Shown: positions 1 to 64,000 of the stretch, in pieces
Layout of the letters: every line of letters begins with the position of its first letter
Position numbering within the stretch: the stretch's first letter is position 1
Assembly (NCBI RefSeq): GCF_003258365.1
Contig: NZ_QHKM01000007.1
Location: 186,001 to 250,000 of the forward strand
Direction of reading: 5' to 3'
From: Hymenobacter edaphi
Lineage (GTDB): Bacteria; Bacteroidota; Bacteroidia; Cytophagales; Hymenobacteraceae
DNA: 64,000 bases
Made by a program: the position numbers and the translations under genes
The notes under the pieces: model-generated
Seen by the model: only the letters and a program-made list of their open reading frames with translations
What the model was told of the DNA's origin: nothing
The model's database searches: none

Positions 1-2
1 CT

Positions 3-695
3 GGGAGCGTTTTTTTTGCCGCCAGTGCCGCCGCGCAGAACACCAGTGAAATCGGCCTTGGCCTCGGCGGGCTGAACTTCAAGGGCGACCTGGCCCCCGA
101 ATACCGCCTGCTGAACAACCGGCCGGCGGTATCGGCCTTTTACCGCAAGGATATTTCGGCGCCGGTAACGCTGCGCGGAACCGTAACCTACGGCTTGCTG
201 CGCGCCAACGACGCCGACGTGAAAGGCGAAAACGGCAACCAGCTCCCGCTGGCGGCCCTGCGGCAAGCCAGCATGAAGGGCTCGATGCTGGATCTGGCCG
301 GTACGCTCGAATACAACTTTTTCGATTACCACAACCGGCGCGACAAGCTGCACTTCACGCCCTACGTGTTCGTCGGGGCAGCGGGCTTTATGGCCTTCAC
401 CCGCACCACCGGGGCGCAGGCAGGCTTCGAGCAATCCGAAAATACCCTGGGCATTGCCATACCCGTCGGCATTGGAGCTAAGCTGGCCCTGTCGCGCCAC
501 TGGAACCTGGGGCTGGAAACCGGGGCCCGTAAGGCTATTACCGACCTGATAGACCACGTGAAGGAGCAGAGCCCGGCATTTGCCAACCGCTACGACCAGG
601 ATTGGTACTACTACACCGGGATTAGCGTGTCGTACACGTTCTATAAAATCAACTGCCCGGACCCCTACAAAGCGGATCCAAAACTGCTGCGCTAA
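3..695 (+). CDS. DUF6089-like outer membrane protein, 5' end missing
   Basis: This frame is open from the window edge to the stop at 693-695, so the true start lies outside. The first visible residues (GSVFFAASAAAQN) look like the end of a signal peptide with an AxA-type cleavage site before a Gln. What follows (GLGLGGLNFKGDL, then YNFFDYH, YVFVGAAGF and IPVGIGAKL segments) shows the alternating hydrophobic and aromatic pattern of a small outer-membrane beta-barrel, ending with YYTGISVSYTF. In Bacteroidetes a DUF6089-type porin-like protein commonly sits just before uppS and bamA, and that order holds here, so I assign it to that family from context plus barrel pattern. An internal ATG is not needed because the frame continues upstream. 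The function is not known beyond envelope location. Confidence 0.75.
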   Translation, partial: GSVFFAASAAAQNTSEIGLGLGGLNFKGDLAPEYRLLNNRPAVSAFYRKDISAPVTLRGTVTYGLLRANDADVKGENGNQLPLAALRQASMKGSMLDLAGTLEYNFFDYHNRRDKLHFTPYVFVGAAGFMAFTRTTGAQAGFEQSENTLGIAIPVGIGAKLALSRHWNLGLETGARKAITDLIDHVKEQSPAFANRYDQDWYYYTGISVSYTFYKINCPDPYKADPKLLR

Positions 696-762
696 CGCAC
701 TCAGTCCCGGGCGTGTGCAACCATTTGCGTAACTTGCGGCCTCTTTTACGCAAATAGTTCGC

Positions 763-1509
763 ATGTCTGCCCGCTCCGCCATTGACTCCGCTCGCATTCC
801 TGCCCACGTGGCCGTCATCATGGACGGCAACGGACGCTGGGCCAAGAAACGTGGAGGACTGCGCATTTTCGGGCACCAAAGTGCCATTACGGCCGTTCGG
901 GACACGGTGGAGGCGGCGGCCGAGCTGGGGGTGCAATACCTCACGCTTTACGCCTTTTCTACCGAAAACTGGGGCCGGCCCAAGCACGAGGTGATGGCGC
1001 TGATGCAACTGCTGGTGCACACCATCCGCCAGGAAACGCCGACGCTGCTCAAGAACAACATCCGCCTGCAGGCCATCGGCGACACCAGTCAGCTACCGGA
1101 CGCCTGCCAGCGTGAGTTGGCCGAAGCCATGGAGCTAACGGCTGCCGGCAGCGGCACCACGCTGGTGCTGGCGCTGAGCTACAGCGGGCGGTGGGATCTG
1201 GCCCAGGCGGCGCGGCGGCTGGCCGAGGAGGTGGCCGCTGGCAACGTGCAACCCGCGGAAGTGGGGGAGGACCTGTTGGCGCGCTACCTGGCAACGGCGG
1301 GCATGCCCGACCCGGAACTGCTGATTCGCACCAGTGGAGAGCAGCGCATCAGCAACTTTTTGCTGTGGCAGCTGGCTTACACCGAACTATATATCACCGA
1401 GTTGCTGTGGCCGGACTTCCGGCGCGAGCATTTCTACGAAGCTGTACTGGCCTACCAGCGCCGGGAACGGCGTTTCGGCAAAACCAGTGAGCAACTGACC
1501 GTTTCGTAA
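763..1509 (+). CDS. uppS: Isoprenyl transferase (undecaprenyl diphosphate synthase)
   Basis: This cis-prenyltransferase condenses isopentenyl diphosphate units onto farnesyl diphosphate to make the C55 lipid carrier for peptidoglycan and O-antigen precursors. The 248-residue protein has the family signature HVAVIMDGNGRWAKKRG near residues 15-31, with the catalytic Asp at 21, then LTLYAFSTENW around 65 and the C-terminal RTSGEQRISNFLLWQ and WPDF blocks that bind the incoming substrate. Length matches bacterial UppS. The ATG follows an AT-rich stretch. The stop is 14 bases before the bamA start, so the two are probably co-transcribed, giving an envelope biogenesis unit with the downstream Skp genes. 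Confidence 0.96.
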   Translation: MSARSAIDSARIPAHVAVIMDGNGRWAKKRGGLRIFGHQSAITAVRDTVEAAAELGVQYLTLYAFSTENWGRPKHEVMALMQLLVHTIRQETPTLLKNNIRLQAIGDTSQLPDACQRELAEAMELTAAGSGTTLVLALSYSGRWDLAQAARRLAEEVAAGNVQPAEVGEDLLARYLATAGMPDPELLIRTSGEQRISNFLLWQLAYTELYITELLWPDFRREHFYEAVLAYQRRERRFGKTSEQLTVS

Positions 1510-1523
1510 GCTTTTTTTCTTCG

Positions 1524-4130
1524 ATGAGTTCTTTCTTCCCACGGCTCCGCGGCACCATGCTGACGGGGCTGCTGCTGGGGCTGACGGCCGGTTCGCTCCG
1601 AGCCCAAACCACGCCGGCTGCCGCCCCTGGCCAGGAGCCGCGTTACGAAATCGGTGGCATCACCATTAGCGGCATCCGTTACCTCGACCCCAACACCATG
1701 ATCGGGCTGACCGGCCTTAAAGTGGGCGACCCGGTGTCGTTGCCGGGGGAAGAAATCGGCCGCGCCATTCGCCGGCTCTGGGACCAGGGCATTCTAGGCG
1801 ACGTGAATGTGGTCGTGGACCGCATCGAGGGCAACCGCGTGTTCCTGGACTTCCAGCTTAAGGAACGGCCGCGCCTCTCCAAAATCTACTTCACCAACAT
1901 CGGCAAAAACCAGGCGGACGAGCTGCGCAACAAGATCAAGATTGTGCGCGGCAAGGTGGTGACCGATGCCCTCCTGAACAACACCCGGCAGGCAGTACGC
2001 AAGTACTACACCGATAAGGGGTTCATGAACGCCAAAATCAACATCACGCAGGAGCCCGACTCCACGCTGCCCAATAGCGTGGAGCTGGTTATCGACGTGA
2101 AGAAGGGCGACAAGGTGCGCATCGCCGACATCGACTTCATCGGCAACGTGGCCGTCAAGGACGGCAAGCTGAAGGGGCAGATGAAGAAAACCAAGGAGAA
2201 GAAGTCCTACAAGTTTCTCAACGCCGGCAAGTACAACAAGACCGAGTTCGAGGCCGACAAACAGAAGGTCATCGACTACTACAACGCCCACGGCTACCGC
2301 GACGCTATCATCACCAGCGACTCGCTCATTACCGTGCAGAGCGAGCATACCTACCGCTGGATCGGCAAGGAGAACGGCAAATTCGGCATCCACAAGCGCA
2401 CCGAGCGCGAGGCCGACAAGCTGGCGCTGCGCATCTACGTGGACGAAGGGCCCAAGTACTACTTCCGCAACGTGCGCTGGGCCGGCAACTACCTCTACGA
2501 CGACCGGACGCTGGCCTCGGTGCTGGGCATCAAGAAGGGCGACGTGTACAGCAAGGAGTCGCTGGACAAGCGCCTGAACTACAACCCCACGGGCCAGGAT
2601 GTGACGTCGCTCTACATGAACGACGGTTACCTGTTCTTCCAGATCGATCCGGTGGAAACCCGCGTGGAGGGCGACTCCATCGACATCGAGATGCGCATCA
2701 CCGAAGGGGTGCAGGCGCGCATCAAGGAGGTCAACATCGCCGGCAACACCAAGACCTCGGACCACGTGGTGCGGCGCGAGCTGCGCACCCTGCCGGGCGA
2801 CAAGTTCAACCGCGAGCTGCTGATCCGCTCCCAGCGTGAAATTTCCTCGTTGGGCTACTTCGACCCGGAGAAAGTGGGCCTGAATCCGGTGCCCAACCCG
2901 GCCGACGGTACGGTGGACATCAACTACACGGTGTCGGAAAAGCCCTCGGACCAGATTACGCTGTCGGGCGGCTGGGGCGGCTACGCCGGCTTTATCGGCA
3001 CGGTGGGCCTGGTGTTCAACAACTTCTCGCTGCGCAAAGCCGGCGACCTGCGCAACTGGAAACCGGTGCCGGGCGGCGACGGGCAGCGCCTCGCGCTGAA
3101 CGTGCAGGCCAACGGGCTGCAGTACCAGTCGTACTCGCTGTCGTTTACGGAACCGTGGCTGGGCGGGCGCAAGCCCAACTCGCTGACGGTAAGTCTGAAC
3201 CGCAGCATTCAGCGCTACTCGTCGAGCGGCACGCTGGACGCGGCTTCGCTGCGCTCGGGCAGCTACATCAAGGTGAACAGCGCCTCGGTGGGCCTGGGCC
3301 GCCGCCTGCGCTGGCCCGATGACTACTTCACCCTGAGCAACAGCCTCTCGGTGAGCCGCTACGACCTGAAGGACTACCCCTACATCGGGGGCTTCAACAC
3401 GGGGCAGGCCAACAACATCACCTTCAACACCACGCTGGCCCGCAACAGCACCGACAACCCGACCTTTACCCGCCGTGGCTCGGCCCTGACCCTGTCGCTG
3501 AACCTGACGCCGCCTTATTCGGTGTTTAAGGGCGCGCACCCGAACGTGAACGAGTGGGTGGAATTCCACAAGTGGATGTTCGACGCCTCGTGGTTTACGC
3601 CCATGGGCAGCAAGCTGGTGCTGAACACGCGTGCGCACTTCGGCTTTATCGGCCGCTACAACAAGAGCCGGGCGTACGGCCCGTTTGAGCGCTTCAAGCT
3701 CGGCGGTTCGGGCCTGGGCTTCGGCGGCGCCTCCAACTTCATCGTGGGCACCGAATACATCGGTCTGCGCGGCTACGACGACCCGCAGGACGTGTTTGCC
3801 ATTCCGACGGCCCGGCAGCAGGAAAGCGGCGGCATCGTGTACAACAAGTACGTGATGGAGCTGCGCTACCCGGTGTCGCTGAACCCGGCGGCTACGGTGT
3901 ACGTGCTGAGCTTCGCCGAAGCCGGCAACGCCTTCGACAACTACAACCAGTACAATCCCTTCAAGGTGTACCGCTCGGCGGGCATCGGGGCGCGCGTGTT
4001 TATGTCGGCGTTCGGCCTGCTGGGCTTCGACTACGGCTACGGCTTCGACAACGTGCCGGTGCCGCTGGGCAGCACCCAGCGCCAGGACCACAGCAAGTTC
4101 CACTTCATCATCGGTCAGCAGATCCGCTAA
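1524..4130 (+). CDS. bamA: Outer membrane protein assembly factor BamA
   Basis: BamA is the central beta-barrel insertase of the outer membrane. The 868-residue protein starts with a signal peptide (hydrophobic LTGLLLGLTAGSLRAQ), followed by about five POTRA repeats over residues 45-470; recurring pieces such as IRRLWDQGILGDV, VRKYYTDKGFMNAKI and GYRDAIITSDS are typical. From about residue 480 the Omp85 barrel begins (LSGGWGGYAGFIGTVGLVFNNFSL) and includes the conserved SLSFTEPWLGGRKP motif and a late GLRGYDD loop, the VRGY-like lid motif. The pairing with two periplasmic Skp-type chaperones directly downstream (gap 36 bases to the first) fits a barrel-assembly operon. No accessory Bam lipoprotein gene is visible nearby. 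Confidence 0.96.
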   Translation: MSSFFPRLRGTMLTGLLLGLTAGSLRAQTTPAAAPGQEPRYEIGGITISGIRYLDPNTMIGLTGLKVGDPVSLPGEEIGRAIRRLWDQGILGDVNVVVDRIEGNRVFLDFQLKERPRLSKIYFTNIGKNQADELRNKIKIVRGKVVTDALLNNTRQAVRKYYTDKGFMNAKINITQEPDSTLPNSVELVIDVKKGDKVRIADIDFIGNVAVKDGKLKGQMKKTKEKKSYKFLNAGKYNKTEFEADKQKVIDYYNAHGYRDAIITSDSLITVQSEHTYRWIGKENGKFGIHKRTEREADKLALRIYVDEGPKYYFRNVRWAGNYLYDDRTLASVLGIKKGDVYSKESLDKRLNYNPTGQDVTSLYMNDGYLFFQIDPVETRVEGDSIDIEMRITEGVQARIKEVNIAGNTKTSDHVVRRELRTLPGDKFNRELLIRSQREISSLGYFDPEKVGLNPVPNPADGTVDINYTVSEKPSDQITLSGGWGGYAGFIGTVGLVFNNFSLRKAGDLRNWKPVPGGDGQRLALNVQANGLQYQSYSLSFTEPWLGGRKPNSLTVSLNRSIQRYSSSGTLDAASLRSGSYIKVNSASVGLGRRLRWPDDYFTLSNSLSVSRYDLKDYPYIGGFNTGQANNITFNTTLARNSTDNPTFTRRGSALTLSLNLTPPYSVFKGAHPNVNEWVEFHKWMFDASWFTPMGSKLVLNTRAHFGFIGRYNKSRAYGPFERFKLGGSGLGFGGASNFIVGTEYIGLRGYDDPQDVFAIPTARQQESGGIVYNKYVMELRYPVSLNPAATVYVLSFAEAGNAFDNYNQYNPFKVYRSAGIGARVFMSAFGLLGFDYGYGFDNVPVPLGSTQRQDHSKFHFIIGQQIR

Positions 4131-4166
4131 GGCACCAAACAGCCGGTGGCCGGCGTTCAGTAGCAT

Positions 4167-4844
4167 ATGAGACGACTATTGTTTGCGCTGCCCCTGCTGT
4201 GGCTGGCGCTGCTGCCGGGCCGGGCCCGGGCCCAGAAGTTCGGCTACGTCGACACGGAGTTCATCATGAGCAAGATGCCGGCCTACGGGCAGGCCCAGCA
4301 GGAGCTGAACACCGCGTCGCAGAACTGGCAGAAGGAAGTGGAGGCCCAGAAAAAAGACCTCGACCGGCTGCACCGCACCTACCAGGCCGAGGAGGTGCTG
4401 CTGACCGAAACCATGAAGAAAAAGCGCCAGGACGAGATTCTGAAAAAAGAACAGGACGCCAAAGCCTACCAGAACAAGGTGTTCGGCTACGAAGGCCTGC
4501 TGTTCAAAAAGCGCCAGGAACTGACCAAGCCGATTCAGGACAAGGTATTCGAGGCGGTGGAGAAAGTGGCCAAGAAAAAGCAGCTGGCCATTGTATTCGA
4601 CAAGGCCGGCGACCTGACCATGCTCTACACCAACCCGGCGCACGACTACACGGAATTTGTCTTGGAAGAATTGGGTTTAGCTTCTGAAGACCGCAACCAG
4701 CCCGGCCCGAAAGGGGCCGTGAAAACGGTTGCCACGCCCCAGACGCCCGCTGACTCGGAGTTTGGCGACGAAACCCCCGCCGCTACCAAGCCGGCCCCAA
4801 CTACCAAGGGCCGCTCGACGGCCAAGCCCGGTACGCGGAACTAA
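4167..4844 (+). CDS. OmpH/Skp family periplasmic chaperone, copy 1
   Basis: Skp-type chaperones hold unfolded outer-membrane proteins in the periplasm and deliver them to BamA. This 225-residue protein has a signal peptide (MRRLLFALPLLWLALLPGRARA) and the family opening KFGYVDTEFIMSKMPAYGQAQQEL. A long charged coiled coil (about residues 45-125) forms the tentacle arms, and the core closes with LAIVFDKAGDLTMLYTNPAHDYTEFVLEELG. The last 45 residues are a Pro/Thr/Ala-rich tail ending in basic residues, longer than in E. coli Skp. It lies between bamA and a second Skp gene, so a role in barrel assembly is very likely. Confidence 0.92.
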   Translation: MRRLLFALPLLWLALLPGRARAQKFGYVDTEFIMSKMPAYGQAQQELNTASQNWQKEVEAQKKDLDRLHRTYQAEEVLLTETMKKKRQDEILKKEQDAKAYQNKVFGYEGLLFKKRQELTKPIQDKVFEAVEKVAKKKQLAIVFDKAGDLTMLYTNPAHDYTEFVLEELGLASEDRNQPGPKGAVKTVATPQTPADSEFGDETPAATKPAPTTKGRSTAKPGTRN

Positions 4845-4845
4845 C

Positions 4846-4853
4846 TACCTTTG
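4846..4853 (+). promoter_or_regulatory. Bacteroidetes-type -7 box before the second Skp gene
   Basis: TACCTTTG matches TAnnTTTG, the -7 element of the primary sigma factor of Bacteroidetes. It overlaps the end of the first Skp gene and lies 31 bases before the ATG of the second, so the second copy may have its own promoter inside the operon. I do not see a clear -33 TTG. Confidence 0.5.
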
Positions 4854-4883
4854 TGCATCTAACCCCCTGACCCCTCTCGCTCA

Positions 4884-5558
4884 ATGACCCTGACCCGCAA
4901 GTTTCGCCTCGTGCTGGCCGCCGCGGCCCTGACGCTGACCGCCGCTCCCGCCGCCCTGGCCCAAACTGCTCCGGCTACCAACGCTGGTCCCCTCAAAATC
5001 GGCTACACCAACGTGGACTACGTGATTAGCCAGATGCCCGAGAGCAAGCAAATTGAGTCGCAGCTGAAAGACTACAGCACGCAGCTCAAAAACCAGCTGG
5101 ACGCCAAAGTAGCCGACTACCGCAAGAAGGTGGACGCTTACCAGGCCCTGCCCCAGACCACCCCCGACGCCATCCGCGCCGACAAGGAAAAGGAGCTGCA
5201 GACCATGCAGCAGTCCATTCAGGAGTTTCAGCAGAGCGCCGAGCAGTCGGTGCAGCAGCGCCAGCAGACCCTGCTGAAGCCGGTGTACGACAAGCTGCAG
5301 AAGACCATCGACGTGGTGTCGGAAAAGAACGGCTACACCTACGTGTTCAACTCGGATGCCGGCTTCGGCACGACGCCCATCCTGCTGCACGGCCCGAAAG
5401 ACGGCGACATCTCCGACATCGTGCTGAAGGAAATGGGCGTAACGCCCGGCCAGAACGCCGCCCCGGCCCCCTCGGCTGCGCCGAAAGCCGCTCCCGCCAC
5501 GACGCCGGCCACCGCGCCGGCCGGTGGTGCAAGCAAAACCAAAGTGAAGAAGAAGTAA
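4884..5558 (+). CDS. OmpH/Skp family periplasmic chaperone, copy 2
   Basis: This second Skp-like protein has 224 residues: a signal peptide ending ALAQ near residue 27, the opening KIGYTNVDYVISQMPESKQIESQL, a coiled coil rich in Gln and Lys (about 55-125) and the closing core GYTYVFNSDAGFGTTPILLHGPKDGDISDIVLKEMG. It differs from its neighbour in the linker and in its tail, which is Pro/Ala-rich and ends KTKVKKK. The two look like an old tandem duplication that diverged. Many Bacteroidetes carry such a pair after bamA. It is followed at once by a strong terminator, so it is the last gene of the envelope operon. Confidence 0.92.
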   Translation: MTLTRKFRLVLAAAALTLTAAPAALAQTAPATNAGPLKIGYTNVDYVISQMPESKQIESQLKDYSTQLKNQLDAKVADYRKKVDAYQALPQTTPDAIRADKEKELQTMQQSIQEFQQSAEQSVQQRQQTLLKPVYDKLQKTIDVVSEKNGYTYVFNSDAGFGTTPILLHGPKDGDISDIVLKEMGVTPGQNAAPAPSAAPKAAPATTPATAPAGGASKTKVKKK

Positions 5559-5576
5559 TCCTTCGCGCCGATAACC

Positions 5577-5612
5577 CGAAAGCCGGGGCCTGCCAGCAGG
5601 CCCCGGCTTTCG
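5577..5612 (+). terminator. Intrinsic terminator after the second Skp gene
   Basis: The 16-base arms CGAAAGCCGGGGCCTG and CAGGCCCCGGCTTTCG pair perfectly around a CCAG loop. The hairpin ends one base before a promoter -7 box, so it insulates the bamA operon from rluD. Confidence 0.85.
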
Positions 5613-5620
5613 TATGTTTG
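5613..5620 (+). promoter_or_regulatory. Bacteroidetes-type -7 box for rluD
   Basis: TATGTTTG matches TAnnTTTG and lies directly after the terminator hairpin. With a start site about six bases downstream the leader would be only about 13 bases before the ATG at 5639. This decides against the in-frame TTG at 5618, which lies inside the promoter box. Confidence 0.6.
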
Positions 5621-5638
5621 CGCGCCGGTGCCCGAGCC

Positions 5639-6700
5639 ATGTTACACGACCTAGACCCCGATCTGCTGCCCGACGGCGCGTCCGGCCTCGCCGAGGAAGA
5701 CGAGCTGTTTGAGCACCACCGCATTCAGGCCGACGCCCGGCAGGAACCCATGCGGCTGGATAAATTCCTGCTCAACCGCCTGCCCAACGTGTCGCGCACC
5801 AAGGTGCAGGCCGGCATCGAGGCCGAGGCGGTGCAGGTGAACGGCAAGCCCGCCAAATCCAGCTACAAAGTGAAGGCCGGCGACGTGGTGACCGTGGTGC
5901 TGCCCGAGCCGCCGCGTGAGGACAAGGTGGTGCCCGAGCAGATGGCGCTGGACATCCGCTACGAGGACGACCAGCTGCTGGTGGTGAACAAGCCCGCCGG
6001 CATGGTGGTGCACCCCGCCTACGGCAACTGGACGGGCACCCTGGTCAATGGCCTGGCCTGGCACCTGCACAACCTGCCCACCGGCCGCAACGGCGACATC
6101 CGGCCCGGCCTGGTGCACCGCATCGACAAGGACACTTCCGGGCTGCTGGTGGTGGGCAAGACGGAGTGGGCCATGACGCACCTCTCCAACCAGTTCTTCT
6201 ACCATACCATCGAGCGGACGTACCTGGCGCTGGTGTGGGGCACGCCCAAGGAGGCCAGCGGCACCGTGCGCGGCAATATCGGCCGCCACCCCAAGGACCG
6301 GAAGCTGATGACCGTATTTCCGGAAGGCAGCGCCGAGGGCAAGCACGCCGTCACGCACTACAAAGTGCTGCAGAGCTTCGGCCCGGTGGCGCTGCTGCAG
6401 TGCAACCTCGAAACCGGCCGCACTCACCAGATCCGGGCGCACCTGAAGCACATCGGCCACCCGCTCTTCGCCGACGCAGCCTACGGCGGCGACAAAATCC
6501 TCTACGGGCAGCGCACCGGCTCCTACAAGAGCTTCGTCGAAAACACGTTTGAGGTGCTCAACCGGCAGGCCCTGCATGCCAAGTCGCTGGGCTTCGTGCA
6601 CCCCACAACGGGCGCGCAGCTGCAACTGGAAGTGGAGTTGCCCGAGGATTTTCAGGCCGGCCTGGCGCGCTGGGAGCGGTACGCCACGCAGCCTGATTGA
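5639..6700 (+). CDS. rluD: RluD-type 23S rRNA pseudouridine synthase
   Basis: This enzyme isomerises uridines of large-subunit rRNA to pseudouridine. The 353-residue protein has an N-terminal S4 RNA-binding domain (MRLDKFLLNRLPNVSRTKVQ, about residues 30-95) and the RluA/RluD catalytic domain with IRPGLVHRIDKDTSGLL, whose Asp in HRIDKDTSG is the catalytic residue. Further family blocks are LLVVNKPAGMVVHP, LETGRTHQIRAHL and HPLFADAAYGG. I start it at the ATG at 5639 because an upstream TTG overlaps the promoter. An acidic extension of about 25 residues precedes the S4 domain. It stands alone between two terminators. Confidence 0.93.
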   Translation: MLHDLDPDLLPDGASGLAEEDELFEHHRIQADARQEPMRLDKFLLNRLPNVSRTKVQAGIEAEAVQVNGKPAKSSYKVKAGDVVTVVLPEPPREDKVVPEQMALDIRYEDDQLLVVNKPAGMVVHPAYGNWTGTLVNGLAWHLHNLPTGRNGDIRPGLVHRIDKDTSGLLVVGKTEWAMTHLSNQFFYHTIERTYLALVWGTPKEASGTVRGNIGRHPKDRKLMTVFPEGSAEGKHAVTHYKVLQSFGPVALLQCNLETGRTHQIRAHLKHIGHPLFADAAYGGDKILYGQRTGSYKSFVENTFEVLNRQALHAKSLGFVHPTTGAQLQLEVELPEDFQAGLARWERYATQPD

Positions 6701-6723
6701 CAACCCTTTGCTAAAACGCACAA

Positions 6724-6755
6724 AAAAGCCCGCTGCAGCAATGCAGCGGGCTTTT
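6724..6755. terminator. Bidirectional terminator between rluD and the TPR gene
   Basis: The arms AAAAGCCCGCTGCA and TGCAGCGGGCTTTT pair around a GCAA loop, with A-runs on the left and T-runs on the right, so it can stop transcription from both converging genes. Confidence 0.85.
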
Positions 6756-6773
6756 CTATACAGCGGAAGTCTC

Positions 6774-8393
6774 TTACTTCTTCGTGCCTTTAGCGGGAGC
6801 TTTAGCCGGCGCCTTGGTGGGGGCGCTGAGCTGCTTGATGGCGTCAGCCGCCTGCGCGTCGTCGGGCTTCACGGCTACGGCCTGCTGGTAGCTGCTCAGG
6901 GCCTGGGCCTTGTTGCCCGCGTTGTAGTAGTAGGCACCCAGATAGCGGTACGCTTCGGCCAAGCCGGCTTGGTTTTTGGCCGGATCAGCCTTGGCTACTT
7001 CGATGTACTTCTCGTAGTGCGGCTTGGCCAGCGCCTGTTTCAGCTCGGGGTCCAGGTTGGAATTGGCCTGAGCGCGCATTAGGTAGCCGGCGGTGTACGT
7101 CGGGCGAGCCGTAATAACGAGGTTCAGGAGGCTGTCGGCCTGGGCGTACTTCTTGTCGATGGTGTACACGTTGGCTAGGCGCACCTGGTCGGTCAGGGCC
7201 GGGGTGCCTTTCGACATTTTCTGCCGCAGCACCTTGGCCGCGTTGTTGTAGTCCTTCTTCAGGATGTAGGCTTGCACCAGGTCGTTCTGCAGATCCGCTG
7301 CCTTGTCGGGGTTGGCCGCAATGGCCTTCTCGATCAGGGTGATGCCTTCGTCGGCACGGCCGGCTTTAGCCAAGATCTTGCCCTGGTACACGTAGTCGTC
7401 GGTGATGCGCTTGTCGGCAGGCACCAGCGTGTTGTATTTCTCCACGGCGGCCAGGGCCTGGTCGTTCTGGTTGCTCTCGTACAGCGAGTAGGCCAGCAGA
7501 CGATTCATGGTTACATTGTTGGGGTCTTTGGCCAACACTTCCTGAATCTGGGCAATGGCTTCCGGGTACTTCTTGCTGGTGTAGAGGAAGGCAGCGTACG
7601 TGGCCTGGGTCGACGTCGTCTTCTCCGCCATGTCCGTGTACTTCTTCATGTTCTCCACGGCCAGCTCGGGCTTGTCGGCGTAGTAGTACATGTTGGCCAG
7701 CTCGCGGTACACCGGGGCGTAGTTCGAGTTGATGCTGGTCACCTTGTTGAAGTTGGTCAGCGCCTCGCCGCCGTTGCGCGAGCGGAAGCTGAGCTCCCCC
7801 TTGCGGTAGTAGGCCCGCACGTAGCCGCCGTCGGCGCGCAGGGCGCGGTCGTAGGCGTTCATGGCGTCGCCGCCGCCGTTGTCGCGCTTGGCGTAGATGT
7901 CGCCCAGGTTCACCAGCCAGGCCGCGTCATCCTTCTTGTTGAGCTTGATGGCCTGGTTGATGGCGTCGATACCCTTCTGGTTATCCTTTACATCAGACTC
8001 GGCGTAGGCCTGACCGACGGCCGCGTAGATGTTGGCGTCCTTGCTCTTGGTGGCTTTGATGGCCGCGTCAAACTGCGCATCGGCTTCCATCTTCTTGCCT
8101 TGGGCCAGCAGCGCACGGCCCGACGAAACCATGGCCAGCGGGAACTTGGTGTCGCGCGAAGCCATGTTGAAGAAGTAAGCGGCCGAGTCAGCCTTTTCTT
8201 GCTTCAAGTACAAACGACCCAGCTCGTACGCCGCTTCCGGGTTCGACTGGTTGGGCAGCAGCTGACGCTTGGCTTCGCTGAAGCGTTCCAGCTCGATGGA
8301 TTGACGAGCAGCCGGCATGTTCTGAGCAAACACGGCCGGGCCGGCGAGCGAAAAAGCAGCGAGGAGCGTGAGCTTCCAGGGCTTATTGGTCAT
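6774..8393 (-). CDS. Secreted tetratricopeptide-repeat protein
   Basis: The 539-residue protein has a signal peptide ending VFAQ near residue 24 and then a run of about ten or more TPR units across almost its whole length (for example AAYELGRLYLKQEKADSAAYFF, AAWLVNLGDIYAKRDNGGGDAMNAYDRAL and EAYRYLGAYYYNAGNKAQALSSYQQAV). The C-terminus is a Lys/Pro/Ala tail (APTKAPAKAPAKGTKK). TPR arrays form protein-binding solenoids, so a scaffold role in the periplasm is likely, but the partner cannot be read from sequence. It lies 57 bases downstream of the PstS-like lipoprotein on the same strand, and a three-gene operon from 9669 is probable. Confidence 0.85.
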   Translation of the reverse strand: MTNKPWKLTLLAAFSLAGPAVFAQNMPAARQSIELERFSEAKRQLLPNQSNPEAAYELGRLYLKQEKADSAAYFFNMASRDTKFPLAMVSSGRALLAQGKKMEADAQFDAAIKATKSKDANIYAAVGQAYAESDVKDNQKGIDAINQAIKLNKKDDAAWLVNLGDIYAKRDNGGGDAMNAYDRALRADGGYVRAYYRKGELSFRSRNGGEALTNFNKVTSINSNYAPVYRELANMYYYADKPELAVENMKKYTDMAEKTTSTQATYAAFLYTSKKYPEAIAQIQEVLAKDPNNVTMNRLLAYSLYESNQNDQALAAVEKYNTLVPADKRITDDYVYQGKILAKAGRADEGITLIEKAIAANPDKAADLQNDLVQAYILKKDYNNAAKVLRQKMSKGTPALTDQVRLANVYTIDKKYAQADSLLNLVITARPTYTAGYLMRAQANSNLDPELKQALAKPHYEKYIEVAKADPAKNQAGLAEAYRYLGAYYYNAGNKAQALSSYQQAVAVKPDDAQAADAIKQLSAPTKAPAKAPAKGTKK

Positions 8394-8450
8394 GAGAAAA
8401 GGGTAAATGAGAAAATGGTGAGAGACAGTTTGCAGCAGGTGAGCAAAGAC

Positions 8451-9431
8451 TTACTCCTTGTTGGCCTGCACCAGACGAACCTGCCCAACGGCCGGCATCA
8501 GTCCGGATTTCAGGAAAATCAGCTGACCCTGATTACCGGCTACGAAGGATGCAAACCCGGTGCCAAGTCCGGTGCGCGCCTCGCGGCTGATGACGTAGAG
8601 CTTGCGGCGCAACGGGTATTCCTGCGTCGCCAGATACGCTTGGTAGGGCTTCACGTAGTCGTCGGGCTTGCCGGGCGCCGTGACTTTGCTCTTGCCGATG
8701 GCCGCCACCTGAATCTTGCGCAGAAAGCTCTGCACCTTGGCGTCGTCCTGGTCGCTGATCCAATTAACACCGATTACGCCGATTGCGTTCGGATGCGTTG
8801 CAACGTAATCAATCAGCTTTGGGTTCGATTCGCTGGCAAACACCTCCTTGGCCAGGGCCGCCCCGCGCGTGACGGAGTCCTGCACGTAGCGGGTGGTGCT
8901 GGAGTTGTTCTGGTCGAACACCGGGCTGATCTTGCCCAGCGACGAGGCCTTGCCGCTGACCTGCTTCCACTGCGCCACCTGCCCGGTGAAAATGGCTTTC
9001 AGCTGCGCTAGCGTGAGCAGGGAGTCGGGATTGGAGGGGTGCAGGATGATGGCCACGCCGTCGGTGGCCACGTGCGTGAGGTGCGGCACAATGGTCTGGC
9101 GGTCAAACTCCGCCTGCTCCTCCGGCTTCAGCCCGCGGGCCACGATGACGGCCCGCACCTTATCCTCCAGCAGGTCGCGCATGGCTTCGCGCTCGGGCTT
9201 GTAGGCCGGCTGCACGTGCGCGTACTGGTAGAGTTTCTGAAACGTGTCGATGTGCGACTTCAGAATCGGCTCAAACGTGTTGTCGATGCTGACCTTGATG
9301 GTGCCGCTGGTGGGCGTGTCATTGTCCGCGTCGGGCGTGGTGGATTTGTTGCCGTTGCAACCAGCCAACAGGGCTATGCTCAGGGCCAGGGCGGCCCCCA
9401 GGGCGCGCGGAGTGACTTTAGAAAGCGTCAT
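8451..9431 (-). CDS. PstS-like phosphate/anion substrate-binding lipoprotein
   Basis: The 326-residue protein begins with a lipoprotein signal (LALSIALLAGC, lipid-attached Cys about residue 22) followed by an acidic Asn/Asp/Thr linker. The body has the features of phosphate ABC-type binding proteins: GTIKVSIDNTFEPIL at the start, VATDGVAIILHPSNPDSLLTLAQLKAIFTGQVAQWKQV in the middle (the I-F-x-G-x-x-x-x-W block is typical), then SSTTRYVQDSVTRG and GVIGVNWISDQDD. No pst permease or ATPase genes follow, so it may act outside a classical transporter, as free-standing PstS-like proteins do in Bacteroidetes. I start at the ATG at 9431, which overlaps the upstream gene by 14 bases and leaves a clean signal peptide; an in-frame start at 9467 would spoil it. 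Confidence 0.8.
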   Translation of the reverse strand: MTLSKVTPRALGAALALSIALLAGCNGNKSTTPDADNDTPTSGTIKVSIDNTFEPILKSHIDTFQKLYQYAHVQPAYKPEREAMRDLLEDKVRAVIVARGLKPEEQAEFDRQTIVPHLTHVATDGVAIILHPSNPDSLLTLAQLKAIFTGQVAQWKQVSGKASSLGKISPVFDQNNSSTTRYVQDSVTRGAALAKEVFASESNPKLIDYVATHPNAIGVIGVNWISDQDDAKVQSFLRKIQVAAIGKSKVTAPGKPDDYVKPYQAYLATQEYPLRRKLYVISREARTGLGTGFASFVAGNQGQLIFLKSGLMPAVGQVRLVQANKE

Positions 9432-9669
9432 GTCTTTTGCGGAAATGCTGGCGGAACGCGCGGACAAATCTAATTAATCCGTACAGGATGAAGAGGCCAC
9501 CTACAATGCGCCGCGTGGTCGGCGTGAGGTGAAACACGCCGGGCGGCGCCGCAATCAGAAAGGTGCCCAGCCCCACGTACACCACGGCCATCAGCATGGT
9601 GAAGTAACGCGAAGTGGACTGTTGGCCGCGGCGGTTGTTGATACGCTCGTCAGCGTTGGTATTGAGCAT
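9418..9669 (-). CDS. Small two-helix membrane protein
   Basis: This 83-residue protein has a polar N-terminus, two hydrophobic segments (about residues 24-42, MLMAVVYVGLGTFLIAAPP, and 52-68, IVGGLFILYGLIRFV) and a basic C-terminus (RAFRQHFRKRHDAF). Its end overlaps the start of the PstS-like gene by 14 bases, which suggests translational coupling. I recognise no named family; similar short helical-hairpin proteins are common next to such genes in Bacteroidetes. Function unknown. Confidence 0.7.
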   Translation of the reverse strand: MLNTNADERINNRRGQQSTSRYFTMLMAVVYVGLGTFLIAAPPGVFHLTPTTRRIVGGLFILYGLIRFVRAFRQHFRKRHDAF

Positions 9670-9781
9670 GGCTGTCAGTGTTAAGGCAGCAACACGGGCT
9701 GCTATTTCCTAACGCGTAAAAGTAGAAGGTTTGTTCGCTGTATTACGGAGCGACAATGTTTTCGGGTAAGGAAAAAAGCTA

Positions 9782-9816
9782 AAAGCCCGTTTGAGCGCAA
9801 CGCTCAAACGGGCTTT
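9782..9816. terminator. Intrinsic terminator after the TonB-like gene
   Basis: The 16-base arms AAAGCCCGTTTGAGCG and CGCTCAAACGGGCTTT pair perfectly around a CAA loop. It lies downstream of the minus-strand gene ending at 9850 and has an A-rich left flank (T-run on the minus strand). Confidence 0.85.
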
Positions 9817-9849
9817 CTAGTGTGCAGAGTGCAACTAAAGCCGATCTGC

Positions 9850-10689
9850 CTAATTGCCAATCCGGAAGGTGATGGGCAGCGTGTAGCGCACGGCCACCGG
9901 ATGACCATTCTGAATGCCCGGCTCCCAGGCCGGCATCTTCCGCACCACGCGCAGCGCCTCTTCATCAGTGCCGAAGCCCAGCCCTTTCAGCACCTGCACG
10001 TCCACGATTTCGCCCGTGGCGCTGACGGTGAAGGACACAAACACCTTTCCCTCAATCTGCTCCCGCAGCGCCTGCGCCGGATAGCGCATGTTGCGCCGCA
10101 GAAAGTCCAGCATGGCCGCGTCCCCGCCCGCAAACTTGGGCATAAACTGGGCCGTCAGAAACACGTCGGAAGAAGCCGGGGCAGCCGGAGTACTCAGGTC
10201 CAGCGTGCCCGGGCCGTTGCCGGAGCCCGCGTTCGGATCAGCCAAGCCGTCGGGGGAAATGTCGCCCGTGCCCGTGGTGGTAACCGGGCCCAGCAGGGCA
10301 TCGGCCGGCGGCGTAGTCGTGTGCACCTGCGGCTTGGCTTGCTCGTCCGGCACCACGCGCGTGGCCAGGGCTTCCATTGGCACTTTCGCGGCCGGCGCCG
10401 GGGCCGGCGGGGCAATCGGCTTTGCCTCCTCTATGGGCTTGAAAATAGTGCCCGGGTCGGTCAGCTCGACTTCGGATACCACGGGTGGCATCTGCACCGC
10501 GGGCTTGCTAAACAAACGGGTAATGCCGGGCACGGCAGCCAGCAGCGCAAACAGCAGCAAGGCCAGCCCAACGGCCCGGCGTACGTGCGTGGGATAAGAC
10601 TGGCGCAGGTCAAAGGCGCCGTAGGCCTTGTTGCGGCCTTCGAAGACGATTTCGTCCAGCGTGCTGGGGCGAAGCTGTAAGGGAGTCAT
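9850..10689 (-). CDS. TonB-family protein, stand-alone copy
   Basis: The 279-residue protein opens with LDEIVFEGRNKAYGAFDLRQSY, the same N-terminal motif as the TonB protein encoded upstream (FNDIIFEGRNKAYGAYVLRKLY), then one membrane segment (about 38-56, VGLALLLFALLAAVPGI), a Pro/Ala/Lys/Glu periplasmic linker, and a C-terminal TonB domain (MLDFLRRNMRYPAQALREQIEGKVFVSFTVSATGEI and AWEPGIQNGHPVAVRYTLPITF). TonB proteins pass proton-motive energy from ExbB/ExbD to outer-membrane receptors. It is a paralogue of the gene at 10924-11751, from which a terminator separates it, so it may be expressed independently and serve other receptors. I start at 10689, where homology to its paralogue begins. 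Confidence 0.88.
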   Translation of the reverse strand: MTPLQLRPSTLDEIVFEGRNKAYGAFDLRQSYPTHVRRAVGLALLLFALLAAVPGITRLFSKPAVQMPPVVSEVELTDPGTIFKPIEEAKPIAPPAPAPAAKVPMEALATRVVPDEQAKPQVHTTTPPADALLGPVTTTGTGDISPDGLADPNAGSGNGPGTLDLSTPAAPASSDVFLTAQFMPKFAGGDAAMLDFLRRNMRYPAQALREQIEGKVFVSFTVSATGEIVDVQVLKGLGFGTDEEALRVVRKMPAWEPGIQNGHPVAVRYTLPITFRIGN

Positions 10690-10852
10690 GGCGGTGAATG
10701 AGGTGAAGTGAATGATAGAACTACCAGGCATTTGGTCTGACCTCAACACCGCTCTAGCTACTCCTCCAGTCTGACCTTCAGCCAGAAAACGGCGTGCACG
10801 GCGCGGTTGGTATATCCGCTAATCGGAAAAATTACAGCTAGCCGGACAAAGC

Positions 10853-10890
10853 AAAACCCCGAACCAGGCCGGAGCCTGATTCGGGGTTTT
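10853..10890. terminator. Intrinsic terminator after the exbB-tonB operon
   Basis: AAAACCCCGAA pairs with TTCGGGGTTTT, with further pairing inside (CCAGG with CCTG). It lies 34 bases below the stop of the first TonB gene and separates it from the second TonB paralogue. Confidence 0.8.
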
Positions 10891-10923
10891 AAAGGGGCCT
10901 GACGCGGTCGTCAGGTAAGCGGC

Positions 10924-11751
10924 TTACTTGATGGTGAACGTCACCGGAACGGTGTACGATACGCTCACGGCACGGCCGTTCTGCTTACCCGGCGCCCAGG
11001 CCGGCATCTTGCTGATAACGCGAACTGCTTCTTCGTCGCAGCCGGCACCGATGCCTTTGGTTACCGTCACGTTCGAGATTTGCCCATCCGGGCCTACCAC
11101 GAAGTTTACGAACACCTTGCCTTCCACTTGGTTGCGCAGGGCCAGAGCCGGGTACTTGATGTTTTTACCCAAGTACTGCATCAGGCCTTCCATGCCACCG
11201 GGAGGGGTCGGCATCTGCTCCACGTAGGTGTAGACCTTCTGTTCTACTACCTCCGCTACGGCTTCGCCTTTGCCTTCGTCGAGGCCGCTCAGGTCAACAG
11301 CTGCCAGGTTGTTGGTGTTGCCTTCAACCGTTTTGGTAGCCACTACTTTGTCTTCGAGTTCCTTCTGATCGGGAATCTCCTCGACTTTGCGAACCTCTTC
11401 GTCCTTCTTCACCACGGGCGGGGTAAAGCGCACCGTCGAAAGCTTGGGAGGAGGGGGCGGCGGGGCCGTGGGGGGCGGCGGCGGGGGCGGCGGCTGGTTT
11501 TCCAGGGGCGGCGCCTCCAGGGTCACATCAACCTCGATCTTGTCTTTGGTCGCGTCCTTCTTCGGCGTGAGCATACTGGCGATAACCGGCCCGAAGATCA
11601 GCAGCGTGAAGAAGATGATGGCAACCAGAAAAGCGCGCGTGATGTGCTTGCCGTACAGCTTGCGCAGTACATAGGCACCGTAGGCTTTGTTGCGGCCTTC
11701 AAAGATGATGTCGTTGAAGGAAGCCCGGGCCAATTGAGCATTGTCCATCAT
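10924..11751 (-). CDS. tonB: Energy transducer TonB
   Basis: This 275-residue TonB has an N-terminal cytoplasmic motif, one membrane helix (about residues 36-58, AFLVAIIFFTLLIFGPVIASML), a proline run near residues 85-105 (two blocks of consecutive Pro split by TA), an acidic-basic linker and the C-terminal domain (GGMEGLMQYLGKNIKYPALALRNQVEGKVFVNFV, then AWAPGKQNGRAVSVSYTVPVTF). Its start ATGA overlaps the stop of the second exbD gene, a sign of translational coupling. With exbB and two exbD genes it completes a TonB energising complex, which TonB-dependent receptors such as the one in the sulfate operon of this window would need. Confidence 0.95.
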   Translation of the reverse strand: MMDNAQLARASFNDIIFEGRNKAYGAYVLRKLYGKHITRAFLVAIIFFTLLIFGPVIASMLTPKKDATKDKIEVDVTLEAPPLENQPPPPPPPPTAPPPPPPKLSTVRFTPPVVKKDEEVRKVEEIPDQKELEDKVVATKTVEGNTNNLAAVDLSGLDEGKGEAVAEVVEQKVYTYVEQMPTPPGGMEGLMQYLGKNIKYPALALRNQVEGKVFVNFVVGPDGQISNVTVTKGIGAGCDEEAVRVISKMPAWAPGKQNGRAVSVSYTVPVTFTIK

Positions 11752-12266
11752 AGGCCAGAGGTGGTTATAAGGTTCTCATCATCCTTCGTGATGTCCACCA
11801 GGGCGTATTTCTGCTGCCCGGTAATGGTCATCTCGTCCAGAATATCCACCATGTTCTTGTAGTTGGCTTTGTCGTCGGCCTTGATCAGCACCACCGTAGA
11901 GGGGCGCCGGGCGCGGCGGTTCACCAGAACCTGGCGGATACCATCGGCTGAGTAAGTGCTCAGCTGCAGCTGCGGCTTTTCACTAACCAAGCCCTCGTAG
12001 TAGTAGAGCTTGTTGTTTTCGCCCAGCAGCACCGTGAAAGCGTCGGAGGCTTTCAGTTCCTGTTGTTCGTCTTCCGGCTTCGGCTTCACCGGCATCGAAA
12101 TCTGCATCACCTTGGGCTTTGCAAACGTCGTGGTCAGCATGAAGAAGGTGAGCAGGAGGAAGGCCAAGTCCACCATCGGGGTCATGTCGATTTTGGTCGA
12201 CATTTTCTTGGCCCGCTTCTTACCACCTTTGCCTCCGCCGGAGTCTTTCTGTTGTATTTCGGCCAT
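11748..12266 (-). CDS. exbD: ExbD/TolR-type biopolymer transport protein, copy 2
   Basis: The 172-residue protein has a basic N-terminus (GGKGGKKRAKKMSTKIDMTPMVDLAFLLLTFFMLTTTFAKP) that contains the ExbD signature: a single helix with the Asp in MVDLAFLLLTFFML that takes part in proton translocation. A small periplasmic domain follows (ADGIRQVLVNRRARRPSTVVLIKADDKANYKNMVDILDEM). It sits between another exbD and tonB. Having two different ExbD proteins next to one ExbB is usual in Bacteroidetes and probably gives a mixed ExbD pair in the motor. Confidence 0.94.
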   Translation of the reverse strand: MAEIQQKDSGGGKGGKKRAKKMSTKIDMTPMVDLAFLLLTFFMLTTTFAKPKVMQISMPVKPKPEDEQQELKASDAFTVLLGENNKLYYYEGLVSEKPQLQLSTYSADGIRQVLVNRRARRPSTVVLIKADDKANYKNMVDILDEMTITGQQKYALVDITKDDENLITTSGL

Positions 12267-12272
12267 GGCTAC

Positions 12273-12896
12273 TTAGTTGCTGGCAACCGGCTTGGTCTCC
12301 AGGTCGGTGACGAGATAGAAACGGTTGAGGTTCTTCTCCTGCAGAATCTTGATGACTTTCTTCACCGTCGGAACATCAGCCAGCCCGTCGCCTTTGATGG
12401 CAATGTAGGGGGCGGTGTTCAGGACGCTAATGTTGGCACTCCGCGCCGCCATTACCCACTCAGCCAGCTGATTATTCAGCGAGTCGGTCGGGATGCCCGG
12501 CTGTTTGAAGGCTTTGCGCTGCTCGGCCGGCAGGTTCACGAAACCCTTGATCTGCTGGGCTTCAAGACCAAAATCGGGCAGCAGCGAAAACTGCTTCTTC
12601 TCTTTGTCGGAGAAGCTCTGGCCATATTTAGCCCCGACGGTTTCAAGCGCCTTCAGCTTTACCGGCTGCGAGTCCGAGCTGAAGAATACGCGCTTGTCCT
12701 TGTCGATGGTAATGGTCAGTACGCCCTTATCGGGCAGCGACTTTTCCGAAATCGAGGACGGAGTGTCCACCACCACGGCCGTGTCTTCCGTGGGCGTAGC
12801 GGTGAGCATGAAGAAGGTCACCAGCAAGAAGGCCAAGTCTACCATCGGAGTCATGTCCAACGATGGTGACACTCGGTGAGGTTTTACTTTCGGCAT
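12273..12896 (-). CDS. exbD: ExbD/TolR-type biopolymer transport protein, copy 1
   Basis: This 207-residue protein carries the same signature (SPSLDMTPMVDLAFLLVTFFMLTATPTED) with the proton-channel Asp in the membrane helix near residue 18. Its periplasmic part is longer than in the second copy, with an insertion around residues 65-140 (SDSQPVKLKALETVG to SLNNQLAEWVMAARSANIS) before the conserved end (NTAPYIAIKGDGLADVPTVKKVIKILQEKNLNRFYLVTDLE). It lies 57 bases downstream of exbB and 6 bases upstream of the second exbD. Confidence 0.93.
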   Translation of the reverse strand: MPKVKPHRVSPSLDMTPMVDLAFLLVTFFMLTATPTEDTAVVVDTPSSISEKSLPDKGVLTITIDKDKRVFFSSDSQPVKLKALETVGAKYGQSFSDKEKKQFSLLPDFGLEAQQIKGFVNLPAEQRKAFKQPGIPTDSLNNQLAEWVMAARSANISVLNTAPYIAIKGDGLADVPTVKKVIKILQEKNLNRFYLVTDLETKPVASN

Positions 12897-12953
12897 TTCT
12901 GGCTAGTTCAGAAGGTTCTTTGATTCAGTAACGTACGAGGTGCAGCGTTTAGT

Positions 12954-13847
12954 TTACGCTACCGCACCGTTTTGTACGCCGTTGTCGCCGTGCTGAGCGG
13001 CGAAGGTCTGAATGATGGAGAACCCGGCCTCGTCGATGCTGTAGGTCAGCTCGTCGATTTTGCTGGTGAAGAAGTTGTAGGCGATGATGGCAATGGCCGA
13101 GGTCAAGATACCCAGAGCCGTGTTGATCAGAGCTTCCGAGATACCGTTGGCCAGACCCACAGCGTCCGGAGCACCGGCGTTAGCCAGAGCGGCGAAGGCG
13201 TTGATCATACCGAATACGGTACCGAGCAGACCAACCAGCGTAGCAACCGAAGCCAGGGTCGAGATGATAACCAGGTTCTTTTCCAGCATCGGCAGTTCCA
13301 GGGCGGTCGATTCCTCGATTTCCTTCTGGATAGCCAGGATCTTCTGGTCTTTGTCCATGCCCCGCTCGCGGGCCATTTCCTGGTACTTCAGCAGGCCCGA
13401 CTTCACCACGTTGGCTACCGAGCCCTTCTGCTGGTCGCAGGTGGCAATGGCGCCGGTGATGTCGTTCACGTTCAGCTTCTGGCGCACGGTACGTACGAAG
13501 CTCTCGATGCTCTTCGAACCTTTGGCGCGGCTGATGGTGAGGTAGCGCTCAATCGAGAACGTAATCACAATCAGGAACATCGACATCAGGATCGGCACGA
13601 TAACACCGCCCTTGTACACGATGCCGAGGTAATCACCGGGCATGGGGTTGTTGTGGTTGTTGCCGCCTTGGAAGTGGCTACCGTCACCCATGACGAATTT
13701 CCACACCACGTAGCTAACGACGAGAGCCAGCGGAATCACGATAGCGGCCAGTGCCGAACCGCCTTTGGCTTCGCCAGTCTTCGGCGCTGCGGGAGCGGCA
13801 GGCCGGGGAGCCGTAGCCGGCTTGTTCGGGACATTCTTTTGTTCCAT
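12954..13847 (-). CDS. exbB: MotA/TolQ/ExbB proton channel protein
   Basis: ExbB is the pentameric proton-channel subunit that powers TonB. The 297-residue protein starts MEQKNVPNKPATAPRP and has a Pro/Ala-rich cytoplasmic stretch, a first helix (ALAAIVIPLALVVSYVVWKF), a second (GGVIVPILMSMFLIVITFSIERYL), then the conserved cytoplasmic region with KNLVIISTLASVATLVGLLGTVFGMINAFAAL and the C-terminal helix GISEALINTALGILTSAIAIIAYNFF. The extra N-terminal helix compared with E. coli ExbB is typical of Bacteroidetes. I start at 13847; frames further upstream lie across the promoter. It heads the exbB-exbD-exbD-tonB operon. Confidence 0.94.
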   Translation of the reverse strand: MEQKNVPNKPATAPRPAAPAAPKTGEAKGGSALAAIVIPLALVVSYVVWKFVMGDGSHFQGGNNHNNPMPGDYLGIVYKGGVIVPILMSMFLIVITFSIERYLTISRAKGSKSIESFVRTVRQKLNVNDITGAIATCDQQKGSVANVVKSGLLKYQEMARERGMDKDQKILAIQKEIEESTALELPMLEKNLVIISTLASVATLVGLLGTVFGMINAFAALANAGAPDAVGLANGISEALINTALGILTSAIAIIAYNFFTSKIDELTYSIDEAGFSIIQTFAAQHGDNGVQNGAVA

Positions 13848-14036
13848 TGTTCCGGAGATTAAGAAAGGGTTGGTTGGTGAAAAAGGTTGACTTGTGGTTG
13901 GAAAGTGGTTTATAAAAACCGAAAGGCCTAAGACGGCGGAGCCCCGCTCACCCTCACAAATTGGCCAGGGAAAAGAAGCCAAATCTGTGGGTCTGCTCGT
14001 GTGCGGGGCCTTCGTCCGTAGTAGGTCTATCCTTGG

Positions 14037-14067
14037 CAAACCTAAACAAAAGGCTTGGCGCCGCCAA
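14037..14067 (-). promoter_or_regulatory. Promoter of the exbB operon (-33 and -7 elements)
   Basis: On the minus strand TAGGTTTG (14044 to 14037) matches the -7 consensus TAnnTTTG, and a TTG within AATTTGG (14067 to 14065) sits 20 bases upstream, the expected spacing for the -33 element. Transcription would begin near 14030, leaving a leader of about 180 bases before exbB in which I recognise no riboswitch. Confidence 0.65.
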
Positions 14068-14117
14068 ATTAAAAGGAGGCCTAAAGCGTTTAAAACGGCA
14101 TTAGCCCCGAAAAAAGG

Positions 14118-14951
14118 CTATTTCGTGGAGTTTGATTCAGGACCAGTTACGGGCAAGTGTTTGGCGGCGTTCCAGTATTGATCCATCTCGGCCAGCGTCA
14201 GGTCGGCAAGGCGCCGGCCGGAGCGGGTTACTTCGGTTTCCAGATAGCGGAAGCGGTGGATAAACTTCCGGTTAGTTTGCTCCAAGGCTTCTTCGGGGTT
14301 GATGCCGGCGAAGCGGGCAAAATTGACGAGCGAAAACAGCAGGTCGCCAAACTCGGCGGCGGCCCGGGCGGGGTCTACCACGTCGCCGTCGCGGAACTCG
14401 GCCCCGAATTCGGCCAGCTCCTCCTGCACTTTCGCCCACACTTGCGCCTTTTCCTCCCAATCGAAGCCGGCCCCGCGCGCTTTTTCCTGAATACGCATGG
14501 CTTTCACCAGAGCCGGCAGCGAAACTGGTACGCCGCCCAGCACGGAATCGTTGCCCTTCTCTTTGAGTTTCAACTGCTCCCAGTTGCGCTTCACGTCTTC
14601 TTCGTCGGCCACCTGCACGTCGCCGTAAATGTGCGGGTGGCGGTGAATGAGCTTGTCGCACTGGGCGTTGAGCACGTCGGCAACGTCGAAGCGGCCCTGC
14701 TCGCTGGCAATTTTGGCGTAGAACGTGAGGTGCAGCATCACGTCGCCGAGCTCCTTTTGCACGTCGGCAAGGTCCTCGCGCAGGATGGCGTCGGCCAGCT
14801 CGTAGGTTTCCTCGATGGTGAGGTGGCGCAGGCTCTGTATGGTCTGCTTCCGGTCCCAGGGACACTCGGCCCGCAGGCGGTCCAGTACGTCGAGCAGACG
14901 GCCGAAGGCCGCGAGTTGGGCGGGGCGGCGGTCGGGGGTGTTGTACTCCAT
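14118..14951 (-). CDS. mazG: Nucleoside triphosphate pyrophosphohydrolase MazG
   Basis: MazG hydrolyses (d)NTPs to monophosphates and helps cleanse the nucleotide pool. The 277-residue protein shows the tandem MazG fold. The first domain has LRAECPWDRKQTIQSLRHLTIEETYELADAI (the EExxE-type metal ligands) and ELGDVMLHLTFYAKIASE; the second has KVQEELAEFGAEFRDG and AEFGDLLFSLVNFARF. Length matches bacterial MazG. I start at the ATG at 14951 rather than 14972, because the -7 box at 14957-14964 lies between them; the message would then be nearly leaderless. Confidence 0.93.
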   Translation of the reverse strand: MEYNTPDRRPAQLAAFGRLLDVLDRLRAECPWDRKQTIQSLRHLTIEETYELADAILREDLADVQKELGDVMLHLTFYAKIASEQGRFDVADVLNAQCDKLIHRHPHIYGDVQVADEEDVKRNWEQLKLKEKGNDSVLGGVPVSLPALVKAMRIQEKARGAGFDWEEKAQVWAKVQEELAEFGAEFRDGDVVDPARAAAEFGDLLFSLVNFARFAGINPEEALEQTNRKFIHRFRYLETEVTRSGRRLADLTLAEMDQYWNAAKHLPVTGPESNSTK

Positions 14952-14956
14952 TGTCT

Positions 14957-14964
14957 CAAATATA
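14957..14964 (-). promoter_or_regulatory. -7 box immediately upstream of mazG
   Basis: TATATTTG on the minus strand matches TAnnTTTG. Its last base is only 5 bases before the ATG, so transcription would start at or next to the start codon. Confidence 0.5.
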
Positions 14965-15027
14965 CGGCGCAAGCTAAAAACGAATGGAGTGAGTAGTCAC
15001 GTAGTAGGCGGGGCGGGGGGGATTCGC

Positions 15028-15035
15028 TACTTTTG
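15028..15035 (+). promoter_or_regulatory. -7 box for glmM
   Basis: TACTTTTG matches TAnnTTTG, 24 bases before the GTG start at 15060. It shows that the in-frame TTG at 15033, which lies inside the box, is not the start. Confidence 0.6.
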
Positions 15036-15059
15036 CCGCCTGAAAAACCGACATTTCTT

Positions 15060-16454
15060 GTGGCACTGATCAAATCCATCTCGGGCATCCGGGGCACCAT
15101 CGGCGGCCGGGCGGGCGACGCTCTCACCCCCATCGACGTGGTCAAGTTCACGGCTGCCTTCGGCACCTGGGCGCTGGCCCATTCCCAACACCGCACCATC
15201 GTAGTCGGCCGCGACGCGCGCCTGTCCGGTGACATGGTTAACAAGCTGGTTATCGGCACGCTGCAGGGGCTGGGCATCGATGTTATCGACCTGGGCCTGT
15301 CGACCACGCCGACCGTGGAAATGGCCGTGCCGGCGCGCAAAGCGGCGGGCGGTATCATCCTGACGGCCTCGCACAACCCCAAGCAGTGGAACGCGCTGAA
15401 GCTGCTCAATGAGAAGGGTGAATTCATTTCCGACGCCGACGGCAAGCACGTGCTGGAGCTGGCCGAGCAGGAAGCCTTCGATTTCGCGCAGGTAACCAAG
15501 CTGGGGCAGGTAACGACCGATAACGCGGCGCTGAAAAAGCACATCAAGGCCATTCTGGCGCTGCCGCTGGTGGACGTGGAAGCCATCAAGGCCAAGAATT
15601 TCCGGGTGGTAGTTGACGCCGTCAACTCGTCGGGCGGCTTTGCCGTGCCGCAGCTGCTGGAGGCCCTGGGCGTGACGACCATCGAGAAGCTGTACTGCGA
15701 GCCGACCGGCGACTTTGCCCACAACCCCGAGCCGCTGCCCGAAAACCTGCGCGACATTGCCAAGGTGCTGGAAAAAGGCTCGTTTGACCTCGGTATTGTG
15801 GTCGACCCGGACGTGGACCGCCTGGCCCTTATCAACGAGGACGGCACCATGTTCGGCGAGGAATACACCCTGGTGGCGGTGGCCGACTACGTGCTCGGGC
15901 AGCTGGGCGGCGGCAACACCGTGAGCAACCTGAGCAGCACCCGCGCCCTGCGCGACGTGACCGAGAAGCACGGCGGCTCGTACGCCGCGGCCGCGGTGGG
16001 CGAGGTGAACGTGGTGACCAAGATGAAGGAAACCAACACCGTTATCGGTGGCGAGGGCAACGGCGGCATCATCTACCCCGAGCTGCACTACGGCCGCGAC
16101 GCCTTGGTCGGTATTGCGCTGTTTCTGACGCACCTGGCCAAATCGGGCAAGACGATGACGCGCCTGCGGGCCTCGTACCCGAGCTATTTCATCTCGAAAA
16201 ACAAGATCGAGTTGACGCCGGACATCGATACCGACCTGGTGCTGGCGCAGATGGAAAAGCGCTACGCCAAGCAGCCGGTGAATACCATCGACGGAGTGAA
16301 AATCGAGTTCGACAAGGAGTGGGTGCACCTGCGCAAGTCGAACACCGAGCCGATTATCCGCATCTACGCCGAGTCGGATTCCAACGCCACGGCCGACCAC
16401 CTGGCCCAGAAAATCATCGGGGACATCAAGGAAATCATTTCGGCCAAGGGCTAA
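15060..16454 (+). CDS. glmM: Phosphoglucosamine mutase / phosphohexomutase
   Basis: GlmM converts glucosamine 6-phosphate to glucosamine 1-phosphate on the way to UDP-GlcNAc. Using the GTG at 15060, the protein is 464 residues and begins MALIKSISGIRGTIGGRAG, the normal start of the family. The phosphoserine loop ILTASHNPKQWN is near residue 100, the Mg-binding DPDVDRLALI near 245, the sugar-binding GGEGNGGIIYPELHYGRDA near 330, and the C-terminal RKSNTEPIIRIYAES contains the phosphate-binding loop. Phosphomannomutases share these motifs, so sugar specificity is inferred. A hairpin terminator follows about 50 bases downstream. Confidence 0.9.
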   Translation: MALIKSISGIRGTIGGRAGDALTPIDVVKFTAAFGTWALAHSQHRTIVVGRDARLSGDMVNKLVIGTLQGLGIDVIDLGLSTTPTVEMAVPARKAAGGIILTASHNPKQWNALKLLNEKGEFISDADGKHVLELAEQEAFDFAQVTKLGQVTTDNAALKKHIKAILALPLVDVEAIKAKNFRVVVDAVNSSGGFAVPQLLEALGVTTIEKLYCEPTGDFAHNPEPLPENLRDIAKVLEKGSFDLGIVVDPDVDRLALINEDGTMFGEEYTLVAVADYVLGQLGGGNTVSNLSSTRALRDVTEKHGGSYAAAAVGEVNVVTKMKETNTVIGGEGNGGIIYPELHYGRDALVGIALFLTHLAKSGKTMTRLRASYPSYFISKNKIELTPDIDTDLVLAQMEKRYAKQPVNTIDGVKIEFDKEWVHLRKSNTEPIIRIYAESDSNATADHLAQKIIGDIKEIISAKG

Positions 16455-16507
16455 ATCATCGGTTCCGCTGATTGGTCGGTTTCGTAGTTGATAGCCCTAA
16501 TTGTTGC

Positions 16508-16546
16508 GCAGCGCCTCGGTCATTTGGCCGAGGCGCTGCTTGTTTT
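16508..16546 (+). terminator. Intrinsic terminator after glmM
   Basis: GCAGCGCCTCGG (16508-16519) pairs with CCGAGGCGCTGC (16528-16539) around TCATTTGG, followed by TTGTTTTT, a good Rho-independent terminator for the plus strand. Confidence 0.85.
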
Positions 16547-16635
16547 TAGCCAATATTATCGTTTCATGAAGGCCGGCGCCGGTGCTGCCGGAGCGGCCGC
16601 TCGGCGGGGAGTACGCGGGACAATATGCAATCCGT

Positions 16636-16643
16636 TATTTTTG
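16636..16643 (+). promoter_or_regulatory. -7 box for the cysteine desulfurase gene
   Basis: TATTTTTG matches TAnnTTTG, 26 bases before the ATG at 16670. No convincing -33 element is seen. Confidence 0.55.
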
Positions 16644-16669
16644 CAATCCACCCCTGAACGTGCCTGCGC

Positions 16670-17833
16670 ATGACGTCCACCCACGCTACGCCTTCGGTTT
16701 ACTTCGACAACGCCGCCACCACGCCCCTCGACCCGGAGGTGCTGGACGCCATGATGCCGTTTCTGACGGAGCATTTCGGCAACCCCAGCAGCATCCACGG
16801 CCACGGCCGGAAGGTGCGCGCCGCCATCGAAAACGCCCGCAAGACCATTGCCCACCTGATTGGCGCCGCGCCGGCCGAAATCAGCTTTACCTCGGGCGGC
16901 ACCGAAGCCGACAACTACGCCGCCTTCGGCTCGATCCGGACGCTGGGGCTGAAGCACGCCGTTACTTCCAAGCTGGAGCACCACGCGGTGCTGCACACCC
17001 TGGAAGCGCTGCAGAAGGCGGGCGAGATTGAGCTGAGCTTCGTGCGTTTCGACGAGCAGGGCAAGCTGGATCTGGAGCACCTCGACGAGTTGCTGGGCAC
17101 GCACACGCGCTCCTTCGTGAGCCTGATGCACGCCAACAACGAAATCGGGAACCTGAACGACATCGAGGCCATCGGGCGGCTTTGTCGGGCGCACGGGGCC
17201 ATCTTCCACACCGACACGGTGCAGACGATGGGCCACTACCGCCACAACGTGCAGCAGCTGCAGAACCACTTCCTGGTGGGCTCGGCGCACAAGTTTCACG
17301 GGCCGAAGGGCTCGGGCTTCCTCTACACGCAGTCGGGCCTGCAGGTGCAGCCGCTGATTCACGGCGGGGCGCAGGAGCGCAACGTGCGCGCCGGCACCGA
17401 AAACGTGTACGGCATCGTGGGCTTGGCCAAGGCGCTGGAAATTGCCTACCGCGACATGGACCAGCACCACCGCCACATCCAGGGGCTGAAGGACCGGTTT
17501 ATCGAAAAGCTGCGGGCCGAAATCGACGACGTGCAGTTCAATGGCCTCTCGGCCGACGCCGACCAAAGCCTGTACACGGTACTCAACGTGAGCTTGCCGC
17601 CCTCGGAGCTGAATGAAATGCTGCTCTTCAACCTCGACATCAACCACGTGTCGGCCTCGGGCGGCTCGGCCTGCACCAGCGGCTCCAACATCGGCTCGCA
17701 CGTGCTCACGGCCCTGGGCTGCGACCCGCAGCGCGGCGCCATCCGCTTCTCGATGAGCAAGTACAACACGGCCGACGAAGTGGACTACGCCGTGGAGCAA
17801 CTGGCCAAGATGTACCGCAAGGTGCCGGCGTAG
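16670..17833 (+). CDS. Cysteine desulfurase (NifS/IscS family)
   Basis: This PLP enzyme takes sulfur from cysteine as a persulfide for Fe-S clusters and thiolated tRNA. The 387-residue protein starts VYFDNAATTPLDPEVLDAM, carries the PLP-binding Lys in VGSAHKFHGPKGSGFLYT, and the persulfide-forming Cys in SASGGSACTSGSNIGSHVL on a short loop near residue 330. GTEADNYA and NNEIGNLNDI are also typical. It has its own promoter and terminator and no isc or suf genes around it, so it may be the general desulfurase. Sulfur for the reaction would come from cysteine made by the sulfate pathway encoded at 23-36 kb. Confidence 0.92.
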   Translation: MTSTHATPSVYFDNAATTPLDPEVLDAMMPFLTEHFGNPSSIHGHGRKVRAAIENARKTIAHLIGAAPAEISFTSGGTEADNYAAFGSIRTLGLKHAVTSKLEHHAVLHTLEALQKAGEIELSFVRFDEQGKLDLEHLDELLGTHTRSFVSLMHANNEIGNLNDIEAIGRLCRAHGAIFHTDTVQTMGHYRHNVQQLQNHFLVGSAHKFHGPKGSGFLYTQSGLQVQPLIHGGAQERNVRAGTENVYGIVGLAKALEIAYRDMDQHHRHIQGLKDRFIEKLRAEIDDVQFNGLSADADQSLYTVLNVSLPPSELNEMLLFNLDINHVSASGGSACTSGSNIGSHVLTALGCDPQRGAIRFSMSKYNTADEVDYAVEQLAKMYRKVPA

Positions 17834-17872
17834 AGTGGTAGATAGTAGGCAGACCAAGGCTGCCGGACGCAT

Positions 17873-17906
17873 AACGGCCCGCCGCGCAATTGCGCGGCGG
17901 GCCGTT
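17873..17906. terminator. Palindromic terminator between converging genes
   Basis: AACGGCCCGCCGCGCAA and TTGCGCGGCGGGCCGTT form a perfect 34-base palindrome, followed on the plus strand by GCTTTTT. It serves the cysteine desulfurase gene and perhaps the opposing membrane-protein operon. Confidence 0.8.
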
Positions 17907-17940
17907 GCTTTTTCTGGGAAGGTGGCAATGGAATAACACC

Positions 17941-19137
17941 TCAATAGGCGCCCGTGGCCCCGCCGCCGCCGGAGTGGCCGCCGCCGAACTGCACGCCGGC
18001 CGCCGCGTCGGCGCTCGGGGCGCTGTGGGCGGTTTGGGCCACTACCAACGACTCCAGGTTGAGCTGCGGGTCGTCGGCGTCGTCGGGGGCCGATGTCAGG
18101 CCGTGGCGGGCCGGCTGCAGGTAGCGCGTGGCCCACACGGCCAGGGCCGCGAGGAAGGCGCCGGCCAGGGTGGCGGCGGTTTCGGCGGGCAGCAGGCTGC
18201 GGTAGTAGCGCAGGGTGAACACGGAAAAAGCGGCCGTGAGCAGGCCGAGCCACAGCCAGGTACGATCGGGGCGGCGCAGGCCCTGGGCGAGGTAGAAGAG
18301 CGGAACGGCCGCCGTGAGGGCGCCGAACAGCAGCGCCAGCGGAATCTGCGGCGACGCGGGTTGGTAGCCGGACAGCAGCGCCGCATTGCCCTCGCGCACG
18401 GCCCAGTAGTTGACGGCCAGGTAGGCCGTGCCCAGCGCCACGCCGCGCAGCAGGCCCAGGCAGCGGTGGTAGTACAGTCGCTCGGGCCGCCGGAGCTGTC
18501 GGGTAAACCAGACGTAGGCCGCGGCCGCGGCGGCGCCCAGCACGAAGGGCAGCAGCAGCGTGCCGCGGGGGAGCAGCAGCAGCAGGTTCCCGAGCAGCAG
18601 CAGGGCATTCAGGTAAGCGGCGGTGGCCACGAGGCGGTCGGCGTAGCGCAGGGTGGCCAGCAGCAGCACCGCCAGGGTCAGCAGCAGGGCTACGCTCAGG
18701 CGGGCGGTGCCGGGCGTGGGGTCGGGGGAGTTGGAGCCGCTCAGCGTTTCGTAGACGAAGTAGAAAATCAGCGCACCGAGGCCCAGCAGCTCCAGGTACA
18801 GCAGGGCGTTGTCGGCACCGGAGTGGTAGAGCCGCTTGCCGCGGATGGCCCTTTCCAGCACCACAGCGCCGATGATCAGCGTGGTAATAAGCGTGCCTAA
18901 AAAGTTGAACTGCACTACCATACCCAGCAGGCCCGCTCCGGCCAGGGCGCCGAGCACGGTGAACAGAAACAGGCCAATGCGCAGAAACAACTGCGGGCGG
19001 TAGAAGTCGAGCGGAAAAGCCGTTTGCACGGCCGTCAGCTGCTCGGCCGTCAGCAGGCGGCGCTTATGCCAGCGCGTGGCCTGCGCGTGGATGGCTTCGT
19101 GGCGGGCCCAGTCGGGGTGGTAGGCGTGCAGGCTCAT
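17941..19137 (-). CDS. Polytopic membrane protein, partner of the next gene
   Basis: The 398-residue protein starts MSLHAYHPDWARHEAIHAQATRW. A cytoplasmic N-terminal domain of about 55 residues is followed by about ten hydrophobic helices (for example FLFTVLGALAGAGLLGMVV and LITTLIIGAVVLERAI), and it ends in a Gly-rich tail (GVQFGGGHSGGGGATGAY) that resembles the flexible ends of DUF4401/TPM-type proteins. Its ATG overlaps the stop of the upstream DUF2157-like gene as ATGA, so the two are translationally coupled and probably form a membrane complex. I do not recognise a function. The frame stays open far upstream of 19137 only because the DNA is GC-rich. Confidence 0.75.
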   Translation of the reverse strand: MSLHAYHPDWARHEAIHAQATRWHKRRLLTAEQLTAVQTAFPLDFYRPQLFLRIGLFLFTVLGALAGAGLLGMVVQFNFLGTLITTLIIGAVVLERAIRGKRLYHSGADNALLYLELLGLGALIFYFVYETLSGSNSPDPTPGTARLSVALLLTLAVLLLATLRYADRLVATAAYLNALLLLGNLLLLLPRGTLLLPFVLGAAAAAAYVWFTRQLRRPERLYYHRCLGLLRGVALGTAYLAVNYWAVREGNAALLSGYQPASPQIPLALLFGALTAAVPLFYLAQGLRRPDRTWLWLGLLTAAFSVFTLRYYRSLLPAETAATLAGAFLAALAVWATRYLQPARHGLTSAPDDADDPQLNLESLVVAQTAHSAPSADAAAGVQFGGGHSGGGGATGAY

Positions 19138-20129
19138 TTCAGGCGCAGAATTTTCTTGATGTTCAGCAGCAGCCACACCACGCCGGCGGCCGACAGCGGC
19201 ACGTAGAACAGCAGCAGGGTGACGGCCCCGCCATCGTCGTAGCCGGCGAAAATCAGCCGTGCCAGGACGTAGGTCACGGCCACGTAGGCGTAGCCCACGC
19301 CCAGCAGCAGCAGCAGGTAGGAGTGCGTGCGGCGGGCGTACCACACCAGCGCGGCGCATACCAGCAGGATCAGCGGCACGAGTACCACGGGCGGGAGGCT
19401 GCCGGCGCCGGGCGTGAAGTCCAGCAGGGTGGCGGTGGCGGCAATCAGCAGCAGGTTGCTGCCCAGCGAAAGGTAGGTGAAGGCGAAGTGCGCCTTGCGG
19501 CCGTAGCGCTCCGACAGCAAACCCGCCGCCATCAGCCCCAGGCCCAGCAGCATGGCGGCCGTGCTCAGGCGGGAGTGCCAGAAGTCGTTGGTGGTGAAGG
19601 CCGACAGGGGCTGAATAGTGACGCCCACCCAGGCCGCCAGCGCCGTGATGCCCATGGCCAGCACCCCGCGGTGGTCGAACCGGTAGGCCAGCGGCAGAAA
19701 CACCAGCGCCGGCAGCAGCGTGGCCAGCCCGTAGCGGGTGCCAAACAGGCCGTACTGCACCTGCAGGTAGGTTTCGAGGGTGACGAAGAGCAGGCAGCCG
19801 AGCAGCAGGGCGTAGTCGGGCAGAAAGCCGGCCTTGGCGGCCTCGGCCCAGGTGAAGGGCTGCCGGTGCCGGGCCGCGTAGCCCAGGCAGGCCAGCAGCA
19901 GCCCGGCAATGGCGGCCACCACCACACCGTGGCCGATGTCGTCGATGTGCTGGTAAATGAGCACGCCCAGGCCGCCGCTGAGCAGCACGATGCCCAGGTA
20001 CAGCAGCAGGCGCAGCTCGCGGTGCAGAGAAAAGGGGCGGCGGGCCTCGTCGGCGCGGATGAGCGCGGCCTGCGCGGGCGGCAGCAGGTCGCGGGCCAGT
20101 AGTTCCTGTAAAACGGATTCGGGCGACAT
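19134..20129 (-). CDS. DUF2157-like integral membrane protein
   Basis: The 331-residue protein begins with a short cytoplasmic domain (SPESVLQELLARDLLPPAQAALIRADEARR), the arrangement seen in DUF2157 proteins, and then has about ten transmembrane helices (LLYLGIVLLSGGLGVLIY, VVVAAIAGLLLACLGYAA, through VPLSAAGVVWLLLNIKKIL). I start at the ATG at 20129; a start further upstream would add a basic, non-conserved stretch. DUF2157 genes are often paired with a second polytopic gene, as here. The biochemical role is unknown. Confidence 0.75.
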   Translation of the reverse strand: MSPESVLQELLARDLLPPAQAALIRADEARRPFSLHRELRLLLYLGIVLLSGGLGVLIYQHIDDIGHGVVVAAIAGLLLACLGYAARHRQPFTWAEAAKAGFLPDYALLLGCLLFVTLETYLQVQYGLFGTRYGLATLLPALVFLPLAYRFDHRGVLAMGITALAAWVGVTIQPLSAFTTNDFWHSRLSTAAMLLGLGLMAAGLLSERYGRKAHFAFTYLSLGSNLLLIAATATLLDFTPGAGSLPPVVLVPLILLVCAALVWYARRTHSYLLLLLGVGYAYVAVTYVLARLIFAGYDDGGAVTLLLFYVPLSAAGVVWLLLNIKKILRLK

Positions 20130-20310
20130 AGTGCGGCGCAGGTTGAGGCGGTAAGTAAGGCGTTCGGCGCCACAATCCGGCGGTGCACACGCCGAACGGC
20201 CCCGGCCGACGCGGCGGATTGCGGGTTTGATGCACCTCGTTTTTAAAAGAACTTTGCAATTCAAAGTAAAAGCGTTTCCTTGGCGGGCCCAACCTTAAGC
20301 CTCTATCGTC

Positions 20311-21738
20311 ATGCACGTCAAGTTCATTCTGCCCGCTCTCACCGAAGCCAAGAACCCCTACTGGCGGCCCATTAAGTACTCCCTGTTTCCGCCGCTGGGC
20401 CTGGCTACGCTGGCCGCCTACCTGCCCGCCGACTGGGAAGCCGAGCTGCAGGACGAGCACGTGGAGGAGCTGCGCCTCGACGACGTGCCCGATCTGGTCA
20501 TCATTCAGGTTTACATCACCAACGCCTTCCGCGCCTACGCCCTGGCCGATATGTACCGCGCCCGCGGCTGCTACGTGTGCCTGGGCGGGCTGCACGTCAC
20601 CAGCCTGCCCGACGAAGCGGCGGCCCACGCGCACAGCATCTTCCTGGGGCCGGGCGAAGACATCTTCCCGCAGTTTCTGCAGGACTGGCAGCGGGGCCGG
20701 GCCCAGCCGCGCTACGCCTCGCAGGTGCGTACGCTGGTGGGGGCGCCGCCCATTCGCCGCGACCTGATCCGGCGCGAGCTGTACCTGGTGCCCAACTCCA
20801 TCGTGGTCACGCGCGGCTGCCCGCACCACTGCGACTTCTGCTACAAGGACGCGTTTTTCGAGGGCGGCAAGTCGTTTTACACCCAGCCCGTCGACGATGC
20901 GCTGGCCGAAATCGAGCGGCTGCCGGGGCGGCACCTGTACTTTCTCGACGACCACCTGCTCGGGCACCAGCGCTTCGCCACCAGCTTATTCGACGGAATG
21001 CGCGGCATGGGACGGCTGTTTCAGGGCGCGGCCACCGTCGACAGCATCCTGCGCGACACCGGGCTGCTGGAAAAAGCCGCCGCGGCCGGGCTGCGCAGCC
21101 TGTTCGTGGGCTTCGAAACGCTGAGCCCCGCCAACCTGCGCGCCAGCAACAAGCGCCAGAACCTGGGCCGCGACTACGCCCAGGCCATCCGGCGCCTCGA
21201 CGAGCTGGACATTATGATCAACGGCAGCTTCGTGTTCGGCCTCGACGACGACGACCCCGACGTGTTTCGCCGCACCGTCGACTGGGCCGTGCAGCACGGC
21301 ATCACCACGGCCACTTTTCACATTCTCACGCCCTACCCGGGCACCGCGCTCTACCAGCGTATGGCGGCCGAAGGCCGGCTGCTGCACCGCCGCTGGAACG
21401 AGTACGACACGCGCACGGTGGTCTACAAAACCGGCCCGCGCCTCTCGGCCGCGCAGCTGCAGGCCGGCTACGACTGGGCCTACCGGGAATTCTACTCCTG
21501 GCCAAACATCTGGGCCGGCAGCCGGGCCCACGCCACGCTCAAGCACCAGCTCAAGCACCTGGCCTACGCCGGCGGCTGGAAACGCTTCGAGCCGCTGTGG
21601 AACTTCGTCATCAAGACCCGGCAGCTCCACGGCATGCGCCCGCTGCTGGAGGCCATTCTGGCGAAGGTATCGGGGGCGCCGCGCCAGTCCGCGCCGCTGG
21701 CCCCGGCCGATTTCATTCCGCTGCCGGTGGTGTCGTAG
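20311..21738 (+). CDS. B12-binding-domain radical SAM protein
   Basis: The 475-residue protein has an N-terminal cobalamin-binding-like Rossmann domain (about 1-135, with PPLGLATLAAYLPADWEAELQDEH and GGLHVTSLPDEAAAHAHSIFLGPGEDIFPQF) and a radical SAM domain. The cluster motif is CPHHCDFC in VVTRGCPHHCDFCYKDAFF, a CxxxCxxC that holds the [4Fe-4S] cluster and SAM. FDDHLLG-like and VGFETLSPANLRASNK blocks follow as in BchE/HpnJ-like enzymes. I do not see the DxHxxG cobalamin His motif clearly, so cobalamin use is uncertain. No pathway genes flank it, and the substrate cannot be told. Confidence 0.85.
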   Translation: MHVKFILPALTEAKNPYWRPIKYSLFPPLGLATLAAYLPADWEAELQDEHVEELRLDDVPDLVIIQVYITNAFRAYALADMYRARGCYVCLGGLHVTSLPDEAAAHAHSIFLGPGEDIFPQFLQDWQRGRAQPRYASQVRTLVGAPPIRRDLIRRELYLVPNSIVVTRGCPHHCDFCYKDAFFEGGKSFYTQPVDDALAEIERLPGRHLYFLDDHLLGHQRFATSLFDGMRGMGRLFQGAATVDSILRDTGLLEKAAAAGLRSLFVGFETLSPANLRASNKRQNLGRDYAQAIRRLDELDIMINGSFVFGLDDDDPDVFRRTVDWAVQHGITTATFHILTPYPGTALYQRMAAEGRLLHRRWNEYDTRTVVYKTGPRLSAAQLQAGYDWAYREFYSWPNIWAGSRAHATLKHQLKHLAYAGGWKRFEPLWNFVIKTRQLHGMRPLLEAILAKVSGAPRQSAPLAPADFIPLPVVS

Positions 21739-21824
21739 AGCCGCATACCTGGGTCTTGTCGTTGCCGACGCGGCTAATCGTCAGGCCCATTAGCCGCGTT
21801 GCCGGGCTGGGTTGTTCAACGACG

Positions 21825-21845
21825 AGACGCAACTACGCGTCTCTA
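21825..21845. repeat. Short inverted repeat GAGACGC/GCGTCTC
   Basis: GAGACGC and GCGTCTC flank a short spacer in the gap between the radical SAM gene and the next gene. It could be a weak hairpin or part of a dispersed repeat. Confidence 0.4.
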
Positions 21846-21945
21846 CATGACGCGTCAGCCAAGCAACCAGCGCAAAGCCCGGGCGTCACCTATTTTCGCG
21901 GTGCCGCGTATGGAGTACCCCGACGCCTTTTCGCAACCTGATTCT

Positions 21946-22617
21946 ATGGCTGAAATCAACATTCAACGAAAGAAAAAGAGGCTGAGTCCGTGGCCGCTGC
22001 TGATTGCGGTATTGGTGGTGCTGGCGCTGGGCGGGTGGTACCTGGTGAGCCGCGACCAGGATGCCCCGCCGGCCGCGGCCCCCGCCGCGCCCGCCGCCAC
22101 GCCGGCCGATACGGTGAGCGTGCCCAGCGGCGACGCCGCCGCCGCTCCCGACCCGGCCGCCCCCACCGGCGACCCGTCGGTGGGGGCTATGGCGGGCGAA
22201 GTTGAGGCTGACAACGCCGTGCCGGCCGACTTCTACGCCTTCGTGGCCGACGACCCGAGCAGCACCACCTACGCCCGGCGCGGCCTGAGCCTGCTCAGCA
22301 ACGTGCTGGTGAACCTGGCCGACCGCACCGACCTGCGCAACCCGGCCGTGGAAGAAAAGCGCAACGACCTGACCAGCGCCACCAGCCGCGTGGCCGATGG
22401 CGGCTCGCTGCGCCCCGGCTTCGTGGCGGCGGCCGAGCTGATGCAGGAAATGCAGCGCCGCGGCTACGCCAGCCTGGAGCGCGACGTGAAAACCCTCACC
22501 GATCAGGCGGCCCAGCTTAGCGGCCGGACCGCCACCGCGGCCGAACAGCAGGCCACGCAGGCGTTTTTTCAGCAGGCCGCCAACGTGCTGCGCGTGCTGG
22601 AAAAGCCTGCCGCCTAA
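21946..22617 (+). CDS. Single-pass membrane protein with Ala/Pro linker
   Basis: The 223-residue protein starts MAEINIQRKKKRLSPWPLL. It has a basic cytoplasmic head, one transmembrane helix (about residues 17-35, LIAVLVVLALGGWYLV), an Ala/Pro/Asp-rich low-complexity linker (about 40-90), and a helical extracytoplasmic domain (FYAFVADDPSSTTYARRGLSLLSNVLVNLADRTD, then a long amphipathic helix to the end). I do not recognise a family. Starts upstream of 21946 would add a non-conserved stretch that runs across an intergenic repeat. It lies 33 bases before the PRC-barrel gene and is probably co-transcribed with it. Confidence 0.7.
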   Translation: MAEINIQRKKKRLSPWPLLIAVLVVLALGGWYLVSRDQDAPPAAAPAAPAATPADTVSVPSGDAAAAPDPAAPTGDPSVGAMAGEVEADNAVPADFYAFVADDPSSTTYARRGLSLLSNVLVNLADRTDLRNPAVEEKRNDLTSATSRVADGGSLRPGFVAAAELMQEMQRRGYASLERDVKTLTDQAAQLSGRTATAAEQQATQAFFQQAANVLRVLEKPAA

Positions 22618-22650
22618 CTGCTCGCCGCCACCTCTGACCCCGCACCCCGT

Positions 22651-23196
22651 ATGGAAACTACTCCCGTCCCCAGCGCCGAGGGCATGCACCTGACCCGCCT
22701 GCGCGACCTGCACGATTTTGAAGTAGCCGATGGCAGCCCCGACGTGCGCGGCTGGGCCGTGCGCGGCGCCGACGGCAAGCGGTTCGGCGACGTGTACGAG
22801 CTGATCGTGGAGTGCGACGCGCTGAAAGTCCGCTACCTCGACGTGGAGCTGGACGCCGCACTCAACATCAACCAGCACGAGCGGCACATCCTGGTGCCCA
22901 TCGGTGCCGCCGCCCTCGACGACGACGGCGACAACGTGTTCGTGCCGGCCCTCACCGCCGACTCGGTGCTGAACTACCCGCCCTACCAGGAAATCAGTAT
23001 CAGCCGGGACTACGAGGAAGCCATGCTGCGCGCCCTAAGTTTGCCCGTGCCCAGCCGCGACAGTCACTCACCCTTCTACGAGCAGCCCGGCTACGACGAG
23101 CAGCACTTCTACCACAACCGCCGCCCCGCCGAGCTGCCCAGCAGCTTCCGCCGCCGCCCCGACGGGGATGTGCCGCCGCGCGGCGAGCTGAACTAA
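22651..23196 (+). CDS. PRC-barrel domain protein
   Basis: The 181-residue protein contains a PRC-barrel fold like that of photosystem reaction-centre subunit H and of stress proteins in non-phototrophs: VADGSPDVRGWAVRGADGKRFGDVYELIVECDALKVRYLDVEL (about residues 26-70), then the second half HERHILVPIGAAALDDDGDNVFVPALTADSVLNYPPY. The C-terminus is polar and Pro/Arg-rich. These proteins often bind other proteins or accompany stress responses. The upstream membrane protein is a plausible partner from position alone. Confidence 0.82.
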   Translation: METTPVPSAEGMHLTRLRDLHDFEVADGSPDVRGWAVRGADGKRFGDVYELIVECDALKVRYLDVELDAALNINQHERHILVPIGAAALDDDGDNVFVPALTADSVLNYPPYQEISISRDYEEAMLRALSLPVPSRDSHSPFYEQPGYDEQHFYHNRRPAELPSSFRRRPDGDVPPRGELN

Positions 23197-23230
23197 CGCG
23201 CGGCAGCGCGGCAGCAAAATGGCGCTGTAA

Positions 23231-23276
23231 AACAAGAACGTCATTCCGAGCGCAGCCGAGGAATGACGTTCTTGTT
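23231..23276. terminator. Convergent terminator built from the ACGTCATTCCGAG repeat
   Basis: AACAAGAACGTCATTCC and GGAATGACGTTCTTGTT are perfect 17-base arms around GAGCGCAGCCGA. It lies between the PRC-barrel gene (plus) and the end of the sulfate operon (minus). Its core is the same seed as the REP-like repeats at 35.5, 48.5 and 63.9 kb. Confidence 0.8.
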
Positions 23277-23293
23277 TGGCTTCTGTGGTTGAA

Positions 23294-24805
23294 TCAGAAA
23301 AACAGCTTCCGCAGGGCCCAGAGGCTCCAGATGATGACCATCAGGCCCACGCCCAGGAACATGAAGCGGGTGGAGATGCGGCCGGCCAGGCGGGCGGCGA
23401 AGGGCGCGGCGGCCACGCCGCCCACGATCAGGCCCAGCACCACCTGCCAGTGCGAAATGCCGATGGTGGCGAAAAACGTGAGGGCGCTGGCAAAGGTGAC
23501 GAAGAACTCCGTCAGGCTCACCGAGCCGATGACGTACTGCGGGGTGCGGCCCTGCGAGATGAGCGTGCTGGTGACCAAGGGCCCCCAGCCGCCACCGCCG
23601 AACGAGTCGAGAAAGCCGCCGGCGCCGGCCAGCCAGCCCACGTGCTTCACCTTGCGCTTGCGCAGGTCGGTCTTGCGAAAGGCCTTGCTGATGATGCGCA
23701 CGCCCAGCAGCAGCAGGTACGCGGCCAGTACGGGCTTCACGTAGCCCGCGTACTCCTCGCCGAGTCGGGAGAGCAGGTAGGCCCCGCTCACCGCGCCCAG
23801 GATGCCCGGAATCAGCAGGGCCCGGAACAGGCGGCGGTTCACGTTGCCGAAGCGGTAGTGGTTGTAGCCCGAGGCGCCGGCCGCAAACATTTCGGCCGTG
23901 TGGATGCTGGCGCTGACGGCCGCCGGGTTCAGTCCCAAGGACATCAGGCTGATGGCCGTAACCACGCCGTAGCCCATGCCCAGCAGCCCGTCGACGAGCT
24001 GGGCGGCGAAGCCCACGGCCACGAAGATGTAGAAGGTACGGGCGTGGCTGACCACGTCCCACACCTGCGGCAGGGTGTAATAAATCGACAGCACGTTGAT
24101 GCCCAGCAGCAGGGCAAAGGCGAACAGCGAAAACGTAGCAATGCGCCGCCACATCGTCGTGGCGGGCGACTCGGCCAGCTCCGCCGTCACCTCGTTCAGC
24201 GACCGGACTTTCTGGGTGAAGTCGCCGGCCAGGCGGCTGCGGATGACGCCCATGTGCTGCAACACCGAGTTCAGCTCGTCGGGCAGCACGTCGGCCAGCA
24301 CGTCGCGCAGGCGCTTGGCCACCGTCGGCGACTTGCCGTTGGTGCTGATGGCCACTTTCAGGTCGCCCTTCTGCACAATGGAGCCGAGGTAGAAGTCGCA
24401 CTCCGCGGGCGTGTCGGCCACGTTGGCCAGCAGCCCGTGGCCGGCGGCTTCCTGCTTGATGCGGCTGTTCAGGGCCCGGTCGTTGGTGGCGATGAGCACC
24501 AGGTCGTGGCCGAGCAGGTCGGTGAGCTGGTAGGGCCGCTCGTGCAGCTGCACGGCCGGGTGCTGGGCCGCCAGCGTGCGGATTTCGGGGGAAATAACCT
24601 CGCTGACGACGGTAACGGCGGCGGCGGGGCTGTTGCGCAGCAGGGCCGTGAGCTTTTCGAGGCCCACGGCGCCGCCGCCCACCAGCAGCACGCGCAGGTG
24701 CTCCAGCTTCAGAAATACCGGAAACAGCGTGTTGCCGGCCTGGGGCGCAGGACGCTCGGCCGGTGGGCCGGTAGCCAGGTGAAGCGGCAAAGCAGTCGAA
24801 CTCAT
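23294..24805 (-). CDS. Siroheme synthase (Met8/CysG-N) fused to TauE/SafE permease
   Basis: The 503-residue protein joins two functions. Residues about 25-185 are a precorrin-2 dehydrogenase/sirohydrochlorin ferrochelatase like Met8 or the N-terminus of CysG: NTLFPVFLKLEHLRVLLVGGGAVG with the NAD-binding glycines at 43-48, LIATNDRALN with the catalytic-type Asp, and STNGKSPTVAKRLRD. From about residue 205 to the end it is a TSUP (TauE/SafE, DUF81) membrane permease with about eight or nine helices (LLGMGYGVVTAISLMSLGLNPAAVSASIHTAE, then GGFLDSFGGGGWGPLVTSTLI). It would finish siroheme for CysI and move sulfate, sulfite or a related anion. Its ATG overlaps the cysI stop as ATGA. It is the last gene of the operon. 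Confidence 0.88.
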   Translation of the reverse strand: MSSTALPLHLATGPPAERPAPQAGNTLFPVFLKLEHLRVLLVGGGAVGLEKLTALLRNSPAAAVTVVSEVISPEIRTLAAQHPAVQLHERPYQLTDLLGHDLVLIATNDRALNSRIKQEAAGHGLLANVADTPAECDFYLGSIVQKGDLKVAISTNGKSPTVAKRLRDVLADVLPDELNSVLQHMGVIRSRLAGDFTQKVRSLNEVTAELAESPATTMWRRIATFSLFAFALLLGINVLSIYYTLPQVWDVVSHARTFYIFVAVGFAAQLVDGLLGMGYGVVTAISLMSLGLNPAAVSASIHTAEMFAAGASGYNHYRFGNVNRRLFRALLIPGILGAVSGAYLLSRLGEEYAGYVKPVLAAYLLLLGVRIISKAFRKTDLRKRKVKHVGWLAGAGGFLDSFGGGGWGPLVTSTLISQGRTPQYVIGSVSLTEFFVTFASALTFFATIGISHWQVVLGLIVGGVAAAPFAARLAGRISTRFMFLGVGLMVIIWSLWALRKLFF

Positions 24806-26508
24806 GCAGCGTGGAAGTTTTGGCCGTGGGTGGTAGCCCGGACGTAGCCCTGGCGAATGACAAAGTCGCCGAAACGCTCGGCGGGCAGGCGGTGCTGGCT
24901 GTAGGCGGCCAGCAGGGGCGTCAGCTCCCGGATGATGCCGTCCTCGTCCAACATTTCCCGGTAGAGCTTGTTCAGCCGCTCGCCGCGGTGGCTGGCGCCG
25001 AGGTAGAGGTTGTAGCGCCCGACGGCCTTGCCCACCAGCCCGATTTCGCCCAGGTAGGGCCGGGCGCAGCCGTTGGGGCAGCCGGTCATGCGAATCAGGA
25101 TGCCTTCGTTGGCCAGGTCATGGGCCCGGATAACGGCATCGAGGCGGTCAAGGAGCTGGGGAAGATAACGTTCTGCCTCGGCAAATGCCAGCGTGCAGGT
25201 ATTCAGGGCCACGCAGGCCAGCGCCCCGAGGCGCAGGGCGGTGCGCGCCGTTGTCGCGTTCAGCACGCCGTGCCGGGCCAGCACCTGCTCGATTCTGGTG
25301 CGGTGCTGCGGGCTGATGTTGGCCACGACCAGGTTCTGGTTGCCGGTCAGCCGGAACTCACCGGTGTGGAAGCCAGCCACCTCACGCAGGGCGGTTTTGA
25401 GCTGCACCGCCGCGGTATCCTGCACCCGGCCGCCCTCCACGAACAAGGTCAGGTGAAGCCGGCCGTCAGCACTTTGGGCCCAGCCGAAGGCGTCGCTCGA
25501 CATAGCGAAACGGTAGGGCCGGGCGGGCTGGATTTCGTAGCCCAGGCGCTGCTGCAGCTCGGCCACGAACCCGTCGAGGCCCACGCGGTCGATGGTGTAC
25601 TTCAGGCGGGAGAACTTGCGGTTCTGGCGGTTGCCCCAGTCGCGCTGAATGGTCACGACCTTTTCGCACACGTCCACCACCTGCGCCGTGGGCACGAAGC
25701 CGATGAGGTCGGCCAGGCGCGGGTAGGTATCGGGCATGCCGAAGGTCATGCCCATGCCGCCGCCGATGGCCACGTTGAAGCCCGCCAGCGCACCGTTTTC
25801 CTCCACCGCAATCAGGCCGATGTCGTTGGCGAAGATGTCGGTGTCGTTGTAGGGCGGCACGGCCAGGGCAATCTTGAACTTGCGCGGCAGGTAGGTCTTG
25901 CCATAAATCGGCTCGGTGTCCTCGGCGGGCTCGGTGCTCAGGTGCGGCTCGCCGTTGAGCCACAGCTCCCAGTAGGCCGTGGTCTGCGGCGTGAGGTGCG
26001 CGCTGATCTGCTTCGACACCTCGTACACCGCGGCGTGCAGCTCCGACTCGTGCGGGTTGGCGCCGCACATCACGTTGCGGTTCACGTCGCCGCAGCCGGC
26101 AATGCTGTCCAGCAGGGCCGCGTTGAAGCCCTGGATGGTTTGCTGCAGGTCGCGCTTGAGCACGCCGTGCAGCTGAAAGGTCTGGCGGGTCGTGAGCTTG
26201 AGCGTGCCGTTGGCGTATTCATCGGCGAGGTCGTCCATGCGCAGCCATTGCGCCGGCGTGGCCACGCCGCCGGGCACCCGCACCCGAATCATGAAGGAGT
26301 AGAGCGGCTCCAGCTTCTGGCGTTTCCGCTCGCTGTCCAGGTCGCGGTCGGTTTGCTGGTAGGAGCCGTGGAACTTGATCAGGTGGGTGTCGTCGGGGTA
26401 GAGGGCGCCCGTAAGCGGGTTCTGCACGCTCTCGCGCAGGGTGCCGCGCAGGTAGTTGCTGGCCTCTTTGACGTGCTCGACTTCGGAAAGCTGGGACTGG
26501 TTGGTCAT
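24802..26508 (-). CDS. cysI: Sulfite reductase hemoprotein subunit
   Basis: This subunit reduces sulfite to sulfide with six electrons at a siroheme coupled to a [4Fe-4S] cluster. The 568-residue protein contains two ferredoxin-like and two siroheme-binding halves; GCGDVNRNVMCGANP lies in the first, and the cluster ligands are CVALNTC (Cx5C) and TGCPNGCARP (Cx3C) in the second, around residues 425-475. It starts MTNQSQLSEVEHVKEASNYLRGTLRESV. Its electron donor would be the flavoprotein encoded at 30476-32266. The siroheme it needs would come from the methyltransferase at 32320 and the fused synthase directly downstream. Confidence 0.94.
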   Translation of the reverse strand: MTNQSQLSEVEHVKEASNYLRGTLRESVQNPLTGALYPDDTHLIKFHGSYQQTDRDLDSERKRQKLEPLYSFMIRVRVPGGVATPAQWLRMDDLADEYANGTLKLTTRQTFQLHGVLKRDLQQTIQGFNAALLDSIAGCGDVNRNVMCGANPHESELHAAVYEVSKQISAHLTPQTTAYWELWLNGEPHLSTEPAEDTEPIYGKTYLPRKFKIALAVPPYNDTDIFANDIGLIAVEENGALAGFNVAIGGGMGMTFGMPDTYPRLADLIGFVPTAQVVDVCEKVVTIQRDWGNRQNRKFSRLKYTIDRVGLDGFVAELQQRLGYEIQPARPYRFAMSSDAFGWAQSADGRLHLTLFVEGGRVQDTAAVQLKTALREVAGFHTGEFRLTGNQNLVVANISPQHRTRIEQVLARHGVLNATTARTALRLGALACVALNTCTLAFAEAERYLPQLLDRLDAVIRAHDLANEGILIRMTGCPNGCARPYLGEIGLVGKAVGRYNLYLGASHRGERLNKLYREMLDEDGIIRELTPLLAAYSQHRLPAERFGDFVIRQGYVRATTHGQNFHAA

Positions 26509-26571
26509 ATCGGGGGGGGCGGCGGACGGCAGCGTTCCGCGCGGGCGGTGGATGGTAGGGAAAAGACAGCG

Positions 26572-27348
26572 CTAGGAGCCCGGGGCGCCGGGCGGCACGG
26601 CGGGGGGCGCTGCTGGCGGCCGCAAATCCAGGTTGTGGAAGTAGAAGACGCGGATGGTGTGCTGGTTGCGGTAGGTGCTGCCGGCGGGCAGCTGCTGAAA
26701 CAGGTGCATGTAGCCGGCCTGCAACTGGGCGTGCTTATTGAGCTGGTACACCACGCCCGCAAACGCTCGGTTCTGGTCGAAGTAGTTGTAGCGCACCTCC
26801 TTGCCGAAGTTGACCATCAGCTCGTCGTTCAGGAGCAGCTGCCAGCCGCCGGGCTCGAATCGGCGCCTGGTCAGCGGCAGCAGCAGCGCCAGGTTGTAGC
26901 GGGCGCGCCAGTTGAAGTCGAACTCGTCGGTGGCTTCGTTGCGCACGATGCGGCGCCGAAACCGCTCTTCCAGCCGCACCCACTGCATCAGGCGGGCCTG
27001 CGGAAACCTGGTGAACCACTGCACCTGCTGCCAGGGCCGGTGCTCGGCCTGCCCGATGGGGCGGGCGCCGTCGGGGAAGTGGTGCACGTAGGCGTAGCCG
27101 CCGGTCAGGCGCACGTCGTCGGAGAAGTAGTAGGTCAGGCCCAGGCGCGTCACCGCCTGAAATTTCTCCCGCACGAACCGGTCGTGCAGGCGCAGGTGCA
27201 GGTCGGTCCAGCTGCCCCAATGCTGGCTGAAGCGCGTCTGGTTGAACACGCCCAGCCAGGTTTGCTGCTCGCGCACAAACTGCTTCTGGGCCCGCACGGC
27301 CGGGGCCGCGAGCAGCAGAAAGACGACGGAGAGTGGGCAACGTTTCAT
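26572..27348 (-). CDS. DUF2490-like secreted or outer membrane protein
   Basis: The 258-residue protein has a signal peptide (MKRCPLSVVFLLLAAPAVRAQ) followed by an outer-membrane beta-barrel pattern: TWLGVFNQTRFSQHWGSWTDLHLRLHDRF, LGLTYYFSDDVRLTGGYAYVHHF, WRARYNLALLLPL, NYFDQNRAFAGVVYQL and a Pro/Ala-rich end. This matches the DUF2490 type common in Bacteroidetes. I start at the ATG at 27348; upstream residues in frame look non-coding. It sits inside the sulfate operon between the TonB-dependent receptor and cysI, so it may help move a sulfur compound across the outer membrane, an inference from position only. Confidence 0.75.
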   Translation of the reverse strand: MKRCPLSVVFLLLAAPAVRAQKQFVREQQTWLGVFNQTRFSQHWGSWTDLHLRLHDRFVREKFQAVTRLGLTYYFSDDVRLTGGYAYVHHFPDGARPIGQAEHRPWQQVQWFTRFPQARLMQWVRLEERFRRRIVRNEATDEFDFNWRARYNLALLLPLTRRRFEPGGWQLLLNDELMVNFGKEVRYNYFDQNRAFAGVVYQLNKHAQLQAGYMHLFQQLPAGSTYRNQHTIRVFYFHNLDLRPPAAPPAVPPGAPGS

Positions 27349-27518
27349 GGCGTCTTGATCAGGGAAGGGCGGTGAATAATTGTCTGTTATTCTGGGCAGC
27401 GCGAACCGGAGGGCGACGCAGTCAAGCACCTTGTCGGGTCAGGTGGTAACCACCCGATGCCAGGCGTTCAAGCGGGCTAAGGTCTTGCGCGGCGCTCAGG
27501 ATGCCCCAGGGCTAAAAG

Positions 27519-30428
27519 CTACCGCAGCACCGTCCCGTCGAAGGTCACGGCCACGTAGTAGAGCCCGCCGATGGTCGGGCCGGCGGCGTACTGGATGAAG
27601 CGGTTGTTGAGCAGGTTCGCCCCGCCGACTTTGAGGGTCGACTTCAGATTCGGAATCCGCACGTTCACCTGCGCGTCGACGGTCTGGTAGCTGGGCACCT
27701 GGCCATTGGCCAGCGGGCTTTCCCAGTAGAAGGAGCTTTGGCGCCGCCACACCACGTTGAAGCCCACGTTGCGGACGACTTCGCGGTTGCCGAAGGTCAC
27801 GTTGGTCACCCATTTCGGGGTGTTGAAGCCGGTCACGAAGATGTCGGCCTGCTCGTTGTCCGACAGCGCGTTGTAGCTCAGATTGCCGCCCAGGGTAAAC
27901 TTCTGCACGAAGTTGTAGGTCAGGCCCAGGGTCGAGCCGTAGCTGCGGTAGTCGTTGCGGGCGTTGGTGTAGACGCGGTAGCGGTCCTGCCGGGCGGCGC
28001 GGTTGGCGTTCAGCGCGGCCAGCACGGCGTCGTCGGAGCCCACCGGCACCTGCTGGCCCGTGGCATTTTTGGGCACGCTCACCTCCACCTGGCCCAGGAA
28101 GCCGGAGTACACGTTGTAGTACGCGTCCACGTCGACGGACAGGCGGTTATCCAGCAGTACGCTGCGGTAGCCCACCTCGTAGGCGTTGATCTGCTCGGGC
28201 TGCTCGGTGGGCAGGTTCCCGACCTGCAGCAGCTGGCGGATTTCGGGGCGCAGGGCGGCCTGGCTGGCGGTGGTGCCGGCGTTGGCCGCCACGTAGGCAT
28301 TCACGGCCGCGTTGAATTGCGTAATCGAGGCCAGCGTGTAGGAGTTGTCGAGGTAGTTCAGCCCTTCGTTCACGCGGGCCAGGCCGCCCACCCGGCGCAC
28401 GTTGCCGTTGTTGACGAACGAGAGGGCCTCAAACAGCGAGGGGAAGCGCCAGCCGTTCTGGTAGGAGGCGCGGAAGTTGTGGTTCTGGTTGGCGCCCGCC
28501 GAGTACACGGCCGCCACCCGCGGGTTCAGCTTGGGGTTGAACTCGGGGTTGTAGTCGAGGCGCAAAGAGCCGGTGAGCTTGAGCCGGTCGTGCAGCAGCA
28601 GCTTGGTGGCCTGCGCAAAGCCGCCGACTTTCTTGTAGTACTGGTTGGCGCCGCCGGGCTGGATACGCTCGGCCAACGGGCGGCCGAAGTCCACGAAGTT
28701 GTTGCCGTCGGGCTGCACCGAGTAGAGGCGGGCATCGGCGCCGAGCACCACGTCCACGAACTTCACGCGGCTGCCCAGGTTCCAGAGCGCGTCGGCGTGG
28801 TAGGTGTGGCTGCGCTGGGTGAGGGCCGCCCCACCGGGAATGGGCGCGCCAGGCACGTTCACGCCGCTGTCCCAGTTGTTGGTGCCGGTAATCTGCTTTT
28901 TCAGCGCCTCAAACTCCGGCGTACCGGGCTGGGCGCGGCCGGCGTCGGCCACGGTGCGGGCCTGGCGCATGGCGTCGGCCAGCCCCACGCCGCCGGCCAG
29001 CTGATTCTGGAGCTCGGTGCGGAACTTGCCGCCCCACACCGCGTTGGAGCCGTTCTGCAGATCCAGGTTCAGGGCCAGCGGGTTCAGGTTGTAGGAGTCG
29101 CCGGTGTTTTCGACCAGCACGTAGCCGCGCAGGGTGAAGTCCTGGCCGCGCAGCTCCACTTTGTGGTTCTGCACCGTCACCCCGTCGAGCTGAATCTTGT
29201 TGCCGCGCTGAAACACCCCGTCCATCAGCCCGAATCGGTAGCCGTAGCTCAGCTCCAGCTTGTCCGTCAGCTTGTAGTGCAGGCTGGCGTCGGCCTTGAT
29301 GTTGCGCACGATGGGGTTCGTCAGGTCCCGCTCGTAGTAGCCGGTGCGGCGCACGTTGAAGGTTTCGTTGCGGCCGTTGTAAGGGATGGTGATGCTCACG
29401 TTGCCCGCGTTGTCGTCGCCGTAGCGGTTCCACAGGTCGGCCGCGGGGTTGGCCGGGCCGCTCAGCTCCGCAAAGCGCGGGTTGGCCGACGAGAGGTTCT
29501 GCGGATTCTGGTCGGTCTGGGTGTTGGCCAGCCAGTCGGTGCCGCGCAGGTAGCTCAGGTTCACCTTGTAGGCAAAGCGCGGCGAAGCGCCCACCGCCTG
29601 CGCCCAGCGCACGGCCGTTTCGGTCAGCACGCTCGGGTCGCGGTCCTGGCCGTCGACGTGGTTGACGCCCACTTTCTGGTACACGCTCAGGCCCTGGTAG
29701 GTGAAGGGGCTGCGGGTGGTCAGGTTGGCCATGCCGTTGATGGCGTTCATCCCGTACAGGGCCGACGCCGCGCCGGGCGTAATTTCCACCGAGGCTACGT
29801 CCAGCTCCGTCGGGCCGATGGCGTTGCCCAGGGGCACGCCCAGCGTGGCGGCTTGCATGTCCACCCCGTCGACCAGCTGCATGAAGCGGAAATTGTTCGG
29901 GATGTTAAAGCCGCGGGTGTTGGGCACTTTGAAGGTCAGCGAGGAGGTGGTCATCTGCACGCCCTTCACGTTTTCCAGCGCGTCGTAGAAGCTCGGCGCG
30001 GGCGTTTCCTTGATGGCGCGGATGTCGAGCTTTTCGATGGCCACCGGCGACTTCAGCCGGCTTTCCTCCACCCGCGACGCCGACACGACAACTTCGTTGG
30101 TCAGCACCGCCTTCGACTCCAGCCCCACCGAAATCGGGGTCTTCGCGTCCAGAATAGTTATTTCCTTGGGCTCGTAGCCGATCAGGTTGAATACCAGCAC
30201 GAAGGGGAACGGCAGCCGGTCGCGCAGTTGAAACTGCCCGCTGGCGTCGCTGACGGAGCCCGTCGTGCCGCCCTTGATGCTCACGCTCACGCCCGGCAGC
30301 GGCTGCTGCGTGCCGACTTCGCGCACGGTGCCTTTGATGGCAATAAGCTGCTGCTGCGCTACGGCGGCGGGGGCAGCGGCCAATATGGCGGCAATGGCCA
30401 GCCAGGATGAAGCGTAGGGCTTCTTCAT
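27519..30428 (-). CDS. TonB-dependent receptor in the sulfate operon
   Basis: The 969-residue outer-membrane receptor has a signal peptide (MKKPYASSWLAIAAILAAAP), a CarboxypepD_reg-like domain (IKGTVREVGTQQPLPGVSVSIKGG, about residues 30-110), a plug domain (SFYDALENVKGVQMTTSSLTFKVPNTRGF, with GVDMQAATLGVPLGNAIGPTELDVASVEITPGAASALYGMNAINGM) and a long barrel ending VAVTFDGTVLR. No SusD-like partner gene follows, so it is not a SusCD pair. Within a sulfate assimilation operon it probably imports a sulfur-containing ligand or a metal or porphyrin needed by the pathway; the ligand cannot be read. The ATG at 30428 is chosen by the signal peptide. The reading frame stays open upstream into cysJ, but that part is a shadow. 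Confidence 0.9.
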   Translation of the reverse strand: MKKPYASSWLAIAAILAAAPAAVAQQQLIAIKGTVREVGTQQPLPGVSVSIKGGTTGSVSDASGQFQLRDRLPFPFVLVFNLIGYEPKEITILDAKTPISVGLESKAVLTNEVVVSASRVEESRLKSPVAIEKLDIRAIKETPAPSFYDALENVKGVQMTTSSLTFKVPNTRGFNIPNNFRFMQLVDGVDMQAATLGVPLGNAIGPTELDVASVEITPGAASALYGMNAINGMANLTTRSPFTYQGLSVYQKVGVNHVDGQDRDPSVLTETAVRWAQAVGASPRFAYKVNLSYLRGTDWLANTQTDQNPQNLSSANPRFAELSGPANPAADLWNRYGDDNAGNVSITIPYNGRNETFNVRRTGYYERDLTNPIVRNIKADASLHYKLTDKLELSYGYRFGLMDGVFQRGNKIQLDGVTVQNHKVELRGQDFTLRGYVLVENTGDSYNLNPLALNLDLQNGSNAVWGGKFRTELQNQLAGGVGLADAMRQARTVADAGRAQPGTPEFEALKKQITGTNNWDSGVNVPGAPIPGGAALTQRSHTYHADALWNLGSRVKFVDVVLGADARLYSVQPDGNNFVDFGRPLAERIQPGGANQYYKKVGGFAQATKLLLHDRLKLTGSLRLDYNPEFNPKLNPRVAAVYSAGANQNHNFRASYQNGWRFPSLFEALSFVNNGNVRRVGGLARVNEGLNYLDNSYTLASITQFNAAVNAYVAANAGTTASQAALRPEIRQLLQVGNLPTEQPEQINAYEVGYRSVLLDNRLSVDVDAYYNVYSGFLGQVEVSVPKNATGQQVPVGSDDAVLAALNANRAARQDRYRVYTNARNDYRSYGSTLGLTYNFVQKFTLGGNLSYNALSDNEQADIFVTGFNTPKWVTNVTFGNREVVRNVGFNVVWRRQSSFYWESPLANGQVPSYQTVDAQVNVRIPNLKSTLKVGGANLLNNRFIQYAAGPTIGGLYYVAVTFDGTVLR

Positions 30429-30475
30429 AATCAATGGGTTGGATAAGGAAAGAAGGGGCGGCGGCGCGGGTGGGC

Positions 30476-32266
30476 TTAGTACACGTCCTCCAGGTAGCGG
30501 CGCTGCTTTTTCAGCCCGCGCACGTAGGCTTCGGCTGCTTCCGGCGAGACGCCCTGCGCCTGCTGCACCACGCTCACCAGGGCCCGGTGCACCGTCGCGG
30601 CCAGGCGCTGCCGGTCGCCGCAGACGTAGAAGTAGGCGCCGTTTTCCAGCCAGTCGTACACCTCGCGGGCGTGTTCCAGGAGGCGGTTGTGCACGTAGAT
30701 TTTCGCCGCTTGGTCGCGCGAAAACGCGACGTGAAGCTTGGCCAGCGTACCGCGCTTGAAGTGCTGCTGCCACTCCGCCTGGTACAGAAAGTCGGTGGTG
30801 AAGTGCGGGTTGCCGAACAGCAGCCAGTTCAGCCCGCCGGCCCCGCGCTCGGCGCGCTCCTCCACGAAGCCGCGAAACGGGGCCACGCCGGTGCCCGCGC
30901 CCACCATGATGATGTTGGCGTCCGGGTTCTGAGGCAGCTTGAAGTACTCGTTGCGCTCCACGAACACCCGCAGCTGGTCGCCGACCTGCACGCGGTCGGC
31001 CAGGTAGCACGAACACGCGCCCTGCTTCCGGCGGCCGTGGGCGTCGTAGCGCACGGCGCCCACCGTCAGGTGCGCCTCGTCCGGGTGGGCCAGCAGGCTG
31101 CTGGCCAGGGAGTAGGCCCGGGCCGGCAGCGGCCGCAGGGTATCCACCAGCTGCTGTGCCGATAGTTCGGCCGGGTAATCCACCAGCAAATCGGCGGCGT
31201 CGCGGCCGTAGAGGTAGCGCTGGAGCTGCTCGGTGGCCCCGGCCAGCTCCCGCAGCCGGGGCGCGGGGTGGTGCCGGGCGTAGCGTTCCAGCACATCGCG
31301 CGAGAGGGTGCTCAGCTCCAGCCGTTCCGCCAGAACCGTGGCCAGCGGCAGGGTTTCGCCCTGCAGCTGCACCGGTGCGTCGGCCCCGAGCTGGGTGGCG
31401 CGCAGCACTTCCTCCACCAGCGCCGCCGAGTTGGTCGGCACTACCGCCAGCGCGTCGCCGGGCTCGTACTGCAGGCCCGCGCCGGCCAGGGACAGCTCCA
31501 GGTGGTAGGTTTCCTTGGTCGAGCCGCGGCCGTTCAGCTGAATCTTTTCCAGTACCTCCACCGTCAGCGGGTGGTGGCGCGCGTATTCTTTCACTTCCAC
31601 CGGCGGGCTTTTCACGCTTGCCGCGGCCGGAGTGGCCTGGCCTAGCGCATCCAGCGCCGCCGCCATCCACTGCTGGGCATCAGCCTGAAAGTCCAGGTCG
31701 CAGTCCACGCGCGGGGCCAGGGCCGTGGCGCCCAACTTGCTCAACCGCTCGTCGAAGTCGCGGCCGGTCTGGCAGAAGTGCAGGTAGCTTCGGTCGCCCA
31801 GGGCCAGCACGCTGTAGCGCAGCGCGGGCAGCTGGGGCGCCCGGGCGCTGCCCAGAAAGCGGTGCAGCTCCTCGGCGGCCACCGGCGGCTCGCCCTCGCC
31901 CTGGGTGCTGACAACCAGCAGCAACACCTGCTCCTTGCCCAGCTCCCGGCCCTGGTAGTCGTTCATGTCGCGGGCCGTGGCGTCGAGGCCGCGCTGCCGG
32001 GCCGCTTCCACGGCTTGCAGGGCCACCTTTTTGCTGTTGCCGGTCTGGGAGCCGTACAGCACCGTAATGCGCGGCCGGGCGGCGGTGGCAACCGGCGGCG
32101 CGGCCGGTTCCGGGGCCGCCGCCGGGCCCGGGCCGGCGGCGTAGCGGCCGTAGAAGTAGCCGCTCAGCCAGAGCAGCTGCTGCTCGCTGAAGTCGCCGAC
32201 GAGCTGGCGCAGGGTGTTGTCGTCGAAGCCGATGGGCAGGCGCTGGTCGGTGGGGAGCGAGGACAT
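30476..32266 (-). CDS. cysJ: NADPH-dependent sulfite reductase flavoprotein
   Basis: This diflavin reductase passes electrons from NADPH through FAD and FMN to CysI. The 596-residue protein has an N-terminal flavodoxin domain (ITVLYGSQTGNSKKVALQAV near residue 70, VSTQGEGEPP and LGDRSYLHFCQTGRDFDERL), an FAD-binding domain with RAYSLASS, and an NADPH-binding domain with GAGTGVAPFRGFVEER and VYVCGD-like FYVCGDRQRLAATVHRAL. It ends RRYLEDVY, with the usual aromatic C-terminal residue. Length and domain order match CysJ. It is followed after 47 bases by the TonB-dependent receptor. Confidence 0.94.
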   Translation of the reverse strand: MSSLPTDQRLPIGFDDNTLRQLVGDFSEQQLLWLSGYFYGRYAAGPGPAAAPEPAAPPVATAARPRITVLYGSQTGNSKKVALQAVEAARQRGLDATARDMNDYQGRELGKEQVLLLVVSTQGEGEPPVAAEELHRFLGSARAPQLPALRYSVLALGDRSYLHFCQTGRDFDERLSKLGATALAPRVDCDLDFQADAQQWMAAALDALGQATPAAASVKSPPVEVKEYARHHPLTVEVLEKIQLNGRGSTKETYHLELSLAGAGLQYEPGDALAVVPTNSAALVEEVLRATQLGADAPVQLQGETLPLATVLAERLELSTLSRDVLERYARHHPAPRLRELAGATEQLQRYLYGRDAADLLVDYPAELSAQQLVDTLRPLPARAYSLASSLLAHPDEAHLTVGAVRYDAHGRRKQGACSCYLADRVQVGDQLRVFVERNEYFKLPQNPDANIIMVGAGTGVAPFRGFVEERAERGAGGLNWLLFGNPHFTTDFLYQAEWQQHFKRGTLAKLHVAFSRDQAAKIYVHNRLLEHAREVYDWLENGAYFYVCGDRQRLAATVHRALVSVVQQAQGVSPEAAEAYVRGLKKQRRYLEDVY

Positions 32267-32319
32267 GGCTGGAAGAGGAAATCGGTGGTGGTCGGTGAAA
32301 AAGGGGCGGCGGGCGGGCG

Positions 32320-33099
32320 TCAGGCCACGGCCGCCAGGGGCGCCAGCTGCGCGCCGAGGTCGGCCGGGGCCGCGGCCAGGTTGACTACTTCGCCGATGAC
32401 GATGATGGCCGGCGCCGTCAGGTCCGATTCGGCCACGCGCCGGGGCAGCTCGGCCACGGTGGTTTGCAGCAGCCGGGCGGTGGGCAGGGTGCCGTCCTGA
32501 ATCACGGCCGCCGGCCGCGCCCCGTGGCCGAAGTGCACGTAGGCGTCGGCAATGGCCTCAACCTGGCTCAGCCCCATCAGGATGACGGCCGTGGCCCGGG
32601 GCGCCTGGGCCGCCTTGATGACTTCCTCCGACAGCTCGCCATTGGCGGTGGTGGCGGTAATCACCCGGAACCCTTCGCTCAGGCCGCGGTGCGTGACGGG
32701 GATGCCCAGGCTACCGGGCACGGCCACGGCGCTGCTGATGCCCGGCACGTAGGCCGTCTGCAGGCCGTGGCGCTGGGCAAAAAGCATTTCCTCGCGCCCT
32801 CGCCCGAACACGAACGGGTCGCCGCCCTTCAGCCGCACCACGTGGCCGTGGACGCGGGCGTAGAGCACAATCAGGTCGTTGATTTCCTGCTGCAGGTGGG
32901 CCCGCATGCCTTTGCGCTTGCCCACGTACACTTTCTTCACCCCGGGGCGGGCGTAGTCGAGCAGGGCCGCGTTGCTCAGCGCGTCGTAGAGCACCACGTC
33001 GGCCTCAGCCAGCACGCGGGCGCCCTTCACGGTTATCAGCTCCGGGTCGCCGGGGCCAGCGCCCACCACGGTGAGGCGGGGCGTAATGAAAGTGGACAT
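32320..33099 (-). CDS. cobA: Uroporphyrinogen-III C-methyltransferase
   Basis: This SAM-dependent enzyme methylates uroporphyrinogen III twice to precorrin-2, the precursor of siroheme. The 259-residue protein has the family motifs TVVGAGPGDPELITVKGARVLAEADVVLYDAL at its start (GAGPGDP at 13-19), VRLKGGDPFVFGRGREEM, and YVPGISSAVAVPGSLGIPVTHRG. It is the stand-alone SUMT form; the dehydrogenase/chelatase activity is in the fused gene at the operon end. It starts 14 bases after the cysN stop, so the two are tightly linked. SAM is both its substrate and the probable riboswitch ligand of this operon. Confidence 0.93.
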   Translation of the reverse strand: MSTFITPRLTVVGAGPGDPELITVKGARVLAEADVVLYDALSNAALLDYARPGVKKVYVGKRKGMRAHLQQEINDLIVLYARVHGHVVRLKGGDPFVFGRGREEMLFAQRHGLQTAYVPGISSAVAVPGSLGIPVTHRGLSEGFRVITATTANGELSEEVIKAAQAPRATAVILMGLSQVEAIADAYVHFGHGARPAAVIQDGTLPTARLLQTTVAELPRRVAESDLTAPAIIVIGEVVNLAAAPADLGAQLAPLAAVA

Positions 33100-33113
33100 G
33101 GCAAGAGCGGGGG

Positions 33114-34385
33114 TTAAAGCTCAACTTCGGGTTCTGCCGGCGCCGTCTGCTCGATGAGCCCGGCTGCCAGCGTGGCACCGGTTTGCTCGTCGAGCAGGAT
33201 GAAGGCGCCGGTGGTGCGGTTCTGCTGGTAAGTGTCGGCGGCCAGCGGCCGGGCCGTTTTCAGCCGCACCCGCACGATATCGTTCAGGCGGGCCTCGGCG
33301 GCCGGCTGCTGCTCCAGCGTCTGAATGTTGGTGCGGGCCACGATGGCCTGCACCACGGCGCGGGTTTTGGCCGTGTGGTGCTGCACCAGCAGCTTGCGGC
33401 CCGGGCGCAGGGGCTGCTCCGCCATCCAGCACAGCGTGGCTTCCAGCTCCCGGGTGGGCACCGGCGCCTGCGCCAAGGGCACGATGGTGTCGCCGCGGCT
33501 CACGTCCACGTCGTCGGCCAGGCGCAGCACCACGCCCTGCGGCGCCACGGCTGCCGGCACTGCCTGCTGGTCGATTTCGATGGCCGCCAGCGTGGTTTCG
33601 ATGCCGGCGGGCAGCACCAGCACCCGGTCGCCGGGGCGGTACACCCCGCTCTGGATGCGGCCGGCGTAGCCGCGGTAGTCGGGCAGCTCCGCCGTCTGCG
33701 GGCGGATGACGTACTGCACCTGGAAGCGGGCCGCGTCGGTGGTGGCTTCGGTGGCTACCGTCACCGTTTCGAGGTGCTCCAGCAGATTGGGGCCCTGGTA
33801 CCAGGGCAGATTGGCCGAGGGCTTCACCACGTTGTCGCCGTTCAGGGCGCTGAGGGGGATGCTCACCACCTGCCGCAGGCCCAGCTGGGCGGCCACGGCG
33901 GCGTAGTCGGCCACGATGTCGCGGAACACCTGCTCGGAGTAGCCCACCAGGTCAATCTTGTTGACGGCCAGCACGAAGCGCCGGATGCCCAGCAGCGCCG
34001 CCACGATGGTGTGCCGCCGCGTCTGCTCCACCACGCCCTGCCGCGCATCCACCAGCACGATGGCCAGGTCGGCGTTGCTGGCGCCCGTCACCATGTTGCG
34101 GGTGTACTGCACGTGGCCGGGCGTGTCGGTGATGATAAACTTGCGGCGTGGCGTGGTGAAGTACTTGTGCGCCACGTCGATGGTGATGCCCTGTTCGCGC
34201 TCGGCCCGCAGCCCGTCTGTGAGCAAAGCCAAATCCACGGTGCCGGCCGCCGAGGTGCGGTTCTGCTCTTCCAGCGCGGCCAGCACGTCCAAAGACACGG
34301 CATCGGAATCATACAGCAACCGCCCAATCAGCGTGCTCTTGCCGTCGTCGACGCTGCCGCAGGTGATAAATCGGAGAAGGTCCAT
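33114..34385 (-). CDS. cysN: Sulfate adenylyltransferase GTPase subunit
   Basis: CysN couples GTP hydrolysis to sulfate activation with CysD, giving adenosine 5'-phosphosulfate. The 423-residue protein is an EF-Tu-like GTPase: P-loop GSVDDGKST at 10-18, DTPGHVQYTRNMVTGAS as switch II and NKIDLVGYS as the base-specificity motif, followed by two beta-barrel domains. There is no fused APS kinase (CysC) domain. That fits the cysH product here, which has the motifs of an APS-using reductase and would not need PAPS. It lies 120 bases downstream of cysD, across an inverted-repeat spacer. Confidence 0.94.
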   Translation of the reverse strand: MDLLRFITCGSVDDGKSTLIGRLLYDSDAVSLDVLAALEEQNRTSAAGTVDLALLTDGLRAEREQGITIDVAHKYFTTPRRKFIITDTPGHVQYTRNMVTGASNADLAIVLVDARQGVVEQTRRHTIVAALLGIRRFVLAVNKIDLVGYSEQVFRDIVADYAAVAAQLGLRQVVSIPLSALNGDNVVKPSANLPWYQGPNLLEHLETVTVATEATTDAARFQVQYVIRPQTAELPDYRGYAGRIQSGVYRPGDRVLVLPAGIETTLAAIEIDQQAVPAAVAPQGVVLRLADDVDVSRGDTIVPLAQAPVPTRELEATLCWMAEQPLRPGRKLLVQHHTAKTRAVVQAIVARTNIQTLEQQPAAEARLNDIVRVRLKTARPLAADTYQQNRTTGAFILLDEQTGATLAAGLIEQTAPAEPEVEL

Positions 34386-34390
34386 TTGGT

Positions 34391-34508
34391 GAGATGGTGA
34401 GATGGTGAAGTGGTGAGTTTGATGTTCTGAGAGGTGATGAATGCGCTGGCGTCGGCAGGCTTTGCGCCTTGGTGGCCGACACTCACGATTTCACCATCTC
34501 ACCACTTA
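34391..34508. repeat. Low-complexity inverted repeat between cysD and cysN
   Basis: GAGATGGTGAGATGGTGAAGTGGTGAG-like sequence (34391-34417) is an imperfect inverted copy of CTCACGATTTCACCATCTCACCACTT (34482-34508). The right arm overlaps the last codon and stop of cysD. In the mRNA it can fold as a long hairpin and may tune the cysD/cysN ratio. Confidence 0.55.
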
Positions 34509-35420
34509 GAAGTAGCCGTTGCGCTTCCGGTCTTCCATGCCGGTTTCCGAAATCCGGTCGTCGAGGCGGGTGGCGCCCCGCTCGCTGACTTTGGCCTGCA
34601 GGATGTCGTCGATGATGGCGGCGAGGGTGCTGGCGTCGCTTTCCACGGCGGCGGTGCAGGTCGCGTCGCCCACGGTGCGGAAGCGCACCTGCCGGGTGGT
34701 CAGCTCGTCGGTGGCGTCGAGGGTGAGGTGCTCGGTCACGGCCAGCAGCTGGCCCGAGGGCAGCACCACGCAGCGCCGCTCGTGGGCGAAGTAGATGCTG
34801 GGCAGCGGGATGTTCTCGCGCTGGATGTAGTTCCACACGTCCAGCTCCGTCCAGTTCGATATCGGGAACACCCGCACGTTCTCGCCCGGCTGAATCTGCC
34901 CGTTGTAGATGTTCCACAGCTCGGGCCGCTGCCGGCGCGGGTCCCATTGCCCAAACTCGTCGCGCACCGAGAAGATGCGCTCCTTGGCCCGGGCCTTTTC
35001 CTCGTCGCGCCGCGCCCCGCCGATGCAGGCGTCGAAGCCAAACTCCTCCACGGTGTCGAGCAAGGTGTAGGTCTGCAGGGCGTTGCGGCTGGGAAACTTG
35101 CCGCCCGGCTCCCGCAGGCCGCGCTGCCGGATGGTGTCTTCCACCCGGCGCACAATCAGCTGCTCGCCCAGCTCGGCCGCCAGCCGGTCGCGGAACGCCA
35201 GCACTTCCGGGAAGTTGTGGCCGGTGTCGATGTGGACCAGCGGAAAGGGAAACTTGCCGGGGCGGAAGGCTTTCTGGGCCAGGCGCACCAGCGCAATGGA
35301 GTCTTTGCCGCCCGAAAACAGCAGGGCGGGGCGCTGAAACTGCCCGGCCACTTCCCGCAGGATGTGGACGGCTTCGGCTTCGAGCCGGTCGAGGTAATCT
35401 AAGCGGGGGAGCGTAGGCAT
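34506..35420 (-). CDS. cysD: Sulfate adenylyltransferase subunit 2
   Basis: CysD forms APS from ATP and sulfate together with CysN. The 304-residue protein belongs to the PP-loop ATP pyrophosphatase superfamily, with SGGKDS at residues 36-41 in ALLFSGGKDSIALVRLAQKAF. Other family blocks are FPLVHIDTGHNFPEVLAFRD, FDACIGGARRDEEKARAKERIFSVRDEFGQWDPRRQRPELWNIYNG and the C-terminal KRNGYF. Length matches E. coli CysD. It lies 245 bases downstream of cysH; a REP-like repeat fills part of that gap. Confidence 0.95.
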   Translation of the reverse strand: MPTLPRLDYLDRLEAEAVHILREVAGQFQRPALLFSGGKDSIALVRLAQKAFRPGKFPFPLVHIDTGHNFPEVLAFRDRLAAELGEQLIVRRVEDTIRQRGLREPGGKFPSRNALQTYTLLDTVEEFGFDACIGGARRDEEKARAKERIFSVRDEFGQWDPRRQRPELWNIYNGQIQPGENVRVFPISNWTELDVWNYIQRENIPLPSIYFAHERRCVVLPSGQLLAVTEHLTLDATDELTTRQVRFRTVGDATCTAAVESDASTLAAIIDDILQAKVSERGATRLDDRISETGMEDRKRNGYF

Positions 35421-35531
35421 ACGGCAATAGGGTGCCTGTCCGGCTTTTTTAGGCCGGTTGTGGAAGTCAGGAAAAGCGGGGAATGCGGTAGGAGGCGGGG
35501 CGGAGTGGGCCGTCAGAACGGCTAAATCAGC

Positions 35532-35665
35532 ACGTCATTCCGAGCGCAGCCGAGGACCCGAAGGAGGGCGTAGCCAATCTTGCTGGATAGTATTCTGCTC
35601 GTGGAACAGCATTTACTATCTGAAGTCAGCCCGCCAGATGTCTCGGCTGCGCTCGACAGGACGTT
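35532..35665. repeat. REP-like intergenic repeat, copy at cysH 3' end
   Basis: The element starts ACGTCATTCCGAGCGCAGCCGAGG, contains GGATAGTA and TTACTATC as inner arms, and ends CGGCTGCGCTCGACAGGACGT, so outer and inner arms pair. It abuts the stop codon of cysH (35666-35668). Related copies lie at 48502, 53098 and 63856. Confidence 0.75.
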
Positions 35666-36427
35666 CTAGGGAGTGGCAACAGTGGCGGGCGAAGCCGCTT
35701 CGACCGGGGTGTCGGCGGTGGCGTGCAGGCCGCACTCCTTGGCCGATTGGTCTTCCCACCACCAGCGGCCGGCGCGGAAGTCTTCGCCGGGCTTTACGGC
35801 CCGGGTACACGGCGCGCAGCCGATGCTCACGAAGCCCTGCAAATGCAGCGGGTTGTGCGGAATGCCGTATTCGCGGACGAAGGCCCAGGTCTGCTCCCAG
35901 CTCCAGTCCAGCAGCGGATTCACCTTGAACAGCTGGTAGCCCGCGTCCCAGTCCACCGCGTGCATGCCGGTGCGGTTTGCCGACTGCTCGCTGCGGACGC
36001 CCGTTATCCAGGCGGCCCTGCCGGCCAGGGCGCGGTGCAGCGGCTCCACCTTGCGCACGTTGCAGCAGGCTTTGCGCGCGTCCACGCTTTCGTAAAACCC
36101 GTTCGGGCCCTGCCGCTCCACCAGGGCGGCTATTTCGTCCTGATCGGGGAAATAAGCGCGAATGGTTTTGCCGTATTTCAGCACGGTTTTGCTCCAGGTC
36201 GAATACGTTTCCTGGAAATTCCGCCCGGTGTCGAGCGTAAATACTTCGATGGGCAGATTATGGGCAAAAATCAAGTGGGTAATTACCTGATCTTCGAGCC
36301 CGAAAGAGGTGGAAAACGCCGCTTTGCCGGCAAATTCGGCGGCCACGGCACGAAGAATATCCAGCGGATCGGCGCCGGCAAGCTGTTGCCGGAGCTGCGC
36401 CACCTGTGCATCGATAAGGGTCGACAT
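35666..36427 (-). CDS. cysH: Adenylyl-sulfate (APS-type) reductase
   Basis: This enzyme reduces activated sulfate to sulfite. The 253-residue protein has the PP-loop-like start AAFSTSFGLEDQVITHLI and LDTGRNFQETY. It also carries the cysteine set of the [4Fe-4S]-containing, APS-using class: CC at 121-122, CAPC at 204-207, and the catalytic Cys 232 in ECGLH. PAPS-specific enzymes lack the CC and CxxC pairs. No CysC kinase is found in the operon, which agrees. It is the first gene after a long leader with a SAM riboswitch and a Cys-rich leader peptide. The last 15 residues are an Ala/Pro/Thr tail. Confidence 0.94.
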   Translation of the reverse strand: MSTLIDAQVAQLRQQLAGADPLDILRAVAAEFAGKAAFSTSFGLEDQVITHLIFAHNLPIEVFTLDTGRNFQETYSTWSKTVLKYGKTIRAYFPDQDEIAALVERQGPNGFYESVDARKACCNVRKVEPLHRALAGRAAWITGVRSEQSANRTGMHAVDWDAGYQLFKVNPLLDWSWEQTWAFVREYGIPHNPLHLQGFVSIGCAPCTRAVKPGEDFRAGRWWWEDQSAKECGLHATADTPVEAASPATVATP

Positions 36428-36445
36428 GCGCAGTATTTCTGAGAC

Positions 36446-36470
36446 CCGTCGGCGCAGGCAGCGCCGACGG
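36446..36470 (-). promoter_or_regulatory. Stable hairpin just upstream of cysH
   Basis: CCGTCGGCGC and GCGCCGACGG form a 10-base-pair stem with a 5-base loop, about 18 bases before the cysH ATG. It has no T-run, so it is more likely to mask ribosome access or pause polymerase than to be a simple terminator. Forward positions 36471-36505 read as a C-rich, little-structured stretch on the transcript, a possible Rho-loading site. Confidence 0.5.
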
Positions 36471-36548
36471 CGGTCGGAAGGTAAAGAGGGGAGGGGGCCA
36501 GACGGCCCGGGGCCGCAAGGCGGGCTCAGGCGGCGCGGCCGGACACGG

Positions 36549-36578
36549 CTAAGCGGCGCGCAAAAGCCTGGCGCTTAG
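36549..36578 (-). promoter_or_regulatory. Second leader hairpin CTAAGCG/CGCTTAG
   Basis: Perfect 7-base arms (36549-36555 and 36572-36578) lie 46 bases beyond the stop codon of the leader peptide, within reach of a ribosome-stalling effect. No direct proof of function. Confidence 0.35.
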
Positions 36579-36623
36579 TTGTCGGGCGTTTCCAGCAAGG
36601 GAAAAGAGGTCGTGCAAAAAGCC

Positions 36624-36665
36624 TCAACAACACGCGCGGCGCATGGGCATACAACAGCAACGCAT
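36624..36665 (-). CDS. Cys/Met-rich leader peptide of the sulfate operon
   Basis: The frame ATG CGT TGC TGT TGT ATG CCC ATG CGC CGC GCG TGT TGT TGA encodes MRCCCMPMRRACC. Five of 13 codons are Cys and three are Met, the two sulfur amino acids, in a leader that already contains a SAM riboswitch and precedes sulfate reduction genes. Chance Cys runs of this kind are very unlikely in high-GC DNA, where TGT is rare. An in-frame start at 36716 would extend it to 30 residues (MMAGSAASQPGRNGFYG before the core). Leader peptides with Cys runs that stall ribosomes when cysteinyl-tRNA is short are known before sulfur genes in Actinobacteria; the role here is inferred by analogy. Confidence 0.65.
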   Translation of the reverse strand: MRCCCMPMRRACC

Positions 36666-36752
36666 GCCGTAGAAGCCATTGCGGCCCGGCTGCGAAGCAG
36701 CGGAACCAGCCATCATTGCGCGGGGGGTGAAATCGAAGTTCACGACGAGCGG

Positions 36753-36846
36753 TGTTTTTATATGATCAGGAATTGGCACCGTTCGGGACTCCGATGGTTG
36801 CCGGCGCTTCGTAGAGCCTGTCTCTCCACGCCTCTGTATAAAAACA
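36753..36846 (-). ncRNA. SAM riboswitch (SAM-I clan, compact form)
   Basis: On the minus strand the core reads GGCGTGGAGAGACAGGCTC, then TACGAAGCGCCGGCAACC, then GGTGCCAATTCC, the conserved S-box segments. P1 is TGTTTTTATA/TATAAAAACA (perfect, 10 pairs), P2 is GGCG/CGCC with AGAG/CTCT above it, P3 is GGCAACC/GGTGCC, and CAGG in the P2 loop can pair with CCTG after AATT as the pseudoknot. I see no P4 between P3 and P1, which points to the compact SAM-I/IV-like variant rather than a full S box. It begins about 17 bases after the predicted transcription start and lies about 325 bases before cysH. Confidence 0.85.
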
Positions 36847-36869
36847 ATCCTTCAGCAGAATTGCTGCGG

Positions 36870-36902
36870 CAAAGGTAATGACACAATTTTCGGAATTGCA
36901 AA
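36870..36902 (-). promoter_or_regulatory. Promoter of the sulfate assimilation operon
   Basis: TACCTTTG on the minus strand (36877 to 36870) is a perfect -7 TAnnTTTG box, with TTTG (36902 to 36899) 21 bases upstream as the -33 element. Transcription from near 36863 would run straight into the SAM riboswitch, which supports both calls. Confidence 0.7.
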
Positions 36903-37093
36903 TCTTTTACGGGGCCTGAACCGCCATTACCCGGCCGGGGTTTTTAATTGGCCTGAAAATAAGCCCGCTGATTTGCCCAAATTCGTGGCCGAAACCGCGC
37001 CGCACGCCTACTGACTGCGGCCCCCGCGCTGACAACTATTCTTACTTTTCCGGGCTCTGTTCTGAAAGACCGATCAACTTCCCCACCGTGCTC

Positions 37094-37834
37094 GTGAAAC
37101 TTATTGCCGCCGCCAGCGGCGCCGCGTTGCTCAGCAGCTGCGCCGCCGTGGTGCCCCATACCCTGCAAACGCCCCTGGTGCAGCACCGCGGCGAAACGGA
37201 GCTGGGCGCCAACCTCGGCCTGCACGGCTCCGACGTGCAGGTGGCCCACGCCCTTTCCGACCGCCTCACCCTGACCGGCAGCGGCCACCAGCGCATCCGG
37301 GGCCGGCACGGCCACTGGGCCTACAGCGGCGAAGCCGGCGCGGGCTACACCCTTGCCCGCCCGCACAAGCAGCGCTGGACGGTGTACGGCGGCCTGGGCT
37401 ACGGGGCGGGCTACGCCTACGAGACTTTCTGCCCCGACCTCTGCGACCTGCCCGTGTCGTACCGGGTGCGCTACGGCTACGGCTACCTGCAGCCCACCTA
37501 CCTCTGGATGCCCGACGAGAGCATTGCGCTCAGCGCGGGCGTCAAAATGGCCGGCTACGACTTCCTGCGCTGGCGCACCACCCGCCACGAACCGCTGCCT
37601 GACCCGGGCAACCCGCCGGGCGGCATACTACAGCCCACGACGCTGGACCGGCCCGGCTACGGGGGGCTGACGCTGCAGCCGGGCTACAACATCCTGACGC
37701 GCCTCACGCCCCGGCTGCGGCTGCAGCTCAGCCAGAGCTTCCTGATTCCTATGCAGAAGCCTTTTCCCTCGGTGCTGATTTTCGCCACCGGCGTGGGCCT
37801 GCAGTACCATTTCGGCGGCGGAGCCGCCGAATAG
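37094..37834 (+). CDS. Lipoprotein with outer-membrane barrel pattern
   Basis: Starting at the GTG at 37094 the 246-residue protein begins MKLIAAASGAALLSSC, a lipoprotein signal with the Cys near residue 16. A barrel-like pattern follows (ETELGANLGLHGSDVQVAHALSDRLTLTGSGHQR, YSGEAGAGYTLARPHKQRWTVYGGLGYGAGYAY), ending with LIFATGVGLQYHFGGGAAE, a typical final strand. I recognise no family. A GTG two codons upstream (37088) is also possible. About 215 bases between it and the sulfate promoter hold no gene that I can see, only an imperfect -7-like TACTTTTC at 37043. Confidence 0.7.
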   Translation: MKLIAAASGAALLSSCAAVVPHTLQTPLVQHRGETELGANLGLHGSDVQVAHALSDRLTLTGSGHQRIRGRHGHWAYSGEAGAGYTLARPHKQRWTVYGGLGYGAGYAYETFCPDLCDLPVSYRVRYGYGYLQPTYLWMPDESIALSAGVKMAGYDFLRWRTTRHEPLPDPGNPPGGILQPTTLDRPGYGGLTLQPGYNILTRLTPRLRLQLSQSFLIPMQKPFPSVLIFATGVGLQYHFGGGAAE

Positions 37835-37845
37835 CTGAAAAAGAA

Positions 37846-37885
37846 TTGCCGCTCCCCGGGCCTCGGCAGGCCCGGGGAGCGGCAA
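37846..37885. terminator. Convergent terminator between the lipoprotein gene and hemH
   Basis: TTGCCGCTCCCCGGGCCT and AGGCCCGGGGAGCGGCAA form an 18-pair perfect stem with a 4-base loop. A-runs precede it on the left, giving a T-run for the minus strand. Confidence 0.85.
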
Positions 37886-37913
37886 AGACTGCTGGCAACG
37901 CAGGGCTGTGCGG

Positions 37914-38960
37914 CTAGTTGCGCCGGATCATGTCGGCCACGGCCTGCACCCACTGCGGGTGCGAGTTCAGCGAGGGCACCAGTTGCCAATGGGCGCCGCC
38001 GGCCTGCTCAAACATTTCCTTGAACTCCTCGCCCACTTCGATGGTGGTTTCCAGGCAATCGGCCACAAAGGCGGGGCTGAAGGCCAGCACGTTCTTGATG
38101 CCCTTGCCCGGCAGGGTCTTGAGCACCTCGTCGGTGTAGGGCTGCAGCCACGGGTCGCGCAGGCGGCTTTGCAGGCGGCTCTGGAAGGTGGTGGTGTACT
38201 GCTCGGGGCCGAGGCCCAGGGCCGTGGCCAGCTGCCGCGACGTCTCGAAGCACTGCGCCCGGTAGCAGTAGCGGTTGTTTTTGTTGTAGCTGTTGCAGCA
38301 CGAGCCCAGCTTGCAGTAGCCCTTGTGGCTGCCCTTCAGCACGTGGCGCTCCGGAATGCCGTGGTAGCTGAACACCACGTGGTCGTAGTCGCGCTTGGCC
38401 ATTTCGGCCTTGCCCAGCGTGGCGAAGGTGCCGATAAAGCCCGGGTCGTCCACGAACGTGCTGATAAAGCTGATGCTCGGCACCACCCACCAGTCCTTCA
38501 CGATATCCATCACCTTTTCCTGCACCGAGCCGGTGCTGGCCGCCGCGTACTGCGGAAACAAAGGCAGCACGATGATGCGGTCCACGGCCGCGTCGCGCAG
38601 CTGCTGCAGCGCCGCCTCGATGCTCGGGTTCTGGTAGCGCATCCCGAAGGCCACGAGGTAGTCCTTGCCCAGCGTTTCCTGCACCAGCTTCTGCAGATCG
38701 AGGCCGTGGTAGAGCAGCGGGGAGCCGCGCTCATCCCAGAGCTGCTGGTAGATCTTGGCCGACTTGGGGGCGCGCAGCGGCACCACCAAGCCCTGAAACA
38801 GCGGGTAGCGCAGCGCCGCGGGCATGTCGATGACGCGGGCGTCGGTCAGAAACTCGTTGAGGTAGCGGCGCACGTCGGAGGTGCTCGGCGAATCGGGCGT
38901 GCCGAGGTTGACGAGCAGCACGCCGGTGCGGCCTTTGGAGGAAGTGGGAGAAGCGGGCAT
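37914..38960 (-). CDS. hemH: Ferrochelatase
   Basis: Ferrochelatase inserts Fe2+ into protoporphyrin IX to make heme. The 348-residue protein starts MPASPTSSKGRTGVLLVNLGTPDSPSTSDVRRYLNEFL, has YGMRYQNPSIEAAL and VLPLFPQYAAASTGSV in the middle, the metal-site His in VFSYHGIPERH, and a Glu-containing end ETTIEVGEEF. Between them lies a Cys-rich insertion (CKLGSCCNSYNKNNRYCYRAQC) found in Bacteroidetes enzymes. I start at 38960; the frame stays open beyond it only because of GC-rich repeats. A good -7 box lies 60 bases upstream. Confidence 0.94.
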   Translation of the reverse strand: MPASPTSSKGRTGVLLVNLGTPDSPSTSDVRRYLNEFLTDARVIDMPAALRYPLFQGLVVPLRAPKSAKIYQQLWDERGSPLLYHGLDLQKLVQETLGKDYLVAFGMRYQNPSIEAALQQLRDAAVDRIIVLPLFPQYAAASTGSVQEKVMDIVKDWWVVPSISFISTFVDDPGFIGTFATLGKAEMAKRDYDHVVFSYHGIPERHVLKGSHKGYCKLGSCCNSYNKNNRYCYRAQCFETSRQLATALGLGPEQYTTTFQSRLQSRLRDPWLQPYTDEVLKTLPGKGIKNVLAFSPAFVADCLETTIEVGEEFKEMFEQAGGAHWQLVPSLNSHPQWVQAVADMIRRN

Positions 38961-39020
38961 AAGCGGGAAAGCAGCGCGTCGAATAGGACGAAGTCGGGCC
39001 GGCGCGTTGGATTGCAGATA

Positions 39021-39028
39021 CAAAGGTA
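39021..39028 (-). promoter_or_regulatory. -7 box for hemH
   Basis: TACCTTTG on the minus strand matches TAnnTTTG exactly, 60 bases before the hemH ATG. Confidence 0.6.
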
Positions 39029-39103
39029 GGCCCGCTAAAGTTTGAGCCTGGCACCCATTTGCTGGCGACACCAGCTGATTTTCGTCAGGCTTTGCGCGGC
39101 CGG

Positions 39104-39817
39104 CTACTCCCCGGCCCCGATAATCTGCCGGAGCACCGCGGCCAGCGGCTCGAAGCTGGTAATGGTCGTCACGCGGGCATCCGGGCACTCGGCGCCGAAC
39201 CGGTTCAGCCACACCGGCCGGATGCCCGCGGCCCGGGCGCCCAGCACGTCGGCCGTCCAGTTGTCCCCGACGAGCACTGCTTCCTCGGGCCGGGCGCCGA
39301 GCTGCGCCAGCGCCACCTGGAAGATGCGCGGGTCGGGCTTGGTCACGCCCACGGCCTCGGAGGTGATGAGCGCGTCCACCAGATGCGCCAGGCCCAGAAA
39401 CTGCAGCTTGTCCTGCTGCTCCGCCGTGCGGTTGTTGGTCACGATGCCGATGCGGTACTGCGGTTTCAGCGCCTCCAGCAGGGCCTGGGCGCCGGCCACC
39501 GGCTGGCGCAGGCGGCGGTAGTGCCCGTAGTGAAACGCGGCAAAGGCCTCGGCCGCGGCGTCGTCGGCAAAGGCCTGATAGGGAGCCAGCAGCCGCTGAA
39601 ACCGTAGGCGCCGGGCTTCCTCGTAGCCGAACTCCCCGGCCAGCACCCGCGGGTGCATTTCCTCCAGAATGGCGCTGTAGCGCTGGTACAGCTCGTTTAT
39701 TTCGATTGATTCCGCCCAGGCAAACGGCGCGGTGCTGGCCGTGAGGGCCGCCCGGGCCGTGGCGGCATGGTCGAACAGCGTGTCGTCGAGGTCGAAGAGG
39801 ACGGTGGTCAGGGGCAT
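39104..39817 (-). CDS. yjjG: YjjG-type HAD pyrimidine nucleotidase
   Basis: This HAD-family phosphatase dephosphorylates nucleoside monophosphates, including non-canonical pyrimidine nucleotides that would be mutagenic. The 237-residue protein has the nucleophile motif TTVLFDLDDTLFDH (DxDxT) near residues 4-16, a helical cap, motif II in GIVTNNRTAEQQDKLQFLGLAHLVDALITSEAVGVTKPDPRIF (Asn-rich loop and the motif III Lys), and motif IV in AVLVGDNWTADVLGARAAG. The length and cap fit the YjjG group. It lies 143 bases upstream of hemH on the same strand, with its own -7 box. Confidence 0.87.
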   Translation of the reverse strand: MPLTTVLFDLDDTLFDHAATARAALTASTAPFAWAESIEINELYQRYSAILEEMHPRVLAGEFGYEEARRLRFQRLLAPYQAFADDAAAEAFAAFHYGHYRRLRQPVAGAQALLEALKPQYRIGIVTNNRTAEQQDKLQFLGLAHLVDALITSEAVGVTKPDPRIFQVALAQLGARPEEAVLVGDNWTADVLGARAAGIRPVWLNRFGAECPDARVTTITSFEPLAAVLRQIIGAGE

Positions 39818-39824
39818 AGCGCCG

Positions 39825-39832
39825 CAAAAGTA
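39825..39832 (-). promoter_or_regulatory. -7 box for the HAD nucleotidase gene
   Basis: TACTTTTG on the minus strand matches TAnnTTTG and ends 7 bases before the ATG at 39817, so the leader would be very short or absent. Confidence 0.55.
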
Positions 39833-39878
39833 AGCTGAGGGCTCTGGCCCGAACCCCAGCCGGCGCCCGCGCGGCGCC

Positions 39879-39939
39879 GGTAGCCGCCGCCGCTACCCGG
39901 GTGGCTACCGTAGCCACTCGGGTAGCGGCGGCGGCTACC
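39879..39939. repeat. 61-bp near-perfect GC-rich palindrome
   Basis: The left arm (39879-39908) starts GGTAGCCGCCGCCGCTACCC and the right arm (39910-39939) ends GGGTAGCGGCGGCGGCTACC; 29 of 30 positions pair. A third copy of the GTAGCCGCCGCCGCTACC unit lies at about 40005-40022. It belongs to a 445-base gap (39818-40262) upstream of era that holds no gene. Confidence 0.85.
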
Positions 39940-40058
39940 AAGAAAGCTAACGCCGCCACTGCGGTGGCTTCGTTGGCAGTCGGAGTGCCCACCAAAACGA
40001 CCCGGGTAGCCGCCGCCGCTACCTGAGCCGCCAAGCCAGCTACCCGAGTGGCCACAGC

Positions 40059-40137
40059 GTTAGCCCGAGTACCTTCGCCGGGTACCCGAGTGGGGTCGGC
40101 CCCCACTCGGGTACCCGGCGAAGGTACTCGGGCTAAC
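40059..40137. repeat. 37-bp perfect inverted repeat upstream of era
   Basis: The left arm (40059-40095) starts GTTAGCCCGAGTACCTTCGC and the right arm (40101-40137) ends GCGAAGGTACTCGGGCTAAC; all 37 positions pair around a TCGGC loop. It lies 95 bases before the era promoter. There is no T-run after it, so a simple terminator is unlikely. Confidence 0.9.
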
Positions 40138-40231
40138 GGCCCGGGCTATGGCGGCAATCCGTAGCCACCGCCTGGGTAGCTGCGTAAGCCCCTATTATTC
40201 AGCCCATGCTGCCGATGCGGCCCGAAAGCCG

Positions 40232-40239
40232 TACCTTTG
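40232..40239 (+). promoter_or_regulatory. -7 box for era
   Basis: TACCTTTG matches TAnnTTTG, 23 bases before the GTG at 40263. It rules out the in-frame ATG at 40206. Confidence 0.6.
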
Positions 40240-40262
40240 TGCCCCTTAACGCATTACCTCCC

Positions 40263-41162
40263 GTGACTACCGACCCCAAACCGCACCGCGCCGGCTTCGT
40301 GAGCATCATCGGCAAGCCCAACGTGGGCAAGTCCACGCTGATGAACGTGCTGGTCGGTGAGCGGCTCAGCATCATCACCAGCAAGGCCCAGACCACGCGC
40401 CACCGCATCCTGGGCATTCTGAATGGCCCCGATTTCCAGCTCGTCTACTCCGATACGCCCGGCATCATTCAGCCGAAGTACGAGCTGCAGTCGGCCATGA
40501 TGTCGTTCGTGTACTCCTCGCTGGAAGACGCCGACGTGATTTTGTTCGTGACGGACATCTACGAGAAGCACGACGAAGAGCCCGTGGTGGAACGCCTGCG
40601 CCGCTCCGAAGTGCCCATTTTGCTGCTCATCAACAAAATCGACCAGGCCACGCAGGAAGAGGTGGAGGCCAAAATGGCCTACTGGCGCGAGCAGATGCCC
40701 AACGCCGCCGAAATCATCCCGATTTCGGCCCTGAACGCCTTCAACACCGAGCAGGTGTTCAACCACATCCTCGACCGCCTGCCCGTTCACGAAGCTTTTT
40801 ACCCGAAGGACGAACTGACCGACAAGCCGGAGCGTTTCTTCGCCTCGGAGATGATCCGCGAGAAAATCTTCAAGCTCTACAAGAAGGAGGTGCCCTACAG
40901 CACCGAAGTGGTCATTGAGGAGTTCAAGGAAGACGACGCCATCATCCGCATCCGCGGCATCATCTACACCGAGCGCGCCTCCCAAAAGGGCATTATCATC
41001 GGCCAGGGTGGCGCCGCTTTGAAGAAAGTCGGCACCTGGGCGCGGGAGGAGATGGAGAAGTTCTTCCAGAAAAAAGTGTTCCTGGAGCTGCACGTCAAAG
41101 TCAACGAAAACTGGCGCGCCGACCCGAAAATGCTCAACCGCTTCGGCTACCGGCCGGAGTAG
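40263..41162 (+). CDS. era: GTPase Era
   Basis: Era is a ribosome-associated GTPase that binds the 3' end of 16S rRNA during small-subunit maturation. From the GTG at 40263 the protein is 299 residues: G1 IGKPNVGKST near residue 16, effector TRHRILG, G3 YSDTPGIIQ, G4 INKID, and a C-terminal KH RNA-binding domain (IRGIIYTERASQKGIIIGQGGAALKKVGTWAREEMEKFF). Length matches Era. The start was chosen from the promoter position and the usual short N-terminus (MTTDPKPHRAGFVSIIG). The paralogous GTPase Der is encoded immediately downstream. Confidence 0.95.
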   Translation: MTTDPKPHRAGFVSIIGKPNVGKSTLMNVLVGERLSIITSKAQTTRHRILGILNGPDFQLVYSDTPGIIQPKYELQSAMMSFVYSSLEDADVILFVTDIYEKHDEEPVVERLRRSEVPILLLINKIDQATQEEVEAKMAYWREQMPNAAEIIPISALNAFNTEQVFNHILDRLPVHEAFYPKDELTDKPERFFASEMIREKIFKLYKKEVPYSTEVVIEEFKEDDAIIRIRGIIYTERASQKGIIIGQGGAALKKVGTWAREEMEKFFQKKVFLELHVKVNENWRADPKMLNRFGYRPE

Positions 41163-41170
41163 CTTTTGAG

Positions 41171-41261
41171 CTATGAGACGGTAAGACATGAGAAGTAAGA
41201 CGGACGGCTCCTTTCGATGGGAGCGTTGCTGATATCCGTCTCATGTCTCACCGTCTCATAG
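41171..41261. repeat. Inverted repeat between era and der
   Basis: CTATGAGACGGTAAGACATGAGA on the left is matched by TCTCATGTCTCACCGTCTCATAG on the right with one mismatch over about 23 pairs. It forms a long hairpin in the era-der gap and resembles other low-complexity inverted spacers at 34.4, 51.8 and 59.9 kb. Confidence 0.65.
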
Positions 41262-41350
41262 TCGCACTTCTTACCAATTCCGACCCACCATCAACTTAAC
41301 TACCCCGGGCACTGCCGCACATGGTCGGAGCGGCGGCTGGGGTCAGCACC

Positions 41351-42673
41351 ATGCAGAATACCATTGCAATTGTGGGCCGCCCCAACGTGGGCAAGTCCAC
41401 CCTGTTCAACCGCCTGGTCGGCGAACGGAAAGCCATCATGGACAACCAGTCCGGCGTCACGCGTGACCGGCACTACGGCTACGGCGACTGGACCGGCAAA
41501 TACTTCACCGTCATCGACACCGGCGGCTACGTGGTGGGTTCCGACGACGTGTTCGAAGAAGGCATCCGCAAGCAGGTGAAGCTGGCCATCGACGAGGCCG
41601 ACGTGGTCCTGTTCATGGTCGACGTAGACGCCGGCCTGCACCCGCTCGACGAGGAATTTGCCAACGTGCTGCGCCGCTACCAGGACAAGAAGCCCATCTA
41701 CTTGGTGGCCAACAAGGCCGACTCGACGCAGCGCTTCCAGGCGGCCGGCGAGTTTTACGCCCTCGGCATCGGCACCGGCGACATTTTTCCCATCAGCTCG
41801 CAGTCGGGCTCCGGCACCGGCGAACTGCTCGACGCGGTCATCAGCCACTTCGCGGAGGAAGGCGTGGAAGACCCCGACGCGGGCATTCCGCGCATCTCGG
41901 TAATGGGCCGCCCGAACGTGGGTAAGTCCTCGCTGGTAAACGTGCTGCTGGGCGAGGAGCGCAGCATCGTGACGGACATTGCCGGCACCACTCGCGACGC
42001 TATTCACACCCGCTACAACGCCTTTGGCAACGAGTTCATCCTCATCGACACCGCCGGCCTGCGCCGCAAAGCCCGCGTCGACGAAGACATCGAGTTCTAC
42101 TCCAACCTTCGCTCCCTGCGGGCCATGGAGGAGTCCGACGTGGTTATCGTGATGCTGGACGCCACCCGCGGCATCGAGTCGCAGGACGTGAACATCATCG
42201 GCCTGGCCGACCGCAACCGCAAGGGCATCGTCATCCTGGTCAACAAGTGGGATTTGATCGAGAACAAGGAATCGAACACCGCCAAGGAGTTTGAGGACAA
42301 GATCTACGACATGATCAAGCCCATCAAGTACCCGCCCATCATCTTCACCTCAGCCCTCACCAAGCAGCGCGTGCACAAGGCCATCGAGACGGTGATGGAG
42401 GTGTATGAGAACAAGCGCAAGAAAGTACCGACCTCGGAGCTGAACGAGGTGATGCTGCGCGAAATCGAGGCGTACCCGCCGCCCTCCACCAAGGGCAAGA
42501 TGGTGCGCATCAAGTACGTGACGCAGCTGCCCACGCACAACCCGGTCTTCGCCTTCTTCTGCAACCTGCCGCAGTACGTGAAGGAGTCGTACACCCGCTA
42601 CCTGGAGAACCGCCTGCGCGAGCATTTCGACTTCAGCGGCGTGCCCATCGGCATCGTGTATCGCAAAAAGTAA
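41351..42673 (+). CDS. der: GTPase Der (EngA), double-domain
   Basis: Der is an essential GTPase of 50S ribosome assembly with two G domains in one chain. The 440-residue protein starts MQNTIAIVGRPNVGKSTLFNRLVG (first P-loop), has DTGGYVVGSDDVFEEGI and VANKAD, then the second domain VMGRPNVGKSSLVNVLLG with DTAGLRRKARVDEDIEFYSNLRSL and LVNKWD, and a C-terminal KH-like domain ending FSGVPIGIVYRKK. The ATG at 41351 leaves the normal short N-terminus; the in-frame ATG at 41321 would add ten non-conserved residues. Confidence 0.96.
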   Translation: MQNTIAIVGRPNVGKSTLFNRLVGERKAIMDNQSGVTRDRHYGYGDWTGKYFTVIDTGGYVVGSDDVFEEGIRKQVKLAIDEADVVLFMVDVDAGLHPLDEEFANVLRRYQDKKPIYLVANKADSTQRFQAAGEFYALGIGTGDIFPISSQSGSGTGELLDAVISHFAEEGVEDPDAGIPRISVMGRPNVGKSSLVNVLLGEERSIVTDIAGTTRDAIHTRYNAFGNEFILIDTAGLRRKARVDEDIEFYSNLRSLRAMEESDVVIVMLDATRGIESQDVNIIGLADRNRKGIVILVNKWDLIENKESNTAKEFEDKIYDMIKPIKYPPIIFTSALTKQRVHKAIETVMEVYENKRKKVPTSELNEVMLREIEAYPPPSTKGKMVRIKYVTQLPTHNPVFAFFCNLPQYVKESYTRYLENRLREHFDFSGVPIGIVYRKK

Positions 42674-42720
42674 GCGCAGCGGCCGGTGATGATTCACTGA
42701 TAGCACTGATGCGGAACAAG

Positions 42721-42760
42721 AAAACCCGAATAGAAAAAATATTTTTTCTATTCGGGTTTT
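42721..42760. terminator. Perfect 40-base palindromic terminator after der
   Basis: AAAACCCGAATAGAAAAAAT is followed directly by its exact complement ATTTTTTCTATTCGGGTTTT. It ends in TTTTTAATTTT and terminates der. The rest of the gap to 42950 holds no gene that I can see. Confidence 0.85.
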
Positions 42761-42950
42761 TAATTTTAAAGCTGTTTGTCAATGACTTATGGTTGTGAAA
42801 TCAGCGGCATCAGCGAATTATCAGGGCAATCGGCGGTTCGGGCGGGTTACCTGAGCGGGGTGCGGGTATAAAGCTTCAGATTTCGCTGCTGCAAGGCGGG
42901 GGAAGCTGAAAAAAGAAAACTCAACTCCATTTTCTCCACACCAACTTACC

Positions 42951-43205
42951 ATGAAAAAGGTTCTGTTCCTCGCCCTGGCCGCTGCTTCGTTCTCCTTCGC
43001 TTCGTGCGACAGCAAGACCGAAAACGCTCAAGAAAACACCGCTGACGCCGTAGAAAACACCGGCGAGCAGAAGGCTGACGCCATGGAAGAGCAGGCTGAC
43101 GCCGTACGTGACTCGGCCGATGCTAAGGCTGACGCCATCGAAGACGCTGCTGATGCCAACCCGAGCCAGGCTACCCCGGCTCCCGCTACGACCCCGGCTC
43201 AGTAA
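42951..43205 (+). CDS. Small lipoprotein with Ala/Asp/Glu repeats
   Basis: This 84-residue protein has a lipoprotein signal (MKKVLFLALAAASFSFASC, Cys 19) followed by an Ala/Asp/Glu/Lys helix of loosely repeated ADA units (KADAMEEQADAVRDSADAKADAIEDAADA) and a short Pro/Ala/Thr end. Such late-embryogenesis-like or ice-binding-like helices occur in many small Bacteroidetes lipoproteins; the true function is unknown. Codon use is unlike its neighbours, with more GCT, which often marks high expression. A strong terminator follows at once, so it is a single-gene transcript. Confidence 0.75.
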   Translation: MKKVLFLALAAASFSFASCDSKTENAQENTADAVENTGEQKADAMEEQADAVRDSADAKADAIEDAADANPSQATPAPATTPAQ

Positions 43206-43241
43206 TTATAGCCGGCTCCGGACTTCGGTCCTGGCAGCCAG

Positions 43242-43280
43242 AAAGGGCGCCCCGCACTGTGCGGGGCGCCCTTTTGTTTT
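43242..43280 (+). terminator. Intrinsic terminator after the small lipoprotein gene
   Basis: AAAGGGCGCCCCGC (43242-43255) pairs with GCGGGGCGCCCTTT (43261-43274) around ACTGT, followed by TGTTTT. Confidence 0.85.
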
Positions 43281-43361
43281 GTCCGGTGATGAGTAGCTGG
43301 CAGACGGCTGGCCGGCTGTTCCGGGCCGAAAAACGAACAACCAAAAACGAGTAACGCCAGT

Positions 43362-43931
43362 TCAGGCGCCCAGCCGCCGCTGCAGCAGCCCGTCGACGAC
43401 GTGTACCAGCTTCTTGGGCGGGTAGGTGCGCCAGGGCAGCTCGTCCAGCTGCCCGCCGAAGTTGACGTAGCTGTCGATGTTGTACTGGCGCATTTCGCGG
43501 GCTACGTGCTCCTGAAAGTTCACGGCCGCAATCCAGCCCTCCTCCGCGTCCTCAAACCATTCCTCGTAGTAGGAATCGTCGGAGCCGTGAAAGTTGAACA
43601 CGTTTTCGCCGATGAGGATGAATTTGCGGATGCCCTCGTGCACCATCGGGTCGATGATCTGCCGCTTGAGCTGCATGATGTCGTTTTCGATGGCGTCGTT
43701 CCACTCGCCGATAAACTCGATGACGGCCACGTGCTCGTCGTAGTCGACGAAGAGAATCTTCAGGAACAGCGTGTCCGACTCCATCCCGTCCCACTGCGGG
43801 TGAATGAAGTAGCCGTAGATGGTATTGACGTAGCTGTCGAGGTTGTTTTCGGCCCCGTAGAGCGGGGAACGTTCGTCCTCGGAAGCCTGGTACTGCTCCA
43901 GCCAGGCGTAGTGGGGTTCGATGGTGTGCAT
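43362..43931 (-). CDS. Conserved protein of unknown function
   Basis: The 189-residue protein is acidic and soluble, with no signal peptide or membrane helix. It starts MHTIEPHYAWLEQYQASEDERSPLYG, has HPQWDGMESDTLFLKILFVDYDEHVAVIEFIGEWNDAIENDIMQLKRQII and DSYYEEWFEDAEEGWIAAVNFQEHVAREM, and ends in a basic helix (YPPKKLVHVVDGLLQRRLGA). The regular codon use and clear globular pattern support a real gene. I do not recognise the family. No promoter box was found. It is probably monocistronic because a murQ terminator lies upstream of it. Confidence 0.7.
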   Translation of the reverse strand: MHTIEPHYAWLEQYQASEDERSPLYGAENNLDSYVNTIYGYFIHPQWDGMESDTLFLKILFVDYDEHVAVIEFIGEWNDAIENDIMQLKRQIIDPMVHEGIRKFILIGENVFNFHGSDDSYYEEWFEDAEEGWIAAVNFQEHVAREMRQYNIDSYVNFGGQLDELPWRTYPPKKLVHVVDGLLQRRLGA

Positions 43932-44025
43932 AGCTCAGGCGTTGGCGGCCGCTGGAAAGATAACCGCGCTTTCTGGGTAACGCATAGCGCAGGACAGCGT
44001 TCCGGCGCTGAGCCATCCGTGCGCA

Positions 44026-44057
44026 AAAAAAAGAACGCGCCGTTAAAGGCGCGTTCT
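44026..44057 (-). terminator. Intrinsic terminator after murQ
   Basis: AGAACGCGCC (44032-44041) pairs with GGCGCGTTCT (44048-44057). The A-run at 44025-44032 becomes a T-run on the minus strand, so this stops murQ transcription. Confidence 0.85.
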
Positions 44058-44082
44058 GTGGCAAGCCGCTAATGGAGTTGAT

Positions 44083-44889
44083 TTACTGCCCGTTGTGCGC
44101 CGCCAGCGCAGCCCGAACCGAGCCGTGCCGCTGCAGCAGCTCCGCCGCCTTATCCTGCTCGATACCCAATTCGTCCATCAGCATCCGTTCCCCGCGGTCC
44201 ACCAGCTTGGCGTTGGTGAGCTGCATGTCCACCATCTTGTTGCCCTTCACCCGGCCCAGCCGGATCATGGTGGCGGTGCTGAGCATATTCAGCGCCAGCT
44301 TCTGGGCGGTGCCGGCCTTCATGCGGGTGCTGCCGGTCACGAACTCCGGCCCCGTCACCACTTCCACCGGAAACTCGGCCGCCGCTGCCACCTTGGAGCC
44401 CGCGTTGCACACGATACAGCCGGTGGTCAGGCCGTGCTGCCGGGCCTGCTCCAGCCCGCCGATGACGTAGGGCGTGCGGCCCGAGGCGGCAATGCCCACC
44501 ACCACGTCCTTGGCGTTGATGTCGTGGGCCGATAGGTCGCGCCAGGCCTGCTCGGCGTCGTCCTCGGCGTTTTCCACAGCTTTGCGGATGGCCGAGTCGC
44601 CGCCGGCAATGAGGCCCACCACCAAGCCCTGCGGCACCCCGAAGGTGGGCGGGCACTCCGAGGCGTCGAGGATGCCCAGCCGCCCGCTGGTGCCCGCGCC
44701 GATGTAGAACAGCCGGCCACCCTCGCGCAGCCGGGCCACGGTGGCTTCGATCAGCGCCTCCAGCTGCGGCAGGGCCTTCTGCACGGCCAGCGGCACGGTC
44801 TGGTCGAGCTGGTTCATGCCTGCCAGCAGCTGGGTGGTGGACAGGGTTTCGAGGTTGTCGAAGAGCGAGGCAGTTTCGGTGGTGCTCAT
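44083..44889 (-). CDS. murQ: N-acetylmuramic acid 6-phosphate etherase
   Basis: MurQ cleaves the lactyl ether of MurNAc 6-phosphate, allowing recycling of peptidoglycan sugars to GlcNAc 6-phosphate. The 268-residue protein is a SIS-domain enzyme with FYIGAGTSGRLGILDASECPPTFGVPQGLV (sugar-phosphate-binding loop), GGDSAIRKAVENAEDD (catalytic Glu region), VVGIAASGRTPYVIGGL and VTGPEFVTGSTRMKAGTAQKLALNMLSTATMIRLGRVKGNKMVDM. It is slightly shorter than E. coli MurQ at the C-terminus, where it ends in a small UBA-like helix bundle. No murP or anmK gene is adjacent. Confidence 0.93.
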   Translation of the reverse strand: MSTTETASLFDNLETLSTTQLLAGMNQLDQTVPLAVQKALPQLEALIEATVARLREGGRLFYIGAGTSGRLGILDASECPPTFGVPQGLVVGLIAGGDSAIRKAVENAEDDAEQAWRDLSAHDINAKDVVVGIAASGRTPYVIGGLEQARQHGLTTGCIVCNAGSKVAAAAEFPVEVVTGPEFVTGSTRMKAGTAQKLALNMLSTATMIRLGRVKGNKMVDMQLTNAKLVDRGERMLMDELGIEQDKAAELLQRHGSVRAALAAHNGQ

Positions 44890-44938
44890 TGCTTGGGGTG
44901 GGTGTGGGGTTGGATTGTTGGGAAAACCGCGCCGTAAG

Positions 44939-45056
44939 CGTCGTAGCGCGAACTTTGTAGTTCGCGTATCCTGAACGACTCGTTGAACAGCAGCCGTTGA
45001 ACTCGTTCCATGACAACCGTGCTGGATACGCGAACTACAAAGTTCGCGCTACGACG
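44939..45056. repeat. 33-bp perfect inverted repeat (MITE-like)
   Basis: The left arm (44939-44971) starts CGTCGTAGCGCGAACTTTGT and the right arm (45024-45056) ends ACAAAGTTCGCGCTACGACG; all 33 positions pair. The 52-base middle contains further short repeats of AACGACTCGTTGAAC type. The right arm overlaps the last codons and stop of the cytochrome b5-like gene. Confidence 0.9.
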
Positions 45057-45360
45057 TGGGCGACCCGGTTTTCAAACGTCCGACGACGTAGAACTTATCG
45101 AGCACGTTTACGGTGTGGGGGGCGTCTTTTTCCAGCTCGGCGGTCAGGTCTTGGCCAGCCCAGTGTTCGTAGTGGTTGCCGCGGCGCCAGAGGCGGGAGC
45201 TGGTTACGTCGTAGATCAGCCCGCGGTAGGCAAACCAGATTTCGTCCCGGTCCTGCCCGTTGCGCAGGGCCAGCTGGTGCCTGGAATACTCCGGCAAAGC
45301 CTCTACGGGCTGCCCGTCGGCGGTGCTCGGCTCGTGCGGAATCCCGGAGTCTTCGGCCAT
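45049..45360 (-). CDS. Cytochrome b5-like heme-binding domain protein
   Basis: The 103-residue soluble protein matches the bacterial short cytochrome b5 type: RHQLALRNGQDRDEIWFAYRGLIYDVTSSRLWRRGNHYEHWAGQDLTAELEKDAPHTVNVLDKFYVVGRL. The likely axial heme ligands are a His in GNHYEHWAG (63 or 66) and His 82 in DAPH. No membrane anchor is seen. Its final codons and TAG stop lie within the right arm of a 33-base inverted repeat, so the original C-terminus may have been altered by the element. It lies between murQ and the arginase-fold gene on the same strand. Confidence 0.8.
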   Translation of the reverse strand: MAEDSGIPHEPSTADGQPVEALPEYSRHQLALRNGQDRDEIWFAYRGLIYDVTSSRLWRRGNHYEHWAGQDLTAELEKDAPHTVNVLDKFYVVGRLKTGSPTS

Positions 45361-45387
45361 TATTGATTACTAATTCTCAATTATTAA

Positions 45388-46530
45388 TTACCCTAACAAA
45401 GCCTGCGTCAGAATCCAACGGTTGGGCAGGTCGCCCTGGGCGGCGCGCAGGTAGTCCTGGTAGCTGCAGGGCACGATGCGGCGCACGGAGTGGTCGGCCA
45501 TGCTTTCCACTTCCATCCACCACTTCTCGGTGCGCTTGGCCTTGTAGAACACCAGCTTGGCCGGGTTGCCCGGCAGCCCCACGGCGTAGCGGATAAAGCG
45601 GCGGCTCTGGAAGTCGGTTTCGTAGCGGCGGTGGTAGTAGCCCTCCACGAAGTACCAGAGCATGGTAGCGGCCGTGGAAGCGGCCAGGCCCAGCAGGTCG
45701 TGGTCGGGGCGGTAGCCGTAGAGGCCGATGCTGGTGAGCTGGTCGTTGTGGCCGGCGTACCAGCACAGCTGGGAGGCTTCCTCGGCGGTGAGGCCGAAGG
45801 GGGAGGCGGGCAGGTAGCCCGGAAACTCCGGCCAGCGCAGGGCCATCAGGTCGAAGCTGATCAGGTCGGCCTGGCGCAGCAGCGGCTCGGCCTGGCGCAC
45901 GTCGTCCCGGATCTGGCCCAGCCGCAGGGTCTCGAAGTGCAGCTTTTCCAGCGCGGCCAGCACGCTCGTGGGCACTAGGTACTGCTGATGGGCCAGCTGG
46001 CCGAAGTTGAAGAGGAAGTTGGGCTCGTGCATCAGGATGCGGCGCAGGTGGCTGTCCTCGGCCGGCACGCCGGCTTCCTCCACCATGTCCACCCGCGCGT
46101 CGATGCAGGTCAGGCTCACGGCGCGGTCCAGGGTTTCGTAGGCCAGAAACTGCCCGATGTCGAGGTCGTGGGAGCCGCCGAGCAGGATGGGCACCGTTTT
46201 TTCTTCCAGCAAGGCCGCCACGATTTCGCGCAGCCGCAGGTACGTATCTTCCAGCGTCAGGCCGTTGCGCAGGTTGCCCAGATCCACCAGGCGGCAGGGG
46301 CCGGTGCCGCGCTGCAGCTGGTAGAAGCGCGGCCGGATGGCGTCGGGGGCGGAGGCGGCGGGCGTGCCGGCGGCGCTGCCCCGCCACTCATTCAGGCCGA
46401 TAATGGCCAGATCGGCCCCGCGCCAGTCGGGAAACGTATCCACGAAGCGCGCGACGTGGGCGCCCAAAGTCGTACCGGAGCCGGCGGGCACATCGTCGGT
46501 GAGCGGGTCGAAGAACAGGGCCAGATTCAT
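45388..46530 (-). CDS. Arginase/formimidoylglutamase-fold protein, diverged metal site
   Basis: The 380-residue protein has the ureohydrolase fold order: VARFVDTFPDWRGADLAIIGLNEW, KTVPILLGGSHDLDIGQFLAYE, VSLTCIDARVDMVEE and LISFDLMALRWPEFPG. The canonical metal motifs GGDHS, DAHxD and SxDxDxxDP are here GGSHD, DARVD and SFDLMALRW, so several ligands are missing, notably the His of DAHxD. Such diverged members are common in Bacteroidetes and are labelled formimidoylglutamase without proof of activity. I start at 46530 (MNLALFFDPLTDDV), below the promoter box. It may lack hydrolase activity. Confidence 0.8.
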   Translation of the reverse strand: MNLALFFDPLTDDVPAGSGTTLGAHVARFVDTFPDWRGADLAIIGLNEWRGSAAGTPAASAPDAIRPRFYQLQRGTGPCRLVDLGNLRNGLTLEDTYLRLREIVAALLEEKTVPILLGGSHDLDIGQFLAYETLDRAVSLTCIDARVDMVEEAGVPAEDSHLRRILMHEPNFLFNFGQLAHQQYLVPTSVLAALEKLHFETLRLGQIRDDVRQAEPLLRQADLISFDLMALRWPEFPGYLPASPFGLTAEEASQLCWYAGHNDQLTSIGLYGYRPDHDLLGLAASTAATMLWYFVEGYYHRRYETDFQSRRFIRYAVGLPGNPAKLVFYKAKRTEKWWMEVESMADHSVRRIVPCSYQDYLRAAQGDLPNRWILTQALLG

Positions 46531-46575
46531 AGCGGAGGTGGCTGCCGCGGCGCAGGTGCCCGCGGAGGCGTAGGT

Positions 46576-46583
46576 CAAAACTA
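46576..46583 (-). promoter_or_regulatory. -7 box for the arginase-fold gene
   Basis: TAGTTTTG on the minus strand matches TAnnTTTG, 45 bases before the ATG at 46530. It also argues against an in-frame start at 46578, which lies inside it. Confidence 0.5.
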
Positions 46584-46686
46584 CTCAAAAAGCCCGCCCT
46601 ACGTATGAAGCTTAAAGCGCCTTAATAGGCTTTGCGCCGAAAAATCCATTTATTTCACCAGCTTTTCCCTCCCGAATTCCGCTCCC

Positions 46687-48471
46687 ATGCAAGCTCCCCG
46701 CCGCGCTTTTGATATTCTGCCGTACCAGTTGGCCACCGCTCCCAAGGCCGACTGCCTCGCCGCCAAGCGCAACGGCGAGTGGCAGAAATGGAGCACCCAG
46801 CAGGTGCTGGACTCCGTGAACCTCGTCAGCCTGGGTTTGCGCCAGGTTGGTATCGGCAAGGACGATAAGGTGGCCATCATCTCGATGAACCGCCCCGAGT
46901 GGCTGTACGCCGACTTCGGCATCTCCCAGCTCGGCGCCGTGACGGTGCCCATGTACCCCACCATCACCACCGAGGACTACAAGTACATCTTCGCCGATGC
47001 GGGCGTAAAAGCCGTGTTCGTGGCCAACCAGGAGCTGTACGACAAGGTGAAGGAGGCCACCGCCAGCCTGAATATCCCCGACGACCACATCTTCACCTTC
47101 GACAAAATCAGCGGCGGCCGACCGTTCGAAGACCTGCTGGCCCTGGGCAAGAAAGGCAACGTGGCCGACCTGGAGCCCCTGCGCGCCGCCGTGCAGCCCG
47201 ACGACCTGCTCACCCTGATTTACACCTCGGGCACCACCGGCTCGCCCAAGGGCGTGATGCTCACCCACGACAACATCCTGAGCAACTGCCGCAGCTCCCA
47301 GTCCTTCGTGCCCGTCACCAAGGACGACTCGGCCCTCAGCTTCCTGCCGCTCTGCCACATTTTCGAGCGGATGGTGACCTACCTCTACATGATCAACGGC
47401 GTGAGCATCTACTACGCCGAGAGCATGGAAACCATTGCCGACAACCTGCGCGAGGTACACCCCAACATCTTCACCACCGTCCCGCGCCTGCTCGAAAAAG
47501 TCTACGACAAGATTGTGGCGAAGGGCCACGAACTGACGGGCGTGAAAAAGCAGCTGTTTTTCTGGGCCCTGAACCTGGGCCTGGAGTACGACACGCAGCA
47601 GGACAAGGGCTTTTTCTACAACACCCAGCTCAAGCTGGCCCGCAAGCTCATCTTCTCGAAGTGGCAGGAGGCGCTGGGCGGCAACATCCGCGTCATCGTC
47701 TCGGGCGGCGGGGCCCTGCAGCCGCGCCTGGCCCGGGTGTTCTGGGCCGCCGGCATCCGCGTGATGGAAGGCTACGGCCTCACCGAAACCTCGCCGGTTA
47801 TTGCCGTGGGCGGCTTCGAGCCGGAGAATAACCTCATCGGCACCGTGGGCCCGCTCATCGACAACATGGAAGTCAAGATTGCCGCCGACGGCGAAATCCT
47901 GACCAAGTCGGCCTCGGTGATGAAGGGCTACTACAACAAGCCCGAGCTGACGGCCGAAGCCATCGACAAGGACGGCTGGTTCCACACCGGCGACATCGGC
48001 GAGTTCGTGAACGGCCGCTTCCTCAAGATTACCGACCGCAAAAAGGAGATGTTCAAGACCTCCGGCGGCAAGTACGTGGCCCCGCAGGTTATCGAAGGCA
48101 AGCTGAAAGAGTCGCCGCTCATCGAGCAGGCCATGGTGGTGGGCGACGGGCAGAAATTCCCCGCCGTGCTGCTGGTCCCCGCCTTCGACGAGCTGAAAAG
48201 CTGGTGCAAGCGCAACAACGTGCCCGTGAACGGCTCCAACGAGGAGCTGGTGAAAAACGAGCAGGTGCAGAAGATGTTCCACGATCTGGTAACGAAGTAC
48301 AACAAGAGCTTCGCGCAGTGGGAACAGGTGAAAAAGGAGGCCTTGCTGCCCAAGCTCTGGACCGTAGAATCGGGCGAGATGACGCCGACCATGAAGGTCA
48401 AGCGCAAAGTCATCAGCGAAAACAACAAGGAGGTAATCAATAGCCTCTACAACTCCGATTCGCAGCGGTAA
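46687..48471 (+). CDS. fadD: Long-chain fatty acid--CoA ligase
   Basis: This enzyme activates fatty acids to acyl-CoA through an acyl-AMP intermediate. The 594-residue protein is of the AMP-binding family: LIYTSGTTGSPKGVMLTHDN (P-loop), LSFLPLCHIFERMVTYLYMINGVSIYY, VMEGYGLTETSPVIAVGG, and GWFHTGDIGEFVNGRFLKITDRKKEMFKTSGGKYVAPQVIE with the hinge and C-terminal catalytic Lys region. The long-chain eukaryote-like type (about 600 residues) is common in Bacteroidetes. It precedes the MarR-fadN-fadA-fadE cluster and would feed it, but a repeat-rich gap of 363 bases separates them. Confidence 0.93.
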   Translation: MQAPRRAFDILPYQLATAPKADCLAAKRNGEWQKWSTQQVLDSVNLVSLGLRQVGIGKDDKVAIISMNRPEWLYADFGISQLGAVTVPMYPTITTEDYKYIFADAGVKAVFVANQELYDKVKEATASLNIPDDHIFTFDKISGGRPFEDLLALGKKGNVADLEPLRAAVQPDDLLTLIYTSGTTGSPKGVMLTHDNILSNCRSSQSFVPVTKDDSALSFLPLCHIFERMVTYLYMINGVSIYYAESMETIADNLREVHPNIFTTVPRLLEKVYDKIVAKGHELTGVKKQLFFWALNLGLEYDTQQDKGFFYNTQLKLARKLIFSKWQEALGGNIRVIVSGGGALQPRLARVFWAAGIRVMEGYGLTETSPVIAVGGFEPENNLIGTVGPLIDNMEVKIAADGEILTKSASVMKGYYNKPELTAEAIDKDGWFHTGDIGEFVNGRFLKITDRKKEMFKTSGGKYVAPQVIEGKLKESPLIEQAMVVGDGQKFPAVLLVPAFDELKSWCKRNNVPVNGSNEELVKNEQVQKMFHDLVTKYNKSFAQWEQVKKEALLPKLWTVESGEMTPTMKVKRKVISENNKEVINSLYNSDSQR

Positions 48472-48501
48472 GCGGTTGTTGAAATAGGAACGACAAAACC
48501 A

Positions 48502-48703
48502 GAACGTCATTCCGAGCGCAGCCGAGGAATCTCGCGTGCTGATGTTGGATAGTAATTCTCTAGTTAGAAAGTTGCTCCCGGACATCAGTACGCGAGATTC
48601 TTCGCTTTGCTCAGACTGACTTACTGCTTTCGGTAGGGTTTGGTCGTTCAACGAGAAGACTACTATCGAGCGAGATGTCTCCACTTCGCTCGACATGACG
48701 TTC
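48502..48703. repeat. REP-like intergenic repeat, long copy
   Basis: It starts GAACGTCATTCCGAGCGCAG and ends GCTCGACATGACGTTC. Inside, GGAATCTCGCGTGCTGATGT is matched by the inverted ACATCAGTACGCGAGATTC. It fills most of the 363-base gap between the acyl-CoA ligase gene and the MarR gene; I see no gene in it. GGATAGTA is shared with copies at 35.5 and 53.1 kb. Confidence 0.75.
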
Positions 48704-48785
48704 AAAATTGAAGCTCGTCCAGTCATCAGGTGAGTGCTCCATCACTCGCCGGCGGAACGCGTCTGATAATTTTTTCGTAAACTAG

Positions 48786-48806
48786 TATGCAAGCATAACA
48801 TATTTG
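48786..48806 (+). promoter_or_regulatory. Possible MarR operator and -7-like box
   Basis: TATGC-AA-GCATA (48786-48797) is a short dyad, next to CATATTTG (48799-48806), one mismatch from TAnnTTTG, about 30 bases before the MarR start. The arrangement suits autoregulation, but the dyad is short and could be chance. Confidence 0.3.
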
Positions 48807-48834
48807 CGTACGTTTACCGGACATCGACCCCGAG

Positions 48835-49308
48835 ATGAGACCCGAAGAAACCGTTGACTACAACATCAAAGTGGCTTGGCACGCCATTTCGCGCATGTAC
48901 AATGTGCAGGCCGCCAAGCACGACATCACCACCAGCATCGGCTTCGTGCTGCTGAACATCGACCAGGAAAACGGCACGCCCGCGACCAAAATCGCGCCGC
49001 TGCTGGGCCTGGAAACCCGCTCCCTGACGCGCATTCTGCGCTCCATGGAGGAGAAGGGCTTGATCTACAAGCAGGCCGATCAGCAGGACAAACGCTCGGT
49101 ACGCATCTTCCTGACCGAAGAAGGGCTGAAGAAGAAGGAAGTGTCGCGGCAGACGGTGCGGCAGTTCAACCAGAAGATCCGGGAAAAAGTACCCGCCGAG
49201 CAGCTGGAGGTGTTTTTCCGGGTGGTCGGCCAGATCAACGGGCTGATCGATAACAAGAGCATTTTCGAGGGCTTCAAGGTGAAACCGCTGAAGCCGGTCA
49301 GTAAATAA
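48835..49308 (+). CDS. MarR-family transcriptional regulator
   Basis: The 157-residue protein is a winged-helix regulator. It has the dimer helix (ETVDYNIKVAWHAISRMYNVQAAKH), the recognition region TPATKIAPLLGLETRSLTRILRSMEEKGLIYKQ, and the wing DKRSVRIFLTEEGLKKKEV. It stands directly before fadN, fadA and fadE on the same strand (91-base gap), so it very likely senses acyl-CoA or a related ligand and controls beta-oxidation. This is inferred from position and from the known roles of MarR and FadR-type regulators. Confidence 0.88.
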   Translation: MRPEETVDYNIKVAWHAISRMYNVQAAKHDITTSIGFVLLNIDQENGTPATKIAPLLGLETRSLTRILRSMEEKGLIYKQADQQDKRSVRIFLTEEGLKKKEVSRQTVRQFNQKIREKVPAEQLEVFFRVVGQINGLIDNKSIFEGFKVKPLKPVSK

Positions 49309-49399
49309 GCCGGGCTGCTGGGCGCGTGGGGTAAGCCCGCGCACTGAGTAGCTCGGTTATTGATTTTCAACCATTCCCACTCATTCACTTTTTCAGAGA

Positions 49400-51808
49400 A
49401 TGAATCGCACCATCAAGAAAGTAGCGGTCCTGGGTTCCGGGGTAATGGGCTCGCGCATTGCGGCTCACTTCGCCAACATCGGGGTACAGGTACTGCTGCT
49501 CGACATCGCGCCGAAGGAGCTGCTGCCTGCGGAAGAAGCCAAGGGCCTGAAGCTGGACTCGCCGGCGGTGAAAAACCGCATCGTCAATGCCTCGCTCGAC
49601 GCGGCGGTGAAGGCCAACCCTTCGCCCCTGTACCGCAAAGCCGACGTGAGCCGCATTAAAACCGGCAACTTCGACGACAACCTCAAGGACATTGCCAGCT
49701 GCGACTGGACCATCGAGGTAGTGGTGGAGCGGCTCGACATCAAGAAGAGTTTGTTTGAGCGGGTGGAGCAGTACCGCAAGCCCGGCACGATCATCACCTC
49801 CAACACCAGCGGCATCCCGATTCATTTGATGACGGAAGGCCGCTCCGCGGACTTCAGGAAGCACTTTTGCGGCACGCACTTTTTCAACCCGCCGCGCTAC
49901 CTGAAGCTGCTGGAAATCATTCCGACCCCGGATACGGATCAGTCGGTAGTGGATTTCCTGATGCACTACGGCGACCTGTACCTAGGCAAGACCACCGTGC
50001 TGGCCAAGGACACGCCCGCGTTTATTGCCAACCGCGTGGGCGTTTTCGCCATCATGGACGTGCTGCAGGTGATGCAGCAGCTAGGCATGACGGTGGAGGA
50101 AGTGGATAAGCTGACCGGCCCGGTTATCGGCCACGCCAAGTCGGCCACCTTCCGTACTTCGGATGTGGTGGGGCTGGATACACTGATGAACGTGGCCAAC
50201 GGCCTGGCCCAGAACCTACCCCACGACGAAGCCCGGGACGCTTTCCAGCTGCCCGAGTTTCTCAAGAAAATGGGTGAGAACAAGTGGCTGGGCGACAAAA
50301 CCGGCCAGGGATTCTACAAGAAAGTGAAGGGTGAAGGCGGCAAGTCGGAAATTCAGGCGCTGGACCTCACCACGCTGGAGTACAAGCCCAGCCAGAAGGT
50401 GAAGTTTGCCACCCTGGAGACGACCAAGGCCATCGAGAAGCTGGCCGACCGCTTCAAGGTGCTGGTGGCTGGCAAGGACAAAGCCGGGGACTTCTACCGC
50501 AAGACCTTCGCCGGGCTGTTCGCCTACGTGTCGAACCGCATTCCGGAAATCACCGACGCGCTCTACAAAATCGACGACGCCCTGCGCGCCGGCTTCGGCT
50601 GGGACATGGGCCCGTTTGAGACCTGGGACGCGCTGGGCGTGCAAAAAGGGCTGGAGCTGGCCCAGGCCGAAGGCAAAACCGTGGCCCCGTGGGTGCAGGA
50701 AATGCTGGCCGCCGGCAACGCTTCCTTCTACAAGGTGAGCGAGCAGGGCGTGAAGCAGTTCTACGACATTGAAACCAAGGCTTACAAAGCCATTCCGGGC
50801 GTCGAGAACTTCGTGGTGCTCGACAACCTGCGCGCTTCGGGCAAGGTGGTGTGGAAAAACTCGGGCGCTTCGGTTATCGACCTCGGCGACGGAATTCTGA
50901 ACGTGGAGTTCCACTCGAAGATGAACGCGCTGGGCTCCGACGTTATCCAGGGCCTGCTGAAAGGCGTGGAGCTGGCCGAAAAGGACTTCCGCGGCTTGGT
51001 GGTGGGCAACGACGCGCCGAACTTCTCGGCCGGCGCCAATCTGGGCCTCGTGTACATGTTCGCGCTGGAGCAGGACTACGACGAGCTGAACATGATGATT
51101 GCGCAGTTCCAGCAGGCCATGATGCGGATGCGCTACAGCAGCATCCCGGTGGTGGGTGCCCCCCACGGCCTCACCCTCGGCGGCGGCTGCGAGCTGAACC
51201 TGCACTGCGACAAAGTAGTGGCCGCCGCCGAAAGCTACATCGGCCTCGTGGAGTTCGGCGTAGGCCTGATTCCGGGCGGCGGCGGCTCCAAGGAAATGAC
51301 CCTGCGCACCGCCCTCAAGTACGAAGAGGGTGAGCCGGAATACAACCTGCTGCGCAACGCGTTCATGACCATTGCCACCGCCAAGGTGTCGACCTCCGCC
51401 CACGAAGCCTTCGACCTGGGCTTCCTGCGCCGCGGCGACGAAGTGGTAGTCAACAGCAACCGCGTCATTGCCCAAGCCAAGGCTGCCGCCATCGAGCTGG
51501 CCGAGGACGGCTACACCATGCCGGTGCAACGCACCAACATCAAGGTGCACGGCCGCGGCGCGCTGGGCATGTTTATGACCGGCGTACACGCCATGCGCGT
51601 GGGCAACTACATTTCCGACCACGACCTGAAAATTGCCAACAAGCTGGCCTACATCATGTGCGGCGGCGACCTGTCGGCGCCCACGGAAGTATCGGAGCAG
51701 TACCTGCTGGATTTGGAGCGCGAAGCCTTCCTCTCGCTCTGCGGTGAGCGAAAAACCCTGGAGCGGATTCAGTCGATTCTGACCACTGGCAAGCCGTTGC
51801 GCAATTAG
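49400..51808 (+). CDS. fadN: 3-hydroxyacyl-CoA dehydrogenase/enoyl-CoA hydratase
   Basis: This bifunctional enzyme performs the hydration and second oxidation steps of beta-oxidation. The 802-residue protein has the dehydrogenase first (KKVAVLGSGVMGSRIAAHFA NAD-binding start; CGTHFFNPPRYLKLLEIIPT with the catalytic His; two C-terminal helical domains) and the crotonase domain last (SAGANLGLVYMF, GGGCELNLHCDKVVAAAESYIGLVEFGVGLIPGGGGSKEM). This is the order of Bacillus FadN, reverse to E. coli FadB. It is followed by fadA and fadE, so the set mirrors the Bacillus fadNAE operon. Confidence 0.94.
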   Translation: MNRTIKKVAVLGSGVMGSRIAAHFANIGVQVLLLDIAPKELLPAEEAKGLKLDSPAVKNRIVNASLDAAVKANPSPLYRKADVSRIKTGNFDDNLKDIASCDWTIEVVVERLDIKKSLFERVEQYRKPGTIITSNTSGIPIHLMTEGRSADFRKHFCGTHFFNPPRYLKLLEIIPTPDTDQSVVDFLMHYGDLYLGKTTVLAKDTPAFIANRVGVFAIMDVLQVMQQLGMTVEEVDKLTGPVIGHAKSATFRTSDVVGLDTLMNVANGLAQNLPHDEARDAFQLPEFLKKMGENKWLGDKTGQGFYKKVKGEGGKSEIQALDLTTLEYKPSQKVKFATLETTKAIEKLADRFKVLVAGKDKAGDFYRKTFAGLFAYVSNRIPEITDALYKIDDALRAGFGWDMGPFETWDALGVQKGLELAQAEGKTVAPWVQEMLAAGNASFYKVSEQGVKQFYDIETKAYKAIPGVENFVVLDNLRASGKVVWKNSGASVIDLGDGILNVEFHSKMNALGSDVIQGLLKGVELAEKDFRGLVVGNDAPNFSAGANLGLVYMFALEQDYDELNMMIAQFQQAMMRMRYSSIPVVGAPHGLTLGGGCELNLHCDKVVAAAESYIGLVEFGVGLIPGGGGSKEMTLRTALKYEEGEPEYNLLRNAFMTIATAKVSTSAHEAFDLGFLRRGDEVVVNSNRVIAQAKAAAIELAEDGYTMPVQRTNIKVHGRGALGMFMTGVHAMRVGNYISDHDLKIANKLAYIMCGGDLSAPTEVSEQYLLDLEREAFLSLCGERKTLERIQSILTTGKPLRN

Positions 51809-51810
51809 TA

Positions 51811-51905
51811 GTTGACAGTTGTTAGTTGTCAGTTGTTAGACATTTAAGTCGGCAGCTGGCAGCTAACAGCCCCTGACAACTGACAACTTCAAACTGACAA
51901 CCAAC
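51811..51905. repeat. Low-complexity inverted repeat between fadN and fadA
   Basis: GTTGACAGTTGTTAGTTGTCAGTTGTTAG on the left is an imperfect inverse of the CTGACAACTGACAACTTCAAACTGACAAC sequence on the right. The whole 98-base gap is made of GTTGTCA-type words. Confidence 0.6.
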
Positions 51906-51906
51906 A

Positions 51907-53085
51907 ATGGAAGCATATATCGTAGCTGGTTACCGCACGGCCGTGGGCAAAGCGCCCCGCGGTGGTTTCCGCTTCACCCGCCCCGACGACTTGGCCGCCG
52001 AGGTAATCAAGCACCTGCTGAAAGAGGTGCCGCAGCTCGACCCTACGCGCGTCGACGACGTCATCGTCGGCAACGCCGTGCCGGAGGCTGAGCAGGGCCT
52101 GCAGATGGGCCGCTTGATTTCGTTGCTGGCCCTGCCCATCAACGTGTCGGGCCTCATCGTGAACCGCTACTGCGGCTCGGGCGTGGAAACCATTGCCATG
52201 GCCGTGGGCAAGATCAAGGCCGGCATGGCCGACTGCATCATTGCGGGCGGCACCGAAAGCATGAGCCTGGTGCCCACCGTCGGCTGGAAAACCGTGCCGA
52301 ACTACAAGCTCGCCCAGCAGCACCCCGACTACTACCTCGGCATGGGCCTTACCGCCGAAGCCGTGGCCCAGGATTACAAAATCTCGCGCCAGGACCAGGA
52401 CGAGTTCAGCTACCAGTCGCACCAAAAGGCCATCAAGGCCATTGCCGAGGGCCGCTTCAAGGAGCAGATTGTGCCGATTACCGTCGAGGAAACCTACCTC
52501 GACCAGGCTACCGGCAAAAAGAAAACCCGCTCGTACGTGGTGGATACCGACGAAGGCCCCCGCGCTGATACTTCGGTGGAAGCCCTGGGCAAGCTGCGCC
52601 CGGTATTCTCGGCTACCGGCTCTGTCACGGCCGGCAACTCCTCCCAAACCTCCGACGGCGCAGCCTTCGTCATCGTCATGTCGGAGCGGATGGTGAAGGA
52701 GCTGAACCTGGAGCCCATTGCCCGCATGGTGAACTACGCCACCGAGGGCGTCGATCCGCGCATCATGGGCATGGGCCCGATCAAGGCCGTGCCGAAAGTG
52801 CTTAAGCAGGCCGGCATGAAGCTGGAGGATATCGACCTGTTCGAGTTGAACGAGGCCTTTGCCTCCCAGTCGATTGCCGTGGTAAAGGAGCTGGGCATCG
52901 ACCCGGACAAGCTGAACGTGAACGGCGGCGCCATTGCCCTCGGCCACCCGCTGGGCTGCTCCGGCGCCAAGCTCTCGATCCAGCTGTTCCACGAGCTGCG
53001 CGCCCGCGGCCAGAAGTACGGCATGGTCACCGCCTGCGTGGGCGGCGGCCAGGGCGTAGCGGGCATCTACGAGCTGCTGAAGTAA
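51907..53085 (+). CDS. fadA: Acetyl-CoA acyltransferase (3-ketoacyl-CoA thiolase)
   Basis: The thiolase cleaves 3-ketoacyl-CoA to acetyl-CoA and a shortened acyl-CoA. The 392-residue protein has the nucleophile Cys in [14 protein letters not shown] near residue 90, [11 protein letters not shown], the active-site His in [17 protein letters not shown], and the second Cys in [12 protein letters not shown]. It starts [22 protein letters not shown]. It forms the beta-oxidation set with fadN and fadE. A long antisense frame across this gene is a shadow of codon bias. Confidence 0.95.
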
Positions 53086-53097
53086 CGGCCCGCTAGA

Positions 53098-53209
53098 ACG
53101 TCATGTCGAGCTTGTCGAGACATCTCGCTGGATAGTAAAATCCTCGTTGAACAGAATTTACTATCTGGCGTCAGCACGCGAGATGTCTCGACTTCGCTCG
53201 ATATGACGT
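53098..53209. repeat. REP-like intergenic repeat, fadA-fadE gap
   Basis: ACGTCATGTCGAGCTTGTCGAGACATCTCGC pairs with the inverted end GCGAGATGTCTCGACTTCGCTCGATATGACGT, and GATAGTAAA pairs with TTTACTATC inside. It takes up much of the 346-base gap to fadE; the rest holds only a TACCTTTC box (53341) one base from the -7 consensus. Confidence 0.8.
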
Positions 53210-53431
53210 GCCAGAGAAACTCGTTGTAAACCAGAACCCGCGCCGATATACCGGTGTTCTGATATTGCCAACTACCAGAAGCCCCGTCTCTTCGGGGTTT
53301 CTTTTTCAAAAAGTAGTCGGCACGCCTAACATTTTTTATTACCTTTCGGTATCCACTGCCAGCCGGCGCTTGCCGGCCCCAGATAGTCGGCAAGCCGAAC
53401 AGTTTCCCAACCTCAAATTCCCACCACGGCC

Positions 53432-55219
53432 ATGGAAGTAACCAACAAACTTGTCAAAGGCGGCGAGTTCATCATCAAACCGACCGACGCCCAGGATGTC
53501 TTCACGCCCGCCGACTTTTCGGAGGAGCAAAACATGATGCACCAGACCGCGCTGGACTTCGTGGAGAAAGAGGTGCAGCCCCTGCTGGAGCGCCTCGACA
53601 ACCACGAGGAAGGCCTGATGCGCGGCCTGATGGAAAAGGCCGGGGAGCTGGGTTTGTTCGGCGTGAGCATCCCCGAGGAGTTCGGCGGGCTGAACATGGA
53701 CTTCCCCACGTCGCTGCGCGTGACGGAGGGCGTGGGCGGCGGCCACTCGTTCCCGGTGGCCTTCGCGGCCCACACCGGCATTGCCATGCTGCCCATTTTG
53801 TACTTCGGCACCGAGGAGCAGAAGCAGAAATACCTGCCCGGCCTGACTTCCGGCGAGCTGATGGGTGCCTACTGCCTCACCGAGCCCGGCTCGGGTTCCG
53901 ACGCCCTGGGCGCCAAAACCAAGGCCGTGCTGACCGAGGACGGGGAGCATTACGTGCTCAATGGCCAGAAAATGTGGATTACCAACGGCGGTTTTGCTGA
54001 CGTGTTCGTGGTCTTCGCCAAGATTGACGGGGAGCAGTTCACCGGCTTCATCGTGGAGAAGACCAACCCTGGCCTGAGCCTCGGCAACGAGGAGCACAAG
54101 ATGGGCATCAAGGGCTCCTCCACGCGCCAGGTGTTCCTGTCCGACTGCAAAGTGCCGAAATCGGCCGTGCTGGGCGAAATCGGGAAGGGCCACCTGATTG
54201 CCTTCAACATCCTGAACATCGGCCGCATCAAGCTGGCTGCGGCTTGCCTGGGCGCCTCCAAAATGGCCGCCACGCTGAGCGTGAAGTACGCCAACGAGCG
54301 GGTGCAGTTCAAGCTGCCGATCAGCAAGTTCGGCGCCATCAAGTACAAGCTGGCCGAGCAGGCTATCCGCATCTACGCCGTTGAATCGGCCATCTACCGG
54401 GCGGGCATGGACATTGCCCGCATGGAGCAGGAACTGCTCGGCAAAGGCCAGAGCCACAACGAGGCCCTGCTGGGCGCCGCCCGCGAGTTTGCCGTGGAGT
54501 GCGCCATCCTGAAAGTGGAAGGCTCCGAGGTGCTCGACTACGTGGTGGACGAAGGCGTGCAGATCTACGGCGGCTACGGCTTCTCGGCCGACTACCCGAT
54601 GGACCGCGCCTACCGGGACTCGCGCATCAACCGCATCTTCGAGGGCACCAACGAAATCAACCGCATGCTGGCCGTCGACATGATCCTGAAGAAGGGGCTG
54701 AAAGGCGAGCTGGACCTGATGGGCCCGGCCCAGGCCGTGCAGCAAGAACTGATGGCCATTCCAGACTTCGGCGGCGACGAGGACAACAGCCTGTTCGCGG
54801 CCGAGCTGCGCACCATTGGCAAGCTCAAGAAGGCCATCCTGATGGTGGCCGGCACGGCCGTGCAGAAGTACATGAACTCCCTGGCCAAGGAGCAGGAAGT
54901 GCTGATGAACATTGCCGACATGGCCATCAAGGTCTACACCGCCGAAAGCACCATCCTGCGCGTGCAGAAGGAAGCCGGCGTGAAGGGCGAAGAAGCCATG
55001 GCTCAGCAAATCGACATTGCCCGCGTGTACCTCTCCGACACCGTCGATAACGTGAACAAGTTCGGCAAAGAGGCCATTGCCTCCATGACCGAAGGCGACG
55101 AGCAGCGTCTGCTGGCCCTGGGCCTGAAGCGCTTCACCAAAGCCGACCTTTACAACGCCAAGGACGCCCGTCGCCGCATCGCCGACGTGCTGATCCAGGC
55201 CAACGAATACGCGTTCTAA
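53432..55219 (+). CDS. fadE: Acyl-CoA dehydrogenase
   Basis: This flavoenzyme performs the first oxidation of beta-oxidation. The 595-residue protein has the usual N-terminal helical domain, a middle beta domain (GAYCLTEPGSGSDALGAKTKAVLTEDGEHYVLNGQKMWITNGGFADVFVVFAKI), and the C-terminal helical domain with the catalytic Glu region RINRIFEGTNEINRML. It has an extra C-terminal domain of about 170 residues, as in the Bacillus FadE and VLCAD types. It ends the beta-oxidation set; a terminator follows at 55289. Confidence 0.94.
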   Translation: MEVTNKLVKGGEFIIKPTDAQDVFTPADFSEEQNMMHQTALDFVEKEVQPLLERLDNHEEGLMRGLMEKAGELGLFGVSIPEEFGGLNMDFPTSLRVTEGVGGGHSFPVAFAAHTGIAMLPILYFGTEEQKQKYLPGLTSGELMGAYCLTEPGSGSDALGAKTKAVLTEDGEHYVLNGQKMWITNGGFADVFVVFAKIDGEQFTGFIVEKTNPGLSLGNEEHKMGIKGSSTRQVFLSDCKVPKSAVLGEIGKGHLIAFNILNIGRIKLAAACLGASKMAATLSVKYANERVQFKLPISKFGAIKYKLAEQAIRIYAVESAIYRAGMDIARMEQELLGKGQSHNEALLGAAREFAVECAILKVEGSEVLDYVVDEGVQIYGGYGFSADYPMDRAYRDSRINRIFEGTNEINRMLAVDMILKKGLKGELDLMGPAQAVQQELMAIPDFGGDEDNSLFAAELRTIGKLKKAILMVAGTAVQKYMNSLAKEQEVLMNIADMAIKVYTAESTILRVQKEAGVKGEEAMAQQIDIARVYLSDTVDNVNKFGKEAIASMTEGDEQRLLALGLKRFTKADLYNAKDARRRIADVLIQANEYAF

Positions 55220-55288
55220 CCAGAACGCACCAGAACAACTGGCCGCGGGGAAACGGCCGGTTGTGTATTTCCCGATGGGGGAAAACTT

Positions 55289-55322
55289 AAAAGGGCCGCT
55301 CCGGTATCGGGGCGGCCCTTTT
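55289..55322. terminator. Convergent terminator after fadE
   Basis: AAAAGGGCCGC (55289-55299) pairs with GCGGCCCTTTT (55312-55322) around TCCGGTATCGGG, with T-runs on the right. Confidence 0.85.
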
Positions 55323-55341
55323 TGTGCGTTGGTTCTAGGTG

Positions 55342-55656
55342 CTAATCGGCAATGGCCAACAAGCCCTGGTCAGCAGCGGAGGCATTTAGCAGCAGCACAA
55401 ACAGCCGTTGCTCGGGCGTGCTCACGTCGTTGGGCCGCAGCTGGGGGTGCCGGTGCAGCAGCAGTTGCAGCTTCATCTGCGCCACTCCCTTGCTCCAGCG
55501 GAAGTCCTGGTCGTAGTCCAGCCGGCCTTCGATGATGCGCTGGGCCTGCAGCTCCGCAAAGTCCTCGGCCGACAGCTCGCCGGTTTTGGGCAATTCGTCC
55601 AGCCGCATCCGGCTGGGCCGGGGCGCTTCGTCCGGCAACAGGTAGAAGGTCAGCAC
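55342..55656 (-). CDS. Small hypothetical protein
   Basis: The 104-residue soluble protein uses a GTG start (MLTFYLLPDEAPRPSRMRLDELPKTGELSAEDFAELQAQRIIEGRLDYDQDFRWSKGVAQMKLQLLLHRHP shown in part by motifs LDELPKTGELSAEDFAEL and DYDQDFRWSKGVAQMKLQLLL). It has no signal peptide or membrane segment. It starts 3 bases below the stop of the gene at 55660 on the same strand, which supports a coupled pair. No family recognised. Confidence 0.55.
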   Translation of the reverse strand: MLTFYLLPDEAPRPSRMRLDELPKTGELSAEDFAELQAQRIIEGRLDYDQDFRWSKGVAQMKLQLLLHRHPQLRPNDVSTPEQRLFVLLLNASAADQGLLAIAD

Positions 55657-55659
55657 AGC

Positions 55660-57112
55660 TTATTTGAATACCAGCTTGTTGAGCTGCAGCGCGGCCGACT
55701 TCTTGCTGGGCCGGGTCACCACAATCATCGTCTTGCCGTCGAGCCAGGCGGTGAAGTCCTTCACGTAAGCCACCTGCTGGTCGTTGGCCACGTTCAGCCC
55801 CAGGGCCTTGGGCTCGGTCACGGTGCCCGCCAGCCCGCCGATTTTGCGCAGGTACAGGTCGGTTTTGTCCTTGAGCTTCTCCAGCGTCACCACCTGCACG
55901 TCGTTGCCGATGGGCGCGGCCCGGTAGCCGATGCCGGTAAAGCTTTCGGTGATGGGCGCCGCCTGGTTTTTGGCAATGATCTGGTGCCAGGTCGGCGACT
56001 GGAACTCGTTGTAGCCGAACAAGTGCAGCTCCCGGGCCCGCACCGGGGCGTCGGGGCCTTCCTCGGCCTTGTGCTCGGCAATGACCACCACGTTCTGGTC
56101 CTCCGTGCGCACCACGTCCGACAGGTAAATGTCGTCGAGGCGTTTGTAGCTGGCGCCGGTGAGCTTGTTGGTCTCAGCCAGGTACTCGGGCGTGAACTTG
56201 AACTCGGGCGCAAACTTCATGTCGGCCGCGGCGAAGTCGAACTTCACCAGCTTCAGGCTCTGGTACTCGCCCGAGGCGTAATCGGCGCAGATAGTGGCGG
56301 CGTAGAGCGTCTGCCCGTCGAGCAGGCGCCACTGCGAGTCGCGCACGGTCACCTTTCTGCCCCCAAAGACGCCGCCCACCGTCACCGACATGACCTTGAT
56401 GTCGGCTTCCTGGTCGCGGTAGCGGCGCACGGTTAGCTTCTGGTTGTCGTCGCCGATGAGGGCCACGTACTGGGTGCCGTCGTTGGCCACGTGCACGCTG
56501 GGGGAGAAGAACGAGCCTAGGTCGCGGAAGTCGTAGGTGCGGTCCTTAAGCTTGCTGAGCTGCCGGTCGTAGTGCGCCGCCGTCAGCGACTTGATCTGCG
56601 CGTCGCGCGTCACGTAGCGCCAGGCCACGAGCTGCGTCCCGTCGGGCGAGATGCTGATGCCCGGGCGGCGCTCCTGGGTGCCGCCCTCGGCCACTTTCTT
56701 GGCCGTGAGCTTCTGGCCGGTCTTCAGGTCGACGGGCTGCACGAGCAGGTGCTGGCCAGTTTCGTCGCTGTGATGCAGCACCACCAGCGCCTGCTGGTCG
56801 TTGCGGGCAAAAGCTTCCATGCTCTCCCCGGGCGCCACCGGCACCGTGGCAGTCCAGAGCTTTCTGAGGTCGGCGTCGTAGCGCTCCACGGCATACTCGC
56901 CGGCCGAGCGGTGACTCAGAATGATGAAGTCGGTGCTGCCGGGCAGGGCCAGGGTTTTTTACGTGAACCCGCTGGTTATAAGGGTCTTCGCTGTGTTCGG
57001 GCACGTAGGCGAAAGGAGTGGAGCGGACCCGCTGGGCCTGGGCCGAAGGCGCCTGCAGCAGCGCCACGGCGAGCAGACCGGCGGGTAAAATTTTGCAAAA
57101 TGTAAAGCGCAC
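55660..57112 (-). pseudogene. Secreted protein with +1 frameshift in an A6 run
   Basis: The first frame (57112 down) encodes a signal peptide (MRFTFCKILPAGLLAVALLQ, ending SAQAQ) and RVRSTPFAYVPEHSEDPYNQRVHVK. At the run of six A (forward T-run 56955-56960) the frame is broken. With five A the chain would continue TLALPGSTDFIILSHRSAGEYAVERYD and run on for about 430 residues to the stop at 55660, with repeated beta-strand segments such as RRPGISISPDGTQLVAWRY that suggest a propeller-like secreted domain. Read as is, only the part from the GTG at 56889 could be made, without a signal peptide. It may be a sequencing error in the homopolymer, a pseudogene, or phase variation. Confidence 0.8.
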
Positions 57113-57345
57113 GTCGTTAGGTGGTTAACGGAGCAAGAGTCGTCCAACGGAGAAAAATGTACTCCCCAAAGGTATCAATCAGTCGACCATTCCCGTAAAG
57201 GCCCCGCCGGGGGATGCCTGAAATGAAATATTCATGCTTTCATAACTTCCGGATTGACACCTTATGCAGCGCCTGCCGTTTCCTTTGTAAAGCTGGTTAG
57301 TGCAGATTCAACGGGCGAAAAGCTTGTTAATTTGCATATAATTAA
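57113..57345. other. Intergenic region with no gene seen
   Basis: This is an AT-rich stretch, unusual for this genome, between the frameshifted gene and the promoter at 57324-57353. I see no reading frame, RNA gene or strong hairpin in it. Confidence 0.6.
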
Positions 57346-57353
57346 TAAATTTG
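57324..57353 (+). promoter_or_regulatory. Promoter of the small secreted protein gene (-33/-7)
   Basis: TTG (57324-57326) and TAAATTTG (57346-57353) are spaced by 19 bases, the best full match to the Bacteroidetes promoter in this window. The start of transcription would be near 57360, leaving a leader of about 150 bases before the ATG at 57509. Confidence 0.65.
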
Positions 57354-57508
57354 TGCACAGATTGGGCTTTCCAGCCGCCCCACGCTGATTTCTGTGCTTG
57401 ATGACCACGCCACTGGTCTTCACTGACCGCGCCAACCGGGCCCGGCAGAAATCCAGGCTCCCGCCTTATGCGCGGTGGGCCGCTCTTTCCACCGAACGTT
57501 TCCTTCAC

Positions 57509-57739
57509 ATGAAGTCTTTATTACAGTTTTTTTTACTGATTGCTCTGGTCCTTGTTGGTAAGCAGGTAAAGCAACAGGCGCAGGCGGCTCCGTCACAAAC
57601 CACGACGCCGCCGACGGTTCGGCAGCATACCGAGTCTATCGAGTCGTTTTTTGTGCAGCACGTCAGCTACAAGAGCGTTCCGGCGCAGGCCGTCAGTGTT
57701 GAGTATAGCCGAAAGACGAACCCCGTCACGCTTAACTAA
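57509..57739 (+). CDS. Small secreted protein, unknown function
   Basis: The 76-residue protein has a signal peptide (MKSLLQFFLLIALVLVGKQ, ending AQA near residue 26) and a mature part of about 50 residues with no Cys (TTTPPTVRQHTESIESFFVQHVSYKSVPAQAVSVEYSRKTNPVTLN by motifs HTESIESFFVQHVSY and EYSRKTNPVTLN). I start at 57509 because upstream in-frame residues lack a signal and sit in the leader. A terminator follows at 57747. No family recognised. Confidence 0.6.
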   Translation: MKSLLQFFLLIALVLVGKQVKQQAQAAPSQTTTPPTVRQHTESIESFFVQHVSYKSVPAQAVSVEYSRKTNPVTLN

Positions 57740-57746
57740 GTTGCAG

Positions 57747-57769
57747 AACGGCTTATAGGCCGTTTTTTT
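57747..57769 (+). terminator. Terminator after the small secreted protein gene
   Basis: AACGGC pairs with GCCGTT around TTATAG and is followed by TTTTT. Confidence 0.7.
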
Positions 57770-57796
57770 ATGCCGGATTGTTGAGCGTCGGGGCTC

Positions 57797-59893
57797 TTAG
57801 CTGATCCGGCTCCAGTTCACGGCCGTAGCCGGCAACGACTCGATGTGCCGCCGGATGTTCTGATTTTCCGGCTTGCTCAGCGTCGGGTCCTCGTTGAGTA
57901 TTTCCTGCGCCGCCGCCCGCGACTCGGCCAGGATCTTCCCGTCCTTGGCCAGATCGGCCACCAAGAGGTCCAGCACGCCGCTCTGCTGGGTGCCCATCAG
58001 GTCGCCCGGGCCGCGCAGCTTCAGGTCGATGTCGGCAATTTCAAAGCCGTTGTTGGTCCTGACCATCGTTTCCAGGCGCGTGCGGGTATCCTTGCTCAGC
58101 TTGTAGCCCGACATCAGCACGCAGTAGCTCTGGTCGGCCCCGCGCCCTACGCGGCCCCGCAGCTGGTGCAGCTGCGAGAGGCCAAACCGCTCCGACGACT
58201 CAATCACCATCACCGAGGCGTTGGGCACGTTCACGCCCACCTCGATAACGGTGGTAGCCACCATAATCTGCGACTCGTTTTTGACGAAGCGCTGCATCTC
58301 CGCATCCTTCTCGCCGGCCGTCATGCGCCCGTGCACGATGCTCACGTGGTACTCCGGAAACGCCCGTGACACGCTCTCGAAGCCGTCCATCAGGTCTTTG
58401 TAGTCGGCCATGGCCTCGCTCTCCTCGATGAGCGGGTACACCACGTAGCACTGCCGGCCCTTGCGGATTTCCTGCCGCATAAACTCGAACACCTTCAGGC
58501 GGTTGGCATCGAAGCGGTGCACCGTCACGATGGGTTTGCGGCCGGCCGGCAGCTCGTCGATGACCGACACGTCCAGGTCGCCGTAGAGCGTCATGGCCAG
58601 GGTGCGCGGAATGGGCGTAGCCGTCATCACCAGCACGTGCGGAATCACGTTGGGGTTTTTCTGCCAGAGCTTGGAGCGCTGCGCCACCCCGAAGCGGTGC
58701 TGCTCGTCCATGATGGTGAGGCCCAGGTTTTTGAACTGTACCACGTCCTCCAGCAGCGCGTGGGTGCCCACCAACATGTGCAGCTCCCCCGAGCGCAGCT
58801 GCTCGTGCAGCACCCGGCGGGCGGCCGTGCGCGTGGAGCCCGTCAGCAGCCCGATCTTGAGGCCTAGCATGTCGGCAAACTTCTTCAGGCCTTCGTAGTG
58901 CTGGTCGGCCAGGATTTCCGTGGGCGCCATCAGGCAGGACTGCGCCCCGTTGTCGGCCGCAATTAGCATGCTGATAAAGGCCACTATCGTCTTGCCAGAG
59001 CCCACGTCGCCCTGTAGCAGGCGGTTCATCTGCTTGCCGGCGGTGAAGTCCTTGTAGATGTCGTGAATCACCCGCTTCTGCGCCATCGTCAGGTCGAAGG
59101 GCAGCACGTTCTTGTAGAAGTGCGTGAGGGTGGGCACCTTGTCGAAAATCTGCCCGGCCAGCTCCACCTTGCGCATGTCGCGCTGCCGCAGCAGCTTGAG
59201 CTGCACGTAGAACAGCTCCTCGAACTTCAGCCGGAACCGCGCCGCCTGCAGCAGGTCGTTGCTTTGCGGAAAGTGGATCTGCTGCATGGCCTCCGCCTTG
59301 GGCATCAGGGCGTAGCGCTGAATCAGCTCGGGCGAGAGGGTCTCGTGGAAGTGCGGCGCGCACAGCTTCATCACCTGCGCCGTCAGGCGGGCAATGCCCT
59401 TGCTGTCGAGGTTGAAGTTGCGCAGCTTGTCGGTGCTGGAGTATACCGGCTGCAGAAACGAGGTGCCCGGCTTCTGCTCCGACACTTCCTCCAACTCGGG
59501 GTGGGCCATCTGCGGCTTGCCATTAAACAGCGTCGGCTTGCCGAAAATGATGTACTCCTGATGGTTCTTGATAAATTTCTCGAACCATTTCACGCCCTTG
59601 AACCACACCAGCTCCAGGTGCCCGCTCTCGTCCTGGGCCTGGGCCACGAGGCGCTGCTTGCGGCCTTCGCCCAGCACTTCCTTGCTGCGCACGGTGGCTT
59701 TCACCTGCACCATCGACAGGTCGTCGTGCAGGTCGACGACGTGGTAGAACTGGGTGCGGTCGAGGTAGCGGAAGGGGTAGAACTGCACCAGGTCGCCGTA
59801 GGTGAACAGGTTCAGCTCCTTGGCCAGCACGTCGGCCCGCCGCGTGTCCATGCCGCGCAGCAGGGAAATCTTGGTGGTGAAGATGCTACTCAA
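57797..59893 (-). CDS. recG: ATP-dependent DNA helicase RecG
   Basis: RecG regresses stalled forks and migrates Holliday junctions. The 698-residue protein has an N-terminal wedge/OB domain (LNLFTYGDLVQFYPFRYLDRTQFYHV), then the helicase motor: motif I LLQGDVGSGKTIVAFI, MAPTEILADQHY, DEQHRFGV (motif II, DExH type), VMTATPIPRTLAMTLYGDL and the second RecA domain with ATTVIEVGVNVPNASVMVIESSERFGLSQLHQLRGRVGRG. Length matches RecG. An inverted-repeat spacer lies upstream of it, and gldD further upstream on the same strand. Confidence 0.96.
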   Translation of the reverse strand: MSSIFTTKISLLRGMDTRRADVLAKELNLFTYGDLVQFYPFRYLDRTQFYHVVDLHDDLSMVQVKATVRSKEVLGEGRKQRLVAQAQDESGHLELVWFKGVKWFEKFIKNHQEYIIFGKPTLFNGKPQMAHPELEEVSEQKPGTSFLQPVYSSTDKLRNFNLDSKGIARLTAQVMKLCAPHFHETLSPELIQRYALMPKAEAMQQIHFPQSNDLLQAARFRLKFEELFYVQLKLLRQRDMRKVELAGQIFDKVPTLTHFYKNVLPFDLTMAQKRVIHDIYKDFTAGKQMNRLLQGDVGSGKTIVAFISMLIAADNGAQSCLMAPTEILADQHYEGLKKFADMLGLKIGLLTGSTRTAARRVLHEQLRSGELHMLVGTHALLEDVVQFKNLGLTIMDEQHRFGVAQRSKLWQKNPNVIPHVLVMTATPIPRTLAMTLYGDLDVSVIDELPAGRKPIVTVHRFDANRLKVFEFMRQEIRKGRQCYVVYPLIEESEAMADYKDLMDGFESVSRAFPEYHVSIVHGRMTAGEKDAEMQRFVKNESQIMVATTVIEVGVNVPNASVMVIESSERFGLSQLHQLRGRVGRGADQSYCVLMSGYKLSKDTRTRLETMVRTNNGFEIADIDLKLRGPGDLMGTQQSGVLDLLVADLAKDGKILAESRAAAQEILNEDPTLSKPENQNIRRHIESLPATAVNWSRIS

Positions 59894-59898
59894 GAGTC

Positions 59899-59990
59899 AG
59901 ATTGTTAAATGGGTAAATTGCTGAATGGTTGATAGTTCTGCTTGAATCGGAACGACCAGCCATGCAACAGTTTCGCCATTTAGCCATCAA
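59899..59990. repeat. Low-complexity inverted spacer between gldD and recG
   Basis: TTGTTAAATGGGTAAATTGCTGAATGGTTGATAG is an imperfect inverse of CAACAGTTTCGCCATTTAGCCATCAAGG. It is similar in style to the spacers at 34.4, 41.2 and 51.8 kb. Confidence 0.5.
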
Positions 59991-59993
59991 GGC

Positions 59994-60575
59994 CTATTGA
60001 TATTTCAGAGTGTTGACGAGGTGTACGATGTCCTGCTTCACGTAGTCGATGACCGGCTGCAGGGAATCGTTGGCCACCGCCGTGCGGAAGTACAGGGCCC
60101 CGCGAAAAAAGTGCTTGGTGGAGTCGGTGGTGTAGAACTGGAACTGGCTCGGCACGTCGCCGCTCAGCTCGAACACGGCCACTTTCCTGCCGTCGGGCGT
60201 CTTCAGCGTGTTTTCCTCAATGGCCGTGGCCTTGATCTGGTGCTTGCCCGTGAGCTTGCGCGCATCCTCCAGCATCTTGTTGAAGAGCTTGGGGTTGCCC
60301 TTGATGTCGGTGTAGGTAATCTGCACGTTGGCGTGCAGCTGCGGGTAATTCACGTTGATCCAGTGCGGCTGCGCCAGGTACGAGGAGTCCCGCAGAATCC
60401 GCGCCGACGTCGAGTACTCGAACTGGTACGGGTGGCCCGGCGCCAGCCGCTGGTAGGTGTGCGGCGGCAGGTCAATGCGGTTGAAGCCTTTGGGTTTGGG
60501 CGTGTAGTCCGGCGCGGAGCTGCAGCTGGTCAGCAGCAGCCCGGCAGCCAGCAGCGCACAGCAGGAGCGAAGCAC
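59994..60575 (-). CDS. gldD: Gliding motility lipoprotein GldD
   Basis: GldD is a lipoprotein needed for gliding and type IX secretion in Bacteroidetes. From the GTG at 60575 the protein is 193 residues, with a lipoprotein signal [18 protein letters not shown] (Cys about 18), then the family blocks [52 protein letters not shown] and a C-terminal end with [37 protein letters not shown]. It lies beside ssb and mutY, the usual neighbours, but the gene normally between ssb and gldD (gldE) is not here. Frame positions upstream of 60575 belong to the promoter and terminator. Confidence 0.88.
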
Positions 60576-60602
60576 AGGCGGGCAGAAAAGAGGATGACAA
60601 CT

Positions 60603-60610
60603 CAAAATTA
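60603..60610 (-). promoter_or_regulatory. -7 box for gldD
   Basis: TAATTTTG on the minus strand matches TAnnTTTG, 27 bases before the GTG at 60575. It explains why no start further upstream is used. Confidence 0.5.
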
Positions 60611-60657
60611 GCCGGAAATCAGCGCGGATGCTTGCCCGCGTCCGGCCGCAAACGAAA

Positions 60658-60686
60658 CCGCCCCGGCCAGCACGTGACCGGGGCGG
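60658..60686 (-). terminator. Hairpin after ssb
   Basis: CCGCCCCGG and CCGGGGCGG form a 9-pair stem. It lies 22 bases past the ssb stop. It has no long T-run, so termination is probable but not certain. Confidence 0.6.
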
Positions 60687-60708
60687 CAATTGCCACTAAA
60701 CAGCAGGT

Positions 60709-61146
60709 TTAAAACGGCAGTTCGTTCAGCTCGGCTTCCTGGCGGAAGGTCTTCTGCTCGGCCGGCGCTGCCTGCGCGCCACCCTGCTGCCCGCTGGCCT
60801 GGTCGCTTTGGCCACGGCCGCCGCCCAGCATGGTGATTTCGTCGGCCACGATTTCGGTCACGTAACGGGTCTGCTGGTCCTTGTCCTGATACTGGCGGGT
60901 GCGAATCTTGCCCTCCACGTAAATGGACTGGCCCTTCTTCACGTACTTCTCGACCATTTCGGCCAGTCCGCGCCAAGCCACGATGTTGTGCCACTCGGTC
61001 CGCTCCACGCGGTTGCCCTGCTTGTCTTTGTAGAACTCGTTGGTAGCCAGGCGAAACTGCGCTACGGCCGCGCCGCTTTCCAGGTGCCGTACTTCCGGGT
61101 CAGTACCCAGGTTGCCGATAAGAATTACTTTGTTTACGCTCGACAT
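60709..61146 (-). CDS. ssb: Single-stranded DNA-binding protein
   Basis: SSB coats single-stranded DNA and recruits repair proteins. The 145-residue protein has an N-terminal OB fold ([79 protein letters not shown]), a Gly/Gln-rich linker ([18 protein letters not shown]) and the conserved acidic-hydrophobic tip ELNELPF that binds partner proteins. It lies 94 bases downstream of mutY. Confidence 0.95.
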
Positions 61147-61240
61147 GGGGTGTTCGTGTTTGGTTGAAAATGAAGGAATAAGGGTTGAATTGTCTATACA
61201 ATAACTAAATAAATTTGCTTAATTCCAAATATGTTAGCAA

Positions 61241-62335
61241 TTAAATTATTGCTTTCTGCTCGAGGTAGTTGGTAATGATAACCGGCTTGGGCAGCTCATC
61301 CAGTTGGGCTGCAGCATAAGCTTCTAAACCAGCTTGTTGCAGCGCCGCTGGCACCAGCGGGACAGCCAGCCACAGCTCGTGAAACCGCGCCTCCACCTTC
61401 TGATGGCTGAGCGTGTGCCGCACCAGCGCCGCCGGTTCACTGGCTTTGGCCGTCATGACCTGCGCCCCGAGTTGCTCCAGCTCCGTCAGCAAGGCCTGAG
61501 CCGGCAGCTCGGCTGCCGGCGTCTCCAGCAAGTGAAAGTCGAAGAGGCCGTGCCAGATGTCCTTGCCGCCGCGCCGCCGCAGATACACCTGCTCCCCGTG
61601 GCGCAGCACGAAGTAGTGGAAGTAGCGCGTGCGGGCTGCCTTGGCCTTCGCCTTCACCGGCAGCTGCTGCACCATGCCGTGCTGAAACGCGAAGCACTGC
61701 TCCCGCACCGGGCAAAACAGGCAGTCCGGGTTCACCGGCGTGCACTGAATGGCCCCAAACTCCATGATGGCCTGGTTGTAGTCGGCCGGATTCTCATACG
61801 AAATCAGCTGGTCGGCCAGCTGCTGAAACTCCTTGCGGGCCGCGGGCTGGGCAATGTCGGTGGTGATGCCGAACACCCGGCTCAACACCCGGTACACGTT
61901 GCCATCGAGCACTGCCACCCGCTCCTCAAAGGCGAAGGAGGCAATGGCCGCCGCTGTGTACGGCCCGACGCCGCGCAGCTTCAGCAGTTCGGCGTACGAG
62001 CCCGGAAACTGCCCGCCGTACTCGTTGACCACCTGCTGGGCGGTCAGGCGCAGGTTGCGGGCCCGGGAGTAGTAGCCCAGGCCCTGCCAGAGCCGCAATA
62101 CCTCCTGCTCGGGGGCATTGGCCAGGTCCTGCACCGTCGGGTAAGCGGCCAGAAACCGCTCGTAGTAGGGCAGGCCCTGCTGCACGCGCGTCTGCTGCAG
62201 AATGATTTCCGACAGCCAGATGGCGTACGGGTCCTGCGTGCGGCGCCAGGGCAGGTCGCGGCGGTGGCGCGGGTACCAGTCCAATAAGGCCTGGGCGAAG
62301 AAAGGCTGGGCGGGTTGGGTATGAAAATTGCTCAA
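61241..62335 (-). CDS. mutY: A/G-specific adenine glycosylase MutY
   Basis: MutY removes adenine mispaired with 8-oxoguanine. The protein has the helix-hairpin-helix domain (LLKLRGVGPYTAAAIASFAFEERVAVLDGNVYRVLSRVFG, catalytic Asp in VLDGNV), the [4Fe-4S] site CTPVNPDCLFCPVREQC (Cx6Cx2Cx5C) and a C-terminal NUDIX-like domain that recognises 8-oxoG. No ATG precedes the conserved part; the TTG at 62335 (MSNFHTQPAQPFF) gives 364 residues, and a TTG at 62365 would add ten. The start is therefore uncertain. mutY-ssb-gldD is a conserved order in Bacteroidetes. Confidence 0.93.
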   Translation of the reverse strand: MSNFHTQPAQPFFAQALLDWYPRHRRDLPWRRTQDPYAIWLSEIILQQTRVQQGLPYYERFLAAYPTVQDLANAPEQEVLRLWQGLGYYSRARNLRLTAQQVVNEYGGQFPGSYAELLKLRGVGPYTAAAIASFAFEERVAVLDGNVYRVLSRVFGITTDIAQPAARKEFQQLADQLISYENPADYNQAIMEFGAIQCTPVNPDCLFCPVREQCFAFQHGMVQQLPVKAKAKAARTRYFHYFVLRHGEQVYLRRRGGKDIWHGLFDFHLLETPAAELPAQALLTELEQLGAQVMTAKASEPAALVRHTLSHQKVEARFHELWLAVPLVPAALQQAGLEAYAAAQLDELPKPVIITNYLEQKAII

Positions 62336-62392
62336 CTCGTTGATTGTGAATATATTGCTTTGCAATTGCTTTCCGTCAGGGTATTTGGCAAT

Positions 62393-62427
62393 TACATTTG
62401 TAAAACCAAAAAACGGGGCTACCTTTG
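62393..62427 (+). promoter_or_regulatory. Tandem -7 boxes upstream of HU
   Basis: TACATTTG (62393-62400) and TACCTTTG (62420-62427) both match TAnnTTTG. The second, 88 bases before the GTG of the HU gene, is the stronger candidate. Confidence 0.5.
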
Positions 62428-62515
62428 TGCCCCGAAATGCCTACCGGGCAAGGGCTTACGGGATTTTGAAAGCTTTTTGCCCATTCTTTTTTTCACTTTT
62501 CAGGTTCCTAATACA

Positions 62516-62824
62516 GTGACCAAAGCAGAAGTAATTGCCGAGATTGCCGAGAAGACCGGCATTGAAAAGACCGACGTGTCCGCTACCGTTGAGGCTTTTT
62601 TCAAAGTGGTGAAGGATTCGATGGCCAACGGCAGCAACATCTACGTGCGTGGCTTCGGTAGCTTCGTAAACAAGAAACGCGCCCGGAAAGTAGCCCGTAA
62701 CATCTCGAAAAACACGTCGATTATCATCGACGAGCACTTCATCCCGAGCTTCAAACCCTCGAAAACCTTCATCAGCAAGATCAAAAACAGCAAGAAGGTA
62801 AAAGAGCAGCCGGTACAAGCCTAA
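62516..62824 (+). CDS. hup: HU/IHF family DNA-binding protein
   Basis: HU bends DNA and compacts the nucleoid. From the GTG at 62516 the protein is 102 residues: MTKAEVIAEIAEKTGIEKTDVSATVEAFFKVVKDSMANGSNIYVRGFGSFVNKKRARKVARNISKNTSIIIDEHFIPSFKPSKTF by motifs VIAEIAEKTGIEKTDV, IYVRGFGSFVNKKRARKVARN and the HFIPSFKPSK region; the minor-groove arm is present. Upstream in-frame codons read into the promoter, so the GTG is preferred. The leader of about 85 bases contains a run of T that might aid ribosome access. Confidence 0.93.
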   Translation: MTKAEVIAEIAEKTGIEKTDVSATVEAFFKVVKDSMANGSNIYVRGFGSFVNKKRARKVARNISKNTSIIIDEHFIPSFKPSKTFISKIKNSKKVKEQPVQA

Positions 62825-62931
62825 GCTCCGGCTAGGCCCAAAACCGCTCGGTTCTTCGTAAACTTGCCGGCCGCCGCCGTGCTGGTCTGCCTCGAAAGCA
62901 GCAGCCCGGCGGCAGCCTTTTTCTTCCACGT

Positions 62932-63843
62932 ATGGCTGTCAGCCGCTCCGTCGCATCCCCCCAACTGTTCATTCTCATCCTTGCCGCCGCCGTGGTGGTC
63001 GGGCTGTTTTTGCTGCCGAAAGGGGTGATGAAACCGAAAGAAGGCAAGGGCGAAGCCGCCCGCGACGCCGCTGCCACCGCCACCCGCGACGGCGGCGGAC
63101 CCGCTACCAGCGGCTCCAAAGCCGAAGCTTCGTCGGGCCCGGTTTCGGCCAGCGCCGGCACTACGCCGGAGCAGCCGCACACCATGGCCTCGGCCGAGCA
63201 GCGCAAGGAACTCAGCACGCTGGCAGCCCGCTACCAGACGGCCGAGGGCGTCGGCAAGCTGCGCGTGGCCAACGACCTGGCGGCGCAGTACCAGAAGGTG
63301 CAGCGTTTCGACAGCGCCGGCTACTACTACGAGCAGGTGGCTATTGCCAAGCCCGGGGAGCAGGCGTGGAAGCGCGCCGCCGATCAGTACTTCGAGGCGT
63401 ACAGCTTCGCGGCTACCGAGGAGCGCGCCAAACTGCTGAGCGCCAAGACGCGGGAGCTGTATGAGAAAGTACTCAAGCAGAACCCGCAGAACCTGGACGC
63501 CAAAACCAACATGGGCATGGCCCTGATGGCCAGCGACAACCCCGTGTCCGGCATCATGATGCTGCGCGAGGTGCTGGCCGCCGACCCCAAAAATGAAAAG
63601 GCCCTCTACAACCTGGGCATCCTGGCGCTGCAAAGCAATCAGGCCGATAAGGCGGTGGAGCGTTTTCAGGAGTTGGTGAAGGTGAATCCCAAGAACGTGA
63701 ACGGCCAGTTCTACTTGGGTGTCGCCTTGGCGCAGGACGGCAAGAAAGAGCAGGCAAAGCAGGCCTTCCTGAAGACCAAAAGTCTCAGCGCGGATCCTGG
63801 TTTGCTGACCTCCGTAAACGAAGAACTCAAAAAGCTTCAATGA
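62932..63843 (+). CDS. Membrane-anchored tetratricopeptide protein
   Basis: The 303-residue protein has one N-terminal membrane helix (about residues 10-27, LFILILAAAVVVGLFLLP), a low-complexity Ala/Gly/Ser linker (about 35-80) and four to five TPR units (ASAEQRKELSTLAARYQTAEGVGKLRVANDLAAQYQKVQRFDSAGYYYEQV, NLDAKTNMGMALMASDNPVSGIMMLREVLAADPKNEKALYNLGILALQSNQADKAVERFQELVKVNPKNVNGQFYLGVALAQDGKKEQAKQAF by motifs KTNMGMAL, YNLGILAL and FYLGVALA). It follows HU by 107 bases on the same strand. Partner unknown. Confidence 0.85.
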   Translation: MAVSRSVASPQLFILILAAAVVVGLFLLPKGVMKPKEGKGEAARDAAATATRDGGGPATSGSKAEASSGPVSASAGTTPEQPHTMASAEQRKELSTLAARYQTAEGVGKLRVANDLAAQYQKVQRFDSAGYYYEQVAIAKPGEQAWKRAADQYFEAYSFAATEERAKLLSAKTRELYEKVLKQNPQNLDAKTNMGMALMASDNPVSGIMMLREVLAADPKNEKALYNLGILALQSNQADKAVERFQELVKVNPKNVNGQFYLGVALAQDGKKEQAKQAFLKTKSLSADPGLLTSVNEELKKLQ

Positions 63844-63855
63844 GGTACAACATCA

Positions 63856-63960
63856 GAACGTCATTCCGAGCGTAGCCGAGGAATCTCGCGTGCTGAGGTC
63901 GGATAGCAATATGCTATCGGACGAAGCGGTAGAGATGCTTCGCCAAGCTCAGCATGACGC
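63856..63960. repeat. REP-like intergenic repeat at the window end
   Basis: It starts GAACGTCATTCCGAGCGTAGCCGAGG, has GGATAGCAATATGCTATC as an inner hairpin, and ends CCAAGCTCAGCATGACGC. Same architecture as the copies at 35532, 48502 and 53098. After it I see no gene up to 64000. Confidence 0.7.
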
Positions 63961-64000
63961 GCTGGGTACCTGGAAAATCAATCAACCCAACCCTTAACCA

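Follow-up and report, generated by a model that had tools for sequence, protein, structure and literature searches.

A SAM-I-type aptamer joined to a cysteine-codon leader frame before cysH in Hymenobacter edaphi and before sulfur genes of its relatives: a candidate two-input switch

A short frame crowded with Cys and Met codons precedes the sulfate assimilation genes of Hymenobacter edaphi, and the question is what such a leader reads, and how. The locus lies in a stretch of 64,000 nucleotides (contig NZ_QHKM01000007.1, positions 186,001 to 250,000), called the window hereafter. All features are on the minus strand, in the order promoter-like elements, SAM-I-type aptamer, leader of 39 codons, 196 nt with predicted hairpins, and cysH. 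The gene for phosphoadenylyl-sulfate reductase, cysH (35666-36427; NCBIfam NF002537, 266.1 bits, cut-off 154), is followed by cysD and cysN, for the small and large subunits of sulfate adenylyltransferase (34506-35420, TIGR02039, 410.1 bits, cut-off 396.6; 33114-34385, TIGR02034, 540.7 bits, cut-off 336.1), by a cobA-like gene for a uroporphyrinogen-III C-methyltransferase of siroheme synthesis (32320-33099; TIGR01469, 256.9 bits, cut-off 185), and by cysJ, for the sulfite reductase flavoprotein (30476-32266; TIGR01931, 698.4 bits, cut-off 668.15). Every gene scores above the cut-off of its NCBIfam model. The promoter-like elements (36870-36902), read from the sequence, are of the Bacteroidetes type, with TTTG at 36902-36899 and TAccTTTG at 36877-36870. 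The TTTG element usually sits at -33, and the 21 nt spacer found in the window is longer than the usual spacing.

A sequence-only reading of this DNA had placed upstream of cysH a frame of 13 codons, MRCCCMPMRRACC, starting at an ATG at 36665 and ending at a stop at 36626-36624, with an optional extension to an in-frame ATG at 36716. Both ATGs and the frame are present on the minus strand, and the 13 codons do include 5 for Cys and 3 for Met, as counted there. The start codon had been misplaced. It is most likely the GTG at 36743, 27 nt upstream of 36716, from which the leader reads VNFDFTPRAMMAGSAASQPGRNGFYGMRCCCMPMRRACC (36624-36743; 39 codons and TGA), as judged from the reading frame and its orthologues. 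This GTG is kept in 7/7 cysH leaders found in the genus (window included), and a GTG start is present in 47/47 parsed cysH leaders of the Hymenobacteraceae. The ATG at 36716 is absent from 4 of the 7 genus leaders and that at 36665 occurs, in the alignment, in the window sequence only; both were rejected as starts because they are not conserved among relatives while the GTG is. Cys codons are grouped as TGC TGT TGT at 36651-36659, and as TGT TGT at 36627-36632, adjoining the stop codon. The frame seen in that reading stands, with a different start; overlooked was the SAM-I-type aptamer next to it (36755-36844), whose 3' end is separated from the leader start codon by 11 nt.

Compared among orthologues, the leader frame is under coding selection. 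In four orthologue groups dN/dS measured 0.55, 0.52, 0.33, and 0.54. Cys columns were better kept than other columns in three of the groups, at 121/137 vs 392/637 (the cysH leaders of the genus), 113/190 vs 265/635, and 119/218 vs 473/1345, the exception being the third group in order (40/52 vs 174/213). Kept Cys pairs with a synonymous change numbered 31, 33, 14, and 53 in the same order of groups, the group of 119/218 coming last. The proposal that Cys codons would prove conserved in a leader reading Cys, and perhaps Met, before sulfur genes of Bacteroidetes was borne out by the genus set. It is in keeping with the cysH leaders of the Hymenobacteraceae, 51 loci among the best 80 cysH matches, of which 47 were parsed: 46/47 encode at least 3 Cys, 36 encode three Cys in a row (CCC), 44 contain Met somewhere after residue 12, and in 40 Met succeeds CC or CCx. 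CCC frames are present also in the four loci that were not parsed (L281, L292, L325, L327). A short conserved ORF with a run of codons for an amino acid made by the pathway is the usual mark of a responsive leader peptide, and the frame may be classed on this ground as a putative Cys-responsive leader. The motif QHGCCxM is found in 20/47 parsed leaders (among L285-L320), and its codons might fold, judged by eye, into a small hairpin around those for the first Cys residues. One of the 47, from Hymenobacter siberiensis (L334), has an early stop (MSTLLNSRL), and its Cys codons persist downstream in an ATG frame.

The window aptamer belongs by score to RF00162, the SAM or S-box family (73.2 bits, gathering score 44.4), and matches the full length of the model (1-108). 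The canonical SAM-I aptamer has four helices; the window has 2 nt where the model has 18 for helix P4, and is because of this a P4-less variant rather than the canonical form, SAM binding being putative. The 5' strand of helix P1, UUUUUAUA, lies at 36837-36844, as placed by alignment to the model and by covariation of the outer P1 pairs (see below). The 3' strand, UAUAAAAA, with 2 further pairs, covers 36753-36762, and coincides with the A-rich upstream part of the presumed initiation region of the leader.

RF00162 aptamers were searched by profile in the genome of the window, in 8 genomes of the genus (the former included), and in 100 genomes of the family, 118 of the order, and 148 of the phylum. 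The 279 loci analysed, 119 taken from the searches and 160 chosen by hand, are a non-random sample made of the better-scoring among the matches listed; near relatives are over-represented, and related sequences are not independent. Families are numbered as in the survey, f1 being, as we infer, the Hymenobacteraceae. A strict motif check flagged 123/279 aptamers, but their placement looked right by eye, and all 279 were kept. For the first downstream gene we took the longest of the ATG frames that start in the next 900 nt, so that its start may be placed too early or too late; 1/279 loci had no such frame. Downstream genes were clustered by BLAST and named from one Pfam or NCBIfam representative per cluster, the names metX and NhaC-like deriving from NCBIfam matches below cut-offs.

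Loci were sorted into two classes from the aptamer alone. Class B aptamers have an AU-rich P1 whose first bases are UUUAU or AUUAU, the following strand containing GAGAGA (or AAGAGA); the others form class A. The final rule gives 148 class B loci, 98 with CCC leaders, and 131 class A loci with none, figures to be read knowing that a first version of the rule was written with the leaders of the first 119 loci already in view, and was changed with all 279 in view. By that first version 84 of 129 class B loci and 14 of 150 class A loci had CCC, aptamers reading GGGAGAGA falling in class A; the revision moved 27 loci, 14 of them with CCC. If P1 sequence alone is used, the split is 98/150 vs 0/129. 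Of the four aptamers in the genome of the window itself (L001-L004), three are class B with CCC leaders (ahead of cysH, an amino-acid permease gene, and a metY-type gene), and the one ahead of metH is class A. The TAnnTTTG sequence, described as a Bacteroidetes-type promoter consensus in the accessible text of PMC9723704, was found within 70 nt 5' of the aptamer in 80/148 class B (shuffled mean 6.3) and 58/130 class A loci (shuffled 7.1).

Short frames starting 2-18 nt after the aptamer are found in 136/148 class B and 44/131 class A loci, and encode at least 3 Cys in 113 and 5 loci, respectively. When the 200 nt located 3' of each class B aptamer were shuffled, CCC frames appeared on average in 0.06 of the 148 loci (at most 1), against 98 observed, and chance is because of this an insufficient explanation of the CCC frames; with no class split the values are 98/279 observed, 0.13 on average after shuffling, and 2 at most. 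In the same DNA CCC occurs 98 times in frame 0, never in frame +1, once in frame +2, and twice in the three reverse frames together. The 98 loci are spread over 69 genomes and 11 families, 63 of them being in f1. The start codon (66 ATG, 32 GTG) is 7-12 nt from the aptamer in 92/98 CCC leaders, and in 83/98 no more than 2 residues separate the last Cys run from the stop. TGT (433) is used more than TGC (216) in class B leaders. CCC is missing from 50/148 class B loci. With metX and metH targets left out, the CCC-less loci are 33/130, and 21 of the 33 belong to f5 (7/8), f11 (4/4), f17 (2/2), and f19 (8/9), with 8 others in f1 (8/71).

In the f1 class B loci (n=71) the P4 region is either a tail of 13 nt (32 loci) or measures at least 24 nt (36 loci), 3 loci being unparsed. 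P4-less aptamers with the fixed 13-nt tail are found in the window and in 31 other f1 class B loci (as L003, L007, L046, and L271), and 29 of the 32 are followed by CCC leaders. P1 is long in CCC-bearing class B loci. With counting begun at the model ends and carried both inward and outward, which lets a mismatch at an end lower the count, contiguous pairs average 9.2 in these loci (2.35 beyond the Rfam model), vs 3.3 in class A. Outer pairs covary over the 148 class B loci; at position -1, the first pair beyond the model, GC occurs in 42, TA in 37, TG in 25, AT in 8, and CG in 7. The extended P1 ends most commonly 6 nt before the start codon (33/98 CCC loci), and the residues from -16 to -10 before the start codon of CCC-bearing loci are mostly A, with T at -15.

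Complements of the P1 5' strand, which would form an anti-P1 platform, were sought downstream, and in CCC-bearing class B loci show no excess (longest match 5.61 on average, 5.73 after shuffling). In class A they are in excess (7.0 vs 5.53 after shuffling; at least 9 nt in 28/131 loci). No ordinary anti-P1 platform can be discerned in class B, since the excess present in class A is absent there. In class B loci lacking CCC, an ATG is found at +6 to +12 in 33/50 cases (shuffled mean 4.8), compared with 10/131 in class A. At one locus (L163) the class B aptamer directly precedes metX, and the metX start codon is at +9, where leaders start elsewhere. From these data we infer that the class B platform would be P1 itself, laid over the initiation region of the next frame, which in most class B loci is the leader peptide. 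The SAM-I type of control termed direct translation attenuation, in which, according to the accessible text of PMC2258182, the ribosome-binding site resides in the 3' side of P1, is alike in that this strand would serve initiation at the frame that comes next, and unlike in that here the next frame is a leader peptide and not an enzyme gene. The mRNAs of Bacteroidota naturally lack Shine-Dalgarno sequences, and initiation in Flavobacterium johnsoniae is tuned by structure and by upstream A residues, as stated in the available part of PMC6847099.

The codons of class B leaders vary with the operon. CCC is found in 17/20 leaders before cysH, 43/68 before metY or cystathionine-synthase type genes, 13/13 before RimK-like ATP-grasp genes, 12/12 before amino-acid permease genes, 4/4 before NhaC-like transporter genes, and 4/5 before genes for SusC-type receptors, but in 1/14 before metX and 0/4 before metH. 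The Cys run goes with cysteine-linked genes (97/130 once metX and metH are excluded), and is nearly absent before metX and metH (1/18 together). That Met codons accompany the Cys run, as had been remarked for the window alone, is a wider trait. From six residues before the first Cys pair onward Met makes up 95/769 of the non-Cys residues, vs 38/2334 of the residues elsewhere, an enrichment which supports the reading of both Cys and Met, related sequences not being independent. Among CCC leaders, Met is present in that part in 28/43 metY-type, 13/17 cysH, 1/12 permease, and 4/13 RimK-like cases. Thirteen class B leaders, every one with CCC, stand before the RimK-like ATP-grasp gene (L024, L028, L029, L041, L044, and others); as to its role, one may guess at a thiol- or cysteine-ligating enzyme.

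These features suggest that the cysH leader is a switch with two inputs, in which two sensors are set in series, the SAM aptamer and then a leader peptide reading Cys; leaving aside the nature of the effector, this is probable. When SAM is bound, P1, ending a few nt before the leader start codon, would hold the A-rich initiation region, and the leader would stay untranslated. When SAM is low the leader would be translated, and scarcity of Cys-tRNA, perhaps also of Met-tRNA, would stall the ribosome near the end of the frame. The operon would be expressed only when SAM and Cys are both low. Control of leader initiation by SAM is likely, and stalling on the Cys codons slightly more so; a sensor of Cys-tRNA would be expected to look like this, with Cys codons in a row where a translated leader ends. 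The evidence, drawn from comparison of sequences, supports the two-sensor core well: an aptamer coupled to a start codon, a Cys run conserved as coding sequence, target genes of a particular kind, Met enriched next to the run, C in excess over G, and no anti-P1 pairing.

How the stalled ribosome would act on cysH is a matter of more tentative proposals. Since the leader and the stretch that follows are rich in C and poor in G, a leader left untranslated (SAM high), or left by a ribosome that has finished and departed (Cys high), would expose a Rho-loading region, which a ribosome stalled near the stop codon would cover, as happens with TnaC in E. coli. The TnaC and MgtL leaders of enterobacteria are similar in that the position of the ribosome on a short leader decides the access of Rho; they answer to other signals and have no SAM aptamer, and in the present leaders the role of Rho is conjectural. 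C exceeds G in 93/97 leader N-termini and 94/98 stop-to-gene stretches, compared with 62/98 upstream of the aptamer, 79/98 at gene starts, and 75/120 in class A leaders, and does so also in 42/47 class B leaders without CCC. The log2 of C/G is 0.48 in class B vs 0.07 in class A within f1 (p 1e-5), and 0.88 vs 0.25 outside f1 (p 1e-9). Composition is of the C-rich, G-poor kind expected for Rho loading, of which the bias is a weak sign. Rho is encoded in the genome (627.7 bits). Rho is the likeliest effector of both signals among those considered, at a probability that we would rate somewhat below even.

The same two sensors could act by refolding of the RNA, the stalled ribosome re-pairing the hairpins between leader and gene, so as to open a terminator or the initiation region of cysH. 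The two hairpins that had been noticed between leader and cysH are real predictions: from the alignment of the 7 genus cysH leaders, three conserved hairpins and an outer stem are predicted, at 36542-36583 (hairpin 1, by fold and alignment), 36511-36540 (hairpin 2, from the 7-sequence alignment), and 36443-36474 (hairpin 3, by fold and alignment, its end being some 15 nt from the start codon of cysH). Changes on both sides are kept in 14/39 pairs, the covariation term of the fold being small (-0.99 of -28.38 kcal/mol). Set against dinucleotide shuffles, stretches from leader stop to gene are more structured (mean z -1.54, s.e. 0.17), as in class A (-1.68) and, less so, in class B loci without CCC (-0.89); for the window's own stretch the difference is modest (z -1.57, 13/200 shuffles as good). 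In the minimum-energy fold of the window's locus (L002) the last Cys codons (GUUGUUG) are paired with 36584-36578, in the 5' arm of hairpin 1. This pairing was considered as a general feature and rejected, since over the 98 loci the Cys stretch has little excess complementarity downstream (mean z -0.2, s.e. 0.1), less than the N-terminal part of the leader has (-0.43), and the switching of hairpins by a stalled ribosome, as first imagined, is not supported. The 20 nt before the gene start, moreover, are on average the least paired part. Terminator-like sites are present at 15/98 CCC loci (4.3 after shuffling), 4 of the 15 inside the leader frame, and some loci may on this ground use intrinsic termination; but 83/98 lack such a site, the window's locus among them. 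In class A, terminator-like sites precede 21/43 metY-type and 3/52 metH genes. As the general output step, refolding is rather doubtful.

Other explanations dispense with the reading of Cys codons by the ribosome. The UGY run might be an RNA element, an anti-aptamer strand able to pair with the aptamer core AGCAACC. In loci having this core (n=38) the longest exact complement between Cys tail and aptamer averages 6.47 nt, vs 5.93 after synonymous shuffling, and reaches at least 8 in 7/38; in loci with other cores (n=60, the window's type included) the values are 5.32 and 5.27, and none reaches 8. CCC is confined to the frame of the leader, and Cys runs occur before cysH in 5/6 loci of Saprospiraceae, Chitinophagales, and another Bacteroidetes genome assembled from a metagenome, all without a SAM riboswitch at gathering score. 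The anti-aptamer strand was rejected for the core type of the window, a faint signal being left in the AGCAACC subset, and is very improbable as an explanation of the Cys run. It is improbable also, if to a lesser degree, that the peptide acts as a molecule and not through the supply of Cys-tRNA, be it a nascent chain sensing metals, redox state, or SAM, or a free small protein. Metals could be bound by the longest Cys runs, which reach eight (L068), and QHGCCxM recurs, but N-terminal sequence and length are not shared across families, in contrast to Cys and Met near the stop, the window peptide has no family match in Pfam or NCBIfam, and the targets that could be named are mostly sulfur and amino-acid genes. 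That the riboswitch alone matters and the frame is a chance by-product could be argued from the 50 class B loci without CCC; against the number of CCC frames expected by chance, and the conservation of start, frame, codons, and gene specificity, this can hardly be credited. Two sensors in series, the second read by the ribosome, are the preferred reading. In its widest form, which as a whole is somewhat more likely than not, the architecture would be widespread in Cytophagales and relatives, the riboswitch governing translation of an amino-acid-sensing leader and not of the enzyme gene, as a serial NOR gate with a single output step (inputs: not SAM, not Cys-tRNA, and in methionine operons perhaps also not Met-tRNA), with leader codons tuned to the operon: cysH and many metY-type genes would have Cys together with Met, the permease gene mostly Cys by itself, and metX hardly ever a run.

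Frames with Cys runs are found also without the riboswitch. The 5 frames before cysH mentioned above (L338, L339, L345, L346, L357) start 228-299 nt before the cysH match, and 0/6 of the loci of the Saprospiraceae, Chitinophagales, and unplaced Bacteroidetes assembly have a SAM riboswitch at gathering score. No CCC frame was found before cysH in 23 loci of Mucilaginibacter, Pedobacter, and Parapedobacter. At about 1497 of L367, on the minus strand, the frame MFFLSHTCCCCCCC lies 60 nt before a gene read by eye as cysS (cysteinyl-tRNA synthetase). In two genomes of f26 a dioxygenase-like gene, named by eye, is preceded by a short frame holding an unbroken row of Cys codons, nine in L379 and six in L388. 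Poly-Cys leaders may be, as these few loci suggest, a separate module of Bacteroidota, joined to the SAM aptamer in Cytophagales. A genome-wide search for six TGY codons matched 166/296 genomes, and was discarded as a poor leader finder, 21/31 runs (30 loci) residing in frames that were long or lacked a start codon.

The two parts of the leader have relatives among known systems. Poly-Cys ORFs of Actinobacteria are alike, being short, located before cys genes, with a Cys run near the stop and no conserved terminator hairpins, as described in the available part of a 2005 paper (PMC1262725). The same text also proposed Rho, calling the prediction weak, and mentions no riboswitch for cys operons (PMC1262725). 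The leaders studied here are found in a different phylum, start 7-12 nt after a SAM-I-type aptamer in nearly all cases, and often encode Met too. Mycobacterial poly-Cys ORFs are reportedly leaderless, as the title of the work of Canestrari and colleagues from 2020 (Mol. Microbiol. 114:93) says. The present frames are apparently not of this sort, a 90-nt aptamer and promoter-like elements lying 5' of the start codon. In Rhodobacterales the uORFC-8-2 motif before cysS is similarly a conserved uORF with Cys codons, for which ribosome-mediated attenuation has been proposed; it differs in having two Cys codons inside a stem and an intrinsic terminator, and the accessible text mentions no SAM riboswitch (PMC8632094). 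Tandem SAM-I / T-box(Met) logic gates likewise combine a SAM-I aptamer and an amino-acid sensor in one leader, and are on under a shortage of both SAM and the amino acid; their second sensor, in the portion of the source available, is an RNA that binds uncharged tRNA (PMC9481103), while here it is a translated codon run, whose translation is seemingly controlled by the first sensor. Clues for leader-peptide attenuation before amino-acid operons are reported in the accessible part of a flavobacterial transcriptome paper (PMC9723704). A SAM riboswitch joined to a Cys leader was not found described in the open-access literature searched, where a subscription paper could be missed. By the comparisons made here the pairing of aptamer and leader is real and conserved, made of two known regulatory kinds, and undescribed within that literature.

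The recurrence of the same aptamer-leader pair before sulfur genes in several related families suggests a switch with two signals, responsive to the end product of the pathway as well as to the supply of cysteine. If this is true, it is a naturally occurring gate with two inputs, the RNA aptamer determining if the ribosome-based sensor is read at all, and a clear Bacteroidota example of riboswitch control through an A-rich initiation region. SAM riboswitches of the class B type without a visible expression platform may act on unannotated leader frames. The switch would also explain how sulfate assimilation and methionine synthesis are matched to both SAM and cysteine.
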